Assembly (NCBI GenBank): GCA_036397255.1
Contig: DASWJH010000054.1
Coordinates: 1-47,103, forward strand
Direction of reading: 5' to 3'
Source of the DNA: Nitrospiria bacterium
Lineage (GTDB): Bacteria; Nitrospirota; Nitrospiria; DASWJH01
DNA length: 47,103 bases
In this document: in pieces, positions 1 to 47,103 of the stretch
How the letters are laid out: each line of letters begins with the position of its first letter
Numbering within the stretch: position 1 is the stretch's first letter
Translations under genes and position numbers: made by a program
The notes under the pieces: generated by a model
What the model was told of the DNA's origin: nothing
Database searches by the model: none
What the model saw: only the letters and a program-made list of their open reading frames with translations

Positions 1-139
1 AACGATCACGCTTGAAGTGGCTGCCTGGCAGCAACGACGCAACACCGACCGTTGCGGCATCGCATGGAGCTTCACTCGCCAAGATGCGGATCTGAAACTG
101 GGTCAGCATTATGTTTCTTAATTAACGTGTCATTATACT
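1..139 (+). mobile_element. Right end of an IS630-family insertion sequence (partial)
   Basis: The first 121 bases encode the C-terminus of an IS630-type transposase, and a CTAG tetranucleotide lies just downstream at 138-141. IS630 elements insert at TA, often within CTAG, and duplicate the TA, so the element probably ends near 139. The left part lies outside the window and the terminal inverted repeat cannot be confirmed from one end. The end position is inferred. Confidence 0.55.
2..121 (+). CDS. IS630-family transposase, C-terminal fragment
   Basis: This is the last 39 codons of a reading frame that enters from outside the window and stops with TAA. The visible protein contains AAWQQRRN, then IAWSFTRQDADLKL and a terminal HYVS. 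This matches the usual end of IS630/DDE transposases, where an AW-x-x-x-RN segment is followed by a W-x-F-T-x-x-x-A-x-x-KL block. The catalytic DDE residues lie upstream and are not visible. It would catalyse cut-and-paste transposition at TA sites. Identification rests on pattern memory of the family terminus only. Confidence 0.6.
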   Translation, partial: TITLEVAAWQQRRNTDRCGIAWSFTRQDADLKLGQHYVS

Positions 140-280
140 AGTCGATGTATTCAAGCGGCCTTTGAGTTCCTTCTGGAACGTGAACCGAAAGAAGCCATTC
201 TTTCCCGCTTTGATGTGACCGTCATTTCTAACTATTTTCCAAGCTTTGAAAAAGATCTAAAAAAATACATTCCCCATTAG
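140..280 (+). pseudogene. 3' stump of an unidentified gene next to the IS end
   Basis: After the transposase stop the same frame stays open for about 50 codons and ends with TAG at 278-280. The peptide, with segments such as FEFLLEREPKEAILSRF and NYFPSFEKDLKKYIPH, looks like genuine protein (charged, amphipathic, ending in a helix) and has no start codon or ribosome binding site. The simplest reading is that the IS inserted into a gene and left its C-terminus here. I do not recognise the family. Confidence 0.4.
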
Positions 281-322
281 GGGTGAAAGCCGTGAACGGT
301 GGGATTTGAAAGAGGGGTGACC

Positions 323-1477
323 ATGGGCAATTCGAAACAAAAACTTGAAACCAAACTCATCCATTCGGGTGAGCCGAAGCCTCGTATACTAGGGTCGGTG
401 ATGATGCCGATTTTTCAGTCCACCATGTATGAATGCTCGGAGGAGTTAAACTATCATGACATTCAGTACATTCGGTTGAATAATACTCCGAATCATCGAG
501 CCCTGCATGAGAAACTGAGAGACCTGGAAAATGCTGAAGACGCTCTGGTCACTGCCAGTGGAATGGCGGCCATTTCTACCGCCCTTTTAACGGTATTATC
601 TTCCGGGGATCATTTACTGGCCCAGGAATGCCTTTATGGCGGAACCCATAATTTTTTAACACAGGATTTTCCCGGCTTCGGTCTATCTTTTGATTTCTTC
701 ACCGGAGATGATTTGAGTGGTCTGGAAAAAAAACTGAAAAAGAATACCAAAGCCATTTTTGTCGAAACCATGACCAACCCACTTCTCCAGGTGGCGGATC
801 TCAAGGGGATTGTTCTATTTGCAAAGGCCCATCATCTCATTTCGATCATCGATAATACCATTGCCAGTCCTGTTAATTTCCGGCCCATAGAATGGGGTTT
901 TGATCTTTCCATACATAGCGGAACGAAATACCTCAACGGACATTCGGATATTGTGGCAGGGGCTGTTTTAGGAAATAAGAATCTTATTCACAAAATTACA
1001 AGAAAATGTAACCACCTGGGCGGATCTTTAGATCCCCACGCTGCTTTTCTGCTGCATCGGGGGCTCAAAACCTTGGCGATTCGAATGAAAGCCCAAAATG
1101 AAAGCGCTTTAAAAATGGCTCAATTTCTAAAAGGACACCCTGCTGTGTCCGTGGTCCATTACCCGGGACTTGAAGAAAACCCTTATCATCAAAGGGCAAA
1201 GGAATTATTTTCTGGATTTAGCGGGGTTTTGAGCTTTGAATTAAAGGGCGGGCCAAACTCCGCGGAACGGTTTATTCAAAAAACAACCCTGCCTATTCAG
1301 GCTCCCAGTTTAGGAGGGATCGAAACTTTAATCACACGGCCAGCGAAAACCTCTCATGGAGGGATGAGCGTTGAAGATCGGATAAAGTTGGGAATATCCG
1401 ATGGATTAATTAGAGTATCCGTAGGAATCGAATCCACGGAAGATTTAATAGAGGATTTTAAGCAGGCATTGAATTGA
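323..1477 (+). CDS. Cys/Met-metabolism PLP-dependent enzyme (cystathionine gamma-lyase/synthase or methionine gamma-lyase type)
   Basis: Cytosolic fold-type I PLP enzyme of the trans-sulfuration family, which carries out gamma- or beta-elimination or replacement on cysteine, homocysteine, cystathionine or O-acyl-homoserine. Family hallmarks are visible in order: an N-terminal THPLQ-like segment (KLIHSGEPKP), the substrate/PLP tyrosine-arginine region (YIRLNNTPNH), the GMAAIST helix that holds the PLP phosphate, FVETMTNPLLQVADL, the Asp-containing IDNTIASP strand, the SGTKYLNGHSD segment whose lysine forms the Schiff base, and the C-terminal LGGIETLITRPAKTSHGGMS block. ATG at 323 is preferred because GAGGGG lies 6 bases upstream; an in-frame GTG at 299 has no such site. 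At 384 residues it has normal family length. Which reaction it performs cannot be settled from motifs. It stands alone, just downstream of the IS remnant. Confidence 0.88.
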   Translation: MGNSKQKLETKLIHSGEPKPRILGSVMMPIFQSTMYECSEELNYHDIQYIRLNNTPNHRALHEKLRDLENAEDALVTASGMAAISTALLTVLSSGDHLLAQECLYGGTHNFLTQDFPGFGLSFDFFTGDDLSGLEKKLKKNTKAIFVETMTNPLLQVADLKGIVLFAKAHHLISIIDNTIASPVNFRPIEWGFDLSIHSGTKYLNGHSDIVAGAVLGNKNLIHKITRKCNHLGGSLDPHAAFLLHRGLKTLAIRMKAQNESALKMAQFLKGHPAVSVVHYPGLEENPYHQRAKELFSGFSGVLSFELKGGPNSAERFIQKTTLPIQAPSLGGIETLITRPAKTSHGGMSVEDRIKLGISDGLIRVSVGIESTEDLIEDFKQALN

Positions 1478-1501
1478 ATGTGAATTTCCCTTTTAGTCCA
1501 A

Positions 1502-2536
1502 TTAGGTGTTAGTATTCTTCTTTTCCCCGTTGTTGTGCCTGGAAATAAGCAGTACGGTGTCCCCCATCTGGAGGGGGTTTCCCTCTAATTCCCAAAAACC
1601 GATAATGGTTTTTCCCCGGTGGACCCGTACAATGAGACCATCCTGGGTTTGAATCTGGTTTCTCCCAATCTCATCCTTATTTACAGGCCGTTCAATGAAA
1701 TTTACCCGTCCTCCAGCCGTCATGAGATCATAAAGATAGTCCACGGTATAAGTACGGTCCACCGCATCGGCTAAAAGATAGCCTCCTACCGTAGAGGGAG
1801 AGACGATCATATTGGCTCCCGCCTGCTTTAGGATTTTCCGATTTTCCTCTTTTTTTAAACTGGAGATAATTCGGATAGACCGGTTTAAATTTCGAGCGGT
1901 CAGTACCATCAGGGCGTTGGTATCGTCCCTTCCAGGAGAAATGATGATCGCCTGGGCTTTATCAATTCCCGCTTTTTGAAGGGTCGCTTCCTCGGTTGCA
2001 TCTCCCCGGATGGCAATGAAACCCATATCGGCGGCCTCCTGAACAACCGCATTTGACGAATCGACCACGACAATTTGATCCGGGGGCCGTCCCTGGTTAA
2101 CTATTTCCTGGGCTGCGATCCGCCCGGTATGGCCGAAACCACAAATGATAATGTGATCGGATAGTGTTCGTTGAAGTTTAGCCATGCGGATATCCTCCAC
2201 AAGTTTTTGGAAAACAAACTGATAGGCTGTTCCCAGAAAGATAAAAAAGATAAAAAGACGGATTGGGGTAATCAACAAAGCATCAATGAGTCGCGCTCTT
2301 TCCGTTACAGGAACGATGTCCCCGTATCCAACCGTCGTGATCGTGACCATGGCGAAATAGATCACATCCGGAAAGGAGATGTGATTATCTTTTTGATCCT
2401 TTAAACCGTCCCGGTCCAACCAAAGAATTCCCATTACCAGGAAAATCAATGCGAGGACAATAAAAATTCTAAAGAGAAGGGTTTTTTCCGGTGAGGCTTC
2501 CGCTTTTGTAAATAAAATTCGATAGGGTTTTGCCAT
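1502..2536 (-). CDS. Two-TM potassium channel with RCK (TrkA-N/TrkA-C) domain
   Basis: Inner-membrane K+ channel of the MthK/Kch type, gated by a cytoplasmic RCK ring. TM1 is at about residues 22-40, then a pore helix and the selectivity filter TTVGYGD at about 67-73, then TM2 at about 86-108. The RCK nucleotide-binding fold starts with HIIICGFGHTGR (about 128-139) and includes VVVDSS and IRGDATEE. A TrkA-C-like lobe ends the protein (about 260-340). All K+ filter residues are intact. At 344 residues it has the size of single-RCK channels. The gene lies 52 bases downstream of the dicarboxylate symporter on the same strand and is probably co-transcribed with it. The regulatory ligand (Ca2+, NAD or a nucleotide) cannot be told from the sequence. 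Confidence 0.92.
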   Translation of the reverse strand: MAKPYRILFTKAEASPEKTLLFRIFIVLALIFLVMGILWLDRDGLKDQKDNHISFPDVIYFAMVTITTVGYGDIVPVTERARLIDALLITPIRLFIFFIFLGTAYQFVFQKLVEDIRMAKLQRTLSDHIIICGFGHTGRIAAQEIVNQGRPPDQIVVVDSSNAVVQEAADMGFIAIRGDATEEATLQKAGIDKAQAIIISPGRDDTNALMVLTARNLNRSIRIISSLKKEENRKILKQAGANMIVSPSTVGGYLLADAVDRTYTVDYLYDLMTAGGRVNFIERPVNKDEIGRNQIQTQDGLIVRVHRGKTIIGFWELEGNPLQMGDTVLLISRHNNGEKKNTNT

Positions 2537-2588
2537 GAACCATTTCCTGGTTTTAAATTGCGGCTGGTTTTTCTATCGGGGGTTCTTT

Positions 2589-3857
2589 CTATTTTGCATA
2601 GGGTGTTTCTCCTTCCGAACGGGCGATAATGACCGCGCCGCAACTGTCACTAAAGACATTGACCGCCGTTCGGCACATATCCAAAACACGATCCACGGCT
2701 AAAATTAAACCAATGCCTTCTGCGGGTAAGCCGATGGCCTCGATAATAATCAGAATCGCTACCAAACTCGCAGCGGGAATTCCGGCCACCCCGATGGAGG
2801 TCAGCAAGGCTAGGGTAACCACCATGATTTGGGTGGTAAAGCTCAGATCGATCCCATAGGCTTGGGCGATAAACATGGCTGCGACACATTCATAAAGGGC
2901 GGTTCCGTCCATGTTGACCGTTGCCCCCAGGGGGATGACAAAGCTGGTGGTCCGGTTGGATAATTTGGCGTTTTTTTCAAGACAATCCGTGGTAATCGGG
3001 ATAGTGGCTGCGGAAGAACTGGTTGAAAAAGCGGTCAGCAATGCAGGAGCCATTCCCCGATAATGATCCAGCGGATTAATCCCACCCAGAAAGCGGATGA
3101 GAATCGGGAGCAGAATTGCAAAATGAATGGCCAAAGCAACCAAAACCGTCAGCATAAATAGCAGTAAAGGCTGAATCGCTGAAAAACCGGTAGTGGCAAC
3201 CACTTTTGCAACCAGTCCAAAAACGCCGATGGGAGAGAAGATCATGATCCATTCGGTGAGTTTAATGAGAACATCAAATACGCCGTTCCAAAACCCATTG
3301 AGAATTTCAAAACTTTTTCCCTCAATTTTGGTCATAAAATATCCAAACAAAATGGAAAAGAAGATTAACCCGAGCAGTTGGCCTTGTGCAGCGGCGGAAA
3401 TGACGTTGGTGGGAATCATCCGAAGGAAAAATTCAGATAACCCCTGCTCTTTTCCTTTAGACACTTTCTCCTGAACGGTTCCTGTATCAGCGCTTAAACC
3501 GATGAGGTCTTTGGCGGGTTTTCCATCAATGACTCCGGGGGCCATTAGATTAACCAGCAAGAGCCCGATCAGAATGGCAAAAAGTGTAGTGGTTGCATAA
3601 TACAAAATGGTTTTTCCCCCCATCCGTCCCAATGCCTTTTCGGAACCGATGTTGGAGACACCGGTGATCATAGAGGAGATAACGAGGGGAACGATCAGCA
3701 TTTTGAGGGCGTTTAAAAACAGGACCCCGATGATTTCATAAAAGCGAAGGGAGAGTTTGGCAAAACCACCGGTGGATTGTCCGGTCAGGGTACCGGCAAC
3801 CACCGCAAGAGCAATGGCCGCCAATATTTGCCAGTGTAATGGAAATTTTTTCAGCAT
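2589..3857 (-). CDS. Dicarboxylate/amino acid:cation symporter (DAACS, GltP/DctA family)
   Basis: Polytopic inner-membrane secondary transporter that takes up glutamate, aspartate or C4-dicarboxylates with Na+ or H+. Several hydrophobic segments are present, and the family signature is clear: the serine-rich re-entrant loop SSSAATIPITTDC, the NMDGTALYE motif in TM7, the glycine/alanine-rich second hairpin GVAGIPAASLV, and the AVDRVLDMCRTAVNVFSD segment of TM8 whose Asp, Arg and Asn coordinate substrate and ion. The MDGTA and DRxxDMxRTxxNVxxD residues are intact. Arginine in the CRTAVN position is typical of acidic-substrate transporters, so a dicarboxylate or acidic amino acid is likely. Length (422) is normal. 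It is first gene of a probable two-gene unit with the K+ channel. Confidence 0.93.
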   Translation of the reverse strand: MLKKFPLHWQILAAIALAVVAGTLTGQSTGGFAKLSLRFYEIIGVLFLNALKMLIVPLVISSMITGVSNIGSEKALGRMGGKTILYYATTTLFAILIGLLLVNLMAPGVIDGKPAKDLIGLSADTGTVQEKVSKGKEQGLSEFFLRMIPTNVISAAAQGQLLGLIFFSILFGYFMTKIEGKSFEILNGFWNGVFDVLIKLTEWIMIFSPIGVFGLVAKVVATTGFSAIQPLLLFMLTVLVALAIHFAILLPILIRFLGGINPLDHYRGMAPALLTAFSTSSSAATIPITTDCLEKNAKLSNRTTSFVIPLGATVNMDGTALYECVAAMFIAQAYGIDLSFTTQIMVVTLALLTSIGVAGIPAASLVAILIIIEAIGLPAEGIGLILAVDRVLDMCRTAVNVFSDSCGAVIIARSEGETPYAK

Positions 3858-3881
3858 TTATATCCTAGTTTCCTTTATTTT

Positions 3882-3998
3882 CCCCCCTTAGAAAAAGGGG
3901 GAAACAGGGGGATTTAATAATTATAAAATCTCCCCTGGCCCCTCTTTACTAAAGAGGGGAAATTGTTCCCCCCCTTATTAATGGGTATGGGGGGATTT
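3882..3998. repeat. Cluster of C-run/G-run hairpins (short dispersed-repeat type)
   Basis: Three hairpins sit side by side: CCCCCTT (3883-3889) with AAGGGGG (3895-3901); a perfect 9 bp stem CCCCTCTTT (3939-3947) with AAAGAGGGG (3951-3959); and a C-run at 3968-3974 with a G-run at 3989-3994. Two of the arms end in GGGGGATTT. The structure resembles the non-coding palindromic repeats scattered through intergenic regions of many environmental Gram-negative genomes. It lies upstream of the symporter start on the minus strand, so it could also affect that promoter region. No protein is encoded. Confidence 0.7.
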
Positions 3999-4053
3999 GA
4001 AATAAAAAACCCTCCGAGTGTTGGGTCCCCGAAAATTTTTGAATCAATCAAGC

Positions 4054-4136
4054 CCGTCATTCCCGAAGGTTTAATCGGGAATCCAGGCTCTTTAAAATCA
4101 ACAACATCTAGATTCCCGCTTGCGCGGGAATGACGG
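4054..4136. repeat. 83 bp MITE/REP-like element with perfect 12 bp terminal inverted repeats
   Basis: CCGTCATTCCCG at 4054-4065 is the exact reverse complement of CGGGAATGACGG at 4125-4136. Each end carries its own inner hairpin: ATTCCCG (4059-4065) with CGGGAAT (4076-4082), and ATTCCCGC (4112-4119) with GCGGGAAT (4124-4131). The whole can fold into a two-armed or cruciform structure. This is the well-known GTCATTCCCG type of intergenic palindrome seen in many bacteria, presumably mobilised in trans. It encodes nothing. Confidence 0.8.
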
Positions 4137-4178
4137 TTTGTTGCAGGAATTAGACCCTGAGATACAAAAACTTTTTGC

Positions 4179-4829
4179 TCAACCACCTCCCGATGGCTCA
4201 ACGGTTTTCTTTAGATTTATCCCGCACCTTGCACAAAACCTGTCCTTGTGAAGGATGATCCCTTTTTGGCAGTTGGTGCATCTTGATAAAAAGACGTAGG
4301 TTCCAATAAAAATAACTCCCACGGCAATGACGATAATTCCCAGTTCTGTGTGTGAGAGGTTTTGTCGTTGGAGGCTAGCCCAAAAGATAAAAATCAAAGG
4401 AAAACCTGTTGAAGCCAGCATATTCCGGAATTTCTGATTTCTCTCGAATTTGGTTTGAATTTCCTCCAGCCGATGGGGGTCCATAAATTTTAAATGGGGT
4501 CTGTTTGAAATCCTTTTTAAGGAAACCCCGCATTTTGGGCAGAACTCCCAATTGCCACTGGTGATGATATGTGGAACATTCCACCGTTGTGAGCAGTGGG
4601 GGCATCTCCAGTATTTCCGGTTATACCAGAAAAGAACAACCCCTCCCAAGATCCAGAGAACGGGGACTCCGATTAAAAGTTTTTGATCCGGTTCGAATAG
4701 AAAAAGCAAAAGGGGGGCGAAAAAGAGGAATAGGAATATAAAATGGGTCCGGAGGACCTTATCCCGAAGGGCTTGAAACTGCTGCTCCAGCCTGTATTTT
4801 TCCTCACCCGAAATTTCCCGGCCATTCAT
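4179..4829 (-). CDS. Membrane protein with two zinc-ribbon modules, function unknown
   Basis: I do not recognise a named family. The 216-residue protein starts with a charged helix, followed by a pair of hydrophobic segments at about residues 32-68. A soluble part then has CPHCSQRW and, 20 residues on, CPKCGVSL, which together make a four-cysteine zinc ribbon. A charged stretch follows, then a second pair of membrane segments (about 140-178), and at the C-terminus CTNCQKG with CARCGINL makes a second ribbon. The protein thus repeats a TM-pair plus zinc-ribbon unit, suggesting an internal duplication. It lies 63 bases downstream of the Dabb gene in the Lhr helicase unit, with a start at ATG 4829. 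Confidence 0.7.
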   Translation of the reverse strand: MNGREISGEEKYRLEQQFQALRDKVLRTHFIFLFLFFAPLLLFLFEPDQKLLIGVPVLWILGGVVLFWYNRKYWRCPHCSQRWNVPHIITSGNWEFCPKCGVSLKRISNRPHLKFMDPHRLEEIQTKFERNQKFRNMLASTGFPLIFIFWASLQRQNLSHTELGIIVIAVGVIFIGTYVFLSRCTNCQKGIILHKDRFCARCGINLKKTVEPSGGG

Positions 4830-4892
4830 AATAGGTGAAGCATAGCTTTGGAGTCATGGTCTGTCAATAAAACCTCTAAAGATTTTTTCTGT

Positions 4893-5195
4893 TTATGAGA
4901 TGTAATCCACTACCCTTCTCTCAGCACTGATCTCCTTAACAAACGCCACGACTTTCATATGCTCCGAATGTTTTTGGTATCTTTCCAAGGCTTCTTTATT
5001 TTCAAATTCAGAGTAGAGAGCCACATCGGAAGCGGCTTCGGATCGGTTAAAATCAATCCCGACCTCTAAAGACTTTATTTCGGGAATTTTTCCTTTTAAA
5101 TCTTCCAGAATGGTTTTGAGCTTGGAAGCGTTTTTCTCTTTTGTTTGATCTCCCGACGTCTCCTTTAATCGCCACAACACAATGTGTTTGATCAA
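4893..5195 (-). CDS. Dabb-family (stress-responsive A/B barrel) protein
   Basis: Small cytosolic protein of the dimeric alpha/beta ferredoxin-like barrel family. It begins with the diagnostic MIKHIVLWRLKE strand and continues through IKSLEVGIDF, DVALYSEFENKEALERYQKH and the closing VDYIS strand, which gives the full 100-residue domain. Family members are implicated in stress response or act as small cyclases or ligand-binding proteins; no catalytic assignment is possible here. The start codon is TTG at 5195, with AGGGGA 8 bases upstream. It is 18 bases downstream of the Lhr helicase gene and almost certainly co-transcribed with it. Confidence 0.85.
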   Translation of the reverse strand: MIKHIVLWRLKETSGDQTKEKNASKLKTILEDLKGKIPEIKSLEVGIDFNRSEAASDVALYSEFENKEALERYQKHSEHMKVVAFVKEISAERRVVDYIS

Positions 5196-5213
5196 TTTTT
5201 TTTCCCCTATCTT

Positions 5214-8200
5214 CTATGAATAAGGATTTAATAGTCTTCCTGATTTCAAGATCTGGAAAACCTTACTTGTTAGTTCTGTTTTTAAATTTTCAGATACCCA
5301 AACTTCGCCCCCTTTTGTTGATCCAACCAAAGAGCCTCCATAAAAAGCGGCAATATTAAAAGAAAGGGCCGGCAAACGAGATCCTGGAGTGATGATCCCA
5401 ATAAGGTTCAAAGGATCCACCCCGCTGACATAGGTGATGGCGGGTTCGGGGGATTCCTTTCGAATGTGACGGAGCATTTCTACTGCATCGGGAAGACCAT
5501 ATTGCTCCCCGCTGACACCTGATACAAAACGTCCTCCGTGAACTTCACCTCTTGCTTCCATCCTTCTGAGAATAGGGCGAAGGGAATACCAGGGAGGGGC
5601 ACAATCATCTCTGGAAAGAAGATCACGGAATAGGATGCCATAACGTTCCAAAAGTTGGTGAGCCCAAGCCTCCGTCTGTTCTTCTTGTTCTTGTTTTTCA
5701 CTATGGTTTGTCTGAAAAATCGTCCACCGGCCTGCACCCCGCCTAACGGCATGCACGGCACGCCCCCTTCTTTTTAATCGCCGGATGACGGATTCCTGAT
5801 GTTTTTTTAATGGGTTCGTTAACGACCGGATACCGGCAAATCCGTCCCCGGTTATTAAACCTGCGGCGACCAATTCCCACAAGGCTTCCTCCTGTTGCGT
5901 GGGAAGGAGACCGGTTCCTTTCAAAAGATCCGGGAAAAAGGTGGCCCCCTGTTTTTGGAGCAGTTCCAATGTGGATTGGGCACCATGGCTTAAAATATAA
6001 GGGGGAATGTTTGGAGTAGAAGGACAAAGCCACCAAAGGTCTTCCCGGATCATTAATGAAATGGGAAGAATTTTAGTAGCCATTCGGATCCGGTTGGGAA
6101 GGTCATCGGTTTTAGCAAAAGGCTGGGAGATTCGGGCCCATGTGACCTCTCCATTTAAGCAGAGTTCGTCCAACCATCGGGTTTCATACTTTTTAACCCG
6201 TTGAGGTAAAATAATCTGCTCCCATGCCATTGCTGGAATCTCAAACCCCTGAAGCTTTTCAATAACCGAAGCCACTCCCTGAGGGCCGTTGAGTTGTGTT
6301 CCGGTTTCCAGGTGATGCCAGCGAAAAAGAAATTGAAAGAACTGCTCTACGGTGACAGGTTCCACCTGGCGGCGGAGTCGATCTAATGTTAGCCGATGGA
6401 TACGGGTTAACAGATGACGGGAGCACCATTCGGGTTCGGTTGCATTCGGATTAAAATGGCCCCGTAAAACCAATCCCTGACTCTCTAGTGCTGAAAGCGC
6501 TGAATCGACTTTAGATGGGTCCAAACCCAGATCAGAAGAAAGCTTGTCTACAGTGGTTGGTCCCAATAGTTCCAGTCGGCCATGAACGAGAAAGGTCCAC
6601 GCCTCCGATGCTGACCAATCCGTACGGACTCCTTGTGGGACCAGGGGTTCAATATCAAGGGAAAAATCCGGCCGAGCAATTTTGACCAGAGGCCACAATT
6701 CGGTTGCAACCCAAAAAGGTTTTTGTTCTTTTCCGGAAACCTCAAGGGCTCTCCCTTCTTTATGGAGGGTTTTATAATATTCTTCCCATTGAGTTCCATC
6801 AGAGAAAGGAAACATCCCCACCTGGCTTAAGGCTTCATGAAGTTCATCCGGTGTTCGAACCAGAGGCCAGGCTTCTTTTTTGACCTGTTCGATGGCATGG
6901 GGATCGAGTTTTCCGATGTCCCGGACGGATTCGATGGTCAGTGTTCTTCGTGTGGAAACGGCACGCGCCCTTCGTTCTTCCAATGGGGCATCGTCCAGGA
7001 AAGCGTAGGGGTTGGCGTTTAAAATTTCATAGGAGAAGGGAGAGGGTTCCCGTGTGTCTACCGCTGTAATGGAAATTTGACCTCCTTCAATTTTTTTAAG
7101 CAGGTTGAGCCAGCCGTCAACATCCATGGCTTCGTGGAGGCAATCAAAGACAGTTTGAAATACAAGTGGATGATCGGGAATGGGAACGTCTCCTTGAGGA
7201 AGGTTTTCACGACAGGCCATCTGCTGGGGAAAGAGTTTGACCATGAGGTCATCCGCCCGCATTCTTTGTATAGGTGGGGGAACCCTTTTTCCTCCCCGCT
7301 GCCGTAGAATGGCTAACGAACGGTTGGCATTCCACCGCCACCGTGTCATAAACATGGGGGCTGCCAATAACGCTTGTTCCAATATTGTTTTTCCATTGTT
7401 CGGGGTGACCATTTTAGAAATGCTTTCCAAGGGAAAGCTTTGCTGAGGGCCAAGAGAGATTACAATGCCGTTATCATCGGCACTGGATTGAAGTTCAAAA
7501 TCAAAGGTCCGGCAAAAGGATTTCCTTAAAGAAAGACCCCACGCTCGGTTGATTCGGCCTCCAAAGGGGGAGTGAATCACTAATTGCATTCCCCCTGATT
7601 CATCAAAAAACCGTTCAAAGACGATATGTCCCTGTGAGGGAAGAACACCAATGGCGGCTTTCTGGGCTTGAAAATAGTCCACCATTTGGTGGGCGGCACT
7701 CTCGGGAATATCAATTTCTTTTTTAAGCCAGTCCTGTGCTTTTTGCGGGGAATGGAGTCGTTTGAAGATCTCTTCCCGAAGCTTAGATATTTCTTCTGAT
7801 AATTCAATTGTTCGGGCGGGAGCTTCCCCACGCCAAAAGGGAATGGTAGGGGGAGCTCCGTGGGCATCCTGGACCCCAACCTCACCTCCTCGAACATGGA
7901 GAATTTGCCACGAGGTGTTGCCTAACAGGAAAATATCACCGGACATGCTTTCAATGGCAAAATCCTCATCCACTGAGCCGACGTGGATTTTTTCCGGATA
8001 AGCCACCACCCGGTAGTCTGCCAATTCAGGAATGGCGCCCCCTGAGGTTAATGCGGCCAATCGACTGCCTCTCCTGGGGCGAATCTTTTGATGTACCCGG
8101 TCCAAGTGGATGAACGTATTTCCTTTTCCCAAACCGGTAGAGAAGCCCTCATTTAGCATGTGGATGACATCAGCAAAGGTTTTACGTGTGAGGTTCCGGA

Positions 8201-9545
8201 ATGGCCAGGCCCCGGTGCAGAGTTGATATAGTTCTGTCTCATCCATTTCCCGCGTGGCTACTTCGGCAACGATTTGCTGAGCGAGAATATCCAAGGGGGC
8301 TTCCGGGATCTCGATCCGATCCAGATGCCCCGATTGGACGGCCCGAAGAAGGGCAGTGCATTCAATCAGTTCATCCCGTGTTAAAGCAAAGAGCCGACCT
8401 TTTGGAACAAGACCCAATGCGTGTCCCGAGCGGCCGACCCGTTGAAGAAAGGTGGCGATAGCGCGGGGAGAACCCATCTGGATCACTAAATCAATAAACC
8501 CCACATCAATCCCTAATTCTAAAGATGCGGTTGCAACCACTGCTTTGAGCTCTCCATCTTTAAGGCGTTGTTCCGCCCGAAGACGGATTTTTTTTGAAAG
8601 AGATCCGTGATGAGAAGAGACGGCCTCGGGACCTAACAGTTCGGTCAGATTGTGTGTGATTCGCTCAGCGAGTCTTCGGGTATTGACGAAAATTAATGTG
8701 CTTCTGTGTGTTTGCACCAGTTCTGCCAAGCGGTTGTATATCTCTTTCCATTGTTCATTGGAGCAGATGGCGGATAAGGGGGAAGGGGGGATTTCAATAG
8801 AAAGGTCCATTTTTCTTTTGTGTCCCACATCAACAATCGTGCATTGTGGTTTCCCTTTTGGAGCCACCCGATTGGTTCCCACGAGGAAGCGCGCAATTTC
8901 TTCCATGGGCCGTTGGGTGGCCGATAAACCAATGCGTACTGGACGCTTCAGGCAGAGATGGTCGAGGCGTTCCAAAGACAAGGCCAGGTGTGAGCCACGT
9001 TTGTCCCGGGCCACCGAATGAATTTCATCGATAATAATGGTTTTAACGGTTTTAAGCAGTTGCCGGCTTTTTTCGGCAGTGAGCAACAAATAAAATGATT
9101 CGGGTGTGGTCACGATGATATGGGGCGGTTTTTTAAGCATGGCTTGACGCTCAGATGCCGGGGTATCCCCTGTTCGGACAAGCACTCGAATATGAGGAAG
9201 TAAAAGGCCCTCTTGAAAAGCCAAGGCCATGATTTCGGTTAAAGGGCCCTGGAGATTTCGTTGAATATCATTGCTCAGTGCTTTTAAAGGAGAGACATAA
9301 ATAGCTTGTGTATGATCCGGAAGGTCTCCCGAAGCGCCTTGATGAACTAAATCGTTCAGACAGGCCAGAAATGCGGAAAGTGTTTTCCCCGACCCGGTGG
9401 GGGCTGCAATCAGTGTATCTTGCTCCTTTAAAATGGGAGGCCATCCCTCCTGCTGGGCTTCCGTAGGGGTTCCAAAGCGGGTGGCAAACCATTTTTGGAC
9501 TAGGGGATGAAAAAAGGTTAAAGCCATGGGGAAATTATAAACCAT
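5214..9545 (-). CDS. lhr: Lhr-type ATP-dependent DNA helicase (long form)
   Basis: Superfamily 2 DNA helicase acting in DNA repair; bacterial Lhr translocates 3'-5' on single-stranded DNA and unwinds RNA:DNA hybrids. The N-terminal core shows the Q-motif region FGTPTEAQ, Walker A APTGSGKT (about 48-55), TTPES, the DEIH box (about 173-176), LSATQ, the RecA2 motifs STLIFVNTRRLAE and VVATASLELGID, and motif VI LQRVGRSGH. A winged-helix and Lhr-specific region follows (ESMSGDIFLLGNTSW, FGGRINRAWGLSL), then a long C-terminal DUF-type extension of more than 600 residues. At 1443 residues it is the long Lhr form also found in E. coli and actinobacteria. ATG 9545 has AAAGGG just upstream and is preferred over ATG 9527. 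It leads a unit with the Dabb and zinc-ribbon genes. Confidence 0.93.
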   Translation of the reverse strand: MVYNFPMALTFFHPLVQKWFATRFGTPTEAQQEGWPPILKEQDTLIAAPTGSGKTLSAFLACLNDLVHQGASGDLPDHTQAIYVSPLKALSNDIQRNLQGPLTEIMALAFQEGLLLPHIRVLVRTGDTPASERQAMLKKPPHIIVTTPESFYLLLTAEKSRQLLKTVKTIIIDEIHSVARDKRGSHLALSLERLDHLCLKRPVRIGLSATQRPMEEIARFLVGTNRVAPKGKPQCTIVDVGHKRKMDLSIEIPPSPLSAICSNEQWKEIYNRLAELVQTHRSTLIFVNTRRLAERITHNLTELLGPEAVSSHHGSLSKKIRLRAEQRLKDGELKAVVATASLELGIDVGFIDLVIQMGSPRAIATFLQRVGRSGHALGLVPKGRLFALTRDELIECTALLRAVQSGHLDRIEIPEAPLDILAQQIVAEVATREMDETELYQLCTGAWPFRNLTRKTFADVIHMLNEGFSTGLGKGNTFIHLDRVHQKIRPRRGSRLAALTSGGAIPELADYRVVAYPEKIHVGSVDEDFAIESMSGDIFLLGNTSWQILHVRGGEVGVQDAHGAPPTIPFWRGEAPARTIELSEEISKLREEIFKRLHSPQKAQDWLKKEIDIPESAAHQMVDYFQAQKAAIGVLPSQGHIVFERFFDESGGMQLVIHSPFGGRINRAWGLSLRKSFCRTFDFELQSSADDNGIVISLGPQQSFPLESISKMVTPNNGKTILEQALLAAPMFMTRWRWNANRSLAILRQRGGKRVPPPIQRMRADDLMVKLFPQQMACRENLPQGDVPIPDHPLVFQTVFDCLHEAMDVDGWLNLLKKIEGGQISITAVDTREPSPFSYEILNANPYAFLDDAPLEERRARAVSTRRTLTIESVRDIGKLDPHAIEQVKKEAWPLVRTPDELHEALSQVGMFPFSDGTQWEEYYKTLHKEGRALEVSGKEQKPFWVATELWPLVKIARPDFSLDIEPLVPQGVRTDWSASEAWTFLVHGRLELLGPTTVDKLSSDLGLDPSKVDSALSALESQGLVLRGHFNPNATEPEWCSRHLLTRIHRLTLDRLRRQVEPVTVEQFFQFLFRWHHLETGTQLNGPQGVASVIEKLQGFEIPAMAWEQIILPQRVKKYETRWLDELCLNGEVTWARISQPFAKTDDLPNRIRMATKILPISLMIREDLWWLCPSTPNIPPYILSHGAQSTLELLQKQGATFFPDLLKGTGLLPTQQEEALWELVAAGLITGDGFAGIRSLTNPLKKHQESVIRRLKRRGRAVHAVRRGAGRWTIFQTNHSEKQEQEEQTEAWAHQLLERYGILFRDLLSRDDCAPPWYSLRPILRRMEARGEVHGGRFVSGVSGEQYGLPDAVEMLRHIRKESPEPAITYVSGVDPLNLIGIITPGSRLPALSFNIAAFYGGSLVGSTKGGEVWVSENLKTELTSKVFQILKSGRLLNPYS

Positions 9546-9630
9546 TTACCCTTTGTTCTAAAGACCAAAGGATAAGGAAATCAGGTTTTCTAATTTCATG
9601 GATTTTGGGTTTAAAAAGGGACTAACCTGT

Positions 9631-11544
9631 TTAAGGTTTCTTTTCACGGCAATAAGGACAGAATGCCCATTCGGGTTGCAGGGCTTTTTTACAGGTTTGA
9701 CAGCGGTGAAGGACTTCTTCCCCGCAGTAAGGGCAGATAAGAAAATCGATGGTAAGGGATTTTGAACAGTTTTGGCAAAAGGTTTGAAGCTGATCTTCCA
9801 CCTCAATGACTCTTGCCAATTCCGAGACTGATGTTAAACCCTCTCGTATTTTTTGAAGGCCGGATTCCCGAAGGCCAATCATTCCCATGGAAAGTGCCTC
9901 TGACCGAATTTGCTGTTCCGGGGCATTGGCGGAAATAGAATCCCGAAGGGCGGGTTTGAACCCCATGATTTCGTGGATTCCGGTTCGCCCTTGATATCCC
10001 GTTTGGGAACAATTAGAACATCCTTTAGCCTGGAAAAAGGTAATTTCTTTAACCGCTTGAGGAGGAATATTTAAAAGCGACAATTCTTCCTCAGGCGTGG
10101 GAATGGGTTCTTTGCAATGGGTGCAAAGGGTACGGACCAACCGTTTTGCCATGATTCCGACCACTTGAGATGCGATGAGGTGGCGGGGAATCCCAATTTC
10201 CAAAAGACGGCCAATGGTGGAAGGGGCGTCATTGGTGTGTAGGGTCGAAAGGACCAGGTGGCCGGTCATCGCTGCCCTAAATGCAATTTCGGCAGTTTCA
10301 GAATCCCGGATTTCCCCAATCAAAATCACATTCGGGTCCTGTCTAAGGATAGCCCGTAGACATTTGGCGAATGAAAGGTCAATACTGGTATTGATTTGAA
10401 TCTGATTCACCCCATCGATGGTGTATTCAATAGGATCTTCCACCGTCATTAAATTCGTGCTCTCAGATCTTAAACGGTTGATCATGGCGTACAGGGTGGT
10501 TGTTTTTCCGCTGCCTGTAGGGCCGGTGACCAGAATAATTCCCTTTCGATGAGTACAAAGCGATTCTACCAATGAAAACTGCTCTGGAAGCAACCCCAGG
10601 GATTCCAATGTGGTTAATAAATTGGATTGATCCAATATTCGGATGACTACTTTTTCCCCGTGTTGGGCAGGGATGACGGATACCCTCAAATCAATTTCCC
10701 GGTTTTCAACTTTGATTCGCACGGCGCCATCTTGGGGTTGTCTTCTATCTGCAATATCCAGGTTGGCTAAAATTTTGATTCTGGAGGCCAACGCCCCTTG
10801 CACCCATCGCGGAACTCGCATTCCCTCTCTTAACAACCCGTCCACGCGATACCGAATACGGCAATCCTGCTTTCCAGGTTCAATATGGATGTCGCTGGCT
10901 TTATTTTTTATCCCGCTGCTGATAATCACATTGGCCAAACGAATAATTGGGGCCAGTTGACTTTTTTCCTCCAATGATTGGTTTTCAATTTTATCCGTTC
11001 GAATTTCAGGGACAACCTGAATCAGTGTTTCATCGTTAAAATCCTTTGCTGATTCTTTGACAATATCTTCAACGGATTTGGATTGATCGGAGGTTTTTTC
11101 TTTATATTGGCGATTGTTGGCTTCAACAATTTCTTGTTTAGAGGCCAGAACCGGTTCAATGGCATAGCCGCAATAAAACGAAAGGTCTCGGATACAGTCG
11201 TAGTCGAGGGGGTCCACCATGGCCACCGTTAACACTCTGTTTTCGAGTTTCAGCGGAATGATGTTGTGTTTCCGGGCCAAATGCTCCGATATCAAAAAAA
11301 CTACTTCGGGGTCGAAGGAAATCCTGTCCATTTCAACCACTTGATAGCCCAATTGAAACGCCAAGGATTTTTTGACTTGCTCCTCCGTGATCAAATTTAA
11401 ATCGATCAAAATTTCCCCAAGTTTTTTCCCGGTCCTCTTTTGTTCTTCGAGGGCTTTTTCCAAGTCGGCGGGTTCCAATAAACCGTTTTCAACCAGGAAA
11501 TTTCCAAGGCGTTTTTTTAAATAATTTCTTTTTCCGGTTTCCAT
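9631..11544 (-). CDS. PilB/GspE-type assembly ATPase with C-terminal double zinc ribbon
   Basis: Cytoplasmic hexameric ATPase of the type IV pilus/type II secretion family, which powers pilin or pseudopilin polymerisation. The N-terminal MshEN domain (about 8-150) contains LGNFLVENGLL and HNIIPLKLENRVLTVAMVDP. The catalytic core has the Walker A GPTGSGKTTT, the Asp box VEDPIEY, Walker B LIGEIRD and the His box TGHLVLSTLHTNDA. The usual zinc motif is CTHC with CSNC. What is unusual is a further C-terminal tail of about 50 residues with CQNC, CPYC, CQTC and CPYC, a second pair of zinc ribbons. No pilC, pilT, pilin or secretin gene is nearby, so it is an orphan. Upstream a weak minus-strand promoter can be read. 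Whether it serves pili, type II secretion or MshE-like c-di-GMP-responsive assembly is open. Confidence 0.9.
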   Translation of the reverse strand: METGKRNYLKKRLGNFLVENGLLEPADLEKALEEQKRTGKKLGEILIDLNLITEEQVKKSLAFQLGYQVVEMDRISFDPEVVFLISEHLARKHNIIPLKLENRVLTVAMVDPLDYDCIRDLSFYCGYAIEPVLASKQEIVEANNRQYKEKTSDQSKSVEDIVKESAKDFNDETLIQVVPEIRTDKIENQSLEEKSQLAPIIRLANVIISSGIKNKASDIHIEPGKQDCRIRYRVDGLLREGMRVPRWVQGALASRIKILANLDIADRRQPQDGAVRIKVENREIDLRVSVIPAQHGEKVVIRILDQSNLLTTLESLGLLPEQFSLVESLCTHRKGIILVTGPTGSGKTTTLYAMINRLRSESTNLMTVEDPIEYTIDGVNQIQINTSIDLSFAKCLRAILRQDPNVILIGEIRDSETAEIAFRAAMTGHLVLSTLHTNDAPSTIGRLLEIGIPRHLIASQVVGIMAKRLVRTLCTHCKEPIPTPEEELSLLNIPPQAVKEITFFQAKGCSNCSQTGYQGRTGIHEIMGFKPALRDSISANAPEQQIRSEALSMGMIGLRESGLQKIREGLTSVSELARVIEVEDQLQTFCQNCSKSLTIDFLICPYCGEEVLHRCQTCKKALQPEWAFCPYCREKKP

Positions 11545-11580
11545 TTTTTGTTTTTTTTCGGGGTTTAAAAAGCTTTTTTA

Positions 11581-11609
11581 AAGGTACTTGACCTTCAGGG
11601 TCTTGTCAA
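11581..11609 (-). promoter_or_regulatory. Candidate promoter of the PilB-like gene
   Basis: On the minus strand a perfect TTGACA (11604-11609) is followed after 17 bases by TACCTT (11581-11586), a poor -10. It lies 37 bases upstream of the ATPase start at 11544. The 246 bp between this gene and endonuclease III hold nothing else I can identify. Confidence 0.3.
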
Positions 11610-11790
11610 ACCGCAACGGGGATTTCATGATGAAAGAGAGGGATTTACATCCATAATGAGCAGGTGGATAATTTTTTTATCAGAAGACTCCTAAGGTGAT
11701 TGCAGGGCCTTAATACCGTCGAAGTTTTACCCCCTAATGAAACACGTCCCCCCACTGGCAGAATGAATGGGAAGAAGCCTGTGACATTTT

Positions 11791-12441
11791 TTATCGGCTG
11801 GAATTAACACCCACTTTACAGCAGAAGGACGAAATTTTACACAAACTACAAAATGGGGAGATGGGACGGCAAAGGTTCTGTCCGTAGGGAACCAAAAGAT
11901 CGTTAAAAATCATCCAATATTTTTTTGGGAGTTTTTTTCGGAGGGATACTTCGGTGTCCTCGGGTGTTTTGGTTTTGACATAACCCCAGCGGTTTGAGAT
12001 CCGGTGAACATGGGTATCTACACAAATTCCATATTTTTGATAACCCAGTGTGACCACCAAATTCGCCGTTTTTCTCCCCACACCGGGTAGTTTCACCAAC
12101 TCTTCGATTTCATCAGGAACCTTCCCTGCGTATTGATGGACCAACCTTTTGCAAATCTCTTTTATGCTTTTGGCCTTGGTTCGGTAAAACCCGACAGGAT
12201 AAATGGTTTTTTCAATTTTTGAATTTCGCAACCTCCCCATGGTTTGAGGGGTAGACGCGAGTTTAAAAAGGCGCTCCGATGCCCCTGCCGTGGTTTCATC
12301 CTTGGTTCGGAGACTCAACACACAGGAGATCAATACCTGGAAAGGGTCCCGGGTTTGGTTGGCCACCACACCGACAATGGGTTCCTTCCATTGCATGATC
12401 TCTTGTTTCAGGATTTGGATTGCCCAGTCAATGGATTTCAT
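11791..12441 (-). CDS. nth: Endonuclease III (DNA glycosylase/AP lyase)
   Basis: Base-excision-repair enzyme that removes oxidised pyrimidines and cleaves the abasic site by beta-elimination. The helix-hairpin-helix LPGVGRKTA (about 118-126) contains the catalytic lysine (about K124), and VDTHVHRISNRWG (about 141-153) carries the catalytic aspartate (about D142). The C-terminus has the [4Fe-4S] pattern C-x6-C-x2-C-x5-C (C191, C198, C201, C207). Length (216) matches E. coli Nth (211). The gene overlaps the upstream lipoprotein gene by 14 bases and is the third member of the PBP-lipoprotein-nth unit. All catalytic and cluster residues are intact. Confidence 0.96.
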   Translation of the reverse strand: MKSIDWAIQILKQEIMQWKEPIVGVVANQTRDPFQVLISCVLSLRTKDETTAGASERLFKLASTPQTMGRLRNSKIEKTIYPVGFYRTKAKSIKEICKRLVHQYAGKVPDEIEELVKLPGVGRKTANLVVTLGYQKYGICVDTHVHRISNRWGYVKTKTPEDTEVSLRKKLPKKYWMIFNDLLVPYGQNLCRPISPFCSLCKISSFCCKVGVNSSR

Positions 12442-12958
12442 TTTTTTCGGTATTTTGATCCCGCTTCAGAATTCGGGAGAGTCCTTCCCGAGCGATAATA
12501 TTCTTTTTATCCTCAATGAGGGCCAGTTCAAAAAACTGTTGGGCCTTTTTCAAATGAATCATGGTCTCATAGTTGATGCCCATAAGAGAATAAATTTTGG
12601 AAAGCCAATGAGAGCGTTTTTGTAAAATTCCCTCGGCTTTTTCAAGAAAGGTTAAAGATTGGTGGTATTTTCCCTTCTGAAAATTAATCTCTCCCAAAAA
12701 ATAATAGGCGAAACCATTTGAAGGGTCCAAGTCGATGGCCTTTGCAAATGTGTTGGAGGCTTCGATCATCGATCCCCGAAGGAGGGCCTCCTCGCCTTCC
12801 TGGGTCAAGCGAAGGGATACGGTTTGTTTTGGCGTTAGGCTTTGGGACAGGGTTGGGGAGAATTTTTCCTCTATTTCTTCACTGGGCGGGGGGACCAGGG
12901 TTTGGCAAGAGAGAAGGAAAAAAAATAATAGAAAGCAGGTTAGGTGTTTTAGGTTCAT
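12428..12958 (-). CDS. TPR-containing lipoprotein
   Basis: The N-terminus is a lipoprotein signal peptide: a short basic start, a phenylalanine/leucine-rich core and the lipobox LLSC, with the modified cysteine at about residue 18. The mature part is proline/glutamate-rich for about 30 residues and then contains at least two tetratricopeptide repeats, visible as EALLRGSMIEASNTFAKAI, FAYYFLGEINFQKGKYHQS and YETMIHLKKAQQFFELAL. It is probably an outer-membrane-anchored periplasmic scaffold. Its start codon directly follows the PBP stop codon, so translation is likely coupled. E. coli PBP1b is activated by the lipoprotein LpoB, and TPR lipoproteins such as NlpI also bind peptidoglycan enzymes; a similar partner role is plausible but inferred. 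Confidence 0.85.
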   Translation of the reverse strand: MNLKHLTCFLLFFFLLSCQTLVPPPSEEIEEKFSPTLSQSLTPKQTVSLRLTQEGEEALLRGSMIEASNTFAKAIDLDPSNGFAYYFLGEINFQKGKYHQSLTFLEKAEGILQKRSHWLSKIYSLMGINYETMIHLKKAQQFFELALIEDKKNIIAREGLSRILKRDQNTEKNEIH

Positions 12959-15328
12959 CTAAGGATTCCATAAATTTCTAAACCAATCCATTATACCTTT
13001 TTTCCCTTCACCGCAACGATTTTTAGGTTCCGTTCCTTCAACGAAGGCTTCCTGAACACCGTCTGGACATTGAAAGGAGGTCAAAAGCCCTGTTTTAGGA
13101 TCAATTTTTCTGAAAATAATGTTGGAGGGGGAAAGGAAATCGGGGTTTACCCCACTGGAAATTCGTTTCATTAAATCAACCCAAATGGGGAGCGCTGCCC
13201 TGGATCCGGTTAAATAGGTTGAATCGTTTCGGTCAAACCCCACCCAAACTAAACCCAACAGCTCCGGAGTATATCCAACAAACCAGGCATCCCGATAATC
13301 ACTTGTGGTCCCTGTTTTTGCCGCCACCGGTCCCTTATATCCCAATGCCCGGACCCCGGATGCGGTTCCATGCTCCACTACCCCTTGAAGAAGGTAGGTC
13401 ATCAAATAGGCATTTTGAGGGGTTATCACTTTTTCAACCTGAATTTCCCGATTTTGAAGAATTTTTCCGCCTTTGTCCAGAACCTGTTTAATGGACAGAA
13501 GCGTGGTTTTAATTCCTTGGTTTGCCAGTGTGGTATAGGCGGTTGCCATTTCAAGAGGGGAAACCTCGGAAGTTCCCAATGCCAATGAAGGGACCTGGTC
13601 CAGGGGGCTGGAAATCCCAATGGCTGTGGCGGTTTTGGTGATTTCGTTAATCCCAACCGTTTGGGCAAGTCGGACCGTTGCAGCATTTAAAGAACTTTCA
13701 AGGGCGGTGCGTAGGGTAACACTCCCGTGAAAGGTGTGGTCATAATTTTCAGGGGCCCATTCTTTTTTTTGACCTTTTTCAACCACCGGAATCGAAATGG
13801 GGGTATCTTCTACAAGGGTGGCCCCGGTAATGGAATCTTTCATTCCGGAACGGTTTTGGGAAATTCCCGTGAGGTAAACGAAAGGTTTAAATAGAGAGCC
13901 CGGTTGCCGCTTTGCTTGAGTCACCCGGTTAAATTGGCTCACGGAATAGTTTCTTCCCCCCACCATGGCTTTGACATATCCGGTTTGAGGTTGAACGACC
14001 ACGAGGGACCCTTGAATCTGGTCTAAAGGATTCTCCCGTTTAAGGCTGGGGAAATCTTCCTCCAGATTTTTTAACCCTTTCTGGAGGCTGGCTTCCGCTT
14101 CCCGTTGAATATCAGTATCGAGGGTTGTAAAAATGCGGAGTCCATCAGAATGCAGTATCTCTGGAGGATAGTATTCTTGGAGTTGTTGTTTCACAAAATC
14201 AATGAAGTAAGGGGCTTGATGAAAACTCCCAACAAAACCTCGGGGAGTCGTTTTTCGGTTGAGAGCCTTTTGATAGGAAGCTTCTTGAATCTTTCCCTGT
14301 TCCATCATCTTGAGAAGGACCCAATTCCTTCTTTTTTCCGCCCGTTCTGGATTGTGATAGGGGGAAAGGGAATTGGGGGATTTGATCAATCCGGCCAATA
14401 GGGCTGATTCTTCTAAAGTTAAATTCCCAACTTCCTTTCCGAAAAAGAACTGGGCCGCTTTTCCAATTCCATGAATGGACATATTCCCCTGTTGTCCCAT
14501 ATAAATTTCGTTCAGATAGGCCTCAAGAATTTCATTTTTGGAGTACTTGGCTTCCAGAATATAAGCCATTAGGGCTTCATTTAGTTTCCTACTCCAAGTC
14601 CGATCTTGGGTTAAAAAGAAATTTTTAACCAATTGCTGGGTTAATGTGCTTCCTCCCTGAACAACCTCCCCTTCCTTGAGGTTTGCGAGAAACGCCCTCA
14701 GTATTGAACGAAGATCAAGTCCTCCATGTTCGTAAAAACGGGAATCCTCAATCGTAATAATGGCATCCGTTAGATGGGAAGGAACTTGGGAGAGCTGAAC
14801 CAGATCCCGTTCTTCCCAGGTTTGGTTAAAAAACCCTGAAAGCAGTTCAGGTTCAAAATCCACCATGTAAAGATTTTCATTCGTATTCAGGTTGGAGATG
14901 GAATGAATCTCATCTCCTTCCAGGGAAAGGCGTACCGGAAAACCTGTAAAAGATGTGTCCGGATATTCAAAGTCATGCAGATAGACGTCGATCCACCTTT
15001 CATTCCATATAAAATCCCCTTTTTGTTGGAGTGGAAGGGTTCCCTGTTTGTAGTTGAGACGCTTGAGTTTGTTTAAAAGAGAGGGATGGTAAACGTTTAT
15101 ACCGGGATAGATGGGGAAGGTGTCGGAATAAACCTTTGAAGGGAGGTGCCACCGTTTTCCTTCAAAACGGTCTGTAATGACTTTGTTTAAGTGAATGGCA
15201 TAGAGGGAAGTTGTAATCAATCCAAGAAAAAACGTTAAATAAATAAAAAGTTTTACCTTTTTATTTCTGTTTTTTCTTTTACCTTTTTTTTCCCACATTC
15301 CTTTGAAAAAACTAAGATTTAAGGCCAT
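12959..15328 (-). CDS. Bifunctional class A penicillin-binding protein (PBP1b-like)
   Basis: Inner-membrane peptidoglycan synthase with glycosyltransferase and transpeptidase activities facing the periplasm. A lysine-rich cytoplasmic tail is followed by one TM segment (about 27-46), then a UB2H-like region (LPSKVYSDTFPIYPG, about 62-76), which is typical of PBP1b. The GT51 domain has EDSRFYEHGG with the catalytic Glu at about 194, and GGSTLTQQLVKN. The transpeptidase domain has SLFK (Ser about 478, Lys about 481), SLN (about 546-548) and KTGT (about 671-674). All catalytic residues are present. Length 789 is normal. It heads the operon with the TPR lipoprotein and nth. Its start at 15328 is 56 bases upstream of the flippase-like gene's stop. 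Confidence 0.95.
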   Translation of the reverse strand: MALNLSFFKGMWEKKGKRKNRNKKVKLFIYLTFFLGLITTSLYAIHLNKVITDRFEGKRWHLPSKVYSDTFPIYPGINVYHPSLLNKLKRLNYKQGTLPLQQKGDFIWNERWIDVYLHDFEYPDTSFTGFPVRLSLEGDEIHSISNLNTNENLYMVDFEPELLSGFFNQTWEERDLVQLSQVPSHLTDAIITIEDSRFYEHGGLDLRSILRAFLANLKEGEVVQGGSTLTQQLVKNFFLTQDRTWSRKLNEALMAYILEAKYSKNEILEAYLNEIYMGQQGNMSIHGIGKAAQFFFGKEVGNLTLEESALLAGLIKSPNSLSPYHNPERAEKRRNWVLLKMMEQGKIQEASYQKALNRKTTPRGFVGSFHQAPYFIDFVKQQLQEYYPPEILHSDGLRIFTTLDTDIQREAEASLQKGLKNLEEDFPSLKRENPLDQIQGSLVVVQPQTGYVKAMVGGRNYSVSQFNRVTQAKRQPGSLFKPFVYLTGISQNRSGMKDSITGATLVEDTPISIPVVEKGQKKEWAPENYDHTFHGSVTLRTALESSLNAATVRLAQTVGINEITKTATAIGISSPLDQVPSLALGTSEVSPLEMATAYTTLANQGIKTTLLSIKQVLDKGGKILQNREIQVEKVITPQNAYLMTYLLQGVVEHGTASGVRALGYKGPVAAKTGTTSDYRDAWFVGYTPELLGLVWVGFDRNDSTYLTGSRAALPIWVDLMKRISSGVNPDFLSPSNIIFRKIDPKTGLLTSFQCPDGVQEAFVEGTEPKNRCGEGKKGIMDWFRNLWNP

Positions 15329-15384
15329 TTCGATTAAGATACTTCAGCTAATAAAGGGTGTCAAGAGATGTTGATAATATTTTT

Positions 15385-16359
15385 TTAAAATGGCTTTTGG
15401 GGGGTGATGGGCGGGGGAGAGGTTCCTTTCAGAAAATAGAGGACCCCTCCTATCAAACTGGTTAGGACAATTACCAGAAACCAAGCCAAGGAAAGGCCAA
15501 GGGCATGGGCTTGGCTGACCCCGATGGTGCCAAACAAGGTAACGCTAACCCCTTCACGCAAACCAAACCCGCCCGGCGTAATGGGAATCATTGATATGAT
15601 ATTGATAATAGGAAGAAAAAGGAAAAAATAGAATAAGGGAATTGATAGATGCAGTGAAAGGGACAGGATATAATAGATAACAATTGTAATTGCTTGAACC
15701 ATAAGAGAAATAAAAACGGTTTGAATTAGAACCATGGGAGCGGATTTGTAAAGGGAGATGGCATCATAGATTTTTAGGACCATTTGGCCAAGCTTCTCGG
15801 CATTAATTTTTTGAAGTAAACGTTCAGAAAGTATGAATATGGTTTGATTAAAAAGTATAAATAGAGAGACTATGTAGATTAGAGTCGTCCCGATAATAAC
15901 CCATGCAACCATGGGGTCCGGGAGAGACCTAAAAATAATGGCAAGCGCAACCAACCCAATTAACACCTGGGCGGTAAACCCTGTGAATCGTTCAACAATA
16001 ACTGAGATGGCCACCTCCTTCCCCTTTTTTGTATAACGGTACATATAATACCCCCTTACCACGTCTCCCCCAATGGCCGTTGGAATTAAGTTTGTCCAAA
16101 ACAGCCCAATCAGGTAAGCCTTCAAGAGGCTAATTAAAGGGATAAATAGTTGAAAGACCTTTAACAGGAGTTGCCACCGAAAAGAAAAAATGATTTGGAC
16201 GAGGATATAGGAAATTAGAGTAATCAAGAAAAGGGAAAGATTGGCTTTCTTTATGATTTCAATGAATTCAGAGATATCGATTTTAAAGAAAAGAAACCCC
16301 AAAATAGCAAACCCAGCACCGATCCGAAGTCCATTTAAAATCCATTTTTTTGGGCTCAT
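15385..16359 (-). CDS. Flippase-like lysylphosphatidylglycerol synthase TM-region protein (UPF0104)
   Basis: Polytopic inner-membrane protein with about eight hydrophobic segments. The family pattern is visible: the N-terminal LRIGAGFAILGFLFFKIDISE, the RWQLLLKV segment, the conserved NLIPTAIGGDVVRGYYMYRY motif (family N-x-x-x-P-x-x-x-GGD-x-x-R), VIVERFTGF, and the C-terminal IPITPGGFGLREGVSV motif. These correspond to the membrane half of MprF-type proteins. Stand-alone members often sit in glycan or lipid biosynthesis loci and are thought to flip lipids or lipid-linked intermediates. ATG 16359 has GGAG 6-7 bases upstream and is preferred over ATG 16410. It is divergent from the copper-binding surface protein gene. 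Confidence 0.88.
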   Translation of the reverse strand: MSPKKWILNGLRIGAGFAILGFLFFKIDISEFIEIIKKANLSLFLITLISYILVQIIFSFRWQLLLKVFQLFIPLISLLKAYLIGLFWTNLIPTAIGGDVVRGYYMYRYTKKGKEVAISVIVERFTGFTAQVLIGLVALAIIFRSLPDPMVAWVIIGTTLIYIVSLFILFNQTIFILSERLLQKINAEKLGQMVLKIYDAISLYKSAPMVLIQTVFISLMVQAITIVIYYILSLSLHLSIPLFYFFLFLPIINIISMIPITPGGFGLREGVSVTLFGTIGVSQAHALGLSLAWFLVIVLTSLIGGVLYFLKGTSPPPITPQKPF

Positions 16360-16682
16360 TATTTTCTCCAAAAATACATTCGGTAAAAATCTAAAAAATA
16401 CCCTAAACAATCATTGCTGACTTATTGGGGTTTAATTTTTTAAAAATAAAAGGAAAATTTCCATTGAATGTTTTTTAAAAGGAACCCAATTGTAATGGTG
16501 CAATGAATCAAGAGTCAATTTTTTATTTAAAATAAAAGGGTTAACCGGTGAGAAAATGAATAGCTTCTGTATGAAATTAAAATCTTCTTGAGGGAATTAA
16601 TTTTCTCTATTTGTGAAAGAGAATAAATAGCCAAAATTCTTCTATCTATCTAAAAAAAAAGTAATTTTGGGAATGATTTTTC

Positions 16683-16711
16683 TTGACATTGATATTTGAA
16701 ATGGGTATTTT
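16683..16711 (+). promoter_or_regulatory. Sigma70-type promoter of the copper-binding surface protein gene
   Basis: A perfect TTGACA (16683-16688), a 17 bp spacer and TATTTT (16706-16711, four of six matches). Transcription would start near 16718 and give an untranslated leader of about 135 bases, which is long for a simple structural gene and contains the hairpin and palindrome listed next. Confidence 0.6.
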
Positions 16712-16742
16712 ATGAACCATTAATTTAAAAAAGGTGTGATGG

Positions 16743-16757
16743 GCTAGGTTTTCTAGC
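16743..16757 (+). promoter_or_regulatory. Small hairpin in the 5' leader
   Basis: GCTAG (16743-16747) and CTAGC (16753-16757) form a 5 bp stem with a five-base loop. Outside it, GTGAT (16736-16740) can pair with ATCAC (16784-16788), so a larger folded leader RNA is possible. It does not match any riboswitch class I know. Confidence 0.35.
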
Positions 16758-16796
16758 AATTAGACGTTTTAATAAGCTGACTAATCACTTTTGTAA

Positions 16797-16806
16797 ACCG
16801 ATCGGT
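16797..16806. promoter_or_regulatory. Perfect 10 bp palindrome ACCGATCGGT in the leader
   Basis: The sequence is self-complementary over 10 bases and GC-richer than its AT-rich surroundings. It lies about 48 bases upstream of the start codon at 16854 and downstream of the proposed transcription start. It could be a half-site array for a dimeric regulator or the tip of an RNA stem. Function is inferred. Confidence 0.35.
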
Positions 16807-16853
16807 CAAAATAATTGCCCGAGGTTTTCGTCATTTAAAAGGGGAGAGAGATC

Positions 16854-18095
16854 ATGAGAGAGGGGAAAAAAAGTCAAAAAGGAAAATTTGGCTTAATTCT
16901 TTGTTTGTTAGTTGTTGGAACTGCCATGATCTTTGCTCCGATGGATTCTGAAGCGGCGACCTTTAACGTGGCCGCAGGAAGCGCCGGGGGCCCTTTATCT
17001 TTTACCCCAAGCCCCGTTAATATTGCACCGGGGGATACAGTCCTATGGACTGTAGGAGGATCAGCGCCCCATACGATACAAAGCGGAAGCTCTTCCGGTG
17101 GAACATGCACTATTATTCCGGCCTTCAATTCAGGAAGTCTAAACGCTGGACAAACCTTTCAAAGAACCTTCCCCAGCGCCGGGGTTTGTAATTACCGTTG
17201 CCAACTCCATTTCGGGTTTATGGATGGGGTGGTCAACGTAGGTGCGGGAACAACAACCACCACAACAGGGGCAACTACCACCACGACCAGCGCCACCACA
17301 ACCACAACCACTCTTCCATCAGGAAATGGGGGGGATTCCTCCGATTCTGGTGATTTCAATAATAACGGTAATTTAGATCTTGTCGTGGCCGACAGCGTCA
17401 ATAATAACATCATTATTCTGTTGGGAGATGGAGCGGGGAATTTAAGCCTTCAGACCAGCATAGGCCGGCCGGTAGGTAGCGCTCCGATTTCTGTCAAGAC
17501 GGGTAGCTTTAACACGAATACCGATAATAATGATGATATCGTTGTAATCAACCAGGGTACTGACAATATTTCGATATTGTTGGGGAATGGAACCGGTGGG
17601 TTCAGTGAGCCGGGGGCGTCATCTCCCTTTACGGTGAACGGGATTACCGGATTAACCACTTTGGCCACTGGCCAATTTGACAATGACATCAGTAATTGTA
17701 TGGACCTTGCGGTCAGTACCACAGGAACCTCTGTGGTGCTGTCCGGTAATTGTAATGGGACCTTCCAAGGAACCACCGGCCCGACAACCACCACAACCAC
17801 AACAGGCGGGCCTACAACTACCACGGGAGCAACTACCACAACCAGCACCACCACGACCACCACAACCACCTCAACCTCAACCACAACTTCTACCACGACC
17901 ACGACGACCACAACCTCAACCACAACTTCTACCACGACCACGACGACCACCACTTCAACCACAACTTCTACCACGACCACGACGACCACCACTTCAACCA
18001 CAACTTCTACCACGACCACGACGACCACCACTTCAACCACAACTTCTACCACAACCACGACAACCACCACCACCACCACAACAACGGTTCCATAA
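16854..18095 (+). CDS. Exported cupredoxin/FG-GAP-like protein with threonine-rich repeat tail
   Basis: Secreted or surface protein. A Sec signal peptide (about 1-34) has a lysine-rich start, a leucine/valine core and probable cleavage after SEA. A cupredoxin domain (about 36-129) carries a full type-1 copper ligand set: His73 in APHTI, then Cys116, His119 and Met123 in CQLHFGFM. A threonine linker (133-153) leads to about three FG-GAP/VCBS-like repeats (167-305) such as DFNNNGNLDLVVAD and DNISILLGNGTGGF, with Ca-binding-like DxNxNGxxD. The last 100 residues are almost only Thr and Ser, ending in VP, with no sortase, autotransporter or TM anchor visible. The start has a strong AAGGGGAGAGAG site. 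It is monocistronic: its own promoter precedes it and a strong terminator follows. Role (electron transfer, copper binding or adhesion) is unknown. Confidence 0.85.
   Translation: MREGKKSQKGKFGLILCLLVVGTAMIFAPMDSEAATFNVAAGSAGGPLSFTPSPVNIAPGDTVLWTVGGSAPHTIQSGSSSGGTCTIIPAFNSGSLNAGQTFQRTFPSAGVCNYRCQLHFGFMDGVVNVGAGTTTTTTGATTTTTSATTTTTTLPSGNGGDSSDSGDFNNNGNLDLVVADSVNNNIIILLGDGAGNLSLQTSIGRPVGSAPISVKTGSFNTNTDNNDDIVVINQGTDNISILLGNGTGGFSEPGASSPFTVNGITGLTTLATGQFDNDISNCMDLAVSTTGTSVVLSGNCNGTFQGTTGPTTTTTTTGGPTTTTGATTTTSTTTTTTTTSTSTTTSTTTTTTTTSTTTSTTTTTTTTSTTTSTTTTTTTTSTTTSTTTTTTTTSTTTSTTTTTTTTTTTTTVP
17877..18071 (+). repeat. 39 bp tandem repeat, five copies, coding the Thr/Ser tail
   Basis: Units start at 17877, 17916, 17955, 17994 and 18033, each beginning TCAACCACAACTTCTACCAC. 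The middle copies are nearly identical at base level; the last diverges by a few G to A changes. Each codes for STTTSTTTTTTTT (13 residues), so gain or loss of a copy keeps the frame. Such arrays usually vary in number between strains. Confidence 0.9.
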
Positions 18096-18152
18096 AGGGA
18101 TTTTTGAAAATAACCAAAGTCTTCTCAATTAATCATTGAGAGTTCGAAAATG

Positions 18153-18191
18153 GAGCCCAGCTCTTCAAAGTGAGCTGGGCTCTTTATTTTT
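18153..18191 (+). terminator. Strong rho-independent terminator
   Basis: GAGCCCAGCTC (18153-18163) and GAGCTGGGCTC (18172-18182) form a perfect 11 bp stem with an eight-base loop, followed by TTTATTTTT. It closes the transcript of the surface protein 58 bases after its stop codon. Confidence 0.92.
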
Positions 18192-18238
18192 CTAGGGATT
18201 TTTGCCATAATAGAGAACTTTTTTTAGGAAATTTTTAG

Positions 18239-19063
18239 ATGGGCAATTTGTTTTGGAAAGTTTTAAATAGTTCCTTTTTTTCCTTTGGGGTAATATTTTT
18301 ATTCTGCGGTATTGTCCATGGGGGGTATATCACCATTAACACCACAACCGACCTTAAATATGAAGGGAGTAACCTTGAGGTTTCCATCGAAGTAAGCAAT
18401 ACAGGAGATGAATCAGCCTATAACGTCCAATTTACCTGTGAAATATTGGGTAAAGTTTTGACCTCGGATATCAAACCGGAACTTAAGGTCCAGGAAGCAT
18501 TTAAACAGGTTCTGATCTCCCCCCTCAAATTGGAAACCCCTGGGCGGTACCCTGCGGTTGTCACTGTTAGTTATACCGATGGGAACCAATATCCTTTTTC
18601 TGCTTTAAGTATTCCAGCGTTTGTCTACCAAGAAGCCACCTCCTCAAAGGTTTTGGGAATTCTTAAAGGCCAGGAAATCTCCTCTAAGGGGTATACCGAA
18701 TTAATTGTAAAAAACCTGGATGATATACCCAAAACCGTCCGGATGCTTTTTGTTCTTCCAAAGGAGTTGTCTTCAAGCGATCTTCAACGTGAAATTAATT
18801 TAGATCCCAAAGCCGAGGAAACCATTCCTTTAGAGGTAAAGAATTTTTCCGCTTTACCCGGCAGTCAATATACGGTTTATGCGGTCTTGGAATATGATTT
18901 AGGGGAAAAACATTTTAATTTAAACGCGGTGGGGAACATAAAGATTGTTAAAAAAGATTTGCTGAAAGAGAACAAAAATATTTTAATCGGAATTGCCATT
19001 TTTCTGGCTTTGGTTTTTGTGGCCCTCAACATAAAATTTCTAAAGGGTCGTCGAAAACCCTGA
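18239..19063 (+). CDS. Membrane-anchored exported protein with Ig-like (CARDB-type) domains
   Basis: A signal peptide or N-terminal TM (about 8-29) is followed by an extracytoplasmic part of about 215 residues rich in beta-strand patterns. The first half, with LEVSIEVSNTGDESAYNVQF and YPAVVTVSYTDGNQYPF, resembles CARDB/COG1361-type beta-sandwich domains that bind or space cell-surface components. The second half has a similar pattern (YTELIVKNLDDIPKTVRMLF, EETIPLEVKNFSALPGSQYT), suggesting two tandem domains. A C-terminal TM (about 249-268) and a basic KGRRKP tail fix it in the inner membrane. I cannot assign a specific function. It starts 47 bases after the preceding terminator and may be first gene of the polysaccharide-like cluster downstream. 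Confidence 0.72.
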   Translation: MGNLFWKVLNSSFFSFGVIFLFCGIVHGGYITINTTTDLKYEGSNLEVSIEVSNTGDESAYNVQFTCEILGKVLTSDIKPELKVQEAFKQVLISPLKLETPGRYPAVVTVSYTDGNQYPFSALSIPAFVYQEATSSKVLGILKGQEISSKGYTELIVKNLDDIPKTVRMLFVLPKELSSSDLQREINLDPKAEETIPLEVKNFSALPGSQYTVYAVLEYDLGEKHFNLNAVGNIKIVKKDLLKENKNILIGIAIFLALVFVALNIKFLKGRRKP

Positions 19064-19224
19064 GGCACCTTTTTTCCCCAAAAAGGATGTTTTGAGAGGG
19101 TAAATTTCCAAAATTAAGTTTTTTAGTTCTTATTTTTTTTGAAGGAATAATGGGTTTTCAACTTTTTTGACCCACCGGATGGACCGGGTTTATTTGTGGG
19201 TGGAAATACTTTCTGGGCTTTCAT

Positions 19225-21951
19225 ATGACCGGGTCCGGTTGGGACAGGACATTCTCTTTTGGGTTTTTGAAAAAAGAACCGCTGATTGATCTCTCCTTCC
19301 TTCTGATTATTTTTGCCTTTCTATTTACTTACTTCGATCCAAAATTGCTTTTCCTGAAAACCATTGTAACCGGTGGTGACACCGCTTCCCATTATTATAC
19401 GGCACAGTATTTACGGGAAGAACTCCTGCCCAAAGGTAAAATAATTGGATGGTTGCCTGGGAATTATGCTGGGTTCCCCCTTTTTCAGTTTTATTTCCCC
19501 CTTCCTTTTGTTATCGCGGTTATACTGTCTCTTTTTGTATCCCTTGAGATTGCATTTAAAATAACCACTGTCCTGGGAATTTTTCTGCTCCCCATTTCCG
19601 CTTATTTTTCATTTAAGTTGATGAAATTTTCCTTTCCAATTCCCATTTTTGGGGCGTTGGTCACCCTGCCCTTCCTTTTTATGGAAGCCAATTCCATGTG
19701 GGGTGGAAATATTCTCAGTACGTTGGCCGGGGAGTTTTCCTATAGTCTGGGGTTTTCGCTCAGCATATTGTTTATCGGTTCAATGTATAACGGCATTAAA
19801 TCTCAACAACATGTGCTGAGAAATGCCATTTTAATAGCTCTGACGGGGTTTAGTCATGGCTATACCCTCCTTTTTGCTGGGTTGGCTTCTCTGTTTTTTT
19901 TGATTACGACCGAGAAATTTTTTAAAAAGTTAGGATATTTAATTAAAGTCCATTCATTGGGTTTTTGTTTAATGGGTTTATGGATTTTACCGTTACTCTT
20001 TAACCTGCCTAATACCACCCGTTATAATTTTGTATGGGTCATCAATTCCCTCTTTGAGGTTTTACCCGTCATCCTCATTCCTTTTGTTGTAATATCCGTT
20101 TCCGGGAGGTTGTTGGATTGGGGTTTTTTATTTTGGAGGTTGAAAGGTACCTCCCAATCCCTGAACCTCATTTTTCAATCCTTCATCGATAAAATGGACC
20201 TCAGAATCTATTATTTTTGGTTTTGTGTTTTGGTGGGTGCGGTTTTCTATTTAATTGCCTATCGGGTAAATGTAGTGGACATTCGGTTTTTACCTTTTTT
20301 GCAAATATTTTTGGTTCTCCTTGCTGCCATTGAATTTGGAAAATTCATACAGAGGTTAAGAGCCCCTTGGATTTTTGCCCCGGTTCTTCTAATTGCCATT
20401 TTATTGTGGGTGGACCACCATTCTGTAAAGGTTAAAGATTGGGTCAATTGGAATTATTCCGGATTCGAAAAAAAACACTCTTGGCCGGTATTCAACGGGA
20501 TTAACCAATTTATTGCGGGAGGTGTTTCTGATCCAAGAGTTGTCTATGAACATGCTTCGGCTCACAACAGCATGGGGACCCTTCGGGCTTTTGAATCGAT
20601 CCCTCTTTTTTCTGGACGTTCTACATTAGAGGGAATTTATATGCAGTCTTCGATTACGTCTCCCTTTGTTTTTTATATTCAATCGGAAATCTCAAAAGAA
20701 AAATCCTGCCCATTACCCGATTATGGTTGTTCAACGCTAAACCTGGAAAAGGGAATCGAGCACCTGAAACTATTTAATGTCAAAGATTTTATTGTTCGAA
20801 GTGAAGAGGTTAAATCCCAAATTAAAAAATACCCTGAGTTTTCTTTAAATAAAAGAATTGGGCAATATGAAATTTATGAATTAACCTCCAATGAAAACCG
20901 GTATGTGGTTTCCCTTTCGATTGAACCGGTTTTATATGAAACGAAAAAATGGAAAATGGTTTCCTATCGATGGTTCAAACAGTATGATTTGGATCATCCT
21001 CATTTAGTCTTCACTGATCAGGTTAACAAAAAACATTATCAGCACTTTCAAAATATTCTATATGACGGAGAAATAAACGGGTTACCCAAAACTCCGGTAC
21101 CGGGGCCTTGTGAGGTTGAAGAGAAAATTAAAAAAGAAGAAATTTTTTTTAAAACCACGTGTATTGGAAAGCCTCATCTGATCAAAATTTCGTACCATCC
21201 CAATTGGGAGGTAGAGGGGGCCTCTGAGGTATTTCTAATTTCCCCGTCTTTTATGTTAGTTTTCCCGGAACAAGAAAAGATTATTTTGCGATTTTCAAAC
21301 GGGTGGGTGGAGCGAACGGGGATTTTTCTTACTGGGATTGGCCTAATTTTTTCAATGCTCAGTATTCCCTTGTTAAAGGAAAGCCGTTTCAATAAAAGAT
21401 TTCAGAGTTGCCTGGGGGAAGGCCAAACCGGTTTTTTACATTTCCTGCAGAGTTTTGCTTTTATCCAGGCCTTTTCCAAGGTCATAGAACACCATAAATG
21501 GAAGGTTTTTTTCTCGATCTGTTTTGTTCTGATTTTGGGGGTGACCGGTTTTGTTTTGCAATCTAAGGTGGCGGATCCCAATATTTTATACACACGGGGT
21601 TTGAGTTCTTATAATAAAGAGAATTTTGGAGAAGCACGGTCTTTATTTGAACAGATCATCCAAGCGTATCCCGAAACATCAACCGCCCAAAGCGCGAGGT
21701 ACTATTATGCAATCACCTTTTTTAAAGAAAACCAATATCCTCGGACGATTGTTGAATTTGAGAATTTAATCAAGAACTATCCTGAGAGCCATTGGGTTCC
21801 CGAGGCGTTGTATCATATCGGGCTTTGTCATTCACGCCTGAACCGTTGGGAAGAGGCGGAAGATGTTTATCAAAGAATTATTCGCGATTTTCCCGCTAGT
21901 CCCTGGGTGACACATGCACAGCAGCGGTTGGCTGAAAAGGGAACCCGCTAA
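19225..21951 (+). CDS. Large polytopic membrane protein (PTPS-related/YfhO-like) with C-terminal TPR domain
   Basis: 908 residues. About 11-13 hydrophobic segments fill the first 400 residues. The first periplasmic loop contains GGDTASHYYTAQYLREELL and GWLPGNYAGFPLFQFYFP, the signature of the 6-pyruvoyl-tetrahydropterin synthase-related membrane family (despite the name, GT-C-like polytopic proteins). A soluble periplasmic domain (about 410-690) with a WHxxW-like region (ISYHPNWEVEG) resembles YfhO/DUF2298-type proteins. Two more TM segments follow, and the last 125 residues are TPRs of the BamD/YbgF type (YTRGLSSYNKENFGEARSLF, YYYAITFFKENQYPRTIVEF, YHIGLCHSRLNRWEEAEDVY). An acidic GGD in the first loop fits a GT-C glycosyltransferase. 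A role in lipid-linked sugar transfer is inferred. The start at 19225 has only a weak ribosome site. Confidence 0.72.
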   Translation: MTGSGWDRTFSFGFLKKEPLIDLSFLLIIFAFLFTYFDPKLLFLKTIVTGGDTASHYYTAQYLREELLPKGKIIGWLPGNYAGFPLFQFYFPLPFVIAVILSLFVSLEIAFKITTVLGIFLLPISAYFSFKLMKFSFPIPIFGALVTLPFLFMEANSMWGGNILSTLAGEFSYSLGFSLSILFIGSMYNGIKSQQHVLRNAILIALTGFSHGYTLLFAGLASLFFLITTEKFFKKLGYLIKVHSLGFCLMGLWILPLLFNLPNTTRYNFVWVINSLFEVLPVILIPFVVISVSGRLLDWGFLFWRLKGTSQSLNLIFQSFIDKMDLRIYYFWFCVLVGAVFYLIAYRVNVVDIRFLPFLQIFLVLLAAIEFGKFIQRLRAPWIFAPVLLIAILLWVDHHSVKVKDWVNWNYSGFEKKHSWPVFNGINQFIAGGVSDPRVVYEHASAHNSMGTLRAFESIPLFSGRSTLEGIYMQSSITSPFVFYIQSEISKEKSCPLPDYGCSTLNLEKGIEHLKLFNVKDFIVRSEEVKSQIKKYPEFSLNKRIGQYEIYELTSNENRYVVSLSIEPVLYETKKWKMVSYRWFKQYDLDHPHLVFTDQVNKKHYQHFQNILYDGEINGLPKTPVPGPCEVEEKIKKEEIFFKTTCIGKPHLIKISYHPNWEVEGASEVFLISPSFMLVFPEQEKIILRFSNGWVERTGIFLTGIGLIFSMLSIPLLKESRFNKRFQSCLGEGQTGFLHFLQSFAFIQAFSKVIEHHKWKVFFSICFVLILGVTGFVLQSKVADPNILYTRGLSSYNKENFGEARSLFEQIIQAYPETSTAQSARYYYAITFFKENQYPRTIVEFENLIKNYPESHWVPEALYHIGLCHSRLNRWEEAEDVYQRIIRDFPASPWVTHAQQRLAEKGTR

Positions 21952-21981
21952 TCCCATGGCTTGGAAAGAAAAAACATAAAA

Positions 21982-22030
21982 GGGAAAACCTCATGTTGTG
22001 GGGAAGCATAAAGGGTTGAATGGTTTTCCC
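21982..22030 (+). other. Inverted repeat between the polytopic protein and the glycosyltransferase
   Basis: GGGAAAACC (21982-21990) pairs with GGTTTTCCC (22022-22030) across a 31-base loop. No T-run follows directly, so it is not a standard terminator. It may be an mRNA processing or attenuation structure between the two genes. Confidence 0.35.
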
Positions 22031-22138
22031 CCTTTCAGCCTTACTCCATACATTATGGGTTGTTTCTGCCCTTGAAGAATGGTTATGATCAAGTCTGATC
22101 TTGGATTTTAAAATTCTTAAAAAAGGTGCGATTGGGAG

Positions 22139-22828
22139 ATGGACCCTTATACCGTTTTTATCCCTGTATATAATGAGGAAGAAATTCTTGAAAAAAATAC
22201 TCAAAAATTAATGAATTTCCTTGAGAAATTAGATACCCCTTATGAGATTATCCTTGGAAGTAATGGTTCCTCGGATCGGACTCCGGAAATCGGGTTAATG
22301 TTACAGGAAAAATTTCCCCAGGTTAAATTTTTCCACATTGAGGATAAAGGCCCTGGTTCTGCACTTAAAAAAGGAATTACCCTTTCTTCTTACCACAATA
22401 TCATTTCCGTTGATATGGACCTTTCGGTGGATTTGAATTTTATAAAAATGGCCAATAAACTTTTGTCAGATTTTGATTTGGTTGTGGGGTCTAAAAGAAT
22501 GGGGGCCCAGAAAAGGTCTCTTCTTAGAAAGGTGGCCAGTGCATCATTTATATTTTGTGCCATGATTTTGTTGGGGTTGAGTTTCGATGATTATTCACTT
22601 GCTGCCAAGGCCTATAAAAAGAAAATACTCGAAGGGTGTATAGATCGAATTGAGGGAGGAACCTTTTATGTCATTGAGGTTTTAAATTTTGCGGTTCGCC
22701 ATAATTTTTCAACTGTTCAGATTCCCGCTCCCTGTGATGATCAACGCAGGAGTAAGTTTAACCTTTTGAATGAGGGGTTTTATCGTTTTGGAAAATTATT
22801 CAGATTATGGCTTAATCCCCCAGGTTAA
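22139..22828 (+). CDS. Family 2 glycosyltransferase
   Basis: GT-A fold, inverting glycosyltransferase of the dolichyl-phosphate-mannose-synthase-like branch. The nucleotide-sugar site is clear: VFIPVYNEEEIL at the start, then ILGSNGSSDRTPEI, and VDMDLSVDLNF at about 91-101 with the DxD aspartates (D92, D94). In place of the classic DADLQ it reads DMDLS. The 229-residue protein has no clear C-terminal TM pair, so it is soluble or peripheral and probably makes a lipid-phosphate sugar or extends a glycan. It is first gene of a tight operon running to 25776, preceded by GGGAG directly before ATG. Confidence 0.88.
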   Translation: MDPYTVFIPVYNEEEILEKNTQKLMNFLEKLDTPYEIILGSNGSSDRTPEIGLMLQEKFPQVKFFHIEDKGPGSALKKGITLSSYHNIISVDMDLSVDLNFIKMANKLLSDFDLVVGSKRMGAQKRSLLRKVASASFIFCAMILLGLSFDDYSLAAKAYKKKILEGCIDRIEGGTFYVIEVLNFAVRHNFSTVQIPAPCDDQRRSKFNLLNEGFYRFGKLFRLWLNPPG

Positions 22829-22842
22829 GAATTGGAAAAAGG

Positions 22843-23283
22843 ATGATAAAAGATGACCCAATTGATTTAGTTAACGACAACCCAAAACTTGTGGTTGAAT
22901 GTCGTGTAATTACCCATTATTTGGTTTTTGATGTTCCTTCTTCGGAAATTATTCAAAGATATATCCATGGTCATTCCTTTCTTTTGGAGGGATCACACTC
23001 GGAAAAAGATTTGGCCTTAACGGATTTTGTTTGTCGGTTTTCTTGGTCGATTTCCTATCTGGATGCATGGTGTGGTTTATTTCAGCCCAATTCTCTTCTT
23101 CGGAAAAAAATACTGTTAATGATTTCCATTCTTGAGGCTTCGCCCTGTTACACCTCCTTTTTTATTGGGGAAGCGGTTTCTCTACCAGGGTTTTTTTATG
23201 GAATGGCCCGTTACAGTTTACAGGCAGCGATCAAGGTTGTTTTGGGGGTCTTTCTTTATCCTATTGCAGTAAGAGGAAGATGA
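22843..23283 (+). CDS. Hypothetical protein, orphan, in the glycan operon
   Basis: I do not recognise this 146-residue protein. It has a soluble N-terminal half with predicted strands (LVVECRVITHYLVFDV) and an aromatic and leucine-rich second half with a hydrophobic C-terminus (AAIKVVLGVFLYPIAV, about 127-142), which could be a membrane helix. Cys, Trp and His are scattered without a metal motif. It lies 14 bases after the glycosyltransferase stop with an AAAGG site, and its stop overlaps the start of the flavoenzyme gene by four bases (ATGA). That coupling suggests a stoichiometric partner or membrane tether of the flavoenzyme; this is inference. Confidence 0.7.
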   Translation: MIKDDPIDLVNDNPKLVVECRVITHYLVFDVPSSEIIQRYIHGHSFLLEGSHSEKDLALTDFVCRFSWSISYLDAWCGLFQPNSLLRKKILLMISILEASPCYTSFFIGEAVSLPGFFYGMARYSLQAAIKVVLGVFLYPIAVRGR

Positions 23284-24893
23284 TTTACGATGTGTTGATT
23301 GTTGGCTCTGGAGCCAGTGCGGTCAATGCCGCTTATCCGTTGGTGGAGGGGGGGTTGTCTGTGGGAATGCTGGATGTAGGAAACCAGGACCAGGTTTACA
23401 AGGGGTTGGTTCCTACCGCTCCATTTTTAGATGTTCGGAAAACAGACAACCAACAGCACCGGTATTTCCTAGGAGATCGGTTTGAGGGAGTTCCTTTGAA
23501 TCAATTGCGGGTGGGTCCACAATTGACCCCCCCTCGGCAATATATTACCCGGGGAACAAACCAATGGACACCCGTTGAATCCACAACTTTTTCTCCTATG
23601 TCGAGTTTGGCTTTGGGAGGGATGGCAAGTGGGTGGTCTGCCGGGGCGTTTCCATATACCCAAGAAGATCTTAACCAATTTCCAATTTCTTATCAGGACC
23701 TTTTCCCTTTTTACCAAAGGGTAGCCGAGCGAATCGGCATCAGCGGAGAGGAGGATGATTTATCCCCTATGATTGGGGAACTAAACGGGATGTTGCCTCC
23801 GTTGGATTTGGATGAAAACGGGAAGGGAATATTTAAAAAATATCTGAAGGGGAAGAAAGTCTCTAACGGTATGGGGTTTTATATGGGTAAAACCAGATTA
23901 GCGGCCCTGAGTCAGGCCTATCGAAACCGAGGGCCTGAGCAATATCTGGATATGGCGTTTTGGGGAGATTCGGACCAAAGTGTTTGGCGGCCTGCCTATA
24001 CGCTCCAAGAGATTCAAACCCAGTCGAATTTTAAATATCTTCGGCCCTTTCTTGTCCATTCTTTTAAGGAAGGCAAGGATGGCGTTACCGAGGTAACCAG
24101 CAAAAATATTGAAACAAACGAAATTCAATCTCATCATACCCATAAACTGGTTTTGGGGGCGGGGGTTTTAGGAACCACCCGCATTGTCCTACGTTCATTG
24201 AATCAATTCGGGGTCAGGGTTCCCTTTGTGTGTAATCCTTATACCTATTATCCGATGATTAATTTCAACATGTTTGGAAAAGAACCCAGTAAGAGGACTC
24301 ATAGCCTTGCACAGCTAACGGTTTTGTATCGGCCACCTTCTGGGGGTGAACCTCTGATCTATGGACGGGTTCACTCTTATCGATCCCTCTTGAATTTTAA
24401 GGTGATCAAGGAAATGCCGCTTCCTTATCGGGAAGCCATGCGGGTCATGAAAATTCTTGTTCCCAATTTGGCTATTTTAGCCTTGGATCATGAAGATCAT
24501 CCCAATTCGGAGAAGTTTTGTATGCTTCATCCGGGTTCCGCAGAGTCCCCTGACCGAATGCAAATTGTCTATTCCTTATCGGATGAAGTTAGAAAAAAGC
24601 AACTCAAATTCGAGAAGGTCATTCTGAGTCATTTTAGGAGATTGGGCTGCATGGCCTTGAAGAGAGTTTGGCCTGGTTACGGAACTTCCCTTCATTATGG
24701 GGGAACCCTTCCCATGACCCATGAGGAAAAAGAGCTGAGTACAACGGCGGATGGGTTACTCAGGGGAACCCAATCAGTATATATTGTTGACAGTTCTGGA
24801 TTCCCTTACCTTCCCGCCAAAGCCATGACCTTTACGATGATGGCCAATGCAGATCGTATTGGGGAGCTTATCAAAAAGGAGTTTAATAGATAA
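23280..24893 (+). CDS. GMC-type FAD-dependent oxidoreductase
   Basis: Flavoenzyme of the glucose-methanol-choline oxidoreductase superfamily. The N-terminal dinucleotide fold is YDVLIVGSGASAVNAAYPLV (GxGxxx type, residues 3-22). The central LALGGMASGWSAGAFPY resembles the FAD-binding GGxxxxWxG region of this family. A second FAD segment is KLVLGAGVLGTTRIVL. At the C-terminus VYIVDSSGFPYLPAKAMTFTMMANADR is the typical end of the fold, with HYGGT upstream. The 537 residues are normal length. Within glycan operons such enzymes may oxidise a sugar or polyol. Start overlaps the previous stop (ATGA) and its stop is one base before the next start, so the four genes are one transcript. Substrate is unknown. 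Confidence 0.85.
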   Translation: MIYDVLIVGSGASAVNAAYPLVEGGLSVGMLDVGNQDQVYKGLVPTAPFLDVRKTDNQQHRYFLGDRFEGVPLNQLRVGPQLTPPRQYITRGTNQWTPVESTTFSPMSSLALGGMASGWSAGAFPYTQEDLNQFPISYQDLFPFYQRVAERIGISGEEDDLSPMIGELNGMLPPLDLDENGKGIFKKYLKGKKVSNGMGFYMGKTRLAALSQAYRNRGPEQYLDMAFWGDSDQSVWRPAYTLQEIQTQSNFKYLRPFLVHSFKEGKDGVTEVTSKNIETNEIQSHHTHKLVLGAGVLGTTRIVLRSLNQFGVRVPFVCNPYTYYPMINFNMFGKEPSKRTHSLAQLTVLYRPPSGGEPLIYGRVHSYRSLLNFKVIKEMPLPYREAMRVMKILVPNLAILALDHEDHPNSEKFCMLHPGSAESPDRMQIVYSLSDEVRKKQLKFEKVILSHFRRLGCMALKRVWPGYGTSLHYGGTLPMTHEEKELSTTADGLLRGTQSVYIVDSSGFPYLPAKAMTFTMMANADRIGELIKKEFNR

Positions 24894-24894
24894 A

Positions 24895-25776
24895 ATGGGA
24901 TCCCCCAAAACCATTTTGATTACTGGGGCAGCTGGTTTTCTCGGACGCGCTCTTTGTCAGTTTTTTTTGGCCAGGGGATTTTCCGTCCGGGCCCTGGTCC
25001 GTTCACCTGAAAATCACCCCATTTCTCAACCTGGAATTCAGGTGTTTAAAGGGAGTTTGCCGGATGAAATCGATCCCAAGGCCTTTGAGGGCACTCAGAC
25101 TGTGGTTCATTGTGCCTATACCACTAAGCTTACCGATCGGAAGCTAGCCTATCGGGTAAACCACGTGGGTACCATGAAGGTTTATGAATTGAGCAAAAAA
25201 GCAGGAGTGGATCAATTTGTCTTTATTTCAAGTACTGGCGCCCATGAAAAGGCCGAATCTTACTATGGAAAAAGCAAATTTGCATTGGAACAGCAGATGG
25301 ATTTTTCCAGAGATTTGGTCATCCGTCCAGGCCTTATTTTAGGGCCAGGGGAGTTGGGGTCCTTTAATCGTATGAAGAATACCATCCGTCAATCGGGGGT
25401 GGTGCCTATTTTTGGAGGGGGACATCAGATTCTTCAAGTCATTGAGATCAATGATCTGTGTAAGGCGATTGAGAACGCTCTTGAAAAAAGACTGACTGGG
25501 TTATTGGTTGTGGCAGATCCAGATGGTATTGAAATGAAAGAGTTTTTTAAAAAATTGGCCCAGCGGTTAAAAACCCGATGCTCCCTTATTCCTTTTCCGA
25601 TGGGTGCTACCCTATTTTTGCTTCAAATATTTGAGAAACTGGGAATTCGCCTTCCTTTATCTTCGGAAAACCTGCTGGGTTTAAAGACAATGAAACATAT
25701 GCCATCTCAACACGATCTGGCTAAAATCGGAATTGAGGTGAAAAACGTTGAACAGGCAATCGATGCATCCATTTAA
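24895..25776 (+). CDS. NAD-dependent epimerase/dehydratase (extended SDR)
   Basis: Nucleotide-sugar-type extended short-chain dehydrogenase. The NAD site TGAAGFLG (about 10-17) has the TGxxGxxG pattern, and the active site is ISSTGAHEK with Y124-GKS-K128 (YxxxK). The C-terminal part continues for about 160 residues with IRPGLILGPGE as in NDP-sugar epimerases. It may act on a nucleotide sugar or on a sugar already attached to a carrier. ATG 24895 is chosen over 24847 because the latter would overlap the flavoenzyme by 47 bases, while AAGGAG lies upstream of 24895. It is the last gene of the operon. Confidence 0.87.
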   Translation: MGSPKTILITGAAGFLGRALCQFFLARGFSVRALVRSPENHPISQPGIQVFKGSLPDEIDPKAFEGTQTVVHCAYTTKLTDRKLAYRVNHVGTMKVYELSKKAGVDQFVFISSTGAHEKAESYYGKSKFALEQQMDFSRDLVIRPGLILGPGELGSFNRMKNTIRQSGVVPIFGGGHQILQVIEINDLCKAIENALEKRLTGLLVVADPDGIEMKEFFKKLAQRLKTRCSLIPFPMGATLFLLQIFEKLGIRLPLSSENLLGLKTMKHMPSQHDLAKIGIEVKNVEQAIDASI

Positions 25777-25840
25777 TTTTAACCCAAATGAATTTCTCTC
25801 ATTGAAAAATGAATAAAAAGGTTTTCTTTTAAAAACAAAA

Positions 25841-27577
25841 ATGAGGAAAAAGGTAAAAATTTCCAAAAACGCTTTAACGATTCTTCGGGAACGGTACCTG
25901 AAAAGAAACCGGGAAGGACATTTAAAGGAAACGGTTGATCAAATGTTCCGGAGGGTGGCCTGGAATGTGGCTTCGGCGGAAGGGTTCTATGGATCTCCCT
26001 CTACGAAAAGGAAAACAGCAGGCACCTTTTATCAGTTGATGTCAAATTTGGAGTTTTTACCCAATTCCCCTACTTTAATGAATGCCGGGCGTGAGCTTCA
26101 ACAGTTATCTGCGTGTTTTGTTTTACCCATCGAGGATTCATTGGAATCTATTTTTCAAACGGTGAAGCATACCGCTTTAATTCACCAAAGTGGGGGAGGT
26201 ACTGGGTTTTCTTTTAGCCGAATTCGCCCACGAAATGATCGCGTTTTGAGTACCAATGGAATTGCCAGTGGGCCCCTTTCCTTTATGAAAGTTTATAATT
26301 TGACAACTGAGGTTATTAAACAAGGTGGAACGCGACGTGGGGCCAATATGGGTGTATTACGAGTCGATCATCCTGACATTTTGGATTTTATTTGTGTGAA
26401 AGAAGATCCCCGAGAGTTGACGAACTTTAATCTTTCCGTTGGGATGACGGACCTTTTTATGAAGGCGCTTAAAGCACGTAAACCCTTTTCTTTGATTAAT
26501 CCAAGAACACGCCGGCAAATTCGAAAGGTTAGTTCCCTTGTCCTTTTTGATCTCATCGTTAAGCAAGCCTGGAAAACAGGTGACCCGGGCCTTTTATTCT
26601 TGGATCGGATAAATTCAGATCATCCGACACCCCAATTGGGGCCCATTGAAACGACCAATCCTTGCGGGGAACAACCGTTACTTCCCTATGAGGCTTGTAC
26701 CCTGGGGTCCATTAATCTGGCCCGGATGGTTTCGACCATTTTCGGAACCGCGCAGATTGACTTTTCAAAACTAAAAAAAACGGTTCGAGGGGCGGTTCAT
26801 TTTTTAGACAATGTGATTGATGTGAATCGGTATCCCCTTTCCCAAATAGAAAAAATATCTAAGGGAAACCGGAAAATCGGTGTGGGGGTAATGGGTTTCG
26901 CGGATCTTTTAATACAATTGGGAATCCCTTATGATAGTGAAAAAGCCCTGAAGGTGGCTTCCCAGATCATGTCTTATGTCAAAGAGAAAGCACAGGAAAA
27001 ATCAATCCAACTAGCAAAAGAACGGGGGGTCTTTCCGAATTTTAAAGGAAGCCGGCTGGAGAAATTGGGGGTTCCAAAAATACGTAATGCCACCACCACC
27101 ACGGTTGCTCCGACTGGTAGCCTAAGTCTGATTGCAGGGTGTTCCAGTGGAATCGAACCCCTCTATGGAGTTTCCTACACCCGGTTGGCCTTGGATGACA
27201 CTTTTTTGTATGAGGTGAATCCCTTATTTGTGGCGATGGCAAAGCGCCATGGTTTTCATTCACAAACGCTGATGAAAAAAATTTCAAAAGAGGGAACCGT
27301 TCAGGGGGTACGAGAAGTCCCCCCTGAGATCCAATCCCTATTTGTTACCGCGCATGAAATTAAACCAGAATTTCATGTTCGGGTTCAGGCCGCCTTTCAG
27401 AAATTTACGGAAAACGCAGTCTCAAAAACCATCAATTTCCCCGAAAAAGCCACGCCTAAAGATGTGGCAGGGGCTTTCCTTTTGGCCTATGAGGAAGGCT
27501 GTAAAGGAATTACGGTTTATCGAAGTGGAAGCCGAGAACGCCAGGTTTTGAGTTGCCGTAACGTCCAGTATTGTTAA
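25841..27577 (+). CDS. nrdJ: Adenosylcobalamin-dependent ribonucleotide reductase (class II), short form
   Basis: Reduces ribonucleotides to deoxyribonucleotides with a B12-derived radical, with or without oxygen. Expected class II residues are visible: C92 (redox pair, LSACFVLP), then N273, C275 and E277 in NPCGEQ (radical site), and C286 (EACTLGSINL), the second pair cysteine 11 residues after the radical cysteine as in the Thermotoga enzyme. SGGGTGFSFS and GGTRRGANMGVL, and GCSSGIEPLYGVSYTR, which is diagnostic of NrdJ, are also present. It has 578 residues, no N-terminal ATP cone and no long C-terminal zinc domain; it ends in C-x5-C (C572, C578), probably the shuttle pair. It starts 64 bases after the epimerase gene. 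No class I nrdAB is in view. Confidence 0.92.
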   Translation: MRKKVKISKNALTILRERYLKRNREGHLKETVDQMFRRVAWNVASAEGFYGSPSTKRKTAGTFYQLMSNLEFLPNSPTLMNAGRELQQLSACFVLPIEDSLESIFQTVKHTALIHQSGGGTGFSFSRIRPRNDRVLSTNGIASGPLSFMKVYNLTTEVIKQGGTRRGANMGVLRVDHPDILDFICVKEDPRELTNFNLSVGMTDLFMKALKARKPFSLINPRTRRQIRKVSSLVLFDLIVKQAWKTGDPGLLFLDRINSDHPTPQLGPIETTNPCGEQPLLPYEACTLGSINLARMVSTIFGTAQIDFSKLKKTVRGAVHFLDNVIDVNRYPLSQIEKISKGNRKIGVGVMGFADLLIQLGIPYDSEKALKVASQIMSYVKEKAQEKSIQLAKERGVFPNFKGSRLEKLGVPKIRNATTTTVAPTGSLSLIAGCSSGIEPLYGVSYTRLALDDTFLYEVNPLFVAMAKRHGFHSQTLMKKISKEGTVQGVREVPPEIQSLFVTAHEIKPEFHVRVQAAFQKFTENAVSKTINFPEKATPKDVAGAFLLAYEEGCKGITVYRSGSRERQVLSCRNVQYC

Positions 27578-27632
27578 TGCGGAAGGGTGTTCCTTTCTAA
27601 TTTTTTGGTTTAACCTTTTTTTGAGGTCAAGC

Positions 27633-28382
27633 ATGTCTTTTGTCATTACAGTTCACATTCCCGAAGCCATTGTCATGGCGTCGGATAGCCGGCAGTCGGT
27701 CAATATAGAAGAGCGGGCTCAACCCGAAAAAGATGTTTCCAGGATCGAAACCATTTTATCTGATTTTGTATTTAAGACCTTTCATTTGAGCTATCAACAA
27801 GTCGGAATCAGTGCGTTCGGAGAATCTCTTTTGGGAAAAGTAACCACGGAAAGCCATATTAAACGTTTTTCTGAAGAAGATTTAGATGAAACGGATGATG
27901 TGTTAAACGTTCCTCGAAAACTGTTGGATTATTTCCAAAAACGGTTTCCCAACGCAGATACCGCTTTCCATGTATCGGGTTTTAGAAAGGAAGGAAGGTC
28001 TAGTGTGCCTTATGTTTTCCATTGTCAGGTATCCCGAAATGAAATGATACGTGTCAATTTGAACCCTGATAAACAGGAGATTATTTTTGGAAGCTCATGG
28101 GGGGGGCAGGGAGATATTATGGCATCGCTTCTCCAACCCGTTCAAATCCTGTTACCGAATGGCCAAATGGAAAAGGTTCAACGACCTCCGATCCTTTGGG
28201 ATGCCATGTCGATTCAGGATGCCATTGATTTTTCAATTCATGCTGTGCGAACCACAATAGAAACCATGCGGTTTCAAGCGCGTCCTAAAAATGTGGGTGG
28301 GGCAATTGATGTTCTCCTTCTAACCCCTGATGGTAGCAAATGGATCCAGAGAAAAAATCTGCACGGTGAACGCCAATCGTGA
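27633..28382 (+). CDS. Ntn-hydrolase/proteasome-like protein of unknown function
   Basis: 249 residues with no named family that I recognise. The opening VITVHIPEAIVMASDSRQSV has the strand-turn-strand look of proteasome/HslV-type Ntn hydrolases, where T-x-x-x-P-x-x-x-VxAxDxR is usual, and the later ISAFGESLLGK resembles the GxxxD/G region. The catalytic N-terminal Thr/Ser/Cys would need processing and is not obvious: Ser2 or Thr6 could serve. The C-terminal half (ISIQDAIDFSIHAVRTTIETM) resembles the helices that pack on the Ntn sandwich, and GAIDVLLLTPDG ends the fold. ATG 27633 has GAGGT 6 bases upstream; an in-frame TTG four codons earlier has no site. It is 56 bases after nrdJ and 44 bases before the metallo-hydrolase gene. 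Confidence 0.55.
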   Translation: MSFVITVHIPEAIVMASDSRQSVNIEERAQPEKDVSRIETILSDFVFKTFHLSYQQVGISAFGESLLGKVTTESHIKRFSEEDLDETDDVLNVPRKLLDYFQKRFPNADTAFHVSGFRKEGRSSVPYVFHCQVSRNEMIRVNLNPDKQEIIFGSSWGGQGDIMASLLQPVQILLPNGQMEKVQRPPILWDAMSIQDAIDFSIHAVRTTIETMRFQARPKNVGGAIDVLLLTPDGSKWIQRKNLHGERQS

Positions 28383-28425
28383 TTTCAAAGAAAAAAACCC
28401 CACAAAAGCGGTATGCTTCAAATCA

Positions 28426-29214
28426 ATGATGAATTCTCTTAAAACCGAGGTTTGTGTATTAGGCAGTGGAAGCCAGGGCAATGCGGTTTACATTCGAAAT
28501 GGAAGAACCCGGCTTCTCATTGATGCTGGACTGACACCGGCCCAGATCCAACAAAGGCTTCAAGGATTGGGGGTCTCCCTGCAAGAAATTAACGCTGTGG
28601 TCATTAGCCACGAACATGGAGATCATATTCAAGCCGCAAAGAAACTATGTAAAACCTTTGGTATTCCGATTTGGCTCACTGAAAAAACAAGGAGGGTTTG
28701 TAAATCCTTTGATTCCCTGGTTAATATTCAGGAGTTTCAGGCCGGGGAAGGCTTTTCAATTGATGAAATTCATTTGGATCCGATTCCTCTTTCCCATGAT
28801 GCGGTTGACCCGGTATGTTTTGGGATAATGACCGAGAGGGTCAAAATTGGGGTGGCCACAGATTTTGGAAAAGTTGAAAAACCTATAATCCGAGGTCTTT
28901 CATTTTGTGACCTTCTTATTTTGGAATTTAACCATGATGTCCAGTTGGTTCACCATGGACCCTATCTTCCCCATTTAAAAGACAGGATTTTAAGCGAACG
29001 GGGCCATCTTTCTAATGAGGATTCATCCGACCTTTTGTTTGAGCTTTTAAACCCCAATCTTAAGGGGGTAATCCTTGCTCATTTGAGTCACACCAATAAT
29101 TATCCGGAATTGGCTTATTTATCCGCCAAAAAAGTAACGTCCTTTCCTCCCTATGAAAATCTTCCGCTCTATTTGGCCCATCAGGAATTTGCTGGACCCA
29201 AATTGGTTTTTTGA
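28426..29214 (+). CDS. MBL-fold metallo-hydrolase, YycJ/WalJ (VicX) type
   Basis: Cytosolic metallo-beta-lactamase-fold phosphodiesterase. The start VCVLGSGSQGNAVYI and the zinc site ISHEHGDHI (His62, His64, Asp66, His67) match the YycJ/WalJ group of nuclease-type MBL enzymes, some of which have 5'-3' exonuclease activity on DNA. Further ligand-bearing segments are IPLSHDAVDP, GVATDFGKV and LAHLSHTNN. Length (262) fits. Start ATG 28426 is chosen because the first conserved strand begins eight codons later; two adjacent ATGs exist and no clear ribosome site is seen. In Firmicutes the gene follows walRK, but here the gene downstream is an unrelated receiver protein 143 bases away. Confidence 0.87.
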   Translation: MMNSLKTEVCVLGSGSQGNAVYIRNGRTRLLIDAGLTPAQIQQRLQGLGVSLQEINAVVISHEHGDHIQAAKKLCKTFGIPIWLTEKTRRVCKSFDSLVNIQEFQAGEGFSIDEIHLDPIPLSHDAVDPVCFGIMTERVKIGVATDFGKVEKPIIRGLSFCDLLILEFNHDVQLVHHGPYLPHLKDRILSERGHLSNEDSSDLLFELLNPNLKGVILAHLSHTNNYPELAYLSAKKVTSFPPYENLPLYLAHQEFAGPKLVF

Positions 29215-29292
29215 GGGCTACAAAAGAAAAGGATGGGCTATCTTTTCCTTTTCGGCCAGAAGAGCCCTAAAGCCTTTAGATTATTGAGAATC

Positions 29293-29321
29293 TTGACAAA
29301 GGGGGGGTTGTATGTTAGTTT
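29293..29321 (+). promoter_or_regulatory. Candidate promoter upstream of the receiver-domain gene
   Basis: TTGACA (29293-29298) is followed after 17 bases by TAGTTT (29316-29321), only a half match to the -10 consensus. It lies 36 bases before the start codon. The spacer carries a seven-base G-run. Confidence 0.35.
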
Positions 29322-29357
29322 CAAAATACTGTTCTTAAAAGGCCTGGAGAAGGTTTT

Positions 29358-30380
29358 ATGTCAAAGAAATTACTCTTGGTGGAGAGAAGCCTGGCTATTC
29401 AAAAATTGGTTGAATTGGCTCTTTCCAAAGAGGCGATTGAGGTGGTTACGGTCACCAACGGTTTATCTGCCCTTGATATTTTATCCAAGGTTCCCCCCGA
29501 TCTTTTAATGGTTGATTCTCAATTAGAGGGGATGAATATCCAAACCTTTTTAGAGAAAATGAAGGCGGGAATAAAAGTGAATCAACCACCTGTTCTTCTT
29601 TTAACCCAACCTGAAGACCTAGTAGAACCGGAAGCTTTGCGGGCTTCGGGGGTTTGGGGTTGCATTGAAAAACCCTTGGAAGCAGCGCTTCTACGAAGTA
29701 GAGTGGTGGACATTTTGCAAAGTGTTCCAAGCACTTCTCCCATTGGGGATCCCGAGGAGACCATGGTGGCCCCGTTTTCCAACGACCCTCCTCATTTTCC
29801 CACCTCTGCATCCCAGGGGGAGGATGAGATGATGAAGATTGAAGATCTTTTGGGTTGGTCATCGGATGAAAAATCTCCTTTTTCGGAATTAGAAGAAGAA
29901 AAATCCTCCGATGATTTGAGTTTTCCATTGGAAGATGTAAAAGGAGAATCAGCCGAAAAAGGGGGAGGGGTTGTTCTGGATGAAGAGGTAGATGTTTCCC
30001 CCCCTACCGATCTTTACTCAGAAAAACAGGATGTTCCCCCTCCTGTATCAGAAATTGAATCCGAAATTCTCTCTCAGGAACTCCCTTCTCCTGAACCCGA
30101 ACAAACGGTAGTGGAGGGCCACCATGTTGAACCAGACCCCTCAGTTTTCCCCGAAGGTTCGTCCGTATCAAAACCCATTTTGACCGAGGGGGTGAGTCCA
30201 TCCGTCTCCTCACCGGGATCGGCAGGTATTCCCGAGTTAAGCCAGGAACAGATTGAAGCCATGGTATCAAAAATCTCTCGGGAAATAATCGAAAAGGTGG
30301 TTTGGGAAGTTGTTCCCTCTCTTGCAGAAATTGCCATTCAAAAAGAGATTGAACGTTTAAAAGCCGAGGATCCCTCCTAA
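29358..30380 (+). CDS. Receiver-domain protein with long acidic linker and PopZ-like C-terminal helices
   Basis: The first 115 residues are a CheY-like receiver: LLLVERS gives Glu9 where most receivers have an acidic pair, MVDSQLEG gives the phospho-acceptor Asp53, LLLTQ gives Thr83 and EKPL gives Lys105. Phosphorylation is plausible though Mg2+ binding is weakened by Glu9-Arg10. No HTH follows. Residues about 140-290 are a Pro/Glu/Asp/Ser-rich low-complexity linker. Residues 294-340 form a charged amphipathic block containing EIIEKVVWEVVPSLAEIAI, which recalls the C-terminal oligomerisation helices of PopZ (DUF2497) and is also found at the end of receiver proteins in several Gram-negative phyla. 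This fits a polar or scaffold protein and not a transcription factor, as inference. ATG 29358 has GGAGAAGG upstream. Confidence 0.78.
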   Translation: MSKKLLLVERSLAIQKLVELALSKEAIEVVTVTNGLSALDILSKVPPDLLMVDSQLEGMNIQTFLEKMKAGIKVNQPPVLLLTQPEDLVEPEALRASGVWGCIEKPLEAALLRSRVVDILQSVPSTSPIGDPEETMVAPFSNDPPHFPTSASQGEDEMMKIEDLLGWSSDEKSPFSELEEEKSSDDLSFPLEDVKGESAEKGGGVVLDEEVDVSPPTDLYSEKQDVPPPVSEIESEILSQELPSPEPEQTVVEGHHVEPDPSVFPEGSSVSKPILTEGVSPSVSSPGSAGIPELSQEQIEAMVSKISREIIEKVVWEVVPSLAEIAIQKEIERLKAEDPS

Positions 30381-30483
30381 TTTTGGACCCTTCTTTTTTC
30401 TTTTCCTCTTAATCTTTCATTGTATGTTTTCCCTTGTTTCAAGAAGGCTGTTTCTTTACTTAAAGCGGGGGACATGTTAAGAT

Positions 30484-30520
30484 AACCCCCTTTTATTTAA
30501 GAGATATAAGGGGTTATAAT
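30484..30520 (+). promoter_or_regulatory. Inverted repeat and -10 element before valS
   Basis: AACCCC (30484-30489) pairs with GGGGTT (30510-30515), and the second arm runs into a perfect TATAAT (30515-30520). No good -35 is seen at the right distance. An activator or a weak -35 is possible. Predicted start of transcription is about 30527. There is no T-box-like structure. Confidence 0.4.
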
Positions 30521-30572
30521 TCCCAAAATATTTCAAAAAAACCGGATCAATTCTAAAGTATAGGTGGGCTCT

Positions 30573-33407
30573 GTGCAACAAAAAGAAGAATTAGAAAAAG
30601 TGTATCAGCCCCAGGAGGTTGAGGAAAAATGGTCCAGACTGTGGCTAGAGAAAAATTATTTTCATGCCGTGGAAGGATCTGGCGGTAAAAAACAGTCTTA
30701 CACCATGGTCATTCCTCCCCCCAACGTGACCGGTTCCCTTCACCTGGGTCATGCTCTCAATAATACCCTTCAAGATATCCTCGCCCGGTGGAAAAGAATG
30801 CAGGGATTTTGCACCCTCTGGCTTCCGGGAACGGACCATGCCGGGATTGCAACCCAGAATGTCGTTGAACGGATGATTCAATCGGAAGGAAAAACCCGGG
30901 AAACTCTGGGTCGGGAAAAATTTATCGAAAGGGTACGGCAATGGCGGGAAGAATCGGGCCGAACCATCATTCAACAACTCAAACGCCTGGGGGCTTCATG
31001 TGACTGGGAGAGAGAACGGTTTACCATGGATGAAGGTTTATCGGCTGCGGTGAGGGAGGTTTTTGTCCGTTTATATGAGGAAGGACTGATCTATAGAGGG
31101 GAGCGTCTTATTAACTGGTGCCCTCGATGCCGAACCGCTTTATCCGATATTGAAGTGGAACATGAAGAGACCAAGGGAAAAATGTATTTTATTAAATATC
31201 CCCTGGCCGAAGACTCAAAAATTTTTTTGTTGGTGGCCACCACACGACCGGAGACAATGCTGGGGGATACGGCCGTTGCCGTCCATCCCGATGATCCGCG
31301 GTACAACCGCTTCATCGGGAAAAATGTTTTATTGCCGTTGACCCGAAGGGAGATCCCCATCGTGGGTGATTCCATTTTGGTAGACCGAGAATTTGGGACT
31401 GGAGCAGTCAAGATTACTCCTGCCCATGATTTTAATGATTTTGAAGCCGGTGAGCGGCACGGCCTGCCACGGATTTCCATTTTGGACGAAGAGGGTAAGA
31501 TTCAACCGTTCCTGGACCAAGAAAGGGTAGACGATGTTGTCTTAAACGATATTATGTTAATGGATGTTCCAGAGGCGCGAGGACGGATAGAATACTGGCT
31601 GAAAGAACGCGGGAATTTGGTAAAGATCGAAGACCATAGGCATAGCATTGGACGATGCTATCGTTGTAAATCGGTTGTAGAGCCGTTTTTATCGACACAA
31701 TGGTTTGTCAAAATTCAACCTTTGGCGGATCCCGCCATTGAGGCCGTTCGTTCAGGGGAAATTCGTCTTCTCCCCAAAGGGTGGGAAAATAATTATTTTG
31801 GATGGATGGAAAACATTAAAGATTGGTGTATTTCACGTCAGATCTGGTGGGGACATCAGATCCCTGCCTGGTATTGCAAAAAGTGCAATAAGGGTAAGCT
31901 TGACGGGATAGAATATAATAAAGGCCTTCCACAAAAACCTTTGACAGGTCAGTCGGAAGAATCGGACATCCCTAAAGATCAGAAAGAAACCTGGCAATGG
32001 ATTTCATCGGATGCGGAACCCATCGTCCATAGAGAAAAACCTGCTCGCTGTTCGACTTGTGGGGGAGGTGAATTTGTCCAAGACCCGGATGTACTGGATA
32101 CCTGGTTTTCCTCAGCTCTGTGGCCCTTCTCCACCTTGGGATGGCCGGAGAAGACACCCGACCTGAAAACCTTTTATCCCACCTCCGCACTGGTGACCAG
32201 TTTTGATATTTTATTTTTTTGGGTTGCCCGAATGATCATGATGGGGCTGAAATTCATGGGGGAAATTCCATTCCGCGATGTTTATATCCATGCCCTGGTT
32301 CGGGATGCGGACGGACAAAAAATGAGTAAATCCAAAGGCAACGTGATTGATCCCTTGGGAGTAATGGAAAAATATGGTACGGACGCCCTCCGGTTTACCT
32401 TGGCGGCCATGGCATCCCCTGGAAGGGATATCAAGCTGTCAGAGCAACGGATTGAGGGATACCGAAATTTTGCCAATAAAATTTGGAATGCGGCTCGGTT
32501 TGTTCTTATGAACCTGCCTGCCGGACAGGCGGGCCTTCCGGAAAATTCCGTTGACCTTTCGTTGAAAAGCGACGCCCTGGCGGACCGTTGGGTTGAAATT
32601 CGGCTCCAATCCTGTATTGCTTCGGTAAACCGGCAGCTGGATACCTACCGGTTTGACGAGGCGGCCAACACCCTTTATCAGTTTATATGGCATGAATATT
32701 GCGATTGGTATCTCGAACTGATCAAACCCCGTTTGTCACCGGAATCCACCATGCCTGATGTTTCGGCAACACACGCTACGATGGTTCGTACCTTTGAAAC
32801 CTTGCTGAGGATGCTCCATCCTTTTATGCCCTTTATCACCGAAGAACTCTGGCAGAAATTTCCGCACCGGGGTGAAAGCATCGTGATCGCGCCTTATCCG
32901 CAGGGCGGATCGATCTCGGTGGAGGATGAAGCCTACGAAGGGATCATGGAAGAGATCATCGAAATCATCAAGGCGATACGGGCCGTGAGGAGTGAACTGA
33001 GCATCCCCCCGACCCACCGGATCAAATCCGGATTTGAAGCAGCCAAGTACCTTGTGCAACACGGAGAGGCGGACATCCGGAGATTGGCGGGACTTTCCGA
33101 GTTCGAACTCGGTCCGGACATTGCCATCCCGAGTAAGTCCATTCCGATTTCCACATCTTCTGGGAAAGGATTTGTTGTGGTGGAAGATGTGTATCTTGAA
33201 AAAGAAAAAGCGAGGCTGGAGAAAAAACTGAAAACGATTCATGCGGAATTTGACAAGGAAGATAAGAAATTTATGGATAAGGAATTTCAACAGAAAGCTC
33301 CTGGAGAAGTTAAACTCAATAATGAGCTTCGACGCGCGGAATTAAATGAAGAACGTGTTAGTCTTTCAGAGCATTACGATCGAATTAAGAATATGCTTGG
33401 TGAGTAA
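30573..33407 (+). CDS. valS: Valyl-tRNA synthetase
   Basis: Class I aminoacyl-tRNA synthetase that charges tRNA-Val; cytosolic. The PPPNVTGSLHLGHAL segment contains the HIGH-type HLGH motif, GTDHAGIATQ follows, the editing (CP1) domain shows TTRPETMLGDTAVAVHP and the KMSKSKGNVIDP motif is intact. An anticodon-binding domain follows with TEELWQKFP. The last 80 residues form the coiled-coil arm typical of ValRS (EKEKARLEKKLKTIHAEFDK). Total about 944 residues, normal. GTG 30573 has AGGTGG 5 bases upstream and is preferred over GTG 30564. Two oddities: an in-frame palindromic insertion coding LPAGQAG at 32513-32533, and a patch of much higher GC at about 32870-33190. It starts a probable operon with nadC, birA and coaX. 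Confidence 0.96.
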   Translation: MQQKEELEKVYQPQEVEEKWSRLWLEKNYFHAVEGSGGKKQSYTMVIPPPNVTGSLHLGHALNNTLQDILARWKRMQGFCTLWLPGTDHAGIATQNVVERMIQSEGKTRETLGREKFIERVRQWREESGRTIIQQLKRLGASCDWERERFTMDEGLSAAVREVFVRLYEEGLIYRGERLINWCPRCRTALSDIEVEHEETKGKMYFIKYPLAEDSKIFLLVATTRPETMLGDTAVAVHPDDPRYNRFIGKNVLLPLTRREIPIVGDSILVDREFGTGAVKITPAHDFNDFEAGERHGLPRISILDEEGKIQPFLDQERVDDVVLNDIMLMDVPEARGRIEYWLKERGNLVKIEDHRHSIGRCYRCKSVVEPFLSTQWFVKIQPLADPAIEAVRSGEIRLLPKGWENNYFGWMENIKDWCISRQIWWGHQIPAWYCKKCNKGKLDGIEYNKGLPQKPLTGQSEESDIPKDQKETWQWISSDAEPIVHREKPARCSTCGGGEFVQDPDVLDTWFSSALWPFSTLGWPEKTPDLKTFYPTSALVTSFDILFFWVARMIMMGLKFMGEIPFRDVYIHALVRDADGQKMSKSKGNVIDPLGVMEKYGTDALRFTLAAMASPGRDIKLSEQRIEGYRNFANKIWNAARFVLMNLPAGQAGLPENSVDLSLKSDALADRWVEIRLQSCIASVNRQLDTYRFDEAANTLYQFIWHEYCDWYLELIKPRLSPESTMPDVSATHATMVRTFETLLRMLHPFMPFITEELWQKFPHRGESIVIAPYPQGGSISVEDEAYEGIMEEIIEIIKAIRAVRSELSIPPTHRIKSGFEAAKYLVQHGEADIRRLAGLSEFELGPDIAIPSKSIPISTSSGKGFVVVEDVYLEKEKARLEKKLKTIHAEFDKEDKKFMDKEFQQKAPGEVKLNNELRRAELNEERVSLSEHYDRIKNMLGE
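32513..32533 (+). repeat. Palindromic GC-rich insertion inside valS
   Basis: CCTGCCTG (32513-32520), a five-base loop CCGGA, and CAGGCGGG (32526-32533) form an 8 bp stem with one G-T pair. It codes in frame for LPAGQAG between a conserved NLP-like helix and the next domain. CCTGCC...GGCAGG palindromes coding LPAGQAG are known as dispersed elements that insert in and between genes of several uncultured lineages. Confidence 0.7.
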
Positions 33408-33412
33408 ACATC

Positions 33413-34255
33413 ATGACCGAAGACTTTTCAATTTATAAACCGTTTGTCGAAGCGGCATTGAAGGAAGATATAGGACGGGGTGATATAACGACAAACCTCC
33501 TCTTTCCCTATCCGGTTCCGGGGGAAGGCGTGATTCGGGCCCGTTGCCGCGGGGTCATGGCCGGAGGTCCCGTTGCCGCCCTGGTGTTTCAGACCTTGAA
33601 TCCTGGATGTTCTGTGAAGTGCGTCATCGCGGAAGGAAACCCTTTCGGGGAAGAGTCCGACCTTTTGTGGATCCGGGGGGACGCCCGGGGCATTCTTTCG
33701 GGAGAACGGGTTGCCTTAAATTTTTTGCAGCGGTTGTGTGGAATTGCCACAATGACCCGGGAGTATGTTAATGCAACTAAGGGACAAAAGGTTCAAATTG
33801 TTGATACGCGCAAAACCCTACCCGGTTGGCGGCTATTGGATAAATACGCGGTTCGGTGTGGGGGAGGTTCCAATCACCGGTTTGGTTTGGATGACGGTAT
33901 TTTAATTAAAGATAATCACCTGGCGTTAATCACCGTGGAAGAAGCGGTTCGGAGGGGGAAAAAAAATTCTCCGCACTTTCTCAAAATTGAGGTGGAGGTG
34001 GAAAACCTGGAGCAGGCAAAGGAGGCTATTCATTCCGGGGCAGAGGTCCTACTGCTGGACAATATGTCCCCGGCCGATATGAAAGCCGTTGTGGATTGGG
34101 CTAAGGGGTGTGTCTTTTTAGAAGCTTCCGGGGGGGTGACCTTGGAGAATGTTCGTGAAATAGCCAGTACAGGGGTGGATTATATTTCTGTAGGAGCGTT
34201 AACTCATTCTCCTCCTTCCCTAGACCTTTCCCTGGAAGTGGCCAAAAGGAATTAA
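33413..34255 (+). CDS. nadC: Quinolinate phosphoribosyltransferase
   Basis: Converts quinolinate and PRPP to nicotinate mononucleotide, the step shared by all de novo NAD synthesis. Typical features: ALKEDIGRGDITT at the N-terminus, the substrate-binding GERVALNFLQRLCGIAT, the catalytic region VDTRKTLPGWRLLDKYAVRCGGGSNHR (given here in part), IKDNHL, the IEVEVENLEQA strand, LLDNMSP, LEASGGVTLEN and the C-terminal GVDYISVGALTHS. Arg and Lys residues of the PRPP/quinolinate site are intact. Length 280 is normal. It starts six bases after the valS stop codon. No nadA or nadB is in the window. The first third is visibly GC-richer than the rest. Confidence 0.96.
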   Translation: MTEDFSIYKPFVEAALKEDIGRGDITTNLLFPYPVPGEGVIRARCRGVMAGGPVAALVFQTLNPGCSVKCVIAEGNPFGEESDLLWIRGDARGILSGERVALNFLQRLCGIATMTREYVNATKGQKVQIVDTRKTLPGWRLLDKYAVRCGGGSNHRFGLDDGILIKDNHLALITVEEAVRRGKKNSPHFLKIEVEVENLEQAKEAIHSGAEVLLLDNMSPADMKAVVDWAKGCVFLEASGGVTLENVREIASTGVDYISVGALTHSPPSLDLSLEVAKRN

Positions 34256-34261
34256 AAATCA

Positions 34262-35098
34262 TTGTTTCAGATCGAAGGGTTTTTGAAACCATTATCTGTC
34301 AGGGAGGTTCAAAAAGATTTATTGACCCAATGTTTTGGCAGAACCCTCTATGCCTTTCCCACCTTGGATTCTACCAACCGGTTTGCCAAAGACCTTGTCC
34401 ATCGGGGACTTCCAGAGGGAACCCTGGTCATAGCGGAGCATCAAACAGAGGGAAAAGGGCGTTTAGGCCGTTCTTGGGTTTCTCCGCCTTTTTTGGGTTT
34501 GACCTTTTCGGTTCTTCTATTTCCAAAAAAAAATCCCGATCAATACCCCTTGTTGTCATTGGCCTTCGCCAATGCGATTGTGAATGCCGTTCAACAAGTT
34601 CTCGGGATTGAGGCAAAGGTGAAATGGCCCAATGATATTTTGTTGAAAGGCCGAAAAGTTGCGGGTATTCTTTCTGAGATGATTATTTCCCCAAATCTTC
34701 AGAAAGGATTTATTCTTGGGGTGGGGGTCAATGTGAATGGGTTGGAAGAGCAATTTCCGGTTGAACTACAACATACCGTAACGTCTCTTCGCATGGTTAA
34801 GGGAACTCCTGTTCAGCGAGAGGCTTTTCTATCGGTTTTAATCAATCAATTGGAAAAATGGTATGATTGTTTTCAAGAGGGTCAGGCCAGTTTCATTTTA
34901 GAGCAATGGAAAAATTCCTCAGAGACCATGGGTAAAACGGTAAAGGTTTATCTTCCCCAGGGATGTTTTTATGGAATCGCCAAGGATCTTGAAGGGGATG
35001 GGGCTTTAATCCTAGAAAAAAGCAATGGGGAAAAACAAACGATCCATTCGGGAGACATCGTTCACATAAGAACGGAATTGGGTGATATGGAAAAATGA
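34262..35098 (+). CDS. birA: Biotin--[acetyl-CoA-carboxylase] ligase, class I (no DNA-binding domain)
   Basis: Activates biotin to biotinyl-AMP and attaches it to the carrier lysine of acetyl-CoA carboxylase BCCP. Motifs: LDSTN, the glycine-rich GKGRLGRSWVSPP loop, VKWPNDILLKGRKVAGIL and GVGVNVNG. The C-terminal SH3-like domain is at about 225-275. There is no N-terminal winged helix, so it cannot repress biotin genes as E. coli BirA does. The start codon is uncertain: TTG 34262 (AAAAGGA 12 bases upstream), TTG 34283 and TTG 34322 (GGAGG nearby) are possible; no ATG precedes the conserved core. It overlaps coaX by four bases (ATGA). Confidence 0.92.
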   Translation: MFQIEGFLKPLSVREVQKDLLTQCFGRTLYAFPTLDSTNRFAKDLVHRGLPEGTLVIAEHQTEGKGRLGRSWVSPPFLGLTFSVLLFPKKNPDQYPLLSLAFANAIVNAVQQVLGIEAKVKWPNDILLKGRKVAGILSEMIISPNLQKGFILGVGVNVNGLEEQFPVELQHTVTSLRMVKGTPVQREAFLSVLINQLEKWYDCFQEGQASFILEQWKNSSETMGKTVKVYLPQGCFYGIAKDLEGDGALILEKSNGEKQTIHSGDIVHIRTELGDMEK

Positions 35099-35859
35099 TT
35101 TTGGTGGTTGACGTTGGAAATACCAATGTTGTTTTAGGTGTTTATGATGGGAAAAATCTTTTGGGTCATTGGCGTCTTGGCACCCATCCCCACCGAACTG
35201 TCGATGAACACGGTATTCTGACCCTTGAACTTCTCCATAGCCAATCGATCGATCCAAAAAAGATCAGGGGGGTGATTCTCTCCTGCGTAGTCACACCCCT
35301 GCTTCCCGTATTTGAAGAAGTCAGTAGCCTCTATTTTAAACAAAAGGCGATGGTGGTTTCGAGTGAGATGAAGATGCCTATCCGAAATGGATATAAGGCG
35401 CCCGAAGAAGTTGGGGCGGACCGTTTGGTGAATGCGGTTGCGGCCTTTGAGGAGTTCGGAGGGCCGGTGATTATTGTTGATTTTGGAACCGCTATTACCA
35501 TTTGTGCGGTCAGTGAGCATGGGGAATATTTGGGAGGAATTATTGCCCCCGGTATTCAAGTTTCTTCCGATGCCCTTTTTCAGCGAGCCTCAAAGCTTCC
35601 AAAAGTGGAATTGTTAAAACCCCCCCAAGTGATTGGAAAAAACACGGTGAGCAGCATTCAGTCCGGTTTAATTTATGGGTTTGCTGGTTTAGTGGACGAA
35701 CTTGTGAAACGCATGATCAACGAGTTAGGGGGAACTCCTAAAGTGATTGCTACGGGGGGGTTGGTTTCATTGATCTCTAAGGAATCTCTTATGATTCAAG
35801 AAATTAGGCCTTTTTTAACCCTGGAGGGTTTAAGAAAGTTGTATGAATTTAACCTATAA
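35095..35859 (+). CDS. coaX: Type III pantothenate kinase
   Basis: Phosphorylates pantothenate, first step of coenzyme A synthesis; the CoaX type is feedback-insensitive and needs a monovalent cation. ASKHA-fold motifs: VVDVGNTNVVLGVY (phosphate 1), VGADRLVNAVAA, VDFGTAITICAV (phosphate 2), YLGGIIAPGI and ATGGLVSLI (adenosine). The catalytic Asp lies in GADR (about 104-107). Length 254 is normal. birA and coaX are commonly adjacent in bacteria, because both deal with acyl-carrier cofactors; here they overlap by four bases. Confidence 0.95.
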   Translation: MILVVDVGNTNVVLGVYDGKNLLGHWRLGTHPHRTVDEHGILTLELLHSQSIDPKKIRGVILSCVVTPLLPVFEEVSSLYFKQKAMVVSSEMKMPIRNGYKAPEEVGADRLVNAVAAFEEFGGPVIIVDFGTAITICAVSEHGEYLGGIIAPGIQVSSDALFQRASKLPKVELLKPPQVIGKNTVSSIQSGLIYGFAGLVDELVKRMINELGGTPKVIATGGLVSLISKESLMIQEIRPFLTLEGLRKLYEFNL

Positions 35860-35924
35860 AAAAGAAGGGTTCCTCCCTCCCTTATTTTTTTAATTTTTTC
35901 AATGAATAAAATCGCCTTTTTCCC

Positions 35925-35953
35925 TTGACTTTAAATCAGAGAATTGCTAATTT
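35925..35953 (+). promoter_or_regulatory. Candidate heat-shock operon promoter
   Basis: TTGACT (35925-35930), a 17 bp spacer and TAATTT (35948-35953). The CIRCE operator begins two bases after the -10, so HrcA bound there would block the start site (about 35960). Confidence 0.5.
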
Positions 35954-35954
35954 A

Positions 35955-35981
35955 TTAGCACTCTTGCCAAGTGAGTGCTAA
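35955..35981. promoter_or_regulatory. CIRCE operator (HrcA binding site)
   Basis: TTAGCACTC (35955-35963), nine bases, GAGTGCTAA (35973-35981): a perfect match to the CIRCE consensus. It lies 39 bases before hrcA, so HrcA should repress its own operon (hrcA, grpE, dnaK) and release it on heat shock. Confidence 0.97.
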
Positions 35982-36019
35982 TTTTCCTCTTTGTTTAAGC
36001 ATTGTAAAGGGGGTAATGC

Positions 36020-37063
36020 ATGGGGGAAAAAGTTGATATAGATGAACGGGCTCAGCGGATTCTAAAGGCCGTTGTGCTTTCTTATATCCGTTCTGCATTT
36101 CCCGTTGGTTCCCGTTACATTACTAAAATTTTTGATTTTGGGTTTAGCGCGGCTACCGTCCGAAATATTATGGCGGATTTGGAGGATTTTGGTTATTTGA
36201 CCCAACCCCATACCTCTGCCGGACGGGTTCCCACCGAAAAGGGTTATCGATTCTATGTAGATTTTCTCTTAGAAAGTGAACCCAATAAATGGAAAAGTGG
36301 GAATTTTGGTCAGGAAAGGGTTATTGTTCAAAAAAAAGATAATTTAAAGGATCTATTACAGGAGACCTCTTATCTTCTTTCTGAGCAGTCCCAATTAACC
36401 GGCGTTGTTTTAGCCCCTCGGCTTTCGGAAACGAATTTGACCCATATCAAGTTTATTAAGCTGGTTAATAATCAAATCTTGGCAGTGATTGTTGCTCAAG
36501 GGGGGTTGATTCAAAATAAGGTTTTTGATGTTGAAGAGGAGTACGATCAGAAAGGCCTGGATTTTATCAGCCAAAAGCTTAATGAAAGGCTGAAAGGATC
36601 AAATTTGCAAAAGGTCCGCGGGAAAATATTGGTTGAAATGCGTGCTGAAAAACAAATTTATGATGAGCTTTTGGAAAAAGTTTTGGATAAAGAAAAAGGG
36701 GTTTTTAGCCAATCTCAAGAAGGGGAAGTTTTTTTAGGGGGGACCAGCCATATTTTAGACCTTCCGGAATATTCGGATGTGGACCGGATGAAAGCTCTTT
36801 TTAAAACCTTTGAGGAAAAGTTTCAAATTGTTAAACTGTTGGATCGTTGCATGGAGGAAGAGGGGGTTCAGGTTTTTATCGGGTCTGAAAATGTCAACGT
36901 GGTTTTTCAAGACATTAGCCTGGTCGTTTCCTCTTTTAAAAGTGGAGACCATACCTTGGGCAGTTTGGGAGTAATAGGTCCCACCCGTATGGATTATTCC
37001 AGGGTGATTCCATTGGTGAAACATACCGCACATTTGTTGAGCCGTATCTTGAAAGCGGGTTAA
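36020..37063 (+). CDS. hrcA: Heat-inducible transcription repressor HrcA
   Basis: DNA-binding repressor of chaperone genes that binds CIRCE as a dimer and depends on GroEL or self-folding for activity. The N-terminal winged helix (about 5-75) has FPVGSRYITK, FSAATVRNIMADLEDFGYLTQPHTSAGRVPTEKGYRFYVD (quoted in parts: SAATVRNIMADLE and HTSAGRVPT). The central GAF-like dimerisation domain contains ILAVIVAQGG and the C-terminal part GVIGPTRMDYSRVIPLV. Length 347 is normal. The CIRCE site directly upstream confirms autoregulation. GGGGGT precedes ATG. Confidence 0.97.
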   Translation: MGEKVDIDERAQRILKAVVLSYIRSAFPVGSRYITKIFDFGFSAATVRNIMADLEDFGYLTQPHTSAGRVPTEKGYRFYVDFLLESEPNKWKSGNFGQERVIVQKKDNLKDLLQETSYLLSEQSQLTGVVLAPRLSETNLTHIKFIKLVNNQILAVIVAQGGLIQNKVFDVEEEYDQKGLDFISQKLNERLKGSNLQKVRGKILVEMRAEKQIYDELLEKVLDKEKGVFSQSQEGEVFLGGTSHILDLPEYSDVDRMKALFKTFEEKFQIVKLLDRCMEEEGVQVFIGSENVNVVFQDISLVVSSFKSGDHTLGSLGVIGPTRMDYSRVIPLVKHTAHLLSRILKAG

Positions 37064-37134
37064 TTTATTTATTTTTTCCAACCGGTTGTCCATTAAAGAT
37101 TAGGGTTCCCAGCAAGAATAATTTCCGGATTATT

Positions 37135-37734
37135 ATGAAAGAGGATGAGAACATTCAAGAACAGGAAGGTGGCCCCATAGAGGGAGAGTCTTCAACAGGA
37201 AACGGGGGTGTTGAGGAAATTCAATCATCCGAAATGGAGAAATTAAAAGAGCGGGTGGCTCAACTTGAAGGAGAGAAAAAAGCCTTTGAAGGTAAATATT
37301 TGAGGGTTTATGCCGAGTTCGAAAATTATCGAAAACGGGTTTCCAGGGATCAAAATGAATACACCAAATTTGCAACTGAAAAACTTTTGAAAGAGTTATT
37401 GGGCGTCTTGGATAATCTGGAGCGGGCATTACAACATACCGATGGGTCCTCTGACCTGAAAAGTTGGGTGGAGGGAGTTGAGTTAACGTTTAAACAGTTT
37501 TCGGAAATTCTTTCCAAATCGGGGGTAACGCCCATTCAATGCGTGGGGTTGCCTTTTGATCCTAACCGACAACAGGCCATGGCCCAAGTAGAAACCGAAA
37601 TCCATGAAGACAATACAGTGGTGGAAGAGTATCAAAAAGGGTATATGCTGCATGATCGTGTATTAAGGCCCGCTATGGTTACGGTTGCTAAAAGAAAAAA
37701 TTCCGGTTCGGAGGAGCAAAAACCACAGGAATAG
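37135..37734 (+). CDS. grpE: Nucleotide exchange factor GrpE
   Basis: Homodimeric co-chaperone that drives ADP release from DnaK. Residues 1-35 are acidic and disordered. A long helix (about 36-95) contains LKERVAQLEGEKKAFEGKYL and AEFENYRKRVSRD, followed by the four-helix bundle LLGVLDNLERAL and the beta-wing FDPNRQQAMAQ with VVEEYQKGYMLHDRVLRPAMV, which is the GrpE signature. Length 199 is normal. It is 71 bases after hrcA in the same operon. The ribosome site is weak. Confidence 0.96.
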   Translation: MKEDENIQEQEGGPIEGESSTGNGGVEEIQSSEMEKLKERVAQLEGEKKAFEGKYLRVYAEFENYRKRVSRDQNEYTKFATEKLLKELLGVLDNLERALQHTDGSSDLKSWVEGVELTFKQFSEILSKSGVTPIQCVGLPFDPNRQQAMAQVETEIHEDNTVVEEYQKGYMLHDRVLRPAMVTVAKRKNSGSEEQKPQE

Positions 37735-37860
37735 TTTTTCCGTTTTTACCGAAAAATTTGTCTCATTATCTTTTGGTTTTTGAACCCTTTAAATAAAAAA
37801 AATGGTAACCCCCAATAAAGCCCTAGGCGAAAAAAAGGGGTTTTGAAGAAGGAGGAGGAA

Positions 37861-39789
37861 ATGGGAAAAGTTATTGGAATCGATTTGGGGACGACCAACT
37901 CCTGCGTGGCGGTCATGGAAGGTAGTGACCCCGTAGTGATCGCGAATTCAGAGGGAAGTCGAATTACCCCTTCAGTGGTTGCGATTACCGAAAAAGGAGA
38001 ACGGTTGGTGGGTCAGATCGCAAAACGGCAGGCCATTACCAACCCGGAAAATACGATTTTCTCCATTAAACGTTTAATTGGAAGGAAATTTAGTAGTAGT
38101 CAGGTAGCGGATGCGGTTAAAAAGCTTCCTTATAAAATCGTAGAATCGTCCAATGGGGATGCTCATGTAGAAATCCGAGGGAAAACCTATAGCCCCGCAG
38201 AGGTTTCTGCCATGATCCTTCAGAAAATGAAGCAGACCGCAGAGGATTATTTAGGTCAAACGGTGACCGAAGCGGTCGTTACGGTTCCCGCTTATTTTGA
38301 TGATAGTCAACGGCAGGCGACAAAAGATGCGGGAGCGATTGCAGGTCTGAATGTATTAAGAATTATCAACGAACCCACAGCCGCTTCCCTGGCCTACGGA
38401 TTGGATAAGAAAAAAGATGAACGGATTGTCGTTTATGATTTGGGCGGGGGGACATTTGATGTCTCTATTCTCGAAATCGGGGAAGGGGTTTTTGAAGTTA
38501 AGTCCACCAATGGGGATACCTTTTTGGGAGGAGATGATTTTGATTTAAAGGTGATGGATTGGTTGGTCGATGAATTTAAACGAGACCAGGGGATCGATTT
38601 GAGAAATGATAAGATGGCTCTCCAACGTTTAAAGGAAGCCGCAGAGAAGGCAAAAATCGAACTTTCTTCATCACAGGAAACCGATATTAACCTTCCCTTT
38701 ATCACAGCAGATGCTTCGGGTCCTAAACATTTAAACCTGAAATTGTCCCGGGCAAAGTTGGAGCAGTTGGTGGATGACTTGGTTCAACGGACCATTGAAC
38801 CTTGTAAAAGAGCTTTGAGTGATGCGGGATTAAGTTCCAAGGAAATGGATGAGGTGGTGTTGGTGGGTGGCCAAACACGGATGCCGAGGGTTCAAAAAGT
38901 GGTTCGGGAGTTTTTTGGAAAAGAACCTCACAAAGGAGTGAACCCAGATGAAGTGGTTGCGGTGGGCGCAACCATTCAAGGTGGTGTTCTTAAGGGAGAT
39001 GTGAAAGACGTGCTCCTTTTGGACGTTACCCCCCTCTCTCTTGGAATCGAAACATTAGGCGGTGTGGCGACAAAACTTATCGAGCGAAACACTACCATTC
39101 CAACCAAAAAAAGCCAAACCTTTTCTACCGCGGCGGATAACCAAACAGCAGTGAGTATCCATGTCCTCCAAGGGGAACGCGAAATGGCTTCCTATAATAA
39201 AACCCTGGGACGGTTTGAATTGGTGGGAATTCCTCCTGCCCCCCGTGGTGTTCCCCAAATCGAGGTTTCCTTTGATATCGATGCCAATGGAATTGTTCAC
39301 GTTTCTGCCAAGGATATGGCTACGGGGAAAGAGCAATCCATTCGAATTACCGCATCCGGTGGACTCAGCAAAGAAGAAATTGATCGCATGGTAAAGGACG
39401 CCCAAAGTCATTCCGATGAGGATAAAAAAAAGAAAGAGTTGGCTGAGGTTAGAAATGAGGCGGATACCTTAATTTACAGCATTGAAAAGTCTCTTTCCGA
39501 AATGGGTGATAAAGTTTCCGAATCGGAGAGAAATACCATTCAGGAAGGTATTACCGAAACGCGAAAAGCCCTGGAGGGAGAGGATGTAGAGGTTATTCGC
39601 GGGAAGATCCAAGAGTTGAACAAGACCTCTCATAAATTTGCGGAGGAAATGTATAAACAAACATCCAAGGGACAAGCAGGACCGGAGGCCGGGGCTCAGG
39701 CTAGCGGGGAGGGAACTGGGGAAGGCGCAAAGTCCAATGATAATGTGGTCGATGCAGATTTTGAAGAAGTGGATAAGGATAAGAAATAA
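37861..39789 (+). CDS. dnaK: Molecular chaperone DnaK (Hsp70)
   Basis: ATP-dependent Hsp70. The nucleotide domain begins [17 protein letters not shown], with [32 protein letters not shown] and [13 protein letters not shown] as the family signatures, and [14 protein letters not shown] as the third. The substrate domain contains [17 protein letters not shown] and the lid ends in a Gly/Glu/Gln-rich linker and the conserved acidic [12 protein letters not shown] tail. ATG 37861 has AAGGAGGAGG directly upstream; the longer frame from 37843 is just this ribosome site. Length 642 is normal. A terminator follows. Confidence 0.98.
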
Positions 39790-39797
39790 TCCCTTTC

Positions 39798-39848
39798 GCC
39801 GGCAGCTGAATAGAGAAAGAGTTTTTTAAAAGCTGTCGGCTTTTTTTT
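39798..39848 (+). terminator. Rho-independent terminator between dnaK and dnaJ
   Basis: GCCGGCAGCT (39798-39807) and AGCTGTCGGC (39831-39840) form a 10 bp stem with one G-T pair, followed by eight Ts. The loop is 23 bases. This should end most hrcA-grpE-dnaK transcripts and reduce dnaJ expression relative to dnaK. Confidence 0.85.
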
Positions 39849-40040
39849 ATGCCCGTCTCTTTTTCCGGAGGCCATTGAGGAGCATTTGGTTTTTTTACGG
39901 GGCAAATAAAAACTTATAATTTGTCATCCGGACTGGTTCTTGATAAAATTACTAGAGAGTTTATCGGTTTTGGGGTTTTTACTAACCCTGAAACCCCACT
40001 TAATTTACGGCATTTTTCATATTCTGAGGAGAAGAGTAAA

Positions 40041-41159
40041 TTGAGCAAAAGGGATTATTATGATGTCTTGGAAGTGGAGAAGAACGCTTCCATCGATCAA
40101 ATCAAAAAAGCCTACCGTAAGCTTGCTCTTAAATATCACCCTGACCGTAACCCAGGAAATAAACCAGCGGAGGAAAAATTTAAAGAGGCCTCCGAAGCCC
40201 ATGAAGTTCTGAGTGATTCCCAGAAGCGGCGGCAGTACGACTTATTCGGGCACGCGGGTGTAGATGGCGGAAGAGGGGGGCAAGGTTCTGATTTTGGGGC
40301 AGGAGGTTTTGGCGATATCTTTGGGGATATTTTTGAGGATTTTTTCGGAGGGGGAACGGGAACCAAAACCCGTAGCCGGGCACAACAGGGTTCCGACCTT
40401 CGGTTTAATCTAGAAATCTCTTTTGAGGAGGCCATTCAAGGTAAGGAGACGAAAGTAAAAATTCCCCGATGGAAGACTTGCTCGGAATGCGGGGGAAATG
40501 GGGCGAAACAAGGAACCAGCCTCAAAACCTGTTCCAATTGCCAGGGTAGTGGGCAGCTTCGTTTTCAACAAGGTTTTTTCACCGTGAGCCGAACCTGTAA
40601 CCAATGCGGGGGGCAGGGAACGGTTATTACCAAACCATGTTCTTCCTGCCAAGGTGCCGGGCGGTTTCAGGAAGAGCGAACGCTTTCTTTAAAAATTCCA
40701 CCCGGCGTTGAAACGGGGTCTCGCTTGCGGTTAATGGGCGAGGGAGAACCCGGAAACAATGGTGGGCCTCCAGGAGATCTTTATGTGTTTTTATCCGTTC
40801 GAGAACATCCCTATTTTATTCGTGAGGGGGATGATGTTCTTTGTGAAATTAAAATTTCCTTTGCACAGGCCACCTTGGGGGCAAAAGTGGAAGTCCCCAC
40901 TTTGAAGGATAAAGCGATACTTAAAATAACACCGGGGACTCCGTCAGGCAAAATCTTTCGCCTTAAAGGTTTGGGGGTTTCCAATGTCAGGGGTCATCAC
41001 ACCGGGGATCAATTGGTTCGTGTTGAAGTTGAGATTCCTACCAAATTAACCCAACGCCAAAGGGAACTACTTGAGGAATTTGCCCAAGAGACGGGGGAAA
41101 AAGTGGATCAAAATTCTGAAGGAATTTTGGGAAAAGTAAAGAATTTTTTTGATACATAA
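40041..41159 (+). CDS. dnaJ: Chaperone protein DnaJ (Hsp40, type I)
   Basis: Co-chaperone that delivers clients to DnaK and stimulates its ATPase. The J domain (about 3-68) has [13 protein letters not shown] and the HPD loop in [10 protein letters not shown] Gly/Phe-rich linker (about 75-115) is followed by four CxxCxGxG zinc motifs ([32 protein letters not shown]), then the client-binding C-terminal domains. Length 372 is normal. The start is TTG 40041, just before the conserved SKRDYYDVL and with GAGGAGAAG upstream; the open frame extends to 39921 but the added residues are not DnaJ-like. It is separated from dnaK by 251 bases and a terminator, and TATAAT at 39915-39920 could mark a separate weak promoter. 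Confidence 0.96.
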
Positions 41160-41298
41160 ATGCGGCCGCCTTTTTATGGTTGCCCCCTCCGACGTTCTTC
41201 AAACCGCTTCTCTCAGCTTACATGACCGATTCGATGGAAATTCTTACCCATTGGCTAACTCTCCTCAAACCTAATTTTCTAAATTAGAGATTCCCAAA

Positions 41299-42039
41299 AT
41301 GGCTTTTTTTTATATTGAGCAGCAAGCAATCTGTGATGGGGAAATTTATATTGAAGGTCCTTTGGGTTTTCACCTGCGAAGGACACTGCGCTGCCGGATT
41401 GGGGAGAGAATTACGGTGGTGGACTCATCCCGGAACAAATACAGTGTGGTCATTACACATTTGACCCCCCGGGGAATTAGGGGGGAGGTTGAAGAGGTAA
41501 CCCCTCCCCCCTTGGACCCCGGGGTAGAGATTTTATTGGGCCAGGGAATTCCCAAGGGGAAAAAGTTCGAGACTGTTTTACAAAAAGCAACCGAATTGGG
41601 AGTGGGGTCTATTTTTCCCCTTTTTTGTGAGCGGAGCATTGTTCAATTTCGAGAAAAACGTATCCAACATGATATGCAAAGATGGCAAAATATTGTCATC
41701 GAAGCTTCTCAACAGTCCCAGCGCTTGGCCCCTCCCAGTTTATCGCAACCTTGTTCCTTGGAACTTTTTCTGGAAAACCATCTTGATTTTGATTTGGGGT
41801 TGCTTCTTTATGAAAAAGAAAAAAAGACCGGAATTCGTTCCTATCTTCGTAAAAAACCAATTCAAAAAAAGGTCTTGATTTTAATCGGGCCTGAAGGGGG
41901 GTTTTCCGAAAAAGAGGTTGAGGGTGTTGTCAACAAGGGGTTTGTTTCAGTATCCTTGGGAGAACGCGTCTTAAGAACGGAAACCGTGGGGCCATTTTTG
42001 GTAGGGTTGTTGCAATATGAGTGGGGCGATATTCCATAA
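41299..42039 (+). CDS. rsmE: 16S rRNA (uracil1498-N3)-methyltransferase
   Basis: SPOUT-class methyltransferase that makes m3U1498 in the decoding centre of 16S rRNA. The N-terminal PUA-like domain is FHLRRTLRCRIGERITVVD. The SPOUT domain has LGQGIPKGKKFETVLQKATELG, the diagnostic FCERSIVQ segment, IEASQQSQRLAPP and the knot motifs VLILIGPEGGFSEKE and VSLGERVLRTETVGPF, which bind S-adenosylmethionine. Length 246 is normal. It follows dnaJ, a common arrangement. It starts 139 bases after the dnaJ stop and overlaps the next gene by 23 bases. Confidence 0.96.
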   Translation: MAFFYIEQQAICDGEIYIEGPLGFHLRRTLRCRIGERITVVDSSRNKYSVVITHLTPRGIRGEVEEVTPPPLDPGVEILLGQGIPKGKKFETVLQKATELGVGSIFPLFCERSIVQFREKRIQHDMQRWQNIVIEASQQSQRLAPPSLSQPCSLELFLENHLDFDLGLLLYEKEKKTGIRSYLRKKPIQKKVLILIGPEGGFSEKEVEGVVNKGFVSVSLGERVLRTETVGPFLVGLLQYEWGDIP

Positions 42040-42580
42040 AGCTCTTGGTAAAGAAGAGGGTCATTTTCCCCAAGAGGGTATGAATTCACAGGGGATTTCC
42101 CCTGGCCTCGAAAACAGTCAACAGGTTTCAAACCGGTTGACTCTGGGGGGATTTTTCAGAAGAAGTAGTGCCTTTTTCCTTGACCTTTCAGTTGTTTTTA
42201 TTATTTGTCTTTTTTTTCTCTGGTTGTCTATTTCTGCGGTTCGTTTGGCCTATTTTGGCCAAGACCTTACAGGCCAAATGGGGGCGTTTCAAAAATCTTT
42301 TTTATTCACAGTTTTTTTGCTTTGGCCTGCTCTCTTTCTTTTTTATTTTTCATTTTTTACGTATTGGGGAGGCCAAACCCCTGGGAAAAAGATATTTGGT
42401 CTTAGGATTATCGCTCAATCCGGAGGGAAGATTTCCCCGATCCAAGCCTTGGGCCGTTCACTAGGATATTTCTTGTCGTTCCTGACAGGAGGGTGGGGTT
42501 TTTGGCTTGTCCTGTTCTCCTCAAAGAGGCGGTCCTTACACGACTGGATATCCAGAACCCGGGTGGTTCGCCTTTTATGA
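42017..42580 (+). CDS. RDD-family membrane protein
   Basis: Inner-membrane protein with the RDD domain, whose roles are mostly unknown (some are linked to Na+ or solute transport). The domain starts with LGGFFRRSSAFFLDLSVVF, the Arg/Asp-bearing first segment, continues with a second TM pair (about 92-115) and GGQTPGKKIFGLRII, and ends with RSLGYFLSFLTGGWGFWLVLF and KRRSLHDWISRTRVV, all family marks. The start is uncertain: ATG 42017 overlaps rsmE by 23 bases, and ATG 42080 is an alternative. Its stop overlaps the start of the SurA-like gene (ATGA). Confidence 0.85.
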   Translation: MSGAIFHKALGKEEGHFPQEGMNSQGISPGLENSQQVSNRLTLGGFFRRSSAFFLDLSVVFIICLFFLWLSISAVRLAYFGQDLTGQMGAFQKSFLFTVFLLWPALFLFYFSFFTYWGGQTPGKKIFGLRIIAQSGGKISPIQALGRSLGYFLSFLTGGWGFWLVLFSSKRRSLHDWISRTRVVRLL

Positions 42581-43197
42581 ATATCAAGCAGTTATTTTTT
42601 CTTCTTTTTTTGACATTGGGATTTTTGTTTCCATTTACGGGTTTTACATTTGTCATTGATCAAATCCTGGCTGTGGTCAATCGCGATGTGATTACAGCCA
42701 GCGATTTGCGAGCCACTGAAATCCTTCACTCCAAGGACTCTCCATTAACGAAGGAAGAACTGCTTGAACACCTGATTGATGAAGCCCTTCTGGTAAAAGA
42801 GGCTGAGCGTTTTGAAATCAAACCTCCTTCAGAGGAAGAGGTTTTGACCGCCTTATTGAAATTTAAAGAAAAGTTTTCCAATGAGGCGTCATTTCAAGAT
42901 TTCCTCCGAAAAAAAGGAACCACCCCTGAAATTTTAAAAGGTGGCATTCAACGGCAAATTTGGATTAACCGATTTTTAAATCAAAGAGTTGATTTTTTTG
43001 TTTTGGTGCTTCCAGAAGAGGTTACCCGTTATTATGAAAGCAACCCAGAGGAATTTGGTTTGCGGGAAATAGACGATGAAATCCAGAAAGTGATTGAAGA
43101 AAAACTCATCCAACAAAAAGCCAAAAAAAGAAGAAAAGAATATATTTCAAAACTCAGGGCAAAGGCAGAAATTCGGGTGAATCAATCCTTTCCCTGA
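42577..43197 (+). CDS. SurA N-terminal-domain chaperone without PPIase domains
   Basis: Periplasmic chaperone-like protein. A signal peptide (about 1-23) is followed by IDQILAVVNRDVITASDLR, the characteristic start of SurA-type chaperones, and LLEHLIDEALLVKEAERFEI, typical of the SurA_N helical domain. The rest is helical, with FLRKKGTTPEILKGGIQRQIWINRFL and a charged C-terminus. SurA normally has one or two parvulin domains after this; at 206 residues none is present, so it is chaperone-only, a class seen in several non-enteric phyla. The true start is 42577, with the ATGA overlap to the RDD gene; the frame upstream to 42493 lies inside that gene. It probably helps outer-membrane proteins fold. 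Confidence 0.85.
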   Translation: MNIKQLFFLLFLTLGFLFPFTGFTFVIDQILAVVNRDVITASDLRATEILHSKDSPLTKEELLEHLIDEALLVKEAERFEIKPPSEEEVLTALLKFKEKFSNEASFQDFLRKKGTTPEILKGGIQRQIWINRFLNQRVDFFVLVLPEEVTRYYESNPEEFGLREIDDEIQKVIEEKLIQQKAKKRRKEYISKLRAKAEIRVNQSFP

Positions 43198-43309
43198 TTC
43201 GATTAAAAGCGCTGAAAACCTTCTCTCTCCATCGGTTTGGGCCGGTTCGGTGCCTTCCTGTGTTAAAAATTTTACAAGAAAAAAATTTGTTCTCAACCCT
43301 CAAAAAAGA

Positions 43310-43327
43310 AAGGTGATCATTCACCTT
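43310..43327. promoter_or_regulatory. Perfect palindromic operator AAGGTGATCATTCACCTT
   Basis: AAGGTGA (43310-43316), TCAT, TCACCTT (43321-43327): a perfect inverted repeat with a four-base centre. Its right arm overlaps the -35 of the next promoter, so a dimeric repressor bound here would block transcription of the monooxygenase gene. The regulator is not in the window. Confidence 0.6.
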
Positions 43328-43353
43328 GACCCTCTAATGGTATTTTCGATAAA
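43326..43353 (+). promoter_or_regulatory. Promoter of the monooxygenase gene, possibly leaderless
   Basis: TTGACC (43326-43331), a 16 bp spacer and GATAAA (43348-43353). Transcription would begin about 43360, only about three bases before GTG 43363, and no ribosome binding site is seen, so the mRNA may be leaderless. Confidence 0.45.
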
Positions 43354-43362
43354 GTTGCATTC

Positions 43363-44595
43363 GTGAGTAACCAAGCCGACATTTTAATTGTAGGGGCGGG
43401 TGTGGGAGGATTGGTCCTCGCTCTTGCATTAGGACGCAAAGGGTTTCGGGTTTGTGTAATAGATGCTCAGTCCGTTCTTTCCAACCCGTTGCGTGGTGAG
43501 ATCATCCAGCCCAACGGCTTGAGGGTTTTGGAGGATTTGGGGTTGTTGAAGGAGATTGAGACCCAAGATGTGCATAAAAATCACCTTTTCCATTTTTACA
43601 ATACCGATGGATATCCCCTTCTTAGTATCGATTACCGCCTGTTGCCAGAACCTTTTAACTATTCGCTAATTGTCCTTCCCAAAGTGATTCATGATGTATT
43701 GTTAAAGGAAATTTCCCGTTTGGATCGTATTGACCTATGTTTAGGGGTGCGTTTGAAAGGGATGGTCCGGAATGGAAATTCCTGGAAAGTAACCGGGAGT
43801 CAAAAGGATCGGGTTGTTGAATGGGATGCGCGTTTGGTGGTTGGTGGGGATGGGGTTTTTTCGAAAGTCAGAGAGTTTGCAGGAATTTCCTGCCGTTACC
43901 ATCGGTATAAAGATGCCTACCTGACAATGATGATCAGGCGCCCCCGGGGATTTAAAGGGGAGGGACGTTATTATATCGGGAGAAAAAAAATATTAGCATT
44001 ATTTCCCGTTTCAGAAAAACAGCTATACCTTTTTTATTTAATTCCTTTAAAAAAAAGAGAGGTTTTTCAATCCAAAGGGATTCAATATCTGCATCATTCC
44101 ATACTTTCCATTGATCCTTCTGTTCAAGAATTCCTCCTTCAAGTGAATGATTGGGATCAAATCGGTATCATGCCCTGTAGCCGTCTTCACGCATCTTCTT
44201 GGGTTGAGAAAGGAGTTGCTTTAATTGGAGATTCGGCTCACGCCATGAACCCTCATGTGGCTCAAGGGAGAAATCAGGCCATGGAAGATGCCCTGGTTTT
44301 GTTCCAAGTGATTCAGGATTGCTTTGAAAAAGGCGATTTCTCCAAAAAGGCACTTCAGTCTTATGAACGTTTCAGAAGACCTCAAACGGAATGCCTTCAG
44401 CGTTTAGGCGATGAATTGAACCTGGTCTGGAATTCTGGGTTCCCCCCGATGGTATGGTTGCGGGAAAGAATTTTTCGAAAAATCCAAGGAAACCCTGACC
44501 TTTTATATAAGACCCTGGCAACGGTTGCAGGGATCCATTCAAAGCGTTATTCATTCATGGATCGGTTAAAGGTGTTGGGTGTGATCCCTTCCTAA
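43363..44595 (+). CDS. FAD-dependent aromatic monooxygenase (UbiH/PHBH-like)
   Basis: Group A flavoprotein hydroxylase. The N-terminal ADILIVGAGVGGLVLALALGR is the FAD ADP-binding fold (GxGxxG). LRGEIIQPNGLRVLEDLGLL is the second region, RLVVGGDGVFSKVREFAGI is the conserved DG motif, and ALIGDSAHAMNPHVAQGRNQAMEDA is the GD(x)6P motif, quoted here in parts: GDSAHAMNPHVAQG. All three FAD motifs are intact. Substrate could be a ubiquinone or menaquinone-like precursor, an aromatic acid or a lipid; it cannot be told. Length 410 fits. The start is GTG 43363. It has its own promoter and operator and stands 165 bases after the SurA-like gene. Confidence 0.85.
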   Translation: MSNQADILIVGAGVGGLVLALALGRKGFRVCVIDAQSVLSNPLRGEIIQPNGLRVLEDLGLLKEIETQDVHKNHLFHFYNTDGYPLLSIDYRLLPEPFNYSLIVLPKVIHDVLLKEISRLDRIDLCLGVRLKGMVRNGNSWKVTGSQKDRVVEWDARLVVGGDGVFSKVREFAGISCRYHRYKDAYLTMMIRRPRGFKGEGRYYIGRKKILALFPVSEKQLYLFYLIPLKKREVFQSKGIQYLHHSILSIDPSVQEFLLQVNDWDQIGIMPCSRLHASSWVEKGVALIGDSAHAMNPHVAQGRNQAMEDALVLFQVIQDCFEKGDFSKKALQSYERFRRPQTECLQRLGDELNLVWNSGFPPMVWLRERIFRKIQGNPDLLYKTLATVAGIHSKRYSFMDRLKVLGVIPS

Positions 44596-44610
44596 AGGAG
44601 GCCGGATTTG

Positions 44611-44629
44611 TAATTAAAAATGTTAATTA
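44611..44629. other. AT-rich hairpin after the monooxygenase gene
   Basis: TAATTAA (44611-44617) and TTAATTA (44623-44629) form a 7 bp stem with a five-base loop 15 bases after the stop codon. There is no T-run, so termination here is doubtful; an mRNA end-protecting role or chance is possible. Confidence 0.3.
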
Positions 44630-44707
44630 TCAATGGGTTAAGTATCCACCCCCCTTTTCTTGGCCATCGTTTTTACTCCTGTTTTTTTTGAAAACCCTTT
44701 CTCAATC

Positions 44708-44736
44708 TGGACACAACCCCTGAATTGAGGTAAAAT
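44708..44736 (+). promoter_or_regulatory. Strong sigma70-type promoter of the small membrane protein gene
   Basis: TGGACA (44708-44713), exactly 17 bp, TAAAAT (44731-44736); five of six matches in each box. Transcription would start about 44743, giving a 69-base leader before the ribosome site GGAGG. Confidence 0.65.
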
Positions 44737-44811
44737 GCAAACTATCATTTTAAGAGAATAGAACGGTGCTTTTTGAGGGTTTTAAATCTCTGATCGAAGG
44801 AGGATTTAAAA

Positions 44812-45162
44812 ATGATGGATGGTGAAGTAGAGGGTCATGTTTTTGAGACTGGAGAGCCCCGCTCGCCCCAACAGAAAAGGGAGTCCCTGGCGGGACGAAT
44901 TGTTGCTCCATTGCTCTCTTTAGTAATACCTGGTGCGGGCCAGTTATATAATCGCCATTGGGTCAAGGGGGGAATTTTTATTGCCGTTGTCATGCTCTTT
45001 AGTGGGTGGTTAAGACGGGAAATGATTGAAACAGGGGCTACCTCTGTCGCAGGGTTAACCTATTCCCTTTATGTGGTGATTGCCTTGGTTGTTCTTCTAG
45101 GATTTGCCGTTTGGAGTATTTTTGACGCCTATCGGGATGCCTCGATGGTTTATAAAACATAA
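44812..45162 (+). CDS. Small membrane protein with TM2/DUF5683-like core
   Basis: 116 residues. After a charged, disordered cytoplasmic head of about 30 residues, the core reads LSLVIPGAGQLYNRHWVKGGIFIAVVMLF, quoted in parts as LVIPGAGQLYNRHW and KGGIFIAVVML; the P-GxGQxY pattern followed by a K/G and a membrane helix is the TM2-domain signature. Two more hydrophobic stretches follow (about 82-105), and WSIFDAYRDAS ends it. The function of such proteins is not established. The start has GGAGG 8 bases upstream; ATG 44812 and 44815 are equivalent. It forms a single-gene transcription unit with its own strong promoter and terminator. Confidence 0.75.
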   Translation: MMDGEVEGHVFETGEPRSPQQKRESLAGRIVAPLLSLVIPGAGQLYNRHWVKGGIFIAVVMLFSGWLRREMIETGATSVAGLTYSLYVVIALVVLLGFAVWSIFDAYRDASMVYKT

Positions 45163-45194
45163 ACTGCCCAATTCGGTAAAAGTTGTTTTTTTAA

Positions 45195-45228
45195 AAATCC
45201 CCTTAGTTTATAAAGGGGATTTTTTTTA
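45195..45228 (+). terminator. Rho-independent terminator
   Basis: AAATCCCCTT (45195-45204) and AAGGGGATTT (45213-45222) form a perfect 10 bp stem with an eight-base loop; the second arm runs into a nine-base T-run (45220-45228). It closes the small membrane protein unit. Confidence 0.9.
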
Positions 45229-45403
45229 TCCGACACAGTCCCTTCTCTAAAGAATCTGTCTCGTGTCCATTTGCTAATAATGGTCTAAAAATGTTATATT
45301 TATTTTTTGCTCTAAATGTTTTTGACCCGTGGGCTTGAATACCTGCTTTCATGAATTTGGATGATGAAATTTTTGTGAATTCTTTAAAACGTAAGGAAGA
45401 GCG

Positions 45404-46135
45404 ATGAAGGGAGTGATTCTTGCGGGTGGTCTTGGCACCCGTCTTTATCCGCTTACAAAGGTGACCAATAAACATTTGTTACAGGTATATAACCGTCCGA
45501 TGATTTATTATCCTATTGAATCTCTGGTGGCGGCTGGGATTACCGATATCCTGATAGTGACAGGGGGTAATAATGCGGGAGATTTTCTAAAACTATTAGG
45601 GAACGGAAAAGAGTTTGGGCTCCAACATCTTAATTACACCTATCAAGAGGGTGAGGGGGGGATTGCTGATGCCTTAAGGCTGGCTGAATTTTTTGTGGGT
45701 GACCATCCCGTTTGTGTGGTGTTAGGAGACAACATCATTGAAAAGAACATTATTCATGCCGCCCGTGCGTTTCAGGAGCAGGGAAAAGGGGCAAAAATCC
45801 TTCTCAAAGAGGTCAAAGACCCTCAGCGGTTTGGGGTTCCCATTTTGGAGGGAAAACGGGTATTGAGTATCGAAGAAAAACCCAAAGTGCCAAAATCTCC
45901 CTATGCGGTGACGGGTTACTATTTTTATGATGCTGACGTTTTTAAATTGATCCAGACCCTTAAACCTTCCGAACGGGGAGAGCTTGAAATTACCGATGTG
46001 AATAATATGTATATTGAAAAGGGGCAAATGACTTGGGATCATTTAGAGGGTTGGTGGACCGATGCCGGAACCTTCGATTCCCTCCTGCAAGCCTGTAATT
46101 TGGTGGCAAAAACCGGGGCCAACAATGTAAGTTAA
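45404..46135 (+). CDS. Sugar-1-phosphate nucleotidyltransferase (RmlA-like, short form)
   Basis: Makes an NDP-sugar from NTP and a sugar 1-phosphate, usually dTDP-glucose. The nucleotide loop GVILAGGLGTRLYPLTKVTNK, the base-contact VYNRPMIYYPIESLVAAGI, LGDNIIEKN (metal-binding Asp), IEEKPKVPKSPYAVTGYYFYD and GWWTDAGTFDSLLQA (second metal Asp) are intact RmlA marks; longer stretches are given in part. At 243 residues it lacks the C-terminal regulatory helices of RmlA (about 290), matching the short forms annotated as glucose-1-phosphate thymidylyltransferase or spore-coat type. No rmlB, C or D is nearby. AAGGAAGAG lies upstream of ATG. Confidence 0.88.
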   Translation: MKGVILAGGLGTRLYPLTKVTNKHLLQVYNRPMIYYPIESLVAAGITDILIVTGGNNAGDFLKLLGNGKEFGLQHLNYTYQEGEGGIADALRLAEFFVGDHPVCVVLGDNIIEKNIIHAARAFQEQGKGAKILLKEVKDPQRFGVPILEGKRVLSIEEKPKVPKSPYAVTGYYFYDADVFKLIQTLKPSERGELEITDVNNMYIEKGQMTWDHLEGWWTDAGTFDSLLQACNLVAKTGANNVS

Positions 46136-46173
46136 AAAATTCTTTCCCTCGGTTCTTCTTTTTTCTATCCTCC

Positions 46174-46455
46174 TTAGGTATACTCTTCCCATTCAAAAGC
46201 AAGTTTGTGTTTTTTTTTGTCATTGCAGGGCTTACAGCAAGGAACCAGGTTTCCTTTTACGCTTTTTCCCCCCCGGATGATGGGCACCTTATGGTCCATG
46301 GTGAGCTCGGTGGTCTTAAATTTATTTTGACAATAAAAACAGATTCCTTTTCCCCGCTTTCGATTCCACCAAGGGGTTTTTCTTAGTGCTCTGGCTTTTT
46401 GCCGTTCCCTTTGGATTTCTTCCTCGGAAACCTCGGGATAAAAGGGGGAATCCAT
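46174..46455 (-). CDS. HNH endonuclease domain protein
   Basis: 93 residues with a complete HNH/beta-beta-alpha-metal fold: CFYCQNKF gives the first zinc cysteine pair, LTMDHKVPIIRGGKS is the D-H pair with the usual GG turn, and NLVPCCKPCNDKKK is the N and second cysteine pair. A basic N-terminal helix (RERQKARALRKTPWWNRKRGK, about 17-37) may bind DNA. Such single-domain HNH proteins occur in phage, restriction and mobile intron contexts and also as lone chromosomal genes; role unknown. It is convergent to the nucleotidyltransferase, 38 bases away. Confidence 0.88.
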   Translation of the reverse strand: MDSPFYPEVSEEEIQRERQKARALRKTPWWNRKRGKGICFYCQNKFKTTELTMDHKVPIIRGGKSVKGNLVPCCKPCNDKKKHKLAFEWEEYT

Positions 46456-46902
46456 ATTGGGGATTATAACAAATCCAGGCTCCTGAAAGGCAATTTTTAA
46501 TGGTTCAAAAAGGATAAGTTTGGAACAAAATGAAAGAATAAGATTAATATTTTGTCACCCAAATTTTATTCCTCATTAAAAATATTTTTTTCAAAAGGTT
46601 TCCTTTTTTTTCTCCACCGGAAAGCAAAACTTGATTTTTTTTTACCTTTATCCCACCAAAAGCCCCATTCTCTTTTAAATTCAAGTTTTTGTATTGATAT
46701 GAAACATTAAAACCTCTTTTTCCAAGAAATTGTTAAACAATACTTTGGGGTGAGAATGGCTTTCCTACACCATATTTAGTTGTTGACAGGATAGGTTTAA
46801 AAATATAATTTTACTTAAATAATATTGTTTAAAAAAGGATTAGCAAGAAAATTTTTTTTAGTTTTTTTATCCTATTTTTTTTCAAATAAAAAAGGAAATT
46901 TC
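46456..46902. other. 447 bp AT-rich intergenic region
   Basis: No gene is recognised. It lies between divergent genes (HNH nuclease on minus, exported protein on plus) and contains A/T runs, a 13-base inverted repeat ATTGTT-A-AACAAT (46729-46741) that could be an operator, and a plus-strand promoter annotated next. Confidence 0.55.
46783..46809 (+). promoter_or_regulatory. Promoter with perfect boxes but short spacer
   Basis: TTGACA (46783-46788) and TATAAT (46804-46809) are both perfect but separated by 15 bases, two short of the best spacing, which is sometimes seen where an activator twists the DNA. It would start near 46816, 87 bases before the GTG at 46903. Confidence 0.5.
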
Positions 46903-47103
46903 GTGGTAAAAAGAAACCTGTTTCTACTATTTTTACCTTTCCTTCTCTTAATCACTTTAACCAAATCCGGTGAATCCCTAGTCATTCCTCCGGACCCATT
47001 TGATTCTACCGACCGTTATGCGCTCCTGTTTAAGAACTCGGATGGGTCCATCACCCAAATTCAGGCGAAAATAAAAGCCCCCGGACCGGGCATTCTCGGG
47101 CCT
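46903..47103 (+). CDS. Exported protein, N-terminal part (runs off the window)
   Basis: GTG 46903 has AAGGAA upstream. The first 25 residues are a signal peptide (KRNLFLLFLPFLLLITLT core), probably cleaved around KSGES. The visible mature part, SLVIPPDPFDSTDRYALLF, and KNSDGSITQIQAKIKAP, gives no family match that I know. The window ends after 67 codons with the frame open. Confidence 0.6.
   Translation, partial: MVKRNLFLLFLPFLLLITLTKSGESLVIPPDPFDSTDRYALLFKNSDGSITQIQAKIKAPGPGILGP

Follow-up and report, generated by a model that had tools for sequence, protein, structure and literature searches.

The gene at positions 16,854–18,095 of the 47,103-nt stretch of DNA analysed here (the window) appears to join a copper-binding domain, part of a β-propeller and a threonine-rich tail, raising the question of whether this combination is real and what such a protein would do. 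Translation of the plus strand from ATG to TAA gave a 413-aa protein whose frame is open across every segment. A Shine-Dalgarno-like AGGGGAG lies a short way ahead of the start codon, and a consensus scan revealed a sigma-70-like promoter at 16,683–16,711 (plus strand, TTGACA-17-TATTTT, 10 of 12 matches, by itself no proof of function) and a strong intrinsic terminator-like hairpin of 12 pairs followed by TTATTTTT at 18,152–18,183 (plus strand), so the gene is plausibly transcribed alone. No Rfam RNA family was detected anywhere in the window. Residues 1–34 (16,854–16,955) read as a signal peptide, in which MREGKKSQKGK precedes a hydrophobic core; inspection placed the likely cleavage site at SEA↓A and found no lipobox, the core LILC not matching one. 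This peptide would take the protein across the inner membrane and then be cut off.

The first mature segment, residues 35–130 (16,956–17,243), was identified as a cupredoxin by Pfam, by its sequence relatives in the PDB, by AF2 modelling with Foldseek and by its ligand columns. Copper-bind (PF00127) matched residues 39–129 with 29.1 bits against a cut-off of 21.2, and the AF2 model (mean pLDDT 88.2, pTM 0.82) displays the Greek-key β fold of cupredoxins, with Foldseek matches to pseudoazurin, 5fc9 and plastocyanin (TM about 0.7–0.84 to plastocyanins and pseudoazurins). A sequence search of the PDB likewise returned the Nitrosopumilus blue-copper protein 5fc9 and plastocyanins, and a profile built from 28 relatives reached plastocyanins, amicyanins and Nitrosopumilus blue-copper domains, as well as the C-terminal cupredoxin of 9cck at best E 4e-19. 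The type-1 copper ligands occur in the order H73, C116, H119 and M123 (residue numbering checked), and their columns are conserved among the cupredoxin relatives, with an invariant first His and a nearly invariant Cys and second His. The complete type-1 site of the original prediction is thus confirmed, as is its exported polypeptide carrying both a cupredoxin and FG-GAP repeats, on which the frame, the inspected signal peptide and Pfam agree; two of the checks proposed with it, structure prediction and a domain search, gave a confident cupredoxin fold and both domains above their cut-offs.

The domain shares its fold, four-ligand order and exported location with the plastocyanin/azurin family (PF00127: plastocyanin, amicyanin, pseudoazurin, 5fc9 and the C-terminal domain of 9cck), from which the protein differs in an extra Cys pair, in the FG-GAP fusion and in the length of the ligand loop; its C-x2-H-x3-M loop is longer than that of amicyanin and shorter than that of plastocyanin. 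Identity as plastocyanin, amicyanin or pseudoazurin proper was ruled out by scores far under the respective NCBIfam equivalog cut-offs (31.5 against 87.85, 22.3 against 110.2 and 15.1 against 109.85 bits). Cysteines matching the extra pair, C85 and C112, are present in small cupredoxin lipoproteins of family f8 (L066, L072, L083 and L087) and in the relative from genome G003 described below, which suggests a C85–C112 disulphide.

As a rule, cupredoxins are either small carriers with a single domain or components of oxidases, and plastocyanin-type proteins carry single electrons between redox proteins. We favour, with moderate confidence, a secreted or periplasmic one-electron copper carrier whose partial propeller multimerises or docks it; for this protein we infer copper loading, electron transfer, assembly and the function of the tail. 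The cupredoxin would bind one copper ion through His73, Cys116, His119 and Met123 and would most likely pass electrons one at a time from one redox protein to another, within the periplasm or immediately outside the cell. Scavenging or storage of copper would fit a lone gene with no obvious redox partner, and indeed no electron-transfer partner gene lies adjacent to it, but electron transfer is the typical role of proteins with one type-1 site and plastocyanin-like relatives, the translation holds no Met/His-rich copper-binding segments, and no copper transport genes were recognised among the neighbours scanned. We therefore regard a scavenging or storage role as unlikely.

A Thr-rich linker ending in TTTTTTLP (17,244–17,318) would flexibly connect the carrier domain to three FG-GAP blades, residues 156–310 (17,319–17,783), which were recognised by Pfam FG-GAP_3, AF2 and Foldseek. 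FG-GAP_3 (PF13517) scored 33.5 bits against a cut-off of 26.9 over three stretches, the best at residues 167–217. About three Ca-binding-like repeats had been predicted: the count stands, but, as read from the sequence, a full calcium-loop motif (DFNNNGNLD) is found in repeat 1 alone, repeats 2 and 3 being degenerate with insertions, among them a two-residue insertion in repeat 2 (FNTNTDNNDDIV). The AF2 model of the segment (pLDDT 83.4) gave partial propeller matches in Foldseek including LGI1, Psathyrella lectins, integrins and the designed Pizza3 and Pizza6, of which Pizza3 is a three-blade protein. In repeat sequence and predicted blade fold the segment resembles FG-GAP/integrin-type propellers (PF13517), including multi-repeat proteins of the same genome (contigs C3, C97, C5 and C79), from which it is set apart by its mere three repeats, mostly degenerate calcium loops, the repeat-2 insertion and the cupredoxin in front.

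An integrin-type closed propeller has seven blades, and Pfam and AF2 reveal only three in this chain. Since propellers comprise four to twelve blades (PMC6805158), a single chain is unlikely to close its own propeller, and the blades probably need additional copies of the protein, or a partner, to complete one; the copper domain would thereby be clustered or docked. WD40 propeller pieces of three blades can assemble as trimers (PMC6805158). The three-blade fragment is a natural test case for the folding of incomplete propellers.

To find relatives, 247 genomes of the class were searched with Copper-bind and the long frames were read, which yielded a second fusion, a 905-aa protein of another family in the same class (genome G003; L134 1424–4138, minus strand). 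It consists of a signal peptide, a cupredoxin with the Cys pair, a Gly/Thr linker, FG-GAP repeats (three by visual count, of which two pass Pfam), a Big_2-like domain and four CARDB domains. Its cupredoxin scored 22.1 bits in the genome search, just above the cut-off, and matches the alignment-based profile; in a Pfam scan of the whole protein it was absent at E 0.001. BLASTP between the two proteins gave one segment running over cupredoxin, linker and FG-GAP region (29% identity, 46.6 bits). In both, repeat 2 reads FN-x-NTD-xx-DDIV with two residues extra, an insertion seen only in this pair among the FG-GAP proteins collected, the 185 other repeats being regular. The neighbourhoods are similar as well. 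The G003 gene is immediately followed, in the same orientation, by genes for a response regulator and an M24 peptidase and by valS-nadC-birA-coaX; in the window, the same response-regulator-valS-nadC-birA-coaX block, likewise co-oriented with the fusion gene, comes about 11 kb downstream. The response regulator, often preceded by a ribonucleotide reductase gene, recurs across the class. Unlike the window protein, the G003 protein has a Gly/Thr instead of a Thr linker, continues into Big_2-like and CARDB domains and ends without a Thr tail.

Judged from sequence, the two proteins share ancestry, and the domain combination is real, rare and inherited, assembled from known parts. The original prediction had been staked on the domains not lying on separate proteins in all relatives, and in G003 they share one chain in the same order. 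An assembly artefact, in which unrelated pieces were joined via repeated sequence, might be suspected in a 122-contig draft genome with a repetitive tail; it is extremely improbable given that the first Thr linker spans only about 75 bp, that an independent genome has the same domain order and the shared insertion, and that the 3′ flanks differ between genes with Thr tails. The draft state of the assembly does leave the length of the repetitive tail uncertain.

The fusion is scarce. FG-GAP repeats occur in 2 proteins among the 79 cupredoxin frames collected (the G003 protein is listed twice, as two overlapping loci), and no cupredoxin-FG-GAP gene was found upstream of the response regulator in 20 further relatives of the class, several of them on short contigs. 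A search of 270 class genomes with the G003 cupredoxin-FG-GAP part gave no third fusion and, at that threshold, missed the window gene itself, so more divergent members may exist. A search of genome contigs with the corresponding part of the window protein found no relative, and the G003 part matched only relatives of its FG-GAP region. Copper-bind was also run across the phylum, and six of the longer frames still left were read; those that matched the cupredoxin profile proved to be a fusion to a YVTN propeller or to carry a different C-terminal domain after the cupredoxin. No paper on a cupredoxin or blue copper domain with FG-GAP repeats in one protein was found in a literature search of incomplete coverage. 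Most likely, the fusion arose once and was rarely retained. Its retention suggests that the carrier is, in some bacteria, built into a larger assembly, either extracellular or periplasmic. In the G003 protein, where Ig-like and CARDB domains follow the FG-GAP region, this region may serve to bind a partner rather than to self-assemble.

Downstream of the blades, the window protein finishes in a Thr/Ser tail ending in TTVP and the stop codon (17,784–18,092, plus strand), which was delimited by TRF and composition. From residue 315 it comprises 99 aa (80 Thr, 12 Ser, 3 Gly, 2 Pro, 1 Ala and 1 Val; 93% Thr/Ser), which upholds the predicted length of about 100 residues and corrects the description as threonine only. 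The underlying DNA is a 39/78-bp minisatellite at 17,850–18,082 (TRF) with a period that is a multiple of three.

A pattern search for Thr tracts in the source genome uncovered at least five other exported proteins with Thr-rich linkers or tails, encoded on contigs C62, C73, C38 and, in two cases, C26. Those on C62, C73 and C38 are lipoproteins; the C62 protein also ends in TTVP and stop and the C73 protein in Thr, so that three proteins of this genome, including that of the window, finish in Thr tails. The two lipoproteins with long Thr/Ser tails (L199 5509–6939 and L200 8496–9878, on C62 and C73 of the source genome G000) are anchored at the N-terminus, with the tail at the opposite end; the C62 protein closes with TTTTTTTTVP and stop like the window gene, and its 3′ flank is unrelated. 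The C26 proteins are an exported cytochrome of 1086 aa (L198 3585–6842), in which Thr-rich linkers and Ig-like repeats come after five CxxCH haem motifs, and its neighbour (9523–9999), which also has Thr linkers. Mixed-codon Thr tracts of comparable kind were found elsewhere only in G022 among 55 class relatives.

Internal Thr tracts mostly end in T-[LIV]-P ahead of the next domain, in other exported proteins of this genome as in the first linker of the window protein, so the C-terminal tail resembles this linker element, here stranded at the chain's end. This resemblance also invites the reading that the gene is a mosaic by-product, truncated so that a Thr-repeat linker replaces lost downstream domains and the function is reduced or absent. 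Such a history would account for a linker-like TTVP ending with an immediate stop and for the same ending before an unrelated 3′ flank on C62; the G003 relative does go on with Ig-like and CARDB domains, and minisatellite DNA is unstable. Yet neither the copper ligands nor the FG-GAP cores nor the frame are disrupted, the gene is bracketed by promoter-like and terminator-like signals, and the three Thr-tailed proteins indicate that the arrangement is tolerated or used, which makes a by-product quite improbable. The tail is most likely a flexible linker-type segment, possibly glycosylated.

The original prediction had suggested a surface electron carrier or copper-binding adhesin standing away from the cell on a mucin-like stalk, taken here as a glycosylated Thr segment. 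FG-GAP repeats are found in adhesive proteins such as integrins, and the tail composition would suit such a stalk, as would a membrane GT-C-like protein, a GT2 and a flippase-like protein encoded nearby. Overall, the neighbours are membrane glycosyltransferase-like and housekeeping genes. A flippase-like protein is encoded upstream on the opposite strand; downstream, past the terminator, follow a CARDB-like membrane protein, a 908-aa membrane protein with a PTPS_related (GT-C-like) region and C-terminal TPRs of BamD/CpoB type (19,225–21,951, plus strand), a GT2 (22,139–22,828), a GMC oxidoreductase-like protein and an epimerase. For the 908-aa protein, whose layout recalls the eukaryotic TMTC O-mannosyltransferases, no full-length relative was found in 55 class relatives, all matches being TPR-only. 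By inspection of the translation, however, the protein has no anchor at either end, neither a lipobox nor a C-terminal hydrophobic segment or sorting motif. With the tail at a free C-terminus and a signal peptide expected to be removed, there is no indication of a stalk. The terminator separates the gene from the glycosyltransferase genes, the G003 protein lacks the tail, and G022 has Thr tracts but no such GT-C, an observation that also leaves a general tie between Thr tails and the GT-C gene unsupported. The stalked-adhesin reading is hence weakly supported and, in our estimation, improbable.

Glycosylation of the tail by the nearby glycosyltransferase set is possible, as suggested by proximity only. 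A more elaborate proposal describes an inherited exported class of blue-copper proteins in which several chains, for example two or three, combine their three FG-GAP blades by self-assembly to close a propeller and thus display several copper centres together, with the tail O-glycosylated by the nearby GT-C/TPR protein; taken as a whole, this is very unlikely. A link between the CARDB-like gene at 18,239–19,063 and the CARDB domains of the G003 protein was rejected, as there is no significant similarity and the CARDB match of the former is below cut-off.

Other combinations of a cupredoxin with a propeller occur in the class and phylum. Three cupredoxin-YVTN-propeller fusions (L137 1349–2752, L140 1559–3598 and L188 2396–3643) likewise place a cupredoxin, before or after the propeller, and a β-propeller in one exported chain; they differ from the window protein in the propeller family and in having a full blade set. 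In G005, the same kinds of domain stand side by side, a cupredoxin gene lying 30 bp upstream of a gene with multiple FG-GAP repeats and three CARDB domains (L135 2334–5159, minus strand), but on separate proteins and with a cupredoxin of another subtype (CANHMQVWG). At four further loci (L078, L079, L085 and L193), the domain C-terminal to the cupredoxin, unnamed and about 130 aa long, recurs across families of the phylum. Elsewhere in the window, the minus strand at 9,631–11,544 encodes a GspE/PilB-type ATPase with an MshEN domain and a C-terminal double zinc ribbon (DZR).

Follow-up and report, generated by a model that had tools for sequence, protein, structure and literature searches.

A predicted exported protein of a Nitrospiria lineage that joins a cupredoxin domain, a partial FG-GAP propeller and a threonine-rich tail

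Why would a bacterium place a type-1 copper site, a piece of an integrin-type propeller and a long threonine-rich tail on one polypeptide? The question is raised by a single gene in the window, a stretch of 47,103 nucleotides of Nitrospiria DNA. The open reading frame runs on the + strand from the ATG at 16854 to the TAA at 18095, encodes 413 amino acids and is immediately preceded by the ribosome-binding-like stretch AGGGGAGAG. Across the same interval, the two remaining forward frames contain 14 and 24 stops. Could the frame be an artefact, or the front part of a longer gene truncated by a late stop? The first possibility was rejected given the open frame, the ribosome-binding-like site, the terminator and the in-frame domain matches, and the second given the strong terminator directly after the frame. 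The fusion is confirmed as a genuine open reading frame with a coherent architecture.

The gene on the 5' side is divergent and encodes a flippase-like membrane protein. The genes on the 3' side, beyond the terminator, encode a protein that matches CARDB below threshold, a membrane protein of the PTPS_related/TPR kind and a glycosyltransferase. None of the adjoining genes encodes a redox partner, and the cupredoxin/FG-GAP gene is probably transcribed alone. The PTPS_related membrane protein (19225-21951, + strand) has C-terminal TPR/YbgF-like repeats and is followed by the glycosyltransferase, a member of family 2; these two neighbours might have a role in glycan assembly.

Table 1. Features of the cupredoxin/FG-GAP gene and its flanks, in window coordinates.
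Feature	Position	Strand	Basis
Sigma-70-like promoter candidate, TTGACA-N17-TATTTT	16683..16711	+	Consensus scan, 10/12 matches; weak, number of hits not clearly greater than in shuffles
Signal peptide, residues 1-35	16854..16958	+	Translation MREGKKSQKGKFGLILCLLVVGTAMIFAPMDSEAA, read by eye
Cupredoxin (type-1 copper) domain, residues 36-132	16959..17249	+	Pfam PF00127, PDB match, AlphaFold, Foldseek, ligands
Thr-rich linker, residues 133-157	17250..17324	+	Thr 17/25
Three FG-GAP (integrin-type propeller) repeats, residues 158-309	17325..17780	+	Pfam PF13517, AlphaFold, Foldseek
Thr/Ser tail, residues 310-413	17781..18092	+	84 Thr and 12 Ser among 104 residues
Tandem DNA repeat encoding most of the tail	17850..18082	+	Tandem Repeats Finder score 351, period 39/78 bp, 91-93% matches
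Intrinsic terminator, 12-bp stem and T run	18152..18183	+	

From the N-terminus, the protein is ordered as signal peptide, cupredoxin, Thr linker, FG-GAP segment and Thr/Ser tail (Table 1). By eye, the N-terminus resembles a cleavable signal peptide, with predicted cleavage near A34/A35. A lipoprotein reading was considered and rejected, as Cys17 lies inside the hydrophobic core and no lipobox is visible around it. Inspection by eye found no membrane anchor, no LPXTG-type or other sorting sequence and no lipobox, and the protein ends in TTTVP-stop, the free end of its tail. These features point to a protein that would reside in the periplasm or be secreted.

Is the copper site complete? Pfam Copper-bind (PF00127) matches residues 39-129 (E 1.4e-6, 29.1 bits against a gathering score of 21.2), and the type-1 ligands follow in the expected order as H73, C116, H119 and M123, exactly the residues named in an earlier note on this DNA. 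All four are invariant across 24 aligned sequences, comprising the window domain and 23 relatives from named genomes. The top PDB sequence match of the domain is 5fc9, the purple cupredoxin of Nitrosopumilus maritimus (E 9e-10), with plastocyanins next. An AlphaFold model that took the 24-sequence alignment as input (pLDDT 89, pTM 0.83) and its Foldseek matches to plastocyanins, 5fc9, pseudoazurins and amicyanins (query TM about 0.7-0.8) predict a cupredoxin beta-sandwich for residues 36-132. The earlier claim that an exported polypeptide carries a complete type-1 copper site is therefore upheld by family search, PDB match, fold and ligands, and the structure prediction that it had proposed as a check recovered the cupredoxin fold. 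The site is predicted from these sequence features to be loaded with copper.

Which kind of cupredoxin is it? The domain shares its fold, its length and the order of the four ligands with the plastocyanin/azurin family (PF00127), including 5fc9 (TM 0.78-0.81), and differs in being fused to further domains. Its ligand loop is Cys-x2-His-x3-Met. In the Cys-His-Met spacing, plastocyanin has x4 and amicyanin x2, and by these lengths the window loop is one residue shorter than the former and one residue longer than the latter. Bit scores against the NCBIfam models for plastocyanin (31.5, cut-off 87.9), halocyanin (31.4, cut-off 93.8) and amicyanin (22.3, cut-off 110.2) all fall far under the cut-offs, which makes the domain a cupredoxin yet places it outside these three groups. 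Its loop recurs in eight stand-alone cupredoxins from another family (f8) of the same class, together with a pair of extra cysteines, Cys85 and Cys112, which could form a disulfide in the window domain. These eight are single-domain proteins in open frames of 126-166 aa without FG-GAP repeats or a Thr tract; most have, by eye, a lipobox-like Cys.

The one complete type-1 site has the His2-Cys-Met arrangement of electron carriers, and the domain is predicted on this basis to transfer electrons. Might the protein instead bind copper, or store it and confer tolerance? The site is exported and no redox partner is encoded nearby, as such a role would allow. However, the one site present is of the electron-carrier type, and Met- or His-rich copper-binding stretches are absent elsewhere from a protein that contains two His and five Met in its whole 413 residues; we consider a storage or tolerance role quite improbable.

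The FG-GAP segment was described in the earlier note as about three Ca-binding-like repeats, and this description stands: FG-GAP_3 (PF13517) matches three stretches (E 6.7e-8, 33.5 bits against a cut-off of 26.9), and Ca-loop-like motifs of the form [DN]x[DN]x[DNS][GN]xxD lie at residues 167, 220 and 276. Judged by these motifs, the loops may bind calcium. The first repeat starts part-way, immediately after the Thr linker, and the third contains Cys282 and Cys300. The AlphaFold model of the segment (pLDDT 78) was made from a shallow alignment of 13 rows, for which viral-contig relatives were used and FG-GAP paralogues of the same genome left out. Foldseek aligns it to lectin and integrin propellers with seven blades, covering a minor part of each target (TMt mostly 0.1-0.3).

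Can three repeats form a propeller? A strict motif count gives 4-8 repeats in 24 of the 25 open frames of other FG-GAP proteins that do not run off their locus, the exception (L109) having three; degenerate repeats escape this count, and the distances between hits point to about seven blades in most relatives. Three FG-GAP proteins of the same genome (L002, L004, L005) and one of the class (L117) belong to the same repeat family, with roughly 34-47% identity over 1-3 repeats, but carry about 7-8 repeats across some 300+ residues. With three repeats in about 150 residues, the window segment lacks the seven blades that close a propeller and, compared with its relatives, cannot close one alone. 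The modelled segment would need a partner or an oligomer, or would be a spacer or remnant. A separate FG-GAP protein of 1414 aa, lipoprotein-like (L041, G000:C79), adjoins a TPR membrane protein resembling a GT-C glycosyltransferase, and its contig also carries PMT_2 matches.

Does the protein stand on the cell surface? The earlier note had envisaged a copper-binding adhesin or surface electron carrier held off the cell on a mucin-like stalk; in this reading the tail would be fixed within or to the outer membrane. The Thr/Ser tract is mucin-like in composition and the FG-GAP repeats are integrin-like, but the end of the tail is free, with no lipobox, C-terminal anchor or sorting signal, and three blades are insufficient for an integrin-like binding propeller. 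Surface display, adhesion and a stalk thus find no footing in the protein, and we regard such a role as improbable.

What, then, is the tail? It had been called a threonine-only tail of about 100 residues; its length of 104 residues bears this out, while the composition was slightly overstated, as Thr makes up 81% of residues 310-413 and 12 residues are Ser. Its DNA is a tandem array, from which the length of the tract is expected to change. Thr/Ser tracts of 12 codons occupy 219 overlapping positions in the whole genome against 0 with a reversed-pattern control, a count far above chance. The 12-codon search, a 12-Thr pattern and a query with the tail itself together placed the tracts in five genes, namely the window gene and four that encode further exported proteins. 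One of these (C62) is lipoprotein-like and unrelated to the window protein but has the same TTTVP-stop ending, another (C73) ends in a Thr/Ser tail, and in the remaining two (C38, C26) the tract sits between domains or close to the end. Of the 197 class genomes sampled, only 3 contain pure 12-Thr tracts. With tracts on five genes of this genome, the Thr tract is a habit of the lineage and is not peculiar to the copper protein. One of the three genomes (G022), from another family of the class, encodes an exported protein (L161) in which a Thr/Ser tract roughly 250 residues long precedes Ig-like-looking domains.

Judging by their composition, the Thr spacers are probably O-glycosylated; we know of no described system for Thr-tract glycosylation in the phylum Nitrospirota. 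This genome has PMT-type families, but so do most control genomes, which makes them unspecific. A precedent for the spacer role exists in Caldicellulosiruptor bescii, where deletion of a GT39 glycosyltransferase gene abolishes glycosylation of exported enzymes with Thr/Pro linkers and CelA is cleaved far more (PMC6151902).

Is the combination found elsewhere? The domain search suggested in the earlier note detected Copper-bind and FG-GAP_3 in the window protein, but no second protein with the same architecture turned up in 270 class genomes or in a 396-genome sample of the phylum, relatives being compared at class level or wider. Cupredoxin queries against the phylum sample returned stand-alone domains or other fusions and no second cupredoxin with FG-GAP repeats. 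A query that covered the cupredoxin and continued as far as the first FG-GAP repeat gave no other match reaching FG-GAP in the 270 class genomes. A separate pattern search with the cupredoxin used an alignment of four sequences, one of ten being too diverse. The joined cupredoxin and FG-GAP query found no relative among 85,000 species genomes or in viral contigs, in scans that reach close relatives only, and plasmid matches were limited to haloarchaeal halocyanin-like proteins. Text searches of an open-access library gave no relevant paper on cupredoxins or plastocyanins with FG-GAP, on plastocyanins with threonine-rich parts, or on FG-GAP with threonine-rich parts. Each module is known; their combination in one protein is apparently unique. 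The earlier note had reckoned that domains lying on separate proteins in all relatives would tell against its reading, and among the relatives found in the class and the phylum they are separate without exception. This indicates that the fusion is private to this one Nitrospiria lineage as far as sampled, and does not make the open reading frame an artefact.

Several mosaics come close in layout. An exported Nitrospirota protein (L210) combines a YNCE-like propeller with a cupredoxin and differs in its propeller family and in having no Thr tail; its existence suggests that a propeller plus a cupredoxin is a workable layout. Another exported Nitrospirota mosaic (L211) joins a cupredoxin to cytochrome c, and thus to a haem domain, again without a Thr tail, and a third Nitrospirota protein (L017) has a related cupredoxin domain in what is, by eye, a multicopper-oxidase-like context. 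BNR-like repeats occur with a weak cupredoxin-like domain in L094. In a protein of Dehalococcoidia (L134), a long low-complexity stretch rich in Thr comes after the cupredoxin, as in the window protein, but this Thr/Ala/Pro tract lies between domains, ahead of CHRD and a C-terminal membrane segment (by eye), and FG-GAP repeats are missing.

Could a fusion this rare be a degenerate chimera? Repetitive Thr-codon DNA, present in several genes, may have driven a recombination that joined an FG-GAP fragment and a Thr tract to the end of a cupredoxin, as passengers with little function. This would account for a three-blade FG-GAP segment that begins in mid-repeat right after the Thr linker, for tail DNA that is a tandem array with an ending common to the unrelated C62 lipoprotein, and for a fusion unique among the genomes searched. 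However, the nearest paralogue of the FG-GAP piece in its own genome reaches about 40% identity at best, and the lack of a close one implies that the fusion is not recent. Moreover, 413 codons have stayed open where the alternative forward frames are rich in stops, and all three Ca-loop motifs are retained. We consider a degenerate chimera possible but rather unlikely.

We prefer, with moderate confidence, to read the protein as an exported single-gene mosaic of a type-1 copper electron-transfer module, a partial FG-GAP docking or spacer domain and Thr spacers. The copper domain would be the working part and would shuttle electrons outside the cytoplasm. The Thr-rich linker would join it to the three-blade FG-GAP segment, probably a Ca-stabilised domain for docking or spacing, and the Thr/Ser tail would be an unstructured, protease-resistant spacer, probably O-glycosylated. 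This reading is favoured by Copper-bind and FG-GAP_3 matches above curated cut-offs, invariant ligands and a confident cupredoxin model, and by the cupredoxins of the phylum that are joined to redox modules, cytochrome c in L211 and the multicopper-oxidase-like part of L017. It is also favoured by the four other exported proteins of the genome with Thr/Ser tails or linkers; the Caldicellulosiruptor bescii precedent (PMC6151902) applies to the spacer role. Counting against the reading are the position of the gene between a divergent neighbour and a terminator, with no redox partner gene adjoining, the scores far under the plastocyanin, halocyanin and amicyanin cut-offs, and the ability of single-copper cupredoxins to bind or handle copper instead of transferring electrons. 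A bolder proposal extends this mosaic. The Thr/Ser tract would be a glycosylated, interchangeable and expandable C-terminal module shared by several exported proteins (the window protein, C54, with C62 and C73, and near the end or as a linker in C38 and C26), and the cupredoxin/FG-GAP protein an extracellular electron carrier that forms an oligomer of mutually completing partial propellers. We hold this to be very improbable.

What would such a protein mean for the biology of the Nitrospirota? If expressed, it would represent a rare case of an exported electron-transfer domain sharing one polypeptide with a partial integrin-like propeller and a mucin-like tail. The copper mosaics of the phylum would gain a further member, and studies of Thr-tract glycosylation a test protein. 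Its parts are familiar, and the gain would be one of architecture rather than a novel type of system.
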